IMG/VR virus record: IMGVR_UViG_3300032308_000736
Location: 1-25,407 of that record
DNA from: a virus
Reading direction: 5' to 3' (one strand)
DNA length: 25,407 nucleotides
Both the position numbers and the translations under genes were made by a program. The notes under the pieces were generated by a model, which was given only the letters and a program-made list of their open reading frames with translations, was not told where the DNA came from and made no database searches. Positions 1 to 25,407 of the stretch are shown here, in pieces. The stretch's first letter is position 1, and each line of letters starts with the position of its first letter.

Positions 1-1
1 A

Positions 2-133
2 AGCAGTAATCCAAAACAATTAAAACATCCAGACTTTAAAGTTGCCATGAAAAGATGGTCTGTAGAAACAGACTCAAAGTGGGCACTGGGTGAAACTAAC
101 ACAGTAATGTACGAGGAAAACAATGATAACTAA
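2..133 (+). CDS. 3' end of an unidentified upstream gene (partial)
   Basis: An open frame enters from the left edge and runs 43 codons to a TAA that lies inside the nrdB start region (11-bp overlap with the next gene). The visible tail contains MKRWSVETDSKWALGETN and ends EENNDN. It lacks the Cys-rich tail typical of class Ia ribonucleotide reductase large subunits, so although nrdA would be the expected neighbour I cannot assign it. The tight overlap with nrdB suggests one transcription unit. Function unknown. Confidence 0.55.
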   Translation, partial: SSNPKQLKHPDFKVAMKRWSVETDSKWALGETNTVMYEENNDN

Positions 134-1115
134 AACAAAAACAAGATTAACGGATACAAGAGATTCCTTTAAACCATTCAACTATCCATGGGCATATGAT
201 GCTTGGTTAAAACATGAACAAGCACATTGGTTGCACTCAGAAGTACCAATGGCAGAAGATGTTAAAGACTGGAAAAAGAAACTTACAGTCGAAGAAAAAC
301 TATTCCTCACGAACATCTTTAGATTCTTTACACAGGGTGATATCGATGTGGCTGGTGGTTATGTTAATAACTATCTTCCATACTTTCCACAACCTGAGAT
401 TCGTATGATGTTGATGGGTTTTGCTGCAAGAGAAGCATTACACATCGCTGCATACTCTCACTTAATTGAAACTCTTGGAATGCCAGAATCTACATACAAT
501 GAGTTTCTTGAATACCAAGAGATGAAAGATAAACATGACTATGTACTTGATATTTCTAGTCGCAATGGTACTATCGCTAGTACTGCTGAGCATATTGCTG
601 TTTTCAGTGCCTTTACTGAAGGCATGCAGTTGTTTAGTTCTTTTATCATGTTGCTTAATTTTCCTCGTCACGGCATGATGAAAGGTATGGGTCAAATTGT
701 TACTTGGTCTATTGCTGATGAAACAATCCATGCTGAGTCAATGATTAAGTTGTTCCGTGAGTATATCAAAGAGAATCCTGAGATTTGGAATGATGAACTT
801 AAAGGTAAAATCTACACTATCGCTGAAAAAATGGTAGAGTTAGAAGATAAGTTTATTGATCTTTGCTATAAAGGTGCAGACATGCGTGAACTATCTGCAG
901 AAGATGTTAAGAAATATATTCGTTACATTGCAGATCGTCGTCTAATCTCTCTTGGTATGAAAGGTATCTTTAAAGTTAAAAAGAATCCACTGCCATGGGT
1001 TGAAGAAATGATCAACGCACCAGTACACGGTAACTTCTTTGAGAATCGTGTCACTGACTACGCTAAAGGCGCATTGTCTGGTACATGGGGTGATGTATGG
1101 GGTAAAGCAGCGTGA
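123..1115 (+). CDS. nrdB: Class Ia ribonucleotide reductase small (beta) subunit, NrdB
   Basis: Radical-generating subunit of aerobic ribonucleotide reductase. With NrdA it converts NDPs to dNDPs for phage DNA synthesis. The 330-aa ferritin-like protein keeps the whole di-iron set by spacing to E. coli NrdB: Asp73, Glu104, His107, Glu166, Glu200 and His203 (motifs AREALH and ADETIHAE). Tyr111, seven residues after Glu104, sits where the stable tyrosyl radical Tyr122 is in E. coli, so a classical Tyr-radical class Ia enzyme is predicted. It is slightly shorter than the bacterial enzyme (about 375 aa), as phage versions often are. The ATG overlaps the upstream gene, and the TGA overlaps the GTG of the desaturase by 4 bp (GTGA). 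Confidence 0.95.
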   Translation: MITKTKTRLTDTRDSFKPFNYPWAYDAWLKHEQAHWLHSEVPMAEDVKDWKKKLTVEEKLFLTNIFRFFTQGDIDVAGGYVNNYLPYFPQPEIRMMLMGFAAREALHIAAYSHLIETLGMPESTYNEFLEYQEMKDKHDYVLDISSRNGTIASTAEHIAVFSAFTEGMQLFSSFIMLLNFPRHGMMKGMGQIVTWSIADETIHAESMIKLFREYIKENPEIWNDELKGKIYTIAEKMVELEDKFIDLCYKGADMRELSAEDVKKYIRYIADRRLISLGMKGIFKVKKNPLPWVEEMINAPVHGNFFENRVTDYAKGALSGTWGDVWGKAA

Positions 1116-1822
1116 TAGAGTTATTCTATCTGTTGATTATGACGCACATTACCATTGTGTGCGTCACTCTATATCTTCATAGAGGACAGACGCATAGAGG
1201 ATTAGTATTTCATCCAGCAGTCTCACATTTCATGCGTTTTTGGTTGTGGTTAACGACTGGTATGGTAACTAAACAGTGGGTAGCAATTCATCGTAAACAT
1301 CATCAGAATTCTGACAAAGAAGGTGATCCGCATTCACCTCATGTGTATGGTATTTGGAGAGTGGTGTTCGGTGGTGCTTTACTTTACCATGAAGCCAGTA
1401 AAAATAAAGCGATGATTGATCAATATGGAGTTGGAACTCCAGATGATTGGATGGAAAATAATATCTACTCTAAACATAGCAGAGCAGGTATCATGATTAT
1501 GTTAGCCATCAATATTATTTTGTTTGGATGGATTGGTCTGCTTCTATGGGGTATTCAAATGATTTGGATTCCTTTCTGGGCAGCAGGTATTGTGAATGGT
1601 GTTGGTCATTGGTTTGGTTATCGAAACACTGATACCAAAGATCGTTCAAAGAACATATCAATATTTGGTATCATTATTGGTGGTGAAGAACTACACAATA
1701 ACCATCACGCTGAACCAGCAAATCCTAAGTTAAGCAGACGATGGTTTGAGTTTGATATTGGTTGGATGTGGTTTAAGATATTAGAGAAATTAAAATTAGC
1801 AAGGGTCAAAAATGACAACTAA
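1112..1822 (+). CDS. Membrane fatty-acid (acyl-CoA-type) desaturase
   Basis: Integral-membrane non-haem di-iron desaturase that inserts a double bond in acyl chains. All three histidine boxes of the family are present: HRGQTH (H23-H28, HX4H), HRKHH (H60-H64, HX2HH) and HNNHH (H195-H199, HX2HH), plus the usual extra His in GHWFGYRN (H166). There are hydrophobic segments at about 1-20, 36-52 and a long double one at 127-160. At 236 aa it is compact compared with about 300 aa for bacterial relatives. The start is GTG, coupled by a GTGA overlap to nrdB. Probable role: altering host membrane lipids during infection (inference). The substrate (acyl-CoA or phospholipid acyl chain) and the regiospecificity cannot be read from sequence. 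Confidence 0.9.
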   Translation: MIELFYLLIMTHITIVCVTLYLHRGQTHRGLVFHPAVSHFMRFWLWLTTGMVTKQWVAIHRKHHQNSDKEGDPHSPHVYGIWRVVFGGALLYHEASKNKAMIDQYGVGTPDDWMENNIYSKHSRAGIMIMLAINIILFGWIGLLLWGIQMIWIPFWAAGIVNGVGHWFGYRNTDTKDRSKNISIFGIIIGGEELHNNHHAEPANPKLSRRWFEFDIGWMWFKILEKLKLARVKNDN

Positions 1823-1958
1823 GATTTTTGAGTGTAATGAATGTCAGGCGAGAGGTAAGATTATTCTCAAGTCAGAAGAACGACTAGAGGATATTGTATA
1901 CTGCCCTGTTTGCTCTGCCGATATTTACGAAGAAGATGATTACGAAGAGGAAGAATAA
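1812..1958 (+). CDS. Small zinc-ribbon protein
   Basis: A 48-aa protein with two CxxC knuckles (CNEC at residues 8-11 and CPVC at about 31-34) separated by about 20 residues, followed by a strongly acidic tail ending EEDDYEEEE. This is the pattern of a minimal zinc ribbon. Its ATG lies 11 nt inside the desaturase end. It is too short for a confident family call. It could bind nucleic acid or a protein partner, or, less likely, hold iron as a rubredoxin-like knuckle. Two Cys pairs in such a small frame plus the overlap make it likely real. Confidence 0.75.
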   Translation: MTTKIFECNECQARGKIILKSEERLEDIVYCPVCSADIYEEDDYEEEE

Positions 1959-1988
1959 ATAGTAGTCCTATGATTACTTTTTATTCTA

Positions 1989-2414
1989 ATGTGGCTTTAT
2001 AATAACGAACTTATTGAAGAACTACCTGATGATTGTGTTGGCTTTGTTTATTTAATTACGAACAAAGCCAGCAATCGTATGTATGTTGGTAAGAAATTAT
2101 CCAAGTTTTCCAAAACTACATACAAAATGGTTAAGTTGAAAAACGGAACTAAGAAGCGTAAAAAGATTCGTAGCAAAATAGACTCTGATTGGCTAGAGTA
2201 CTATGGTTCGAGTATAGAACTAAATAAAGATGTGGAGTCTCTCGGCAAAGACAACTTTGTTCGTGAGATTCTTTTCTTTTGTAAATCAAAAGCTGAGTGT
2301 TCTTACATAGAAGCACGAGAACAGTTTGCGAGAAAGGTGTTGGAGTCAGACGACTACTATAATGGGCAGATTTCTGTCCGAGTCCATGGCTCTCATATTA
2401 AAAACAAACTATGA
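1989..2414 (+). CDS. GIY-YIG-like nuclease family protein
   Basis: A 141-aa protein of a type seen in T4-like phages. The N-terminal part has the GIY-YIG core layout: GFVYLIT at about residues 18-24 for the first strand, then RMYVGKK at about 30-36 for the YIG strand, then a long Lys-rich insert. Downstream, EAREQF (about 108-113) could supply the catalytic Glu. Homing endonucleases of the T4 Seg group share the fold, but no DNA-binding domain is obvious here, so it may be a resident nuclease rather than a mobile element. No good Shine-Dalgarno is visible. The AT-rich run AATAAATAG 30 nt upstream resembles a T4 late box imperfectly. It overlaps the next gene by 4 bp (ATGA). Confidence 0.65.
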   Translation: MWLYNNELIEELPDDCVGFVYLITNKASNRMYVGKKLSKFSKTTYKMVKLKNGTKKRKKIRSKIDSDWLEYYGSSIELNKDVESLGKDNFVREILFFCKSKAECSYIEAREQFARKVLESDDYYNGQISVRVHGSHIKNKL

Positions 2415-3577
2415 CATATTTACTTTTTGCAGTTGCATTATCATTATCCGCTCTAGCAGCATACTATGCTGTGATGGGTCTTGTCGCAATTTTTGCTGCA
2501 GCTGTAGTACCAATTGCTCTTATGGGTTCGTTGCTTGAGGCATCGAAACTCGTAGTTGCATCTTGGCTCTATCGAAATTGGAAAGAAATTCCAAAATTGA
2601 TGAAGTCATATTTTGTAGTTGCCCTAGTTGTATTAATGATGTTGACATCGATGGGCATTTTTGGATTCTTATCAAAAGCACACTTGGATCAAGCAATTCC
2701 TTCGGGAGATGTTCAGTCTAAGTTAGCGTTACTTGATGAGAAGATTAAAACAGAAAAGGAAAATATCAATGCAAGTCGTAAAGAACTTACTCAACTCGAT
2801 GCTCAAGTTGATCAAACCATCGCAAGAACTACCGAAGCCAGTGGAACAGACAGAGCCATTGCCATCCGTAGAGGACAGCAAAAAGACAGAGCCAGAATCT
2901 TCAACGAAATCGGTGCAGCGCAAGCCAAGATCGCCAAGTACAACGAAGAGCGTGCGCCAATCGCCAGCGAAGTCCGCAAAGTCGAAGCAGAAGTTGGACC
3001 AATAAAGTACATTGCTGCATTGATATATGGTGACGAAAGTTCAAACGATACGAATATGCTTGAGAAAGCAGTTCGTATCGTCACCATTCTTATTGTTATT
3101 GTATTTGATCCATTAGCAGTTCTTCTGTTAATCGCAGCAAACTGGAATCTTAAACATACTGGTGGAAGAAAGTGGAATGACTTCTTTCAGAAACCACCTG
3201 TTGAAGATTTTCCAGAAACAAAAGAAATAAGACTTAATGACGAAATAAAAGTTGACGAACCAAGCACAACTCCTGTATTTGATAATATTACAGAACATCT
3301 TTCCAAAGAACCACTAGAAACAACTGTTGTTCCAGAAGAAATCAAAAAAGAAGTGAATGAATTACTTGAGTCTGAACTCCCAGAAATCCAAGTAGATGAA
3401 CCCACTAAAGATTGGGAACCACAGTTATACAATCGTAAACAACTTGGTCGTCATATGGAAGAAACAGGACAAAAACCCCCGAAAGCACAATCATTCTTGA
3501 ATAGAGTCCAGAGTGTGTTTTCATCACCTAGTGTAAAAACTATCGAAAAAGAAGTTGATGAATTACAAAAGAAATAA
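2411..3577 (+). CDS. Multi-pass membrane protein with central coiled coil
   Basis: A 388-aa protein I do not recognise by family. Hydrophobic segments lie at about 2-33, 38-53, 66-90 and 218-245. Between the third and fourth is a charged, Ala/Lys/Glu-rich region (about 98-195) with heptad character, predicted as a long coiled coil. The last 140 residues are hydrophilic and acidic with PP and EEI/EEVNELLESE stretches, then a basic patch (NRKQLGRHMEETGQK). It opens a run of membrane and exported proteins that extends to the holin-like gene at 8353. A structural role spanning the inner membrane is possible (inference). The ATG is coupled to the preceding gene by an ATGA overlap. Confidence 0.85.
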   Translation: MTYLLFAVALSLSALAAYYAVMGLVAIFAAAVVPIALMGSLLEASKLVVASWLYRNWKEIPKLMKSYFVVALVVLMMLTSMGIFGFLSKAHLDQAIPSGDVQSKLALLDEKIKTEKENINASRKELTQLDAQVDQTIARTTEASGTDRAIAIRRGQQKDRARIFNEIGAAQAKIAKYNEERAPIASEVRKVEAEVGPIKYIAALIYGDESSNDTNMLEKAVRIVTILIVIVFDPLAVLLLIAANWNLKHTGGRKWNDFFQKPPVEDFPETKEIRLNDEIKVDEPSTTPVFDNITEHLSKEPLETTVVPEEIKKEVNELLESELPEIQVDEPTKDWEPQLYNRKQLGRHMEETGQKPPKAQSFLNRVQSVFSSPSVKTIEKEVDELQKK

Positions 3578-3660
3578 CACTTAGTTCCTAAATAAACTTA
3601 GATGTGAGTAGTACTTCTTGATGTAACTCCGCATAATTACAATAACTAAAGGTTTTAAAA

Positions 3661-4134
3661 ATGATTAAAAAGATCGCTACAGCGGTGCTTTTTGTCATGG
3701 CTACATCTTCTGCGATGGCTGATCCCATCGTGACTGACTCGACTAGTAGAAGCACAACAGATTCTACTTCAAATAGCACAACAACAGTAAAATCCCCTCC
3801 TCCAACTGCAGTGGCTCCAGCCATTACGGTTATTAATTCAGATGTATGCGCAGTAGGTGTATCTGGCGCAGCACAAACTCAAATTCTTGGTATCAGCTTT
3901 GGTTCTACCATGGTAGATAAAAACTGCGAAAGACTTAAACTTGCTCGTGGTATCTACGATATGGGCATGAAAGTTGCAGCAGTTGCCATTATGTGTCAAG
4001 ATGAACGAGTATTCTCAGCGATGATGAATGCTGGTACACCATGTCCAGTAGATGGTAAAATCGGTGAATCTGCTAAAACAATTTGGGAAACTGCCCCAGA
4101 TCGCCAACCACAGAAGATTAAAAGTAAGGACTAA
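3661..4134 (+). CDS. Exported protein with Ser/Thr-rich linker
   Basis: A 157-aa protein with a clear Sec signal peptide (MIKKIATAVLFVMATSSAMA, cleavage after residue 20, AMA|D). It continues with a low-complexity Ser/Thr/Asp stretch (about 22-45), a PPP linker and a conserved-looking C-terminal domain with four Cys. In that domain the segments AVGVSGAAQTQILG, CERLKLARGIYDMGMKVAAVAIMC and AGTPCPVDGKIG stand out. The Cys residues could form two disulfides in the periplasm. Family unknown. AAAGG lies upstream of the ATG. Only 3 nt separate its stop from the 713-aa exported protein, so the two are likely made together. Confidence 0.8.
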   Translation: MIKKIATAVLFVMATSSAMADPIVTDSTSRSTTDSTSNSTTTVKSPPPTAVAPAITVINSDVCAVGVSGAAQTQILGISFGSTMVDKNCERLKLARGIYDMGMKVAAVAIMCQDERVFSAMMNAGTPCPVDGKIGESAKTIWETAPDRQPQKIKSKD

Positions 4135-4137
4135 CTC

Positions 4138-6279
4138 ATGAGGTTAGTCATGGTTCTTGTTGTTTTTGTACTGGCAATTCTACTTGGTCATTGTCATGCT
4201 CAAGCACAAACTTCAATAACATCTGAAAATATCCTAACACCATCAGTTGGTGCATGGAGTGGTTCTGTTGTTGGGCAAGCAGGTGGATTTTCTGGTGGTG
4301 GTAATGGACCAGCATATAATCCAGCAACCAATACGCTAATCTTTGGATACACAAATGCAACAGCGACACAAAGAATCAATGCTGAAGCATTTGCCATTCA
4401 ACATGCATTAGACTTGTCAAACTCTGGTATTAAAATCAATGGGTATAATTATTCATGGATGATTAATAACTCTGGTGACAATATTGGAACGCTAACTGGT
4501 AAAGTCGAAATGTTAAGAGGTGGTAATGCTCTTCAGTCTTATACCTACAATTATAGTACACCAACACAAGGATTTGAGACAAAGACTGGTACTCAAACAT
4601 TTAATAATCCACAAGATTTACTCGCTGCAGATCAAATTACATTATCATTTACTGGTAAAGATGCTCGTTTCTGGGCAGGTTATTATGGACCACAAGTTAG
4701 ACAACCATCTCTAACTCTAAACTATACAACTGATCCATGTATGAGTAATCCAGCATTTTCTCCATCGTGCGCAGGGTTTAATGATATACTCACTAGCAGA
4801 AGAATGTATGCAGAAAGTTATGCTATCAATCAAGCATTAGATTTAGTTGGTGCTGGATTAAAAATCCATGGTTTGAATTATGGTTATGATTATGTTCTAG
4901 GTGGTAGATGGTGTTCAGTTGCTGGAACAAATGCAGATGGCACACTAGGTTGTTCAGTATGGGATGACTCATCTCTTGCTGTTGGTGTTGCAGTAACAAA
5001 GAGTGACCATAGTATTTTATATTCTAATGCATATATTCACTCAGAGCAGAATTCATCTGGTTCAACTAATTACTCTCATATTTTTAATAACTCATTATCA
5101 TTAGGCGACATGGGCGGATTTGCCATGGTAGATCAAGTAAATGGTACTGGTGCTGTTTTTAATAAGTTTAGTAGCTGGAAATATACACCAGACCCATGCG
5201 TAGTAAATCCACTATCATCAACATCTTGCTCAGGTTATCAAGCAGCGTATCAGGCTCAGATGTGTGCTGCTAATCCAACATATAATCCTGCATGTCCAGG
5301 ATACGCTGAAGCAATATTTATGCAACAGTGCACTGCAATTCCATTATCAAACCCTTCGTGTCCAGGTTATGCTTCTGCTTTTCTAACATATCAATGCTCA
5401 ATAAATCCTCTTTATTCTACAACATGTTCTGGATACGCTGAGGCATATAAAGCACAACAATGTTCACTAGATGGATTATATGATAGAACCTGCCCAAATT
5501 ATTCAACTGCTTATGCGACTAAAATGGTACTGGAACAACAAGGCACAGCATCAATAGTAGCAACTGCAGGTACAGTGGCACGAAACGATCCTGCCAATCA
5601 ACCTGTTTCTACAACAACTGCTTCAGCTACAGTTGGTTCTGATGGTGCAGTTGCTGTTGGTGTTTCAAAAACAGGTGATAGTAATGTGGACAAAGCAATT
5701 GCTCCTCCACCACCGAGTGCAAATTCTTCTACCGCACCTGCTGGAGCAGTTCAGTTAGCACCACCTCCACCACCTCCACAACAACAAATGGCTCAGAACG
5801 AACCAAAGGGTGGAGATAAACCTGAACCAAGAGGTGGAAACAAACAAGAGGATAAAAAAGATGATGCTCCGAAAGGCACTGGAGGCAATTCTCCGTCACA
5901 AAATACTGGTTCTTCTACAGCGTCATCTGATAAGCCAGCAGCACCAACTGCTCGTCAAGCACTTCAAGAACGAAGAGAAGCTGCAGCAAAAGCAGAAGCA
6001 GTAGAAAAGGGTAAAAATCTTGCTGGTGAGATGGGCAAAGCATCTGATTTAGAAGCACAGAAAGCTGTTCAGAATGTAGTAATTCAAGCAATGGGATTTA
6101 CTCCTGGATTTGATGCTTATAGTAAGCAAATAATTGTTCAACAACAATTCTATAAACCATACCAAGTTTATGGAAATCAAAAAACTATTGACAACCGCAG
6201 TGCTTTAAGAATGTTTGGTGGCACTGATAAACTACACAATGAACTGGTGGAATCACAATACGGAACCTACGGAAAATAA
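4138..6279 (+). CDS. Large exported protein with duplicated domain and Cys/Pro repeats
   Basis: A 713-aa protein with a signal peptide (about 1-22, ending CHAQA). Two related beta-rich domains follow, about 60-198 and 215-350. Each begins with a similar segment (AIQHALDLSNSGIKINGYNY and AINQALDLVGAGLKIHGLNY) and each ends in a DPC motif. Residues about 352-462 hold tandem units of about 22 aa on the pattern C-x2-(N/I)P-x5-C-x-GY-x2-A, five units with the last degenerate (CSLDG, CPNY). Then come a Thr/Ala-rich region, a polyproline tract (about 522-552), a charged low-complexity linker and a C-terminal domain (about 640-713, FYKPYQVYGNQ and RMFGGTDKLHNELV). The design suits a secreted or surface filament or adhesin, but no function is known. 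It is the centre of an envelope cassette. Confidence 0.85.
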   Translation: MRLVMVLVVFVLAILLGHCHAQAQTSITSENILTPSVGAWSGSVVGQAGGFSGGGNGPAYNPATNTLIFGYTNATATQRINAEAFAIQHALDLSNSGIKINGYNYSWMINNSGDNIGTLTGKVEMLRGGNALQSYTYNYSTPTQGFETKTGTQTFNNPQDLLAADQITLSFTGKDARFWAGYYGPQVRQPSLTLNYTTDPCMSNPAFSPSCAGFNDILTSRRMYAESYAINQALDLVGAGLKIHGLNYGYDYVLGGRWCSVAGTNADGTLGCSVWDDSSLAVGVAVTKSDHSILYSNAYIHSEQNSSGSTNYSHIFNNSLSLGDMGGFAMVDQVNGTGAVFNKFSSWKYTPDPCVVNPLSSTSCSGYQAAYQAQMCAANPTYNPACPGYAEAIFMQQCTAIPLSNPSCPGYASAFLTYQCSINPLYSTTCSGYAEAYKAQQCSLDGLYDRTCPNYSTAYATKMVLEQQGTASIVATAGTVARNDPANQPVSTTTASATVGSDGAVAVGVSKTGDSNVDKAIAPPPPSANSSTAPAGAVQLAPPPPPPQQQMAQNEPKGGDKPEPRGGNKQEDKKDDAPKGTGGNSPSQNTGSSTASSDKPAAPTARQALQERREAAAKAEAVEKGKNLAGEMGKASDLEAQKAVQNVVIQAMGFTPGFDAYSKQIIVQQQFYKPYQVYGNQKTIDNRSALRMFGGTDKLHNELVESQYGTYGK

Positions 6280-6290
6280 AAGGAAATACC

Positions 6291-6887
6291 ATGCCAGAAG
6301 AAATTAAAGATGTCAATGCAAAGATTGACGAAGCCGAAGCTGCTGTAAAAAAATATGCCAGCAAAGATACAGTAATTAGTATTGGTGGATATGAATTCAC
6401 CCCTGCTAAGTTAATGGTGGCATTTACATTAGTGTCGTCATTACTAGGTGGTCTTTATGGTACTTTTGAAGTATACAAAGATTACATGAGTATGAAAAAG
6501 AAAATTGCTGAGTATGTCACACCAGATCTTGCTGAAATTTATAGTAAGATGGAAGTGTTGGATGCAAATACTAGTAAGATGACTGAGTACACTAACAACA
6601 TCAAAAACGATTTAAAGCAAGATGTTCGTAGAGTTGAGTCTGTCGTTGAAAACATGGAAAGATCTACAAAGTCTAGTCAGAGAGATACTGATCAAGCAAT
6701 CAAAGAAATTAAAAAAGAATCTGACACTACATTAAAAGAAGTTCGTAGATATAGTGATCAGAGCGTGAAAGAAGTAACACAAGAGCTAATTAAAAACCAA
6801 AAAGAAACAACAGCGGAAATCCGTGCGTTGAGAAGTGAAGTTGATATGAAGATTAAAAAAGCATTGGACAATCCTCTATCACAATAA
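6291..6887 (+). CDS. Membrane-anchored coiled-coil protein, copy 1
   Basis: A 198-aa protein: a short acidic N-terminus, a conserved block SKDTVISIGGYEFTPAKLMV (about 24-43), one hydrophobic segment (about 40-60) with a GG pair, then a long heptad-rich tail to residue 190 and the ending ALDNPLSQ. It is a paralogue of the next gene: TVISIGGYEFTPAKLMVA, GGLYGTFEVYKDY, IKNDLKQDVRR and ALDNPL are shared. This copy is about 41 aa longer because of extra coiled coil (about 135-180). RBS: AAAGGAAA upstream of the ATG. Topology resembles a single-pass inner-membrane protein with a large coiled domain. Function unknown. Confidence 0.85.
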   Translation: MPEEIKDVNAKIDEAEAAVKKYASKDTVISIGGYEFTPAKLMVAFTLVSSLLGGLYGTFEVYKDYMSMKKKIAEYVTPDLAEIYSKMEVLDANTSKMTEYTNNIKNDLKQDVRRVESVVENMERSTKSSQRDTDQAIKEIKKESDTTLKEVRRYSDQSVKEVTQELIKNQKETTAEIRALRSEVDMKIKKALDNPLSQ

Positions 6888-6895
6888 GGAATAGT

Positions 6896-7369
6896 ATGTC
6901 AGAAAAAGTAGATTTAAATAAAAAAGTCGATGAGTTAGAAGATGCTGCTAAGAAGTATGCCAGCAAAGATACTGTAATCTCTATTGGTGGCTATGAGTTC
7001 ACTCCAGCCAAACTAATGGTTGCAGCTACAATTGTATCATCTGTTCTTGGTGGTCTCTACGGAACATTCGAAGTCTATAAAGACTATCAGGGTATGAAGA
7101 AAAAGATTGCAGAGTATGTTTCTCCTGATCTATCAGAGTTGAACAAGAAGATGGAAATTACTATGCAAAACTCTGAGAAGGCTGTGCAGTATACTCAAGA
7201 TATTAAGAACGACTTAAAGCAAGATGTTCGTAGATTAGAGAAAGTAGTGGAGCAGGTCGAGCGAGATGGTAAACAACTCAATCGTGAAGTCGATCAAGAT
7301 ATGCGTGCTATTCGTAAAGAGATAGACAGTAAGATTCAAAAAGCGTTAGATAATCCACTGGCTAAATAA
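6896..7369 (+). CDS. Membrane-anchored coiled-coil protein, copy 2
   Basis: A 157-aa paralogue of the preceding gene, 8 nt downstream of its stop. It has the same order: acidic head, SKDTVISIGGYEFTPAKLMV block, one TM segment (about 41-61), coiled coil, and the ending KALDNPLAK. The extra heptads found in copy 1 are absent. The nucleotide sequences differ at many synonymous positions, so the duplication is not recent. The two proteins could form a heteromeric coiled coil (inference). RBS: AAGGAATAGT before the ATG. Confidence 0.85.
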   Translation: MSEKVDLNKKVDELEDAAKKYASKDTVISIGGYEFTPAKLMVAATIVSSVLGGLYGTFEVYKDYQGMKKKIAEYVSPDLSELNKKMEITMQNSEKAVQYTQDIKNDLKQDVRRLEKVVEQVERDGKQLNREVDQDMRAIRKEIDSKIQKALDNPLAK

Positions 7370-7404
7370 ATTCGTTGAGATAATTATTATAACAAAGGAT
7401 CAAC

Positions 7405-7683
7405 ATGAGAGATAAATACCTATTCAGTGCTTTGGGCATTTTATTGCTTGTTCCAATCGGTTTTGCGGTTTTTAGTCAGGAATCTTTTAGATATCCTTGC
7501 CAAGATCCAGGAAATTGGGAAAAACCAATGTGTCAGAAGCCACTATGCGATGTGACTAGAACATGCGTAGAACATGTATTCAAGGGACAAAGAGATCCAA
7601 GACTTGGACCACCTCCAGAAGCCCAGAATGTATTGGCACAACAGCAACTACAACAATCTTTACCAGTGAAGGAATGCAAGTAA
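7405..7683 (+). CDS. Small exported or membrane-anchored Cys-containing protein
   Basis: A 92-aa protein with an N-terminal hydrophobic helix (about 5-25, LFSALGILLLVPIGFAVF) acting as signal anchor or signal peptide. The small domain that follows has five Cys (YPCQ, PMCQ, PLCD, RTCV, KECK), several Pro and a Gln-rich stretch. No lipobox Cys sits at a lipoprotein position. Cys content suggests a periplasmic, disulfide-stabilised domain. AAAGGA precedes the ATG. Its TAA overlaps the next ATG (TAATG), so the two are translationally coupled. Not recognised. Confidence 0.75.
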   Translation: MRDKYLFSALGILLLVPIGFAVFSQESFRYPCQDPGNWEKPMCQKPLCDVTRTCVEHVFKGQRDPRLGPPPEAQNVLAQQQLQQSLPVKECK

Positions 7684-8135
7684 TGGATAATTTTATGTAT
7701 ACAGAAGAGCAGTTAATGGCTCGTCTCAAGTTTTTTATTGGTGTCTGTTTATCATTCACCTTAGTTGGAATCGTATTCGTAGTGTTGTACTCACTAATTT
7801 TTGTGACACAACCACTCAATGCTATTTCTCCGATTGACCAGAAATTCTTTGAATTGATTGTACCAATTGCCACATTCTTGACTGGTACTCTATCTGGTAT
7901 CATGTTGGCAGGTAGTGATAAAGATGCACAGAAAGCTGCATTACAAGCAGCTAATTCAGGCTGGAACAAACCACCTGCACCTACACCATCAACACCTAGT
8001 CCATCTACAATGGGTAGACCAGCGATGGGAATGGGTATGGGTATGGCTCCAGCAGTATCGCCACTAGCAAACGCAACTACAATGCCAGTGTATGAAGCTG
8101 GTGATCCAACTTTCAGAAATAGCAGAAACGACTAA
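7683..8135 (+). CDS. Two-TM membrane protein with Pro/Met-rich tail
   Basis: A 150-aa protein. Start chosen at the ATG of TAATG because AAGGA lies 9 nt upstream; an in-frame ATG three codons earlier is possible. Hydrophobic segments are about 16-40 (FFIGVCLSFTLVGIVFVVLY) and 58-80 (FFELIVPIATFLTGTLSGIML). The C-terminal 60 residues are low complexity, first Pro/Ser/Thr-rich and then Gly/Met-rich (GMGMGMA), and are probably disordered. It lies between the exported Cys protein and the holin-like gene, with 2 nt before the latter. Function unknown; a lysis or envelope accessory role is possible from context only. Confidence 0.8.
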   Translation: MDNFMYTEEQLMARLKFFIGVCLSFTLVGIVFVVLYSLIFVTQPLNAISPIDQKFFELIVPIATFLTGTLSGIMLAGSDKDAQKAALQAANSGWNKPPAPTPSTPSPSTMGRPAMGMGMGMAPAVSPLANATTMPVYEAGDPTFRNSRND

Positions 8136-8137
8136 TT

Positions 8138-8353
8138 ATGAACTGGTTAAACAGTATGTTATCTGATGGTGTCAATAGAACTGTTAGTAGCAAACGAGTA
8201 ATAACACTATTGGCATTTATATTGTGTGCTTATGGGTTCGTTGCTGATATCCATGGATATAAAGTGACACCTGCTTTATTCGAATCAATGATATATCTTG
8301 TAATAGCAGGACTAGGTTTCACAGCATCTGAAAAGTTTGCTAAGAAAGAATGA
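8138..8353 (+). CDS. Holin-like two-TM protein
   Basis: A 71-aa protein with two hydrophobic helices (about 20-38, VITLLAFILCAYGFVADI, and 46-63, LFESMIYLVIAGLGFTA), a short polar turn and a charged C-terminal tail (SEKFAKKE). Size and topology fit class II holins, and similar proteins are called holins in marine T4-like phages. No endolysin gene is visible next to it, so the assignment rests on topology only. The TGA overlaps the ATG of the LpxH-like gene (ATGA). Confidence 0.55.
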   Translation: MNWLNSMLSDGVNRTVSSKRVITLLAFILCAYGFVADIHGYKVTPALFESMIYLVIAGLGFTASEKFAKKE

Positions 8354-9111
8354 AATATCGTACCATTTTTATAAGTGATGTTCATTTAGGTACTCGTGAT
8401 TGTCAAGCAAATAAATTAAATAACTTTTTAAAACATAACACCTGCGAGACTCTATATCTCGTGGGTGATATAATTGATGCTTGGAAAATCCAACAGAACA
8501 AGTGGCGATGGAAACAGAGCCACACTAATGTTGCCCGCAGAATACTTGGTCATGCCAAGCGTGGAACTAGAGTGATATATGTTGCAGGTAATCATGATGA
8601 ATTCTTAAGACCGATGATCCCCTACGGATTTTCTTTCGGTCTGATTGAAATAAAAAATCAAACAGAGCATGTTGGTGTAGATGGAAAAAGATATCTTATT
8701 ACTCATGGTGATTTATTTGATGGTATTACTCGTCTTGCTCCTTGGCTCGCATTTCTTGGCGACAAACTATACGATCTAGTTCTTGATTGGAACTCTCGTT
8801 TTAATTGGATTCGCCATAAACTTGGGTTTGGATACTGGTCACTATCTAAATACTTAAAGCATAGAGTCAAGAAAGCGTCTGATTTTATGTTTCAGTTTGA
8901 AAAGAATCTAGCAGGTTACTGCAAGAAGCGTGGCTTTGATGGTGTCATCTGTGGACACATACATCATGCAGAAATTAAAGAGATAGATGGTGTAACCTAT
9001 ATGAACGATGGTGACTGGGTCGAATCATGCACTGCTCTGGTTGAACACCACGATGGTCGTTGGGAAATAGTAACATGGACACAAGAAAGTGATAATGTCA
9101 TTACAGAATAA
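8350..9111 (+). CDS. LpxH-like calcineurin-type metallophosphoesterase
   Basis: A 253-aa metallophosphoesterase closest in motif pattern to UDP-2,3-diacylglucosamine diphosphatase (LpxH), which acts in lipid A synthesis. The five metal-binding blocks are intact: SDVHLG (D10, H12), GDIID (D40), GNHDE (N81, H82), THGD (H119) and GHIHHAE (H203, H205). The GHIHHAE block, the spacing and the length (LpxH is about 240 aa) are typical of the LpxH branch. No TM segment is seen; it is probably a peripheral inner-membrane enzyme. It overlaps a glycosyltransferase, so the pair may remodel host surface glycolipid. True substrate unproven; another UDP-lipid or nucleotide ester is possible. Confidence 0.85.
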   Translation: MKYRTIFISDVHLGTRDCQANKLNNFLKHNTCETLYLVGDIIDAWKIQQNKWRWKQSHTNVARRILGHAKRGTRVIYVAGNHDEFLRPMIPYGFSFGLIEIKNQTEHVGVDGKRYLITHGDLFDGITRLAPWLAFLGDKLYDLVLDWNSRFNWIRHKLGFGYWSLSKYLKHRVKKASDFMFQFEKNLAGYCKKRGFDGVICGHIHHAEIKEIDGVTYMNDGDWVESCTALVEHHDGRWEIVTWTQESDNVITE

Positions 9112-9808
9112 AATAACAATAGTTGTTCCTTGTAAGAACGAGGAAACCTATATCGCACATTTGTTAATGCACCTGCGCCAGCAAGAAATAGGTAATACCA
9201 GAATTATTATCGCTGATTGTTCTACAGACAATACACGAGAAGTCATTAAAATGATGAAAGGTAGCCTGAATGTTGAAGTCATTGAAGGTGGTCCAGTTTC
9301 TATTGCTAAGAACAATGGAGCAAAACTAGTAACAACTCCATATATTCTATTCATTGATGCCGATGTTCGTTTCTTTAACAACAAAGTTATTCGTGATGCA
9401 GTTGATCAATTAGAAACTAATAACTTAGATCTTGTTGGATTATATGCAAAGTGTTATGACGATGACTTTCGTGCACAAATTGGGTTTATGATGTTTAACT
9501 GTATCAACAGAATTATGCAATATAAAGTTCCATTTGCTGTTGGTGCTTTTATGCTAACTCGCAGAGATAGATTTGAAGAGTTGGGTGGCTTTGCTGCAAA
9601 GTATGGAACCAGCGAAGATTTCTTCTTATCTAAACGATACGATGTTAAGAAATTCAAATTGGTGAATCACTATTTTGGACAGGATAGCAGAAGATTCCAG
9701 ATAATGGGATATTTCGGTATGGCATGGTATCTAATAAAGAACTTTTGGAACAGAAATAACGATGCATATTGGAACAAAGTAGACTATTCCAAGTACTGGA
9801 ACCGATAA
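9095..9808 (+). CDS. Family 2 glycosyltransferase
   Basis: A GT-A fold glycosyltransferase (about 237 aa) using a nucleotide sugar. It shows VVPCKNEE near the N-terminus, DCSTDNT, the DxD-type FIDADVRF that binds the metal and sugar nucleotide, the acceptor-side GAFMLTRRDRFEELGGF and a catalytic-type SEDFF. The start is taken at ATG 9095 because GAAAG lies just upstream; an in-frame GTG at 9089 would add two residues. The gene starts inside the 3' end of the LpxH-like gene, so the two are coupled. Transcription probably ends at the terminator at 9841-9866. Modification of LPS or capsule to block superinfection is one inferred role. Confidence 0.88.
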   Translation: MSLQNKITIVVPCKNEETYIAHLLMHLRQQEIGNTRIIIADCSTDNTREVIKMMKGSLNVEVIEGGPVSIAKNNGAKLVTTPYILFIDADVRFFNNKVIRDAVDQLETNNLDLVGLYAKCYDDDFRAQIGFMMFNCINRIMQYKVPFAVGAFMLTRRDRFEELGGFAAKYGTSEDFFLSKRYDVKKFKLVNHYFGQDSRRFQIMGYFGMAWYLIKNFWNRNNDAYWNKVDYSKYWNR

Positions 9809-9827
9809 CCCTACGACTTGTAAGGTT
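9807..9827 (+). repeat. Small hairpin repeat, copy 1
   Basis: Imperfect hairpin starting at the glycosyltransferase stop codon: AACC / C·A mismatch / TAC, loop, GTA / GGTT. The 24-nt segment beginning here matches the one at 18796-18819 in 20 positions, loop excluded. Here it sits just before an intrinsic terminator; the other copy is nested in a longer hairpin. Both lie 30-80 nt upstream of a host-type promoter. Confidence 0.5.
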
Positions 9828-9840
9828 ATTAGCCCTCCTA

Positions 9841-9866
9841 GACCCCTGTAGATACAGGGGTTTTTT
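9841..9866 (+). terminator. Rho-independent terminator
   Basis: CCCCTGT (9843-9849), loop AGAT, ACAGGGG (9854-9860), then six T. A perfect 7-bp GC-rich stem plus a U-run, located after the glycosyltransferase. It ends the upstream transcription unit before the promoter at 9882. Confidence 0.92.
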
Positions 9867-9881
9867 ATTTGCAGAAAGTGC

Positions 9882-9910
9882 TTGTCTTTAAATGCAATAT
9901 ACTGTATAAT
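9882..9910 (+). promoter_or_regulatory. Sigma70-type promoter P1 (leaderless start)
   Basis: TTGTCT (9882-9887), a 17-bp spacer, TATAAT (9905-9910). GTGCTTGTCTTTAA around the -35 is repeated at promoter P3 (13089). The ATG of the next gene begins 7 nt after the -10, at the predicted +1, so the transcript should be leaderless. Confidence 0.85.
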
Positions 9911-9916
9911 AGGTGT

Positions 9917-10189
9917 ATGAAAAATGAAAATACGATTAAAAAGTTTGGTGCTCTTAGTGGTTGGTTAGGAATGGTACTGATTCATGGTGCTACTCTCCCA
10001 ACGACTCTTGGAGTGATTTTAGGTTATTCAAACAATGTTCCACCAGTAAGCATGGTGATTCTTGTTTGGTCTGGTTTGATGTTGTTCTTGTTTAGAGCAA
10101 TCGTGCAAAAAGATACGCTGTATATCGTATCAAATGCAGTCGGTTTCTTCTTCAACAGCATCTTGCTGGCTTTGATAGTTTTTAAATAA
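9917..10189 (+). CDS. Three-TM small membrane protein, SemiSWEET/PQ-loop-like
   Basis: A 90-aa protein with three hydrophobic helices (about 12-33, 40-58 and 66-88). Size, three-helix plan, a Trp-containing second helix (VILVWSGLMLFLF) and an Asn in the third (IVSNAVGFFFN) recall SemiSWEET half-transporters, which work as dimers for small sugars. The diagnostic PQ pair is absent from the first helix (LPTTLG instead), so the assignment is tentative. The ATG at 9917 has no Shine-Dalgarno and lies at the predicted transcription start of P1. An upstream in-frame codon exists but would place the coding region across the promoter, so it is rejected. Confidence 0.7.
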   Translation: MKNENTIKKFGALSGWLGMVLIHGATLPTTLGVILGYSNNVPPVSMVILVWSGLMLFLFRAIVQKDTLYIVSNAVGFFFNSILLALIVFK

Positions 10190-10198
10190 GGATTTGTT

Positions 10199-10408
10199 AT
10201 GAAATATCGTGTGATTGTGAATGGCGTATCTTTTTATACATCAGGTGCAGCTATCAAGCGTGGTGTTGGTGATTCAGTTAGTGTCAATACAGTTGTTCGT
10301 CAGTTGTTTGAAAATATGTTTAATGCAATCGGTATTGCATCAACGATGACAGTGTATGACCACAAGATGAATCGTGTTTCTTATGATGTTCAAATTTCAA
10401 AGGTATAA
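10199..10408 (+). CDS. Conserved small phage protein, unknown function
   Basis: A 69-aa basic protein (MKYRVIVNGVSFYTSGAAIK start; TMTVYDHKMNRVSYDVQISK near the end) with predicted beta-alpha-beta character. The pattern YDHKMNRVSYDV feels familiar from small T4-like phage genes, but I cannot name a family. AAGGA lies 9 nt upstream of the ATG. It sits 9 nt after the three-TM gene and 2 nt before the next, in the P1 operon. Confidence 0.75.
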   Translation: MKYRVIVNGVSFYTSGAAIKRGVGDSVSVNTVVRQLFENMFNAIGIASTMTVYDHKMNRVSYDVQISKV

Positions 10409-10410
10409 TT

Positions 10411-10626
10411 ATGAGTAAAATGGCTGAGTTATCCGCACAGATTGATGAGTTGGTTGAGCAGGGTATGTCTGCTAAATTCATCTCTGTTACTCTCGGAGTT
10501 CCCTTTGAATGGGCACAACATGCAGTACAAGAAAGAGAAGCATTGGAAATTGAAAAACAGTACGAGTTCTTGTCTTATGCCGATGAAGTGGCAAACGATG
10601 ATGCTCAATATTATGGAGAAAATTAA
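10411..10626 (+). CDS. Small acidic helical protein, unknown function
   Basis: A 71-aa, mostly helical, acidic protein. The middle (EQGMSAKFISVTLGVPFEWAQ, about 17-37) reads like a helix-turn-helix of the kind in small resolvase-like or Trp-repressor-like domains, followed by an acidic helix and the tail EVANDDAQYYGEN. A regulatory or DNA-binding role is possible but unproven. It is separated by 2 nt from the preceding stop and by 1 nt from the following ATG. Confidence 0.72.
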   Translation: MSKMAELSAQIDELVEQGMSAKFISVTLGVPFEWAQHAVQEREALEIEKQYEFLSYADEVANDDAQYYGEN

Positions 10627-10627
10627 A

Positions 10628-10870
10628 ATGGTTATTGATAAAACAATTGAATATCGTGGTCAAACTTTTGATCGCACTCATGGTAGTCCCTTTGATCGTG
10701 GTGCAGCTGATAGTTACTACAGTCGTCCAGAAGACCCACATTGGTATCCTGAGGGAAGTTACAATGGTGACCGAGTTGAATCCAAAGACATGAGTATCGC
10801 AGAGATGCGTGCATACTTTATGGGTTACGAATACAACGAACAGTTTGGTGATAAGAAATCATGGGAATAA
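10628..10870 (+). CDS. Small hydrophilic phage protein, unknown function
   Basis: An 80-aa, Asp/Tyr/Gly-rich protein (MVIDKTIEYRGQTF; SPFDRGAADSYYSRPEDPHW; MSIAEMRAYFMGYEYNEQFG). The pattern DRGxADSYYxR...PHWY...MTxxExxAYxxGY is common among short phage proteins of unknown role. The start is the ATG right after the preceding TAA; in-frame codons further upstream lie inside the previous gene and are unlikely. It overlaps the next gene by 10 nt. Confidence 0.75.
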   Translation: MVIDKTIEYRGQTFDRTHGSPFDRGAADSYYSRPEDPHWYPEGSYNGDRVESKDMSIAEMRAYFMGYEYNEQFGDKKSWE

Positions 10871-11067
10871 ACCTACAACAGTTTCAGTGTCGTGGCGAAC
10901 GAGCATTGTACAAAAACATTCCTATCAGTTTACTTGCAGAAGTGCAGGCACAGTTGAAAAAGAATTTTAAAGGACTCCGCTATAGGTTTCGTGGTCCAAG
11001 GTATGATGCAATGGCATTGACATGTTTAAAACGAGACGCTGAAAAATTTTCAGTTTACATTCGATGA
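10861..11067 (+). CDS. Small basic protein, unknown function
   Basis: A 68-aa basic protein with a central Arg/Lys-rich segment (QLKKNFKGLRYRFRGPRYD) and an LTCLKRDAEKFSVYIR end. Basic charge and size would suit a nucleic-acid-binding protein, but no motif proves it. The ATG lies in the last codons of the previous gene. The TGA overlaps a possible further ATG (ATGA). Confidence 0.65.
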   Translation: MGINLQQFQCRGERALYKNIPISLLAEVQAQLKKNFKGLRYRFRGPRYDAMALTCLKRDAEKFSVYIR

Positions 11068-11168
11068 TAAAAGTCTTAATGGAGGGATATCCGTGGCAAG
11101 ACTTTAAACTAGCCAAAACAGCAGTCTACATCTACAGGTCGTTGCGTCCTTTGACTGAGAGACTATAA
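11064..11168 (+). CDS. Possible 34-aa peptide
   Basis: A short frame (MIKVLMEGYPWQDFKLAKTA...) that begins in an ATGA overlap with the previous gene and ends at the TAA inside the loop of the first of two hairpins at 11152-11233. The overlap style matches real gene junctions in this phage. The short length and the structured DNA at its end make it uncertain. No family recognised. Confidence 0.4.
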   Translation: MIKVLMEGYPWQDFKLAKTAVYIYRSLRPLTERL

Positions 11169-11233
11169 AGAAAGAGTCATAAACTGATGCAGTCTATTTT
11201 TTGCTGGTTACAGACTATAAAGAAAAACCAGCA
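11152..11233 (+). promoter_or_regulatory. Two hairpins presenting the same 14-nt loop sequence
   Basis: Hairpin 1: TGACT (11152-11156) with AGTCA (11175-11179). Hairpin 2: TGCTGGTT (11202-11209) with AACCAGCA (11226-11233), 8 bp perfect. Each loop holds the identical AGACTATAAAGAAA (11160-11173 and 11212-11225), while the stems are unrelated in sequence. A small ACTG/CAGT hairpin lies between. This is the pattern of a repeated RNA element, placed just upstream of the gene at 11255, whose GGAG follows the second hairpin by about 10 nt. Function unknown. Confidence 0.55.
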
Positions 11234-11254
11234 CTAATTTGAAGGAGATTGATT

Positions 11255-11461
11255 ATGTTAGAATATTGTGATTATATGGCGAAAGTGATACATGACTCTT
11301 TGAAGAAAGATGCACATGTATATGGATCATTCGTTGATTCAGTTGGAAAAGTCCAATGGGATCTTGGTCCAAAGGGTGAGTTCCTGTCCACAAAGAAAAC
11401 CATGACAGTGGTTGACAGGAATGGTAAGAGTTATCGTGTAACAATTGAAAGAGCTAAATGA
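11255..11461 (+). CDS. Small phage protein, unknown function
   Basis: A 68-aa protein. The N-terminal half is helical (MLEYCDYMAKVIHDSLKK). The rest is beta-rich with KTMTVVDRNGKSYRVTIERAK at the end. The start is the ATG 7 nt after GGAG; an in-frame TTG two codons earlier is not favoured. The leader carries the two repeated hairpins. ATGA overlap with the MazG-like gene, so co-translated with it. No family recognised. Confidence 0.75.
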   Translation: MLEYCDYMAKVIHDSLKKDAHVYGSFVDSVGKVQWDLGPKGEFLSTKKTMTVVDRNGKSYRVTIERAK

Positions 11462-11760
11462 ATAAATTTGCAGCAATGAAACAAAAGAATGCGATTGATA
11501 GCGAGATTCTCTTGATCACTCAAGAAGAATGTGCTGAAGTTACGCAAGCGATAAGTAAGGTGTTCAGGTTCGGTATGGATGACGAACATAATGGTCAGAC
11601 GAATCGTGAACACTTGGAAGAAGAAATTGGTGACTTGTTGTGTATGATTGACTTGCTTATCAACAATGATATCGTCTCTGAAGCTGCAGTAATGACTGCA
11701 AAAGATGAGAAGTTAAACAAGTTGATGACATGGTCTGGTATTTTTAAGGATGCAGCATGA
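11458..11760 (+). CDS. MazG-like nucleotide pyrophosphohydrolase
   Basis: A 100-aa all-alpha NTP pyrophosphatase-like protein. It has the ExxE...ExxD metal-binding signature: ITQEECAEVTQAISKVFRFG (E24, E27), then REHLEEEIGDLLCMIDLL (E56, D59), with the usual short loop between the two helices. Such phage enzymes hydrolyse (d)NTPs or alarmone-like nucleotides and are thought to tune host nucleotide pools during infection. At 100 aa it is a single-domain version, much smaller than E. coli MazG (263 aa). Substrate not readable. Coupled by ATGA to both neighbours. Confidence 0.85.
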   Translation: MNKFAAMKQKNAIDSEILLITQEECAEVTQAISKVFRFGMDDEHNGQTNREHLEEEIGDLLCMIDLLINNDIVSEAAVMTAKDEKLNKLMTWSGIFKDAA

Positions 11761-11978
11761 TTCAAATAGAAAACCTAACTGAGTATCAAGTGGAGATGCT
11801 AGACCATATGTGGTCTTTGGATTCATTGGAAGAATACGAAGAATGGTATGATCTATTAGATGAGGAAGACCAGCAACTTGCAGACAGCCTACAAGAAATG
11901 ATTATTCTCGCAGAGATGGATAATCTGATGGGTGATTGCAAAGATGCAAAACAACTATTAAAGAAATTTGCCTTGTAA
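11757..11978 (+). CDS. Small very acidic conserved phage protein
   Basis: A 73-aa protein, pI very low (ENLTEYQVEMLDHMWSLDSL; EEWYDLLDEEDQQLADSLQE). The pattern YQ.EMLD.MWS.D..EE.EEW...LDEEDQ occurs in small genes of aquatic T4-like phages, but no function is known. A DNA-mimic or protein-inhibitor role could be imagined, without evidence. ATGA overlap with the MazG-like gene. Promoter P2 begins inside its last codons. Confidence 0.78.
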   Translation: MIQIENLTEYQVEMLDHMWSLDSLEEYEEWYDLLDEEDQQLADSLQEMIILAEMDNLMGDCKDAKQLLKKFAL

Positions 11979-11996
11979 GGAAAGATCGTGTATAAT
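11968..11996 (+). promoter_or_regulatory. Sigma70-type promoter P2 (leaderless start)
   Basis: TTGCCT (11968-11973), 17-bp spacer, TATAAT (11991-11996). The -35 lies in the end of the upstream gene. An ATG begins at 12003, 7 nt after the -10, the same geometry as P1 and P5. Confidence 0.75.
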
Positions 11997-12002
11997 AAAC
12001 GA

Positions 12003-12131
12003 ATGAAACCTAGAGATCCAATAGCAAAGGATTTGCGCACTCCCAAATACCGCATGCGTGTAGTTGAGAGTAAGGTTCAGTACATTCGTCAACCAAAGCA
12101 CAGAAAGGCAGACCATGGACTTGGAATATGA
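12003..12131 (+). CDS. 42-aa basic peptide from a predicted leaderless mRNA
   Basis: A 42-aa, strongly basic protein (MKPRDPIAKDLRTPKYRMRV; ending RKADHGLGI). The pattern MKPRDPIAKDLRTPKYRxRVV...QPKHRKA resembles short basic proteins found in other T4-like phages, unnamed as far as I know. There is no Shine-Dalgarno; the ATG coincides with the predicted +1 of P2. The end overlaps the next gene by 17 nt in another frame. Good codon content and similarity to known small proteins support reality. Confidence 0.65.
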   Translation: MKPRDPIAKDLRTPKYRMRVVESKVQYIRQPKHRKADHGLGI

Positions 12132-12372
12132 ACTTTATAGAGAAGGTTTAACAAGGACAATAACTATCAAAGACCATAACTCAAACACAAGTTATGCAAC
12201 AATAGAATTCACAGTCAAGAATAAACTGGTCGATCAAAACGGCAAAGTTATTATTGATGGTGGACATACTTGTTTCTTTGACCCAAAAGAATTCAAAGAG
12301 TTCTTTGTACCAATTATTAATGAATTGAAAGTGAGATTAGATAATGACATTCCAAACAGTATTCAAAACTGA
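12115..12372 (+). CDS. Beta-rich small protein, unknown function
   Basis: An 85-aa protein. The start is ATG 12115, preceded by AAAGG at 7-nt spacing; the longer upstream frame would overlap the 42-aa gene throughout. It shows alternating strands (LTRTITIKDHNSNTSYATIE, NGKVIIDGGHTCFF), then a helical FDPKEFKEFFVPIINELKVR. No family recognised. It overlaps the WYL_2-type gene by 29 nt, suggesting coupled translation. Confidence 0.72.
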   Translation: MDLEYELYREGLTRTITIKDHNSNTSYATIEFTVKNKLVDQNGKVIIDGGHTCFFDPKEFKEFFVPIINELKVRLDNDIPNSIQN

Positions 12373-12646
12373 TAAAGAATTCGAGGAATTTAAAACATGG
12401 ACTCTAGGAATTCTACATGACGACAAAGCAAAAGATTTGTGTATTACTTTTACCAAAAAAGATGGTACAGTTAGAGATATGCGATGTACTCTCTGTGAAG
12501 GACGAATTCCAACAGACAAGCAACCAAAAACCGAAGGAACAACTAGCAAGGATTCTGGATCCGCAGTTCGTGTCTTCGATACAGAGAAACAAGAGTGGAG
12601 ATCCTTCCGATGGGACTCCGTAACGAAAGTGAGTTTTGACCTATGA
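12344..12646 (+). CDS. WYL_2 (DUF2693, Sm-like) family phage protein
   Basis: A 100-aa protein. The C-terminal half VFDTEKQEWRSFRWDSVTKV (about 76-95) and the strand pattern DLCITFTKKDGTVRDMRCTL (about 30-49) match the small Sm/SH3-barrel family now called WYL_2, frequent in T4-like phages. WYL-type domains bind ligands or nucleic acid and act as regulators in other contexts; the role here is unknown. It starts inside the preceding gene and ends in an ATGA overlap with the next. Confidence 0.75.
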   Translation: MTFQTVFKTDKEFEEFKTWTLGILHDDKAKDLCITFTKKDGTVRDMRCTLCEGRIPTDKQPKTEGTTSKDSGSAVRVFDTEKQEWRSFRWDSVTKVSFDL

Positions 12647-12834
12647 AAATTTTATTCGTATTGATAGTAATATTGGTGTTGTTGGTTTTATTTCCACTAG
12701 CAACTATTTGGTCACTGAATACATTATTCCCTGCATTGGCAATCCCAGTGACACTTGATACATGGATGGCAACAGTTATTCTTGGTGGTGTAGTTGGTGG
12801 AACTAGTGGTGTATCATTTGGAGGTAAGAAATGA
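12643..12834 (+). CDS. Small two-TM membrane protein
   Basis: A 63-aa hydrophobic protein with helices at about 2-22 (LFVLIVILVLLVLFPLA) and 38-55 (TWMATVILGGVVGGTSG). The motif WSLNTLFPALAIP between them is seen in similar short proteins of aquatic phages. Function unknown. ATGA overlap on both sides, between the WYL_2 gene and the dsbA-like gene. Confidence 0.75.
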   Translation: MKILFVLIVILVLLVLFPLATIWSLNTLFPALAIPVTLDTWMATVILGGVVGGTSGVSFGGKK

Positions 12835-13085
12835 ATTACGCATTGACACCTGAACAGAAAAAAGATTTGCAAGGTGCTATTCAAGAGATTAGCAACTCAA
12901 TGATTCGTACTGAAGCAGAGCGAGATCTGATTCGAGAAATCGTTAAAGAACAATCTGATACATTGCAAATTCCCAAGAAAGTTATTTCCAAAATTGCAAA
13001 GACATAACACAAGCAAAATCTTGCACAGGAAGTTGCAGACCACGAGGACTTCGTGGAGCTATACGAGAAAATTACTGCAAAATAG
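12831..13085 (+). pseudogene. dsbA: DsbA-like dsDNA-binding late-transcription protein, interrupted by an in-frame TAA
   Basis: T4 DsbA is an 89-aa double-stranded DNA-binding protein that aids late transcription and is encoded directly upstream of rnh. Here an ATGA-coupled frame reads 58 codons (LTPEQKKDLQGAIQEISNSM ... VISKIAKT) to TAA at 13005-13007. The same frame then continues for 25 clean codons (HKQNLAQEVADHEDFVELYE...) to TAG at 13083-13085. The block KxxRxYHKQN in family members indicates that the TAA replaces a Tyr codon (TAC or TAT). Full length would be 84 aa, matching the family. Either a nonsense mutation, a base-call error, or readthrough. No TAA-reading suppressor tRNA is in the array. 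If the TAA is real, the product is the 58-aa peptide 12831-13007. Confidence 0.7.
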
Positions 13086-13088
13086 TGC

Positions 13089-13117
13089 TTGTCTTTAATT
13101 GCGAATTGCGGTATAAT
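13089..13117 (+). promoter_or_regulatory. Sigma70-type promoter P3
   Basis: TTGTCT (13089-13094), 17-bp spacer, TATAAT (13112-13117), immediately after the dsbA-like frame. The gene it drives has a normal leader with GGAGG (13132-13136), unlike P1, P2 and P5. Confidence 0.88.
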
Positions 13118-13146
13118 AGATATTATATTATGGAGGTTACAAACCT

Positions 13147-14262
13147 ATGGCTGTGAATACTGCAAAGCGTCGTGCAAAGAATCAAGCAATTCTTGCATCA
13201 CAAAAGAAATTTGAACCAACAATCGACCAGCTGGACTTTACGACCAGTCTGAGTCGTGCGTTGGGTTATTATTCTGTACACACTGGTGTAAAAGAACAGA
13301 AACTGTTTGCGATTGAATTCTTTTCAAAGAAAGAACCAAAGATCGCCAAGCAACTCAAAAAACTCCCCGATTACCGATTCAGTACATTTGGTTCACTATG
13401 TCGTCTCATGACAAATGAGCAGACAGACTTGAAACAATTGTCTGACTACAGCCCATTTTTCACTAACACGCTGAAGAGTATGTTAGAAGATTCTCAGAAA
13501 GTTATTGAGAAGATTGAGGTTGAGAAAGATCCAACACCTGTAGTTAGTATTCAAGATCGAATGGAAGAGAAAGCACATGAACTTGCTTCAGAAATTGAGG
13601 GTGCGATTGATGACTTTGTTATCAGTGGATGCAAGAGTACATTTTCAACGAAGAATTACCTTCTTTCTAATCAAGTGGCTGGACCCATTGCTAAACGCAT
13701 TGGAGAATTATTTGTGGGTAGTGCCCAAGAGATTCGTGAAGCACTTGAAGGAGAAGATGAGCAACTGGTAGAAGGCTACTCTCATCTCACTAAACGAGAG
13801 CTAAAGAAGTTTGCTGAGTTCTTGGAAGGTATTATTACTGACTGCCAGCAACAAGTGCAGACTGCCAAAGCGAATCGTGCTCCACGAAAGCGTAAGCCAC
13901 AACCACCAAGTAAAGTGGTTGCCAAGATGAAGTACATGAAAGAATTTGCTGACTTGAATCTTAAGTCAATCAAACCAGAGACGATTGTTGGATCGTCTGA
14001 AGTATGGGTATACAACACCAAGTATCGTAAGATAACTGTTTACAAAGCAATCAATGATGTGCTTACAGTTAAAGGTACTACAATTATCGGATTTGATATC
14101 AAAGAATCCAAAACACAGATGTTGCGTAAGCCAGATGTATTCTTCACAGGATTAACATTGGGTAAGCGACCATTGAATGGTGCAATGAAACCATTAACCA
14201 CTACGGTAACTGTACCGAATGGTCGTGTCAATGAAGAATGTATTTTGCTGGGAGCATTTTAA
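13147..14262 (+). CDS. Conserved T4-like phage protein upstream of RNase H, unknown function
   Basis: A 371-aa soluble protein. It has a basic head (NTAKRRAKNQAILASQKKFE), a helical middle rich in Glu/Lys (about 100-245), a basic Pro-rich hinge (RAPRKRKPQPPSKVVAKMKY, about 250-268) and a beta-rich C-terminal domain (WVYNTKYRKITVYKA; KGTTIIGFDIKESKTQMLRK; NGRVNEECILLGAF). Proteins of this kind precede RNase H in aquatic T4-like phages, but I know no assigned function. The basic hinge and link to rnh suggest a nucleic-acid role (inference). Strong RBS GGAGG at 10-nt spacing and promoter P3. One nt separates it from rnh. Confidence 0.85.
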   Translation: MAVNTAKRRAKNQAILASQKKFEPTIDQLDFTTSLSRALGYYSVHTGVKEQKLFAIEFFSKKEPKIAKQLKKLPDYRFSTFGSLCRLMTNEQTDLKQLSDYSPFFTNTLKSMLEDSQKVIEKIEVEKDPTPVVSIQDRMEEKAHELASEIEGAIDDFVISGCKSTFSTKNYLLSNQVAGPIAKRIGELFVGSAQEIREALEGEDEQLVEGYSHLTKRELKKFAEFLEGIITDCQQQVQTAKANRAPRKRKPQPPSKVVAKMKYMKEFADLNLKSIKPETIVGSSEVWVYNTKYRKITVYKAINDVLTVKGTTIIGFDIKESKTQMLRKPDVFFTGLTLGKRPLNGAMKPLTTTVTVPNGRVNEECILLGAF

Positions 14263-14263
14263 T

Positions 14264-15157
14264 ATGATATTAGTTGATTATAGTCAGGTGGCACTTGCAG
14301 CCATCCTTACTTTCCAGCGTGAGTTGAAAGGTAGTGAAGCAGAGGTAAAGAATCTTATTCGTCATGTGACTTTGTCCACTCTTAAATCATACAAGAAAAA
14401 GTATGGTAAAGACTACGGAGAGTTAGTCATCTGTTGCGATGGTCGTAAGTACTGGCGCAAGGAATTCTTCGAGTTCTATAAAGGTATGCGTAAAACTAAT
14501 CGAGACAAATCAGATCTCGATTGGAAGTTGATCTTTGATACCTTGTCAGAGATGCGTACTGATCTTGCTACATACTTTCCATATCGAGTATTGCATGTGG
14601 ATCGTGCCGAAGCAGATGATATCATTGCAGTTATGTCAAAGTATCTGCAAGAGAATCTTCTAGTCCAACAAGGATTGGTTGAAGAGCCACAGAATATATT
14701 GATTCTGTCCTCTGACAAAGACTTCAAGCAGTTGCAGTTGTACAACAATGTAAAGCAGTGGTCTCCAATGCAGAAGAAATACATTACTGCAACTCAGAAA
14801 GAAATCACTGAGCACAAGATTGAACATATCGTTAAGGGTGACACTGGTGATGGTGTGCCAAACATCCTGAGTAAAGACAATGTATTCATGGAAGGTGAAC
14901 GACAGAAGCCAATGAGTGCTAAACGACTCCAAGAATTCTTTGAGAAAGGATTCGATGCATGTAAGAACGACGAGGAACGACGCAACTGGCATCGTAATGC
15001 AACTCTGGTAGACTTCCAATTTCTCCCTCCAGATGTTTCAGAAGAGATCATTAAAGCATACATAAATACACAACCGAGTGGTGATAAGATGACTATCATG
15101 AATTATTTGATTGAGCATCGTTGCCGTTTACTATTAGACGAACTAGAGGATTTTTAA
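14264..15157 (+). CDS. rnh: T4-type RNase H (5'-3' FEN-1-like nuclease)
   Basis: A flap-type 5' nuclease that removes RNA primers from Okazaki fragments. It is 297 aa, against 305 for T4 Rnh. The acidic clusters of the FEN-1 active site are present: DYSQ (D5), CCDGRKYWR (D59), DRAEADDI (E116, D118, D119), SSDKDF (D151, D153) and KGDTGDGVPN (D193, D196). The segment NVKQWSPMQKKY is nearly identical to T4 NVKQWSPMHKKW. The start at 14264 puts DYSQ close to the N-terminus; T4 has about 15 extra residues, and an in-frame upstream start inside the preceding gene is less likely given GGAG 10 nt before this ATG. The stop overlaps the next ATG (TAATG). Confidence 0.93.
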   Translation: MILVDYSQVALAAILTFQRELKGSEAEVKNLIRHVTLSTLKSYKKKYGKDYGELVICCDGRKYWRKEFFEFYKGMRKTNRDKSDLDWKLIFDTLSEMRTDLATYFPYRVLHVDRAEADDIIAVMSKYLQENLLVQQGLVEEPQNILILSSDKDFKQLQLYNNVKQWSPMQKKYITATQKEITEHKIEHIVKGDTGDGVPNILSKDNVFMEGERQKPMSAKRLQEFFEKGFDACKNDEERRNWHRNATLVDFQFLPPDVSEEIIKAYINTQPSGDKMTIMNYLIEHRCRLLLDELEDF

Positions 15158-15597
15158 TGAAACAATATGTGACCGAAATACTCAAAGAGATCAACGATGA
15201 TCCAAAGACAATTGAGAAGCACAAGAACGAATTTCTACTAAAGGTATTGTTTGCTCACAACTTCTTGCCATCGCACAAGATGCTATTGCCTGAGGGTGAG
15301 CCACCATTTAAACCTGCTGATCAACCAGTTGGAATGTGTGACACAAACTTGTTTCTTGAAGCAAAGAAAATGTATGTGTTCATGCGTCAAGATCTAAAGC
15401 CAGTTAAACGAGAGGGATTGTTTATTGGTCTGTTGGAAGGTATTCATCCTACTGAAGCTGCAATTCTTATCGCAGTCAAAGACCAGAAGTTGCAAAAACT
15501 GTATCCAAAGATTACATGGAAACTTGTATCTGATGCTGGAATCATTCCTGCAATTGCTCAGTGGAAAGAAAAGGTTGTCTTGCAACCAAAAAAGTAG
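15157..15597 (+). CDS. Conserved T4-like protein (DUF6433-type)
   Basis: A 146-aa protein coupled to rnh through TAATG. Features are a helical N-terminus, a Pro-rich middle (FLPSHKMLLPEGEPPFKPAD) and a C-terminal half with VKREGLFIGLLEGIHPTEAA and ILIAVKDQKLQKLYPKITWK, typical of a phage family of unknown function that follows rnh or DNA-replication genes (I believe DUF6433). A structural link to replication is only inferred from position. Promoter P4 starts within its last codons. Confidence 0.8.
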   Translation: MKQYVTEILKEINDDPKTIEKHKNEFLLKVLFAHNFLPSHKMLLPEGEPPFKPADQPVGMCDTNLFLEAKKMYVFMRQDLKPVKREGLFIGLLEGIHPTEAAILIAVKDQKLQKLYPKITWKLVSDAGIIPAIAQWKEKVVLQPKK

Positions 15598-15603
15598 TAT
15601 AAT
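15575..15603 (+). promoter_or_regulatory. Sigma70-type promoter P4
   Basis: TTGTCT (15575-15580), 17-bp spacer, TATAAT (15598-15603). The -35 is inside the upstream gene. It drives the Api92-like gene, which has its own GGAG. Confidence 0.85.
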
Positions 15604-15638
15604 AGATTATCGAAACTTGATTATGAATGGAGTGAATT

Positions 15639-16352
15639 ATGCCGAATTGGTGTTATAACAGTGCAACAGTACATCACGATAGCAAAGAAGTGATTGATGG
15701 GTTTGAGCAAGAACTCTTAAAAGAAGATGCTCAACCATTCAACTATCTACGACCTAATCCTGCTGGTGAGTGGGATTATGGTTGGTCTTGCGAGAACTGG
15801 GGTTGTAAGTGGGATGTTTCCATGATGGATTGGGAACGAGAAGATGACAACACAATTGTCATGCACTTTGACTCTGCTTGGTCTCCTCCAATTGCTTTGT
15901 ATGAATTCTTGGAAACAGAAGGTTGGTCTGTTCGTGCAATGTATCATGAACCTGGAATGGGATTTGCTGGTCGTTTCGAAGATGGCTTTAACGAAGACTT
16001 TGAAATGGACTGGACAGATCGTGCTTCAATTGAAGAATTGCCTGAAGATATTCTTGACTTTACCAATGCTCTTGAAGATCTAGAACGATACGAAGAAGAG
16101 CAGTTCGAAGAAACACTTGGTGATTTGGAACGAACAGATTGGTTCGATGCATCAGTAAACCCCACTCATGTTGGTCGTTATGAAGTAACTACTGTTGCAT
16201 GGGAATTTCCTCAGTACTGTAACTGGGATGGTAAAACATGGAGTCGCTGGGAAGGTGATGACTTGGAAGTTGTCAAGTGGCGAGGTCTTGCAGAAGAGTA
16301 TTGGGATGCATCAAAAGAGTTAGATAAAATTATTGAGGATTCGAAAGCGTAA
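15639..16352 (+). CDS. Api92-like (DUF1281, ferredoxin-like fold) protein
   Basis: A 237-aa acidic protein. The opening MPNWCYNSATV is the hallmark of Api92-like phage/plasmid proteins. It is followed by an aromatic-rich region (EWDYGWSCENWGCKWDVSMM; FDSAWSPPIALYEFLETEGW) with a ferredoxin-like beta-alpha-beta pattern. The acidic C-terminal half resembles a second such domain. Despite the fold name it binds no iron-sulfur cluster; function unknown. GGAG 8 nt upstream and promoter P4. Confidence 0.85.
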   Translation: MPNWCYNSATVHHDSKEVIDGFEQELLKEDAQPFNYLRPNPAGEWDYGWSCENWGCKWDVSMMDWEREDDNTIVMHFDSAWSPPIALYEFLETEGWSVRAMYHEPGMGFAGRFEDGFNEDFEMDWTDRASIEELPEDILDFTNALEDLERYEEEQFEETLGDLERTDWFDASVNPTHVGRYEVTTVAWEFPQYCNWDGKTWSRWEGDDLEVVKWRGLAEEYWDASKELDKIIEDSKA

Positions 16353-16353
16353 A

Positions 16354-17073
16354 GTGAAGAATTTTGCTATATTATGGTTGTTGCTTTGTGCCAATGCTTA
16401 CGCAGATGTTTCGTTTGGAACTGGCGAAGCACCTGACTGTGATATAGCAAAAGCATATGCAGTCAGTGATGCAATAGAACGATACGCTGAGAAAGAGTTT
16501 GAGGTAAAGAAGCAACAGATTTGCAGAGAAAGAAATGCAGAAGGTGTTGACTGCGAATATATCAAGAAAACTGAGGTTGAATCTGCTGGTACTCTGAAGA
16601 GAGTTATAACAGAAAAGATTAAACCGAAGAAAAGTAAGTTTGCAGATACATGTGTTGTCGAAGTTAAGGTTGAAATTGAACCAAGCAGACAACTGGCAGG
16701 TGACATTGAGAATGCCAGTAACATTGCAGTCAATGGAGAACGATACAAGTTTGATGTTATTACTAAAGAGCCATTGTATGTATACTTGTTCAGTGTTTAC
16801 GGAGACAAGATGCATCAAATGTATCCTTATGATGGAATTAAGACTAATCTTATCGATGGAAAGTTAGTGTTGCCGAATGGTATCTGGTGGAATGCAGACA
16901 TAATGTCTAATGCTCCAGAAAGTAAAGATACCCTGATGGCGATCTTTTCCAAAGTTAAGATTACTTTTAGAAGCAGTATGACGAGGGATGAGATTTATCG
17001 ACAGATTTCGTCAGTGCCTATCAATGCTAGGCGAGTTGTGTACCACAATTTTGTGATTAAACGGAGAATTTGA
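16354..17073 (+). CDS. Exported DUF4384-domain protein
   Basis: A 239-aa secreted protein. The GTG start at 16354, 1 nt after the previous stop, gives a clean signal peptide (MKNFAILWLLLCANAYA, then D). An in-frame TTG seven codons earlier would add a basic stretch and is the alternative. The N-terminal domain (about 20-115) has Cys pairs and a helix-strand pattern similar to periplasmic LPP20/FlgT-like domains. The C-terminal domain (about 125-210, PLYVYLFSVYGDKMHQMYPY ... LVLPNGIWW ... MAIFSK) fits DUF4384, found in envelope and stress proteins. It is followed after 1 nt by an LPP20 lipoprotein gene, so the two likely act together in the periplasm. Confidence 0.78.
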   Translation: MKNFAILWLLLCANAYADVSFGTGEAPDCDIAKAYAVSDAIERYAEKEFEVKKQQICRERNAEGVDCEYIKKTEVESAGTLKRVITEKIKPKKSKFADTCVVEVKVEIEPSRQLAGDIENASNIAVNGERYKFDVITKEPLYVYLFSVYGDKMHQMYPYDGIKTNLIDGKLVLPNGIWWNADIMSNAPESKDTLMAIFSKVKITFRSSMTRDEIYRQISSVPINARRVVYHNFVIKRRI

Positions 17074-17074
17074 A

Positions 17075-17728
17075 ATGAAATATATTATGATTTGTACAGT
17101 AGCATCAGTGATAGCCTTATCAGGATGTTCAACCTTTAAGGCAGATCCCAACAAAACAGTTGAGATTCCAGCCAACAAACTCGATAACATTCCTCAATGG
17201 TATCTTGCAAAAGATCCAGATGACACGAAGTTTATCGTGGTCACTGCGACTGATGTATCGAAAGATATGCAGTTTGCCATCGACAAAGCAACACTCAATG
17301 CTAAGACCCAACTTGCTGCACGACTAAAGTCAGATGTTGATTCTGTTACTCGTGAGTCCACACTTGAGAATGCTGGATCTGGTTCAGCTGTTGAACGAGA
17401 GATCGATCGTGTATCAAAGGTTCGTGTAAAGCAAGCCATTGGTATGTTCAAACGAGAGAACATTGCTGTGTTCAAAGAGGGTGATGTCTATCGTGCATAT
17501 GTGCAGTTTAAGATTGCAACAGAAGATGCCAAACGATTGACTCAGCCAGCTAACGCTAACAAGAATCGTGAAGACAAGTTCAAAGAGTTGGAAGATGAAC
17601 CAAAGGTATCTGCAGTTGCACCGAATACAATGCAGTTGATGCAAGTGGACAACGAAGAATATAAACGCAAGCGTGATGAAGCACTACAGAAACCTGGAGC
17701 AGTTATTGGTCAAGCTGTTGTGCGATGA
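17075..17728 (+). CDS. LPP20-family outer-membrane lipoprotein
   Basis: A 217-aa lipoprotein. The lipobox LSGC puts the lipidated Cys at about residue 18, after a hydrophobic signal (MKYIMICTVASVIALSGC). PQWYLAKDPDDTKFIVVTAT and the following helix-rich segment FAIDKATLNAKTQLAARLKS are typical of the LPP20 fold (FlgP, LPP20), with strands VFKEGDVYRAYVQFKIA closing it. The C-terminal 60 residues are charged and probably disordered. Residue +2 is Ser, so outer-membrane sorting is predicted. GGAG precedes the ATG. A phage-coded lipoprotein may block receptors or modify the envelope (inference). ATGA overlap with dCMP deaminase. Confidence 0.82.
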   Translation: MKYIMICTVASVIALSGCSTFKADPNKTVEIPANKLDNIPQWYLAKDPDDTKFIVVTATDVSKDMQFAIDKATLNAKTQLAARLKSDVDSVTRESTLENAGSGSAVEREIDRVSKVRVKQAIGMFKRENIAVFKEGDVYRAYVQFKIATEDAKRLTQPANANKNREDKFKELEDEPKVSAVAPNTMQLMQVDNEEYKRKRDEALQKPGAVIGQAVVR

Positions 17729-18162
17729 AACAGAAGTGGGTTGATGCATTCATGGACACTGCGGAGAGATTCGCCCAGTTGTCCAGTGCAAAACGATTGC
17801 AGGTCGGTGCGGTTGTCGTAAAAGACAATCGCATCATCTCAATTGGATATAATGGAATGCCATCTGGCTGGACAAACGAGTGCGAGAACATCGTGCAACA
17901 TTCAGATGACACAGTGACAACAGTGACGAAAGACGAGGTTATTCATGCTGAAGCAAACGCAATTCTCAAACTGGCTCGTGATGGTGAATCAGGCTATGGC
18001 TCCAGTTTATTCTGCACTCATGCTCCTTGTATTCATTGCTCTAAGTTGATTCATGGAGCAGGAATAAGTAAAGTGTATTACCGTGATACATACAGAGACA
18101 GTATCGGGTTAGAGTTTTTGGAAAAATGTAATATAGAAATAGAAAGGGTAACATGTCAGTAA
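17725..18162 (+). CDS. cd: dCMP deaminase
   Basis: Zinc-dependent deoxycytidylate deaminase that makes dUMP for thymidylate synthesis. In this 145-aa protein the zinc site is HAEANAIL (H74, E76 as proton shuttle) with PCIHC (C102, C105). GAVVVKDNRIISIGYNGMPS forms the substrate strand and loop. It is a bit shorter than T4 Cd (193 aa), losing the second zinc-finger insert. It starts in an ATGA overlap with the lipoprotein gene and ends in a 10-nt overlap with rubrerythrin. It belongs with NrdB in the nucleotide supply set. Confidence 0.93.
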   Translation: MKQKWVDAFMDTAERFAQLSSAKRLQVGAVVVKDNRIISIGYNGMPSGWTNECENIVQHSDDTVTTVTKDEVIHAEANAILKLARDGESGYGSSLFCTHAPCIHCSKLIHGAGISKVYYRDTYRDSIGLEFLEKCNIEIERVTCQ

Positions 18163-18602
18163 CATTAAAGAATCTTGAGAGTGCATTGGCTGGTGAGTCA
18201 ATGGCTCATATCAAGTATCGCTATTTTGCAAAGATTGCTCGTGAAGAGGGTTTCGAAGATGTCGCAAAACACTTCGAACATACAGCTGATCAAGAAATCA
18301 AACACGCATGGGGTCATCTAGAATTGCTAGTTGGTAAGCCATCCACCAAGGAATGTTTACAGAAAGCAATTGATGGAGAGACATATGAGTATACAGAAAT
18401 GTATCCACAGTTCCATGCCATTGCAGTTAAAGAGGGTGATGTTCATGCAGCAGGTGTTGCAGTTGAACAGATCGCTGAGTCTAAAGAACATGCTGAACAA
18501 TTTGCAGAGATTCTTAAGAAAGCAGAGAAACGATTCGCAGCATTGAAGAAAGTTGAAGAACGACATGCCAATGCTTACAAACAAGTACTTGGAGGTCTAT
18601 AA
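18153..18602 (+). CDS. Rubrerythrin (ferritin-like di-iron domain only)
   Basis: A 149-aa four-helix-bundle rubrerythrin that reduces hydrogen peroxide. The metal-binding helices are visible: AGESMAHIKYRYFAK (E15), ADQEIKHAWGH (E48, H51), VKEGDVHAAG (E94) and AESKEHAEQF (E109, E112, H113). In the last helix the motif reads ExxxH rather than the usual ExxH, as if one codon were lost, so the site may be altered. The C-terminal rubredoxin domain of classical rubrerythrin is missing; a free rubredoxin gene follows with a 1-nt stop/start overlap, giving a split two-gene version. RBS AAAGG. Likely handles oxidative stress or supplies electrons during infection (inference). Confidence 0.85.
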   Translation: MSVTLKNLESALAGESMAHIKYRYFAKIAREEGFEDVAKHFEHTADQEIKHAWGHLELLVGKPSTKECLQKAIDGETYEYTEMYPQFHAIAVKEGDVHAAGVAVEQIAESKEHAEQFAEILKKAEKRFAALKKVEERHANAYKQVLGGL

Positions 18603-18730
18603 TGGATCATATTTGCGTAGTGTGTGGTCATGTGCATGATGAAGCAACCGAAGGTAAGTGGGATGAACTTCCTGCAGACTTTGAATGCCCAGAGTGCGGT
18701 GTTGGCAAAGATGAATACGAAACTATTTGA
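18602..18730 (+). CDS. Rubredoxin
   Basis: A 42-aa one-iron electron carrier. It has ICVVCGHVHD (C5, C8) and FECPECGVGKDEYE (C29, C32), the exact CxxC-G / CPxCGVGKDxFE pattern of rubredoxin, with a shortened middle (EGKWDELPAD). It starts on the last base of the rubrerythrin stop (TAATG). It probably reduces the partner rubrerythrin, as in classical rubrerythrin where the two domains are fused. It could also serve the membrane desaturase at 1112, since rubredoxins feed related membrane di-iron enzymes (inference). Confidence 0.9.
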   Translation: MDHICVVCGHVHDEATEGKWDELPADFECPECGVGKDEYETI

Positions 18731-18769
18731 AAATAGTTGACTTAAATTCAATTCTGAAGTAAGATTCGT

Positions 18770-18777
18770 TATAAATA
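18770..18777 (+). promoter_or_regulatory. T4-type late promoter box
   Basis: TATAAATA, the exact T4 late promoter consensus, in the gap after rubredoxin. A late transcript would begin about 18784 and immediately form the long hairpin at 18782-18828. It was the only exact non-coding match I found by eye. Confidence 0.5.
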
Positions 18778-18781
18778 GATT

Positions 18782-18828
18782 ACTGTCTGGAACAAAACCC
18801 TACAAGATGTAAGGTTATTCCAGACAGT
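18782..18828 (+). repeat. Long hairpin containing repeat copy 2
   Basis: Outer stem ACTGTCTGGAA (18782-18792) with TTCCAGACAGT (18818-18828), 11 bp perfect. The inner part AACC-C-TACA / loop AGA / TGTA-A-GGTT is the same small hairpin as at 9807-9827. There is no U-run, so it is not a simple terminator. It could be an RNase III site or an mRNA 3'-end stabiliser. The promoter P5 -35 starts 3 nt after it. Confidence 0.7.
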
Positions 18829-18830
18829 GC

Positions 18831-18859
18831 TTGACAAATAATCAAAGGTGTAGTAAAAT
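18831..18859 (+). promoter_or_regulatory. Sigma70-type promoter P5 (leaderless start)
   Basis: TTGACA (18831-18836), 17-bp spacer, TAAAAT (18854-18859). The ATG of the leader peptide starts at 18866, 7 nt after the -10, as at P1 and P2. Confidence 0.82.
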
Positions 18860-18865
18860 TCAATC

Positions 18866-18991
18866 ATGAAATCGAAAATGATATCCAAACAAATGCAAAG
18901 ACATCTCCCGCTATTAAGTGGCTGGACATGCTCACGCACATCATTTGGATATAATGCGATTGAGGATGCCGAGGGTTTGGATAAGAAGTAA
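18866..18991 (+). CDS. 41-aa putative leader peptide before the tRNA array
   Basis: A short frame MKSKMISKQMQRHLPLLSG... ending EDAEGLDKK. It uses 19 of the 20 amino acids (only Val missing), including single Trp, Cys, His, Pro, Phe, Tyr and Asn. Start at the predicted +1 of P5, no Shine-Dalgarno. Its RNA is structured: ATATCCAAA (18881-18889) pairs with TTTGGATAT (18944-18952). GAGGGTTTGG (18971-18980, coding) pairs with CCAAACCCTC (19011-19020), which overlaps the downstream terminator. The stop codon lies in a further hairpin. This suits a translation-sensing attenuator leader. The alternative is a structured small RNA in which the frame is incidental, or an ordinary small gene. Confidence 0.5.
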   Translation: MKSKMISKQMQRHLPLLSGWTCSRTSFGYNAIEDAEGLDKK

Positions 18992-19020
18992 CTGACACCA
19001 GTCTACTTACCCAAACCCTC
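18971..19020 (+). promoter_or_regulatory. Candidate antiterminator structure
   Basis: GAGGGTTTGG (18971-18980) and CCAAACCCTC (19011-19020) form a perfect 10-bp helix. Between them a hairpin forms from AAGTAACTG (18986-18994), loop ACAC, and CAGT-C-TACTT (18999-19008) with one bulged C. The 3' arm shares 19014-19020 with the terminator 5' arm, so the two cannot coexist. A ribosome at the stop codon (18989-18991) would disrupt this helix and allow the terminator. Confidence 0.6.
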
Positions 19021-19046
19021 TGAGATGAAAGTCCAGAGGGTTTTTT
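19014..19046 (+). terminator. Rho-independent terminator (probably regulated)
   Basis: AACCCTCTG (19014-19022), 11-nt loop, CAGAGGGTT (19034-19042), with a six-T run 19041-19046. It lies between the leader peptide and the first tRNA gene, and competes with the 18971-19020 helix. Confidence 0.85.
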
Positions 19047-19059
19047 GTTTTATAGCCAT

Positions 19060-19087
19060 CGTGCTTTAAACATTGTTCTTTTACAAT
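19060..19087 (+). promoter_or_regulatory. Weak candidate middle-type promoter before the tRNA array
   Basis: CGTGCTTTA (19060-19068), 13 nt, TACAAT (19082-19087). The box TGCTTTA and the short spacing recall a T4 MotA-dependent promoter, but no motA gene is in view and the match is short. If active it would start RNA near the first tRNA. Otherwise nothing is seen in 19047-19099. Confidence 0.2.
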
Positions 19088-19099
19088 TCAGGATTCTGT

Positions 19100-19173
19100 T
19101 GGGGGTTGGTGTAGTGGTAGCACACTTGACTTTGACTCAAGTAGTACAAGTTCGATTCTTGTATCCCCTGCCA
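19100..19173 (+). tRNA. tRNA-Gln (TTG)
   Basis: Anticodon stem CTTGA/TCAAG with loop CTTTGAC, T arm ACAAG/CTTGT, CCA encoded. Base 1 is T facing T72, a weak first pair as is common in tRNA-Gln. First gene of the 28-tRNA array. Confidence 0.93.
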
Positions 19174-19209
19174 AACAAATGCGCATTTGAAGAAAGTGTG
19201 TATCTGTTT

Positions 19210-19283
19210 GGGAGTATAACTTAATGGTAAAGTAGCTGGCTTTTAACCAGCAAATCAGAGTTCAATTCTCTGTGCTCCTACCA
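19210..19283 (+). tRNA. tRNA-Lys (TTT)
   Basis: Acceptor GGGAGTA/TGCTCCT, anticodon stem GCTGG/CCAGC with loop CTTTTAA, T arm CAGAG/CTCTG, A73 and encoded CCA. Not a TAA suppressor: the anticodon is TTT. Confidence 0.95.
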
Positions 19284-19295
19284 GTGTTCTTTGGT

Positions 19296-19369
19296 GTGAC
19301 TATAACTTAATGGTAAAGTCGTGGATTGTGATTCCGCTTATCTGGGTTCAATTCCCAGTAGTCACCCCA
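19296..19369 (+). tRNA. tRNA-His (GTG)
   Basis: Acceptor GTGACTA/TAGTCAC, anticodon stem GTGGA/TCCGC (one G-T), loop TTGTGAT, C73 (a His identity base), CCA encoded. The base before position 1 is T, so G-1 would have to be added or come from processing. Confidence 0.95.
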
Positions 19370-19380
19370 AAGAATATTAT

Positions 19381-19456
19381 GCCAAGATAGCTCATCAGGT
19401 AGAGCACCAGTTTGAAGCACTGGGTGTGGTTGGTTCGAGTCCAACTCTTGGTACCA
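19381..19456 (+). tRNA. tRNA-Phe (GAA)
   Basis: Acceptor GCCAAGA/TCTTGGT, anticodon stem CCAGT/ACTGG with loop TTGAAGC, T arm TTGG-TTCGAGT-CCAA, A73, CCA encoded. Confidence 0.95.
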
Positions 19457-19461
19457 AATAT

Positions 19462-19536
19462 TCCCGATTAGCTCAGAGGTAGAGCAATCGCTTGATAAGC
19501 GATAGGCGAGTGGATCGTTACCACTATCGGGAACCA
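19462..19536 (+). tRNA. tRNA-Ile (GAT)
   Basis: Acceptor TCCCGAT/ATCGGGA, anticodon stem ATCGC/GCGAT with loop TTGATAA, A73, CCA encoded. The T loop is ATCGTTA instead of the usual TTCRANN, so T54 is replaced by A. Confidence 0.93.
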
Positions 19537-19543
19537 AAGTTAT

Positions 19544-19632
19544 GGAAGGTTAACCAGACTGGGTCTGGCTCTGTTTTGAAAGCAGAAGGTGTGCGAAAGC
19601 GCATAGAGTTCGATTCTACTATCCTTCCTCCA
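19544..19632 (+). tRNA. tRNA-Ser (TGA)
   Basis: Class II tRNA with long variable arm (GTGTGC-GAAA-GCGCAT). Anticodon stem TCTGT/GCAGA with loop TTTGAAA. Acceptor GGAAGG/CCTTCC, CCA encoded. Confidence 0.94.
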
Positions 19633-19640
19633 TATTATGT

Positions 19641-19715
19641 GCATCGTTAGCTCAGTGGTAGAGCGTCTCGTTTACACCGAGAGGGTCGGCAGTTCGAAAC
19701 TGTCACGATGTACCA
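19641..19715 (+). tRNA. tRNA-Val (TAC)
   Basis: Acceptor GCATCGT/ACGATGT, anticodon stem TCTCG/CGAGA with loop TTTACAC, A73, CCA encoded. Confidence 0.95.
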
Positions 19716-19716
19716 T

Positions 19717-19791
19717 GCGTCATTAGTTCAATGGATAGAATTAGAGTCTTCGAAACTCAGGATGGTGGTTCGATTCCATCATGGCGCACCA
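19717..19791 (+). tRNA. tRNA-Arg (TCG)
   Basis: Acceptor GCGTCAT/ATGGCGC, anticodon stem GAGT/ACTC with loop CTTCGAA, T arm GGTGG-TTCGATT-CCATC, CCA encoded. One nt separates it from tRNA-Val. Confidence 0.94.
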
Positions 19792-19796
19792 GATTA

Positions 19797-19886
19797 GGAA
19801 GATGGGCAGGATGGTAATGCAGCGGATTGCTAATCCGTAGATTAACGAAAGTTGGTCACAGGGTTCGACTCCCTGATCTTCCACCA
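19797..19886 (+). tRNA. tRNA-Ser (GCT)
   Basis: Class II tRNA with a long variable arm. Acceptor GGAAGAT/ATCTTCC, anticodon stem GCGGA/TCCGT with loop TTGCTAA, T arm CAGGG/CCCTG, CCA encoded. Confidence 0.94.
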
Positions 19887-19891
19887 AACAT

Positions 19892-19966
19892 GGGCTGATA
19901 GCTTAATGGTAAAGCAGTCGACTCATAATCGATTGAGTCTGAGTTCAATTCTCAGTCAGCCCACCA
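19892..19966 (+). tRNA. tRNA (CAT), probably Ile2 or elongator Met
   Basis: Acceptor GGGCTGA/TCAGCCC, anticodon stem GTCGA/TCGAT with loop CTCATAA, T arm CTGAG/CTCAG, A73, CCA encoded. The anticodon arm resembles E. coli tRNA-Ile2, whose C34 becomes lysidine to read ATA, but elongator Met has the same loop, so identity is open. Confidence 0.9.
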
Positions 19967-19967
19967 T

Positions 19968-20045
19968 GCCTCGATGGACAAATTGGAAAAGTCGTCTCTC
20001 TCAAAAGGAGAAACTCTGTGAGTTCGAATCTCACTCGAGGTACCA
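19968..20045 (+). tRNA. tRNA-Leu (CAA) with a very short variable region
   Basis: Acceptor GCCTCGA/TCGAGGT, a D arm of Leu type (TGGACAAATTGG), anticodon stem TCTCT/GGAGA with loop CTCAAAA, T arm GTGAG/CTCAC, A73, CCA encoded. Only 6 nt (AACTCT) lie between anticodon and T stems, where bacterial tRNA-Leu has a long extra arm. Confidence 0.85.
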
Positions 20046-20046
20046 G

Positions 20047-20075
20047 TTGACTTGTAAGATTGTTTGATGTATAAT
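20047..20075 (+). promoter_or_regulatory. Sigma70-type promoter P6 inside the tRNA array
   Basis: TTGACT (20047-20052), 17-bp spacer, TATAAT (20070-20075), ending 9 nt before tRNA-Leu(TAA). Nearly identical to P7 over the whole element. Confidence 0.85.
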
Positions 20076-20084
20076 AGAGTTAAT

Positions 20085-20170
20085 GCGAGTGTGGTGGAAT
20101 GGTATACACTACAGACTTAAAATCTGTCGCCAGTAATGGATTGAGGGTTCAAGTCCCTCCACTCGTACCA
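20085..20170 (+). tRNA. tRNA-Leu (TAA)
   Basis: Class II tRNA. Acceptor GCGAGTG/CACTCGT, anticodon stem ACAGA/TCTGT with loop CTTAAAA, long variable arm, T arm GAGGG/CCCTC, A73, CCA encoded. Driven directly by P6. Confidence 0.95.
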
Positions 20171-20172
20171 AT

Positions 20173-20247
20173 ACGGCATTAGTATAATGGATAATACAGT
20201 AGGCTTCTACCCTACGAATGTGGGTTCGATTCCTGCATGCCGTGCCA
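20173..20247 (+). tRNA. tRNA-Arg (TCT)
   Basis: Acceptor ACGGCAT/ATGCCGT, anticodon stem GTAGG/CCTAC with loop CTTCTAC, G73, CCA encoded. Confidence 0.94.
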
Positions 20248-20254
20248 GAATTAT

Positions 20255-20328
20255 GTGAGTGGAGCCAGTTGGACAGGCACTGGATTGCAAACCCATGGAA
20301 GTAGGTTCGATTCCTATCACTCACTCCA
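20255..20328 (+). tRNA. tRNA-Cys (GCA)
   Basis: Acceptor GTGAGTG/CACTCAC, loop TTGCAAA and T73 (a Cys identity base), CCA encoded. The anticodon stem CTGGA/CCCAT has only three Watson-Crick pairs, with C-T and A-C mismatches at its ends, weaker than usual. Confidence 0.88.
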
Positions 20329-20336
20329 GTTAGTTG

Positions 20337-20365
20337 TTGACTTGCAAGATTATTTGATGTATAAT
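20337..20365 (+). promoter_or_regulatory. Sigma70-type promoter P7 inside the tRNA array
   Basis: TTGACT (20337-20342), 17-bp spacer, TATAAT (20360-20365). Near-copy of P6. The first product would be the structured block 20372-20562. Confidence 0.87.
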
Positions 20366-20371
20366 AGATTA

Positions 20372-20562
20372 TTCAAAAGTCCCTTCTGAGTCTTTGTTGC
20401 GAAACAAAGCATAGGGCAAGTGGCTTGAATGTTGCAACTCGCTTACATTCTCCCACTAGGTTGTTTCAAAACGCAAAGCACGCAGAAATGCAAAACGCTG
20501 AGCAGGAAACATTAAATGACCAGAGGTCAGCCAAGAGTTTGGTAGTTCTCTAAAAACTACCA
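20372..20562 (+). ncRNA. Candidate stable RNA 1 in the tRNA array
   Basis: About 190 nt directly after P7, with no plausible gene but many nested or serial stems. CTTTGTT/AACAAAG (20392-20398 with 20403-20409) closes a GCGA (GNRA) tetraloop, enclosed by CCCT/AGGG (20381, 20413). AGTGG/CCACT (20419, 20453) encloses GAATGT/ACATTC (20427-20432 with 20445-20450). TGTTTC/GAAACA is at 20462-20467 with 20506-20511. TGACC/GGTCA is at 20517-20529. TGGTAGT/ACTACCA (20540-20546 with 20556-20562) ends 4 nt before tRNA-Glu. I match it to no known RNA. T4 also carries stable RNAs of unknown role (C and D) in its tRNA cluster. Confidence 0.6.
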
Positions 20563-20566
20563 CCAT

Positions 20567-20642
20567 GCTCGATTCGTCTATCGGTTAGGACACTGCCCTT
20601 TCACGGCAGGAAGGAGGGGTTCGATTCCCCCATCGAGTACCA
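20567..20642 (+). tRNA. tRNA-Glu (TTC)
   Basis: Acceptor GCTCGAT/ATCGAGT, anticodon stem CTGCC/GGCAG with loop CTTTCAC, T arm GGGG-TTCGATT-CCCC, A73, CCA encoded. Confidence 0.95.
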
Positions 20643-20644
20643 GA

Positions 20645-20873
20645 TTTAATTACATTGGTTACCAATGCCAGTAGGTAGTTTGGGAGTTCAGGATACTTGA
20701 CGGAGTATCGCTCGCTAAACTACATGAACGATGGAAACGAAACCGAAATCAGTAGGTGGATACGGTGGTCACGCTGGAAGAAGTTGGACAGTAATGTGGT
20801 TGACGACCAGTCGCTAGACGATAGCGTGGTTAATCCCGAGTGGGATTGTTGTCAAACACCCAGTGTAATTAAA
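20645..20873 (+). ncRNA. Candidate stable RNA 2 in the tRNA array (closed multi-branch fold)
   Basis: A 229-nt tRNA-free block whose ends pair: TTTAATTACATTGG (20645-20658) with CCAGTGTAATTAAA (20860-20873), 14 bp with one G-T. Inside, GTAGTTT/AAACTAC (20675-20681 with 20717-20723) encloses GATACT/AGTATC (20692-20697 with 20704-20709). TTGAC/GTCAA (20800-20804 with 20851-20855) encloses CGCTA/TAGCG (20812-20816 with 20822-20826) and AATCCC/GGGATT (20832-20837 with 20842-20847). A local CATTGG/CCAATG hairpin (20653-20667) competes with part of the closing helix. A short open frame through it has no homology I recognise and is probably accidental. No known RNA family matched by eye. Confidence 0.68.
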
Positions 20874-20884
20874 TGTGGTAATAT

Positions 20885-20969
20885 GGAGACACGGCACAGT
20901 TGGAGGGGTGCGGCAGACTGTAAATCTGTTCTTTAGGGCTAGTAGGTTCGAATCTTACTGTCTCCACCA
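20885..20969 (+). tRNA. tRNA-Tyr (GTA)
   Basis: Class II-type tRNA as usual for bacterial Tyr. Acceptor GGAGACA/TGTCTCC, anticodon stem GCAGA/TCTGT with loop CTGTAAA, A73, CCA encoded. Confidence 0.94.
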
Positions 20970-20977
20970 AATATTTT

Positions 20978-21052
20978 GGCTCGTTAATATAATGGTTATT
21001 ATGCCTGCCTGTCTAGCAGGACACAGGAGTTCGATTCTCCTACGAGTCGCCA
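20978..21052 (+). tRNA. tRNA-Asp (GTC)
   Basis: Acceptor GGCTCGT/ACGAGTC, anticodon stem CCTGC/GCAGG with loop CTGTCTA, G73 (an Asp identity base), CCA encoded. Confidence 0.95.
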
Positions 21053-21058
21053 GATTAT

Positions 21059-21132
21059 AGCGGATTAGAGAAAAGGTATCTCAGAAGTCTCATACGCTTC
21101 AGTTGGTGGTTCGAGTCCATCATCCGCAACCA
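21059..21132 (+). tRNA. tRNA-Met (CAT), initiator-like features
   Basis: Acceptor (A)GCGGAT/ATCCGC(A) with an A1-A72 mismatch, D stem GAGA/TCTC giving A11-T24, anticodon stem GAAGT/GCTTC with loop CTCATAC, A73, CCA encoded. The 1-72 mismatch and A11-T24 are initiator traits. The three G-C pairs of the initiator anticodon stem are absent. Confidence 0.8.
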
Positions 21133-21370
21133 AACCTGCAGCTAATCACTGCTAGTGTGATCCGCACGAGAGAAACTGATTGACGATCAGTAGGATGGTT
21201 CTCCCTTTGAATAGGGCATGGGTTCATCCATGGGTCTACCTAACCAGCGTTAGCAACACGACAGTTCTATCCGTGGCGAGTGGGTGGAGGGCATGCTTGA
21301 TGGAGAAACTGGTGCGATGTACACAAACCAGAAGTAAACTGATGTGCTATAATTACCACGACGGAGAGAA
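21133..21370 (+). ncRNA. Candidate structured RNA 3 in the tRNA array
   Basis: About 240 nt without tRNA or convincing gene. Hairpins seen: ATCAC/GTGAT (21145-21149 with 21157-21161), ACTGAT-TGACG-ATCAGT (21175-21191), CCCT/AGGG (21203-21206 with 21213-21216), CATGG/CCATG (21217-21221 with 21228-21232) and CTGGT/ACCAG near 21309-21331. The TTGACG hairpin loop also occurs in the 20692-20709 hairpin of block 2. I found no closing helix, so its limits are uncertain. Confidence 0.45.
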
Positions 21371-21377
21371 AGCATTA

Positions 21378-21451
21378 GCCCAATTAGTTAAATGGTAGAA
21401 CATCGGTTTTGTAATCCGAGGATGGGAGTTCGATTCTCTCATTGGGCACCA
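21378..21451 (+). tRNA. tRNA-Thr (TGT)
   Basis: Acceptor GCCCAAT/ATTGGGC, anticodon stem TCGG/CCGA with loop TTTGTAA (T-T at the loop-closing pair), T arm GGGAG/CTCTC, A73, CCA encoded. Confidence 0.92.
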
Positions 21452-21457
21452 AATTTC

Positions 21458-21532
21458 GGTGATGTAGCACAGCGGTAGTGCAACTGCTTCATACGCAGTA
21501 GGTCAGTGGCTCGAATCCACTCATCACCACCA
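21458..21532 (+). tRNA. tRNA-Met (CAT), probably elongator
   Basis: Acceptor GGTGATG/CATCACC fully paired, D stem GCAC/GTGC, anticodon stem ACTGC/GCAGT with loop TTCATAC, T arm AGTGG/CCACT, A73, CCA encoded. Confidence 0.93.
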
Positions 21533-21540
21533 AAAGTTTT

Positions 21541-21617
<77 letters not shown>

Positions 21618-21634
21618 AGATAAGTAGTGTTATT

Positions 21635-22324
21635 ATGAAACGAATGGCATTATATTTGCATCATCCAGAGTGTTCTGAGGACTGTGCGTATGCTATGGTT
21701 AATGCTCTTTCGTCAAATTACCAGATACGGATATTTAACGAAAGCGAATTAGACGATGATAACTTTTTTGATAGTATCGACATTATTGCTTTTCCTGGTG
21801 GGATTGGTGATTCTGACTCGTATTTCGATTTCTTCAATCGAACAAGAGCGAACAGAGTCGCCGACTTCATATCAAATGGTGGTCACTACCTTGGTATTTG
21901 TATGGGTGCTTATTGGGGTGGAAGTCGTTACTTTGATATACTGGATTCTGTAGATGCTACACAGTATATCAAAAGACCAGAAGCAAAAGTTCGTAGAAGT
22001 TTTGGAACAGTTGCTGAAGTAGAATGGAATGGCTCTAAAGAGCATATGTATTTTTATGATGGTTGTTCATTGATTGGTGATGAAACCAAATTCAAAACAA
22101 TCGCACGATATGCCAATGGTGATCCAATGGCAATCATTCAAGGAAGGATAGGATTGATTGGATGCCATCCAGAAGCACCTTTGTATTGGTATGAGAAACC
22201 ATGGCAATACATAAACAAGCACTGGAACGATGGTAGACATCATAAGTTTTTGTTAGATTTTGTAAATGAATTATGCCCCGATGGTGGAATGGTAGACACG
22301 CTGGTCTTAGAAGCCAGTGCCTAG
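21635..22324 (+). CDS. Class I glutamine amidotransferase-like (BPL_N type) protein; 3' end lies in a tRNA gene
   Basis: A 229-aa protein of the GATase1-like superfamily, best matching the biotin-protein-ligase N-terminal-like (BPL_N) group that occurs in phages. The nucleophile elbow is GGHYLGICMGAYWGG (C89), the oxyanion segment IIAFPGGIGD (about 50-59) and the catalytic His/Glu GCHPEAP (H178, E180). No synthetase domain is attached, so the chemistry is unknown. Residues 214-229 (PDGGMVDTLVLEASA) and the TAG are encoded by the 5' half of tRNA-Leu(TAG), a 50-nt overlap. The natural C-terminus may have been replaced when the tRNA gene arrived. No strong Shine-Dalgarno is visible; it lies 17 nt after tRNA-Pro. 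Confidence 0.82.
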   Translation: MKRMALYLHHPECSEDCAYAMVNALSSNYQIRIFNESELDDDNFFDSIDIIAFPGGIGDSDSYFDFFNRTRANRVADFISNGGHYLGICMGAYWGGSRYFDILDSVDATQYIKRPEAKVRRSFGTVAEVEWNGSKEHMYFYDGCSLIGDETKFKTIARYANGDPMAIIQGRIGLIGCHPEAPLYWYEKPWQYINKHWNDGRHHKFLLDFVNELCPDGGMVDTLVLEASA

Positions 22325-22357
22325 TGCGTGAGAGTTCGAGTCTCTCTTGGGGCACCA
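22275..22357 (+). tRNA. tRNA-Leu (TAG)
   Basis: Class II tRNA. Acceptor GCCCCGA/TTGGGGC, anticodon stem CTGGT/GCCAG with loop CTTAGAA, A73, CCA encoded. Its first 50 nt are also the 3' coding end of the amidotransferase-like gene. Confidence 0.95.
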
Positions 22358-22366
22358 AAGTTTTAT

Positions 22367-22442
22367 TCCGCAGTAGCTCAGTCGGTAGAGTAGATGACTG
22401 TTAATCATTTGGTCGGTGGTTCGAGCCCACCCTGTGGAGCCA
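22367..22442 (+). tRNA. tRNA-Asn (GTT)
   Basis: Acceptor TCCGCAG/CTGTGGA, anticodon stem GATGA/TCATT with loop CTGTTAA, G73, CCA encoded. Confidence 0.94.
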
Positions 22443-22447
22443 GTATT

Positions 22448-22522
22448 GGGGGATTAGTGATAATGGGAGCACATGTGCTTTGCAAGCATGAAGTGGGAGT
22501 TCGATCCTCCCATCCTCCACCA
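22448..22522 (+). tRNA. tRNA-Ala (TGC)
   Basis: Acceptor GGGGGAT/ATCCTCC, which carries a G3-T70 wobble, the Ala identity element. Anticodon stem TGTGC/GCATG with loop TTTGCAA, A73, CCA encoded. Confidence 0.94.
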
Positions 22523-22526
22523 GTAT

Positions 22527-22602
22527 GCCCATTTAGCTCAGTTGGTAGAGCATCTCATTAGTAATGAGGAGGTCTGCGGTTCGAATCCGTAAATGGGCAC
22601 CA
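22527..22602 (+). tRNA. tRNA-Thr (AGT)
   Basis: Acceptor GCCCATT/AATGGGC, D stem GCTC/GAGC, anticodon stem TCTCA/TGAGG with loop TTAGTAA, T arm TGCGG/CCGTA, A73, CCA encoded. A34 is rare in bacterial-type tRNAs outside Arg-ACG. Confidence 0.9.
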
Positions 22603-22619
22603 GATTATAGGAGTTGTAT

Positions 22620-22826
22620 ATGGCAATGAGTGATGGTGGTAAAGGTAGTAATCCTAGACCATTCGCTATACCAAAGAAAGAATTCGATGATAAATTTGAT
22701 ACCATCTTTGGAGAGAAGCGAACATTCTGTGATGTATGTGGTAAGAAATTCTCGTGGTGCCAGTGTAGAGCAGCACCAAAGGAAATGGAAGACGCTATTG
22801 ATAAAGCGTTGGGAATAGAAAGATAA
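22620..22826 (+). CDS. Small phage protein with Cys cluster (putative zinc knuckle)
   Basis: A 68-aa protein between tRNA genes. It opens MAMSDGGKGSNPRPFAIPKK, an N-terminus common in short T4-like phage proteins, then EFDDKFDTIFGEK and a Cys cluster TFCDVCGKKFSWCQC (four Cys in CxxC...CxC), likely one zinc site. Start ATG 22620, with GGAG 6 nt upstream; the second ATG (22626) is the alternative. Only 1 nt separates its stop from tRNA-Trp, so the message may be cut by tRNA processing. Function unknown. Confidence 0.8.
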   Translation: MAMSDGGKGSNPRPFAIPKKEFDDKFDTIFGEKRTFCDVCGKKFSWCQCRAAPKEMEDAIDKALGIER

Positions 22827-22827
22827 T

Positions 22828-22901
22828 GTCTCGATGGTGTAATGGCAGCATAGCAGTCTCCAAAACTGTTGGTTGGGGTTCGAGTCCCTATCGGGATGCC
22901 A
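22828..22901 (+). tRNA. tRNA-Trp (CCA)
   Basis: Acceptor GTCTCGA/TCGGGAT (two G-T), anticodon stem GCAGT/ACTGT with loop CTCCAAA, G73 (a Trp identity base), CCA encoded. Confidence 0.93.
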
Positions 22902-22904
22902 AGT

Positions 22905-22978
22905 GCAGGGTTAGTTTAATGGTAAAACTGTAGATTTCCAATCTTCCGTTGAGAGTTCGATTCTCTCACTCTGCTCCA
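22905..22978 (+). tRNA. tRNA-Gly (TCC)
   Basis: Acceptor GCAGGGT/ACTCTGC, anticodon stem GTAGA/TCTTC (one T-T mismatch) with loop TTTCCAA, T73, CCA encoded. Confidence 0.92.
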
Positions 22979-22997
22979 AAATAAGATAGAGGTAATC

Positions 22998-23474
22998 ATG
23001 CGTAAAGATATTGACATTGATGAAGTAAAAGCATTCATCGAGGCACAGAGTCCTGAATCAAAGATTTATATCGGTGGTGACTCTGAACGATTTAATATCG
23101 GAAATGATTTCTACGCTGATTACATCTTAGTGATTGTTGTTCATATCAATGGTAATAATGGTTGTAAAATCTTCGGTGAAGTGTCTCGTGAGAGATGCTA
23201 CGACCAGAAGAAAGATAAACCAAGAATGCGATTGATGAATGAAGTTTATAAGATCGCAGATCTATACCTAAAACTGCAGGATGTTCTGGAAGACAGAGAA
23301 GTGCAAGTACACTTGGATATTAATCCAAACGAAATGCATGGTTCATCTTGCGTAATCAACGAAGCAGTTGGTTACATTAAGGGTATGTGCAATGTAGTTC
23401 CATTTGTGAAGCCAAACGCATTTGCAGCATCATACGCTGCAGACAGATACAAGTCTTACATGCGTGCAGCATAA
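22998..23474 (+). CDS. RNase H-like protein, YkuK/DUF458 family
   Basis: A 158-aa protein of the predicted RNase H-fold YkuK (DUF458) family. Signatures are KIYIGGDSERF (about 22-32, with the first Asp of the fold), RMRLMNEVYKIADLYL (about 76-91), VQVHLDINPNEMHGSSCVIN (about 103-122) and VPFVKPNAFAASYAADRYKS (about 133-152). Asp and His residues in these blocks are the likely metal site. A nuclease acting on RNA or DNA is presumed from the fold; the role in phages is unknown. RBS GAGG upstream. It lies between tRNA-Gly genes, so it is embedded in the tRNA operon. Promoter P8 follows directly. Confidence 0.88.
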   Translation: MRKDIDIDEVKAFIEAQSPESKIYIGGDSERFNIGNDFYADYILVIVVHINGNNGCKIFGEVSRERCYDQKKDKPRMRLMNEVYKIADLYLKLQDVLEDREVQVHLDINPNEMHGSSCVINEAVGYIKGMCNVVPFVKPNAFAASYAADRYKSYMRAA

Positions 23475-23475
23475 T

Positions 23476-23504
23476 TTGACATGTAGTCTATTTTATTGTA
23501 TAAT
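23476..23504 (+). promoter_or_regulatory. Sigma70-type promoter P8
   Basis: TTGACA (23476-23481), 17-bp spacer, TATAAT (23499-23504). It starts 13 nt before tRNA-Gly(GCC) and also serves the downstream basic-protein gene. Confidence 0.9.
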
Positions 23505-23517
23505 AAGTAGTAAGAGT

Positions 23518-23592
23518 GCAGGATTAATTCAGTGGTAGAATGTTTCGTTGCCAACGAAAATGTCATCGGTTCAAATCCGATATCCTGCTCCA
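23518..23592 (+). tRNA. tRNA-Gly (GCC)
   Basis: Acceptor GCAGGAT/ATCCTGC, anticodon stem TTTCG/CGAAA with loop TTGCCAA, T arm ATCGG/CCGAT, T73, CCA encoded. Last tRNA of the array. Confidence 0.95.
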
Positions 23593-23607
23593 ACAATTGG
23601 AGATATT

Positions 23608-23811
23608 ATGACAGAAGAAATTGTACCAGCACCACTAACCTTTAAAGAGCAGTGGGAACAAAAGAAACTACTGAAGCGAGCCAAAAAGAAAGCCAAGCAT
23701 ACATTGCAAAGCCAAGGATTTGGTCGTAGAGAAGCCAGTACTGCAGTAAACAAGGCAGTAAATAATCTCGCCAAGAAACCCATGAAAAAGTCTGCTGGTC
23801 GTGGCAGGTAA
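23608..23811 (+). CDS. Small Lys/Arg-rich protein
   Basis: A 67-aa strongly basic protein (KKLLKRAKKKAKHTLQSQGF ... KKPMKKSAGRGR). GGAG lies upstream of ATG 23608; longer in-frame starts fall inside tRNA-Gly and are rejected. Charge and the helical middle (RREASTAVNKAVNNLAKK) suggest a nucleic-acid-binding protein, without a recognised domain. It shares promoter P8 with tRNA-Gly and is followed at once by a terminator, so tRNA and mRNA form a short unit. Confidence 0.78.
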   Translation: MTEEIVPAPLTFKEQWEQKKLLKRAKKKAKHTLQSQGFGRREASTAVNKAVNNLAKKPMKKSAGRGR

Positions 23812-23815
23812 AATC

Positions 23816-23838
23816 AATCCCACTCTGTGGGATTTTTC
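23816..23838 (+). terminator. Rho-independent terminator
   Basis: AATCCCAC (23816-23823), loop TCT, GTGGGATT (23827-23834), then TTT. An 8-bp stem closing the P8 unit. Confidence 0.88.
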
Positions 23839-23854
23839 ACATTAAGGATTAATT

Positions 23855-24256
23855 ATGTTTGAATGTATCATAGCAGGTGATTCAATTGGAGTGGGAATCG
23901 CCAATGTAAGAAAAGAATGCGTTGCCTTCGTACAGGGTGGAATCAACTCTAAGCAATGGCTCGATAAGAATGTAAAGAACACACCACTGATTGCCAATCA
24001 TGTAATCATCTCGCTTGGATCGAATGACCATAAACATATCAAGACTGAGGAAGAACTGCGAGTGATTCGTGCACTAACTAAGGCATCGAGAGTCTATTGG
24101 GTAATGCCATCGGATAAGTTTCCAAAGGCACAATCAGCAGTCTGGCATGTGGCAAATGAGAACAATGATATTATCCTCAGAACGAATCGCATGCAGACAG
24201 ACAATATTCACCCATCATGGGCAGGATATAAAGAACTAGCGAGAGATGCAAAATGA
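23855..24256 (+). CDS. Minimal SGNH-type hydrolase
   Basis: A 133-aa SGNH/GDSL-type hydrolase. The four blocks of the family are all visible: IAGDSIGVG (S10 nucleophile), VQGGINSK (G28/G29), SLGSND (N57) and DNIHPSWAGY (D116, H119). It is shorter than usual for the fold (about 180-220 aa). No signal peptide, so it is cytoplasmic or particle-borne. Related phage proteins occur in aquatic T4-like phages. The substrate could be an acetylated glycan or another ester; unknown. RBS AAGGA upstream. ATGA overlap with the next gene begins a chain of coupled small genes. Confidence 0.85.
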   Translation: MFECIIAGDSIGVGIANVRKECVAFVQGGINSKQWLDKNVKNTPLIANHVIISLGSNDHKHIKTEEELRVIRALTKASRVYWVMPSDKFPKAQSAVWHVANENNDIILRTNRMQTDNIHPSWAGYKELARDAK

Positions 24257-24462
24257 ATCCAAAAGACTATCAGATGGAGATAAAGAAGCCACTGACATTC
24301 GAGGAATGGAAGGGTAATATTGCTCCACAATATCAAGGTGACAAACTAAAGGCATTCGATCGTCTACATTCAGTAGACTATCAAAAAGAATTCGATGAGA
24401 TGCTCCAAAGGGAATATGCGGAGTACTGTGACAACCTTAACGGAAACTGGCTACTACGATGA
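24253..24462 (+). CDS. Small hydrophilic protein, unknown function
   Basis: A 69-aa protein rich in Lys, Glu and Tyr (MNPKDYQMEIKKPLTFEEWK; FDRLHSVDYQKEFDEMLQRE). The pattern LTFEEW is common at the start of short phage proteins, but no family can be named. ATGA overlaps on both sides tie it to the SGNH gene and the next one. Confidence 0.72.
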   Translation: MNPKDYQMEIKKPLTFEEWKGNIAPQYQGDKLKAFDRLHSVDYQKEFDEMLQREYAEYCDNLNGNWLLR

Positions 24463-24647
24463 TTACAAAAGAGAAACTAGAAAACCATATCAAACATCTC
24501 CAAGAGAAACACGATATATTGGATAAGGAAATCTGGGAACTCGACTGTCACTATGATGAATCCGTAGAGTGCCATGATCTAAAGAAAAAGAAGCTGAAAC
24601 TAAAGGATGAGATAGAACAATGCAAAATCAAATTGGCAGGGCTATGA
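24459..24647 (+). CDS. DUF465/YdcH-like helical hairpin protein
   Basis: A 62-aa, two-helix protein: LENHIKHLQEKHDILDKEIW, a turn with HYDESVECHD, and LKKKKLKLKDEIEQCKIKLA. The H..L..KH..LD..I start and the LKKxKLxLKDEI end are the DUF465 (YdcH) pattern, small coiled-hairpin proteins of unknown role, mostly dimeric. It begins and ends in ATGA overlaps. Confidence 0.78.
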   Translation: MITKEKLENHIKHLQEKHDILDKEIWELDCHYDESVECHDLKKKKLKLKDEIEQCKIKLAGL

Positions 24648-24778
24648 TACAGTGGTTGACAGGAATCGTAGTTATATTCGTAGTGCTACCGATTAAGGCG
24701 ACTCTGGAATTCTTAAAGTTTATGCTGATCGATATCCCCATGATGGCAGGTAAGAAAGATGACAACATTCACAAGTGA
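24644..24778 (+). CDS. 44-aa single-TM membrane peptide
   Basis: A short protein with one hydrophobic helix (WLTGIVVIFVVLPIKATLEF) followed by a hydrophobic patch (FMLIDIPMM) and a charged tail (GKKDDNIHK). It starts in an ATGA overlap with the DUF465-like gene and overlaps the next gene by 20 nt. Size and topology would suit a small membrane regulator or toxin-like peptide; no evidence decides. Confidence 0.65.
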   Translation: MIQWLTGIVVIFVVLPIKATLEFLKFMLIDIPMMAGKKDDNIHK

Positions 24779-24944
24779 TGATAGGGAAAACTCCTATCCT
24801 AAACTCATTAAGTATAGAGATGCAGGAATGAACACCTATACATACTTCTGGACTATCAATGGTCGAGTCGTATCACCCTATTTTGACCACGAAAACCAAG
24901 CAAAGGAATGGACATATGAAGACAATTCAACAACAAGAAACTGA
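24759..24944 (+). CDS. Small protein, unknown function
   Basis: A 61-aa protein (MTTFTSDDRENSYPKLIKYR; YTYFWTINGRVVSPYFDHEN; EWTYEDNSTT). The aromatic beta-hairpin-like centre YFWTINGRVVSPYF followed by a helix is seen in other short phage proteins of unknown role. AGGTAAGAAAG precedes the ATG. It overlaps the membrane peptide and the coiled-coil gene, each in another frame. Confidence 0.65.
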   Translation: MTTFTSDDRENSYPKLIKYRDAGMNTYTYFWTINGRVVSPYFDHENQAKEWTYEDNSTTRN

Positions 24945-25071
24945 AGCCATCTTATCAATGGCAGAAGCAATGAAGGCACTGGAGCAACAGCTAGCCGATG
25001 CCAAGAAACGAATCGATGATCTAGAAAAGGTAATCACCAATCAGAGAGCAATGATAAAGGAACTGCAATGA
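24916..25071 (+). CDS. Small coiled-coil protein
   Basis: A 51-aa protein that is almost one continuous amphipathic helix (EAILSMAEAMKALEQQLADA, then KKRIDDLEKVITNQRAMIKE). Hydrophobic a/d positions repeat every 3-4 residues, so it probably forms a coiled-coil oligomer. AAGGA lies 9 nt upstream of ATG 24916. Overlaps both neighbours by a few nt. Function unknown. Confidence 0.68.
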   Translation: MKTIQQQETEAILSMAEAMKALEQQLADAKKRIDDLEKVITNQRAMIKELQ

Positions 25072-25199
25072 AAGTAAACAAACTAATCCGTAAGATGTAT
25101 AAAGCAATCATACTATCCAAGAAGAAACAAGAGAAGAAACTATACCTAAAGATCCTCAAGAAATCGCTAAAGCATAAGCACACTGAGGCAGTGCAGTGA
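25068..25199 (+). CDS. 43-aa very basic peptide
   Basis: A Lys-rich helix (MKVNKLIRKMYKAIILSKKK; ILKKSLKHKHTEAVQ), about 35 percent Lys. It starts in an ATGA overlap and ends in a GTGA overlap, the junction style used throughout this phage. It could bind nucleic acid or an acidic partner. Not recognised. Confidence 0.6.
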   Translation: MKVNKLIRKMYKAIILSKKKQEKKLYLKILKKSLKHKHTEAVQ

Positions 25200-25407
25200 T
25201 ATCCGATTTAGAGTTCCAAGCCTATGACTATGCAATCGGTGGAAAGATGGTAGTGGGTCGAGCAGAAATGACTGAAGACTTTAGAATGATGCTGGAGGAT
25301 GGAGATGCCACTGCCATTATGCAGATTAAAGAGAAACTCACTAGAGATATGGTATCATACATGCTACAGAATAAACTCGTGGAATTCACACATCACGATG
25401 ATCCGAT
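25196..25407 (+). CDS. Unidentified gene, 5' part only
   Basis: An open frame from a GTG (GTGA overlap with the previous stop, as for the desaturase at 1112) that runs 70 codons off the right edge. The visible N-terminus is MISDLEFQAYDYAIGGKMVV, then an acidic Met-rich stretch EMTEDFRMMLEDGDATAIMQ and IKEKLTRDMVSYMLQNKLVE. No motif recognised. It is incomplete, so the function cannot be judged. Confidence 0.6.
   Translation, partial: MISDLEFQAYDYAIGGKMVVGRAEMTEDFRMMLEDGDATAIMQIKEKLTRDMVSYMLQNKLVEFTHHDDP

Follow-up and report, generated by a model that had tools for sequence, protein, structure and literature searches.

The tRNA sets of large phages are nearly complete, and the unexplained stable RNAs among phage tRNAs, represented by RNAs C and D of T4 (species 1 and 2 RNA), are to our knowledge an old puzzle with few comparative data. 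In the T4 genome (NC_000866), the two stable RNAs occupy positions 70908-71046 and 71053-71171 (139 and 119 nt) and form a pair at the 3' end of the tRNA cluster. Phages and prophages also harbour ROOL and GOLLD, RNAs of elaborate structure that often lie near tRNA islands and whose function is unexplained (PMC12286853). Moreover, comparative genomics has revealed manA, wcaG, and PhotoRC-II as structured RNAs of T4-like cyanophages (PMC2864571), and Melnitz carries a tmRNA (PMC9004378).

The window, i.e., the whole 25.4-kb IMG/VR phage record analysed here, contains a tRNA cluster of 27 genes by ARAGORN, in which a block at 20645-20873 is flanked by tRNA-Glu(TTC) (20567-20642) and tRNA-Tyr(GTA) (20885-20969), all three on the plus strand. 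A preliminary description, made from the window sequence, had read this block as a multi-branched RNA, and the homologues reported below, with their covariation, make the case stronger than it had been put. The whole RNA, here named RNA C, spans 20640-20878 (~235 nt), from the CCA of tRNA-Glu(UUC), the neighbour with the tightest linkage to it, to the end of its closing helix P1; all its elements given below lie on the plus strand. The covariance model R1 returns 20640-20891 at 212.5 bits, the window itself being part of the R1 training set. On the same strand, a predicted sigma70-like promoter (TTGACT-17-TATAAT, 20337-20365, 11 of 12 consensus matches in silico) lies 5' of a further block, B, of tRNA-Glu, and of RNA C. 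Block B (20369-20562, between tRNA-Cys and tRNA-Glu) is itself conserved, and its halves are found separately in other phages. In RNAfold, the RNA C block reaches -73.2 kcal/mol, well below the -57.6 +/- 4.5 kcal/mol of its dinucleotide shuffles (n = 200; z = -3.5; 0/200 as low). The reverse strand of this self-complementary block also folds below its shuffles (z = -2.8); therefore, folding energy by itself carries little weight, and it is comparison that has to make the case.

The search for homologues started from the amidotransferase-like gene at 21635-22324, whose relatives led to three distinct homologous blocks of 69-74% identity (L005, L006, and L002/L003, which are identical to each other). 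Once aligned, these blocks share a hairpin with two-sided changes about a constant loop (GATACT..AGTATC, CCAGT..ACTGG, CCTAG..CTAGG). Pattern scans over 2.9 million viral contigs, followed by nhmmer and supplemented with matches of R1, expanded the family to at least 141 loci and at least 98 distinct full-length sequences on IMG/VR phage contigs. R1 gives a weaker match of 29 bits at L064 and finds two divergent copies in separate tRNA clusters of the 524-kb phage G031 (524,565 bp, IMGVR_UViG_3300027749_002876; 422462-422707 and 121520-121765). Pairwise identity among the first 46 sequences averages 67%, with a minimum of 44%; in this set, two-sided changes occur at 31 of the 47 pairs from RNAalifold, and 98.8% of the cells are paired versus 29-38% with the partner slid 1-3 columns away. 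Across 99 sequences and 52 pairs, 97.5% of the cells are paired, and two-sided changes affect 43 pairs and 832 cells, a level reached by none of 500 shuffles (slid columns, 28-38% paired), in an alignment that was fitted to R1 and hence leans to the structure of that model, which lacks helix Pa. The scan patterns drew on CCAGTAGGT, GAAAGAYGG, GTCACGCTGGAA, TAATGTG, and GACGR, and in one case on a portion of the 3' strand of P1; the apparent invariance of these stretches is hence partly due to search selection. Conversely, P2, P4, and P6 are in no scan pattern and P1 is in none of those that yielded most copies; in copies retrieved with one pattern, the stretches used in the other patterns are conserved as well, and the copies found by the model are free of the pattern filter. 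Covariation thus exceeds both chance and the slid controls and identifies RNA C as a conserved structured RNA. The covarying homologues, together with the absence of an Rfam match and of an open frame, strongly support a new family, one of the two options that the preliminary description had considered.

As predicted from the alignments, P1 closes a junction from which one arm is formed by Pa, Pb, and then P2 and P3, and the other by P4 and then P5 and P6. The closing helix had been described as 14 bp with one G-T pair; the helix stands and is longer than that. Specifically, the main stretch of P1 (20644-20656/20862-20874) has 13 bp with one U-G, and comparison extends it inward by 20657-20658 with 20859-20860/61, which places the 5' strand at 20644-20658 and, in the comparative alignment, the 3' strand at 20859-20874. 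All 15 outer pairs of P1 show two-sided changes in the 99 sequences. Comparison also extends P1 outward by three base pairs, formed by 20640-20642, the CCA 3' end of tRNA-Glu, and the UGG at 20876-20878; the corresponding column pairs of alignment A3 (1-3/354-356) co-vary, the second being C-G 70 times and U-A 23 times. In 67/67 copies that abut a tRNA at their 5' end, the CCA of that tRNA supplies the outermost three bases of the P1 5' strand, paired to the distal UGG; the abutting tRNA is in most cases Glu, followed by Gln, Ile, and Leu. The 19 copies with no abutting 5' tRNA have CTA in the CCA position, paired with UAG. Since the CCA of the abutting tRNA is the outer P1 strand, P1 can hold it in the precursor; if paired as predicted, the same three bases cannot serve the mature tRNA and P1 simultaneously, and P1 may delay or direct the maturation of tRNA-Glu. 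The P1 duplex has a median of 22 bp and -28 kcal/mol in tRNA arrays versus 14 bp and -13 kcal/mol in free-standing copies, a small contrast in that nine free-standing copies enter it, and this argues for a role of P1 in the release from arrays. Most free-standing copies have a weak P1, with the exception of L139, in which a 25-bp P1 accompanies a promoter-like site, indicating that P1 does not serve array release solely.

In the first arm, Pa (CCAA, 20662-20665, with UUGG, 20784-20787) had been overlooked in the preliminary description; absent from R1, it surfaced in a second alignment in the family form CCAAG/CUUGG, with two-sided changes at five of five pairs and 91.9% pairing. Pb (CCAGU, 20668-20672, with GCUGG, 20773-20777) is near-invariant, with A-U turned into G-C in 12 sequences and, as read from the covariance-model alignment, CCGU/ACGG in the two copies of a 524-kb phage. 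The P2 hairpin (20675-20723) consists of 20675-20682/20716-20723, 20684-20686/20711-20713, and 20692-20697/20704-20709 and co-varies at seven of eight outer and six of six inner pairs (two-sided changes, 99 sequences); its cap, closed by a co-varying pair, is GACG in 82/99 sequences and GCCG in 17/99. P3 (GAU, 20730-20732, with GUC, 20768-20770; 20730-20770 overall) encloses a hairpin and is likewise backed by covariation, from G-C to C-G in 18 sequences and from A-U to C-G in 30; CCU/AGG replaces it in L311 and L314, divergent copies that keep the helix through new pairs. The enclosed hairpin bears a GNRA cap in 51 of 89 relatives, the window copy not being among them.

The second arm begins with P4 (UUGAC, 20800-20804, with GUCAA, 20851-20855; 20800-20855 overall), whose alignment is too poor for column counts and which was therefore tested strand-wise: 26 distinct helices occur in 46 sequences, and at least 5 bp form in 96% of the cases versus 52% when strands are swapped between types. 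P5 (CGCUA-GACGA-UAGCG, 20812-20826; stem 20812-20816/20822-20826) shows two-sided changes at four of five pairs and has the loop GACGR in 97/99 sequences. P6 (AAUCCC/GGGAUU, 20832-20837/20842-20847; 20832-20847 overall) is variable and derives from single-sequence folds; in the other subgroup its cap is a loop of 8 nt, for example GUUCAAAA. The three-way junction proposed earlier keeps two of its stems, UUGAC/GUCAA and CGCUA/UAGCG, on compensatory change, while AAUCCC/GGGAUU stays at the level of these variable folds; every stem named earlier is thus borne out, nearly all of them through covariation. Between the arms, the junction element GUAAUGUG (20790-20797) is unpaired and near-invariant, with at least 95% conservation in the 99 sequences; its last seven bases lie within one scan pattern, so that this conservation is in part search selection, and copies from other patterns retain GUAAUGUG. 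A competing hairpin, UUGGUUACCAA, from which two alternative states had been proposed, is present in the window at 20655-20665. However, its halves have better-supported partners elsewhere, since in relatives GG finds its partner in a CC of P1, and CCAA is matched, with covariation, by the UUGG at 20784-20787; the hairpin sequence is thus real, and the switch is not supported. A protein-coding nature of the block was rejected: 3 of 288 frames are open through 48 sequences, and neither the 79-aa ORF at 20697-20936 nor any other frame through the block is kept open across the family, in agreement with its non-coding status.

When the whole window is compared with Rfam 15, the tRNAs alone pass the gathering score. 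The best match to the RNA C block at E values up to 10 scores 14.6 bits versus a threshold of 70, and no family passes over RNA C at six other loci (E up to 1). The likeness to T4 RNAs C and D, of which RNA C had been suggested to be a counterpart, holds by position, as all are small RNAs that a T4-superfamily phage encodes within its tRNA cluster and on the strand of the tRNAs. In contrast, homology to them does not hold, as neither nhmmer nor R1 with default filters finds RNA C in the T4 tRNA cluster; furthermore, the T4 RNAs are shorter and stand at the 3' end of their cluster, while RNA C lies inside the cluster, mostly beside tRNA-Glu. ROOL and GOLLD are much larger (many GOLLD RNAs exceed 800 nt) and differ in fold, and their Rfam models match neither the window, nor the RNA C block, nor the six other loci. 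Judged by these searches, RNA C has no detectable relative in T4 RNA C/D, GOLLD, or ROOL, though it is the same sort of RNA. The manA and wcaG RNAs mostly occupy putative 5' leaders of metabolic genes, unlike RNA C, whose copies sit within tRNA arrays or stand free; no cyanophage motif of the three matches it. The permuted tmRNA (RF04321) resembles RNA C in being structured and present in the same phages and in its excision from a longer precursor, which for RNA C is a prediction; RNA C has no RF04321 match. The literature searched, with most subscription journals and all supplements outside it, holds no description of RNA C, and some catalogue of candidate phage RNAs may include it.

The contigs that bear RNA C reach 331-525 kb at the large end (up to ~0.53 Mb). 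By gp23, the closest phages to one group are Melnitz, HTVC008M, and cyanophages (63%), and those to another are PA5oct and Phosso (65-66%), which places RNA C in two distant lineages of the T4 superfamily, where it has either spread or is old. A blastn search against 50,697 sequenced phages gives no match, and a whole-genome scan of T4, KVP40, PA5oct, Phosso, Melnitz, HTVC008M, S-CREM1, and Atu_ph07 with R1 finds no copy under strict filters that could lose a weak match. On 28 records of uncultured phages, several of which are fragments, R1 gives no match in 19 and a chance-level one in a single record. As for bacterial carriage, no homologue is found among the 117 genome-contig pattern matches listed. 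The permuted tmRNA is present elsewhere in 16/19 of the RNA C-bearing records, as well as in 7/18 uncultured records with no or chance-level RNA C and in Melnitz, HTVC008M, and Phosso; a functional tmRNA-RNA C link was rejected, because a tmRNA that also occurs in relatives with no credible RNA C is a trait of the wider phage group. The permuted tmRNA genes of RNA C-bearing phages include L290:2172-2617 (minus strand) and L391-L396; ANDESYALAA is one example of their tags, and the predicted tag ANANTKGEVAINARGVKIARRAAVLA stands out for its unusual length.

Among the matches listed, 89 of 98 distinct copies reside in tRNA arrays, and all 983 tRNAs within 1.5 kb of RNA C (983/983) are on its strand. 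tRNA-Glu(UUC) lies at most 10 nt away in 74 of these 98 copies; RNA C directly follows it in 53 listed copies and precedes it within 40 nt in 22, and the adjacency may reflect inherited synteny rather than function. The downstream tRNAs vary (Tyr, Glu, Cys, Asp, Asn, Lys, Ala, Gly, Ile, Leu), as expected of a gene and not of a cis element of one neighbour. Nine listed copies are free-standing, with no tRNA within 1.5 kb. A promoter-like sequence (TTGACN-17-TANANT) ends 22-32 nt before the core in five of these nine, judged on consensus alone, versus 2/86 array copies, and the free-standing copies with promoter-like sites of their own argue for a trans-acting RNA gene. In four of these nine copies (L139, L355, L388, and L362), RNA C is separated from the gene that follows by a further promoter-like site. 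In L320, RNA C runs directly into a ribosome-binding site and ATG, an arrangement in which use as a leader is possible.

Other elements accompany RNA C in the arrays. A second structured RNA, C' (~150 nt), which the window lacks, occurs at L006:8661-8809, L002:9061-9211, and 34 further loci; it is closed by a ~17-bp helix, GTATTAGTTTAGTGTTATC/GATAACACTAAACTAATA, with covariation, and often follows RNA C directly but has other places in other arrays. Block D (window 21149-21305, between tRNA-Met and tRNA-Thr) has 26 homologous tRNA-array loci in varying order relative to RNA C; its single-sequence fold is no better than shuffles (z = +0.5), and parts of it co-vary. A GACG tetraloop is seen in RNA C, C', and block D; as block D fails to keep it, the shared loop is not counted as evidence. 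The leader of the tRNA cluster (window 18746-19098) has a promoter-like site, a terminator-like end, and a fold z of -4.1 (18860-19060), and part of it recurs ~100 times over related loci, window 9803-9930 included. A probable tRNA-Ser(UGA) missed by ARAGORN lies at 19544-19628 (sub-threshold tRNA-Sec match, 43 bits), and tRNA-Leu(UAG) (22275-22357) overlaps the 3' end of the amidotransferase-like frame (21635-22324).

Taken as a whole, RNA C is probably an independent, trans-acting non-coding RNA gene of large T4-superfamily phages, released from the array transcript as a stable RNA by P1 and the tRNA nucleases. In the window, it would be transcribed within the tRNA-array precursor; P1 would zip the ends of the block together, the CCA of the preceding tRNA included; RNase P, in trimming the 5' end of the tRNA that follows, together with a nuclease active at or near P1, would then free a stable RNA of ~230-240 nt, whose core would offer the near-invariant unpaired GUAAUGUG and the GMCG and GACGR loops to a partner acted upon in trans. 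Release by tRNA-processing enzymes is plausible, as suggested by the length of P1, by its pairing with the upstream CCA, and by the lower P1 strength in most copies that stand free. From the position among tRNAs, it can tentatively be guessed that the partner belongs to the machinery of translation or of the tRNAs. A more specific and rather unlikely version holds that RNA C is a translation-takeover RNA acting in trans and kept with the phage tRNA set, in which the P1-held CCA of tRNA-Glu couples the two releases and the core binds ribosomes or a tRNA enzyme.

The invariable pairing of the upstream CCA in abutting copies, the tight linkage to tRNA-Glu, and the long P1 in arrays would equally fit a cis element of the array transcript, devoted to processing, spacing, or anti-termination for the neighbouring tRNAs and above all tRNA-Glu. 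Nonetheless, a processing hairpin needs no ~200-nt core with near-invariant junctions, some copies have no nearby tRNA, five of them with a promoter-like site, and the 22 listed copies that precede tRNA-Glu cannot pair P1 to its CCA, so that this reading is improbable, somewhat more so than that of a decoy or antitoxin-like RNA directed against a host defence or an RNA-binding regulator. The latter is unlikely but has precedent in antitoxin-mimicking phage RNAs, as indicated in PMC3475682; free-standing copies could be accessory genes, and several GGA and loop motifs could bind protein. However, conservation of the GGA motifs does not extend from one subgroup to another, so that titration of CsrA is unlikely and was dropped, and a function as Y RNA alongside a phage Ro is unsupported, as the 19 RNA C-bearing phage records contain no TROVE (PF05731)/Ro60 gene, in a test that concerns phage-encoded and not host-encoded Ro. 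That RNA C could be a self-cleaving or RNase P-like ribozyme is suggested by the compact multi-branched fold, the invariant junction bases, and the location in a transcript that requires many cuts, but is hardly credible, given that no RNase P, group I, group II, or small-ribozyme family of Rfam matches the block even at E up to 10, or the six other loci at E up to 1, and that free-standing copies have no nearby tRNA as a substrate. Just as remote is a riboswitch or leader of the downstream gene: the junction conservation is aptamer-like and L320 places RNA C immediately 5' of a ribosome-binding site, yet the downstream gene varies among copies and is most often a tRNA, and the promoter-like sites of L139, L355, L388, and L362 split RNA C from the next gene.

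Phage tRNA arrays hold several further conserved non-tRNA RNAs besides RNA C. The RNA C family offers ~100 natural variants, a well-supported fold, two genomic formats, and two distant T4-superfamily lineages, which together make the expression, the release, and the partner of such an RNA testable.
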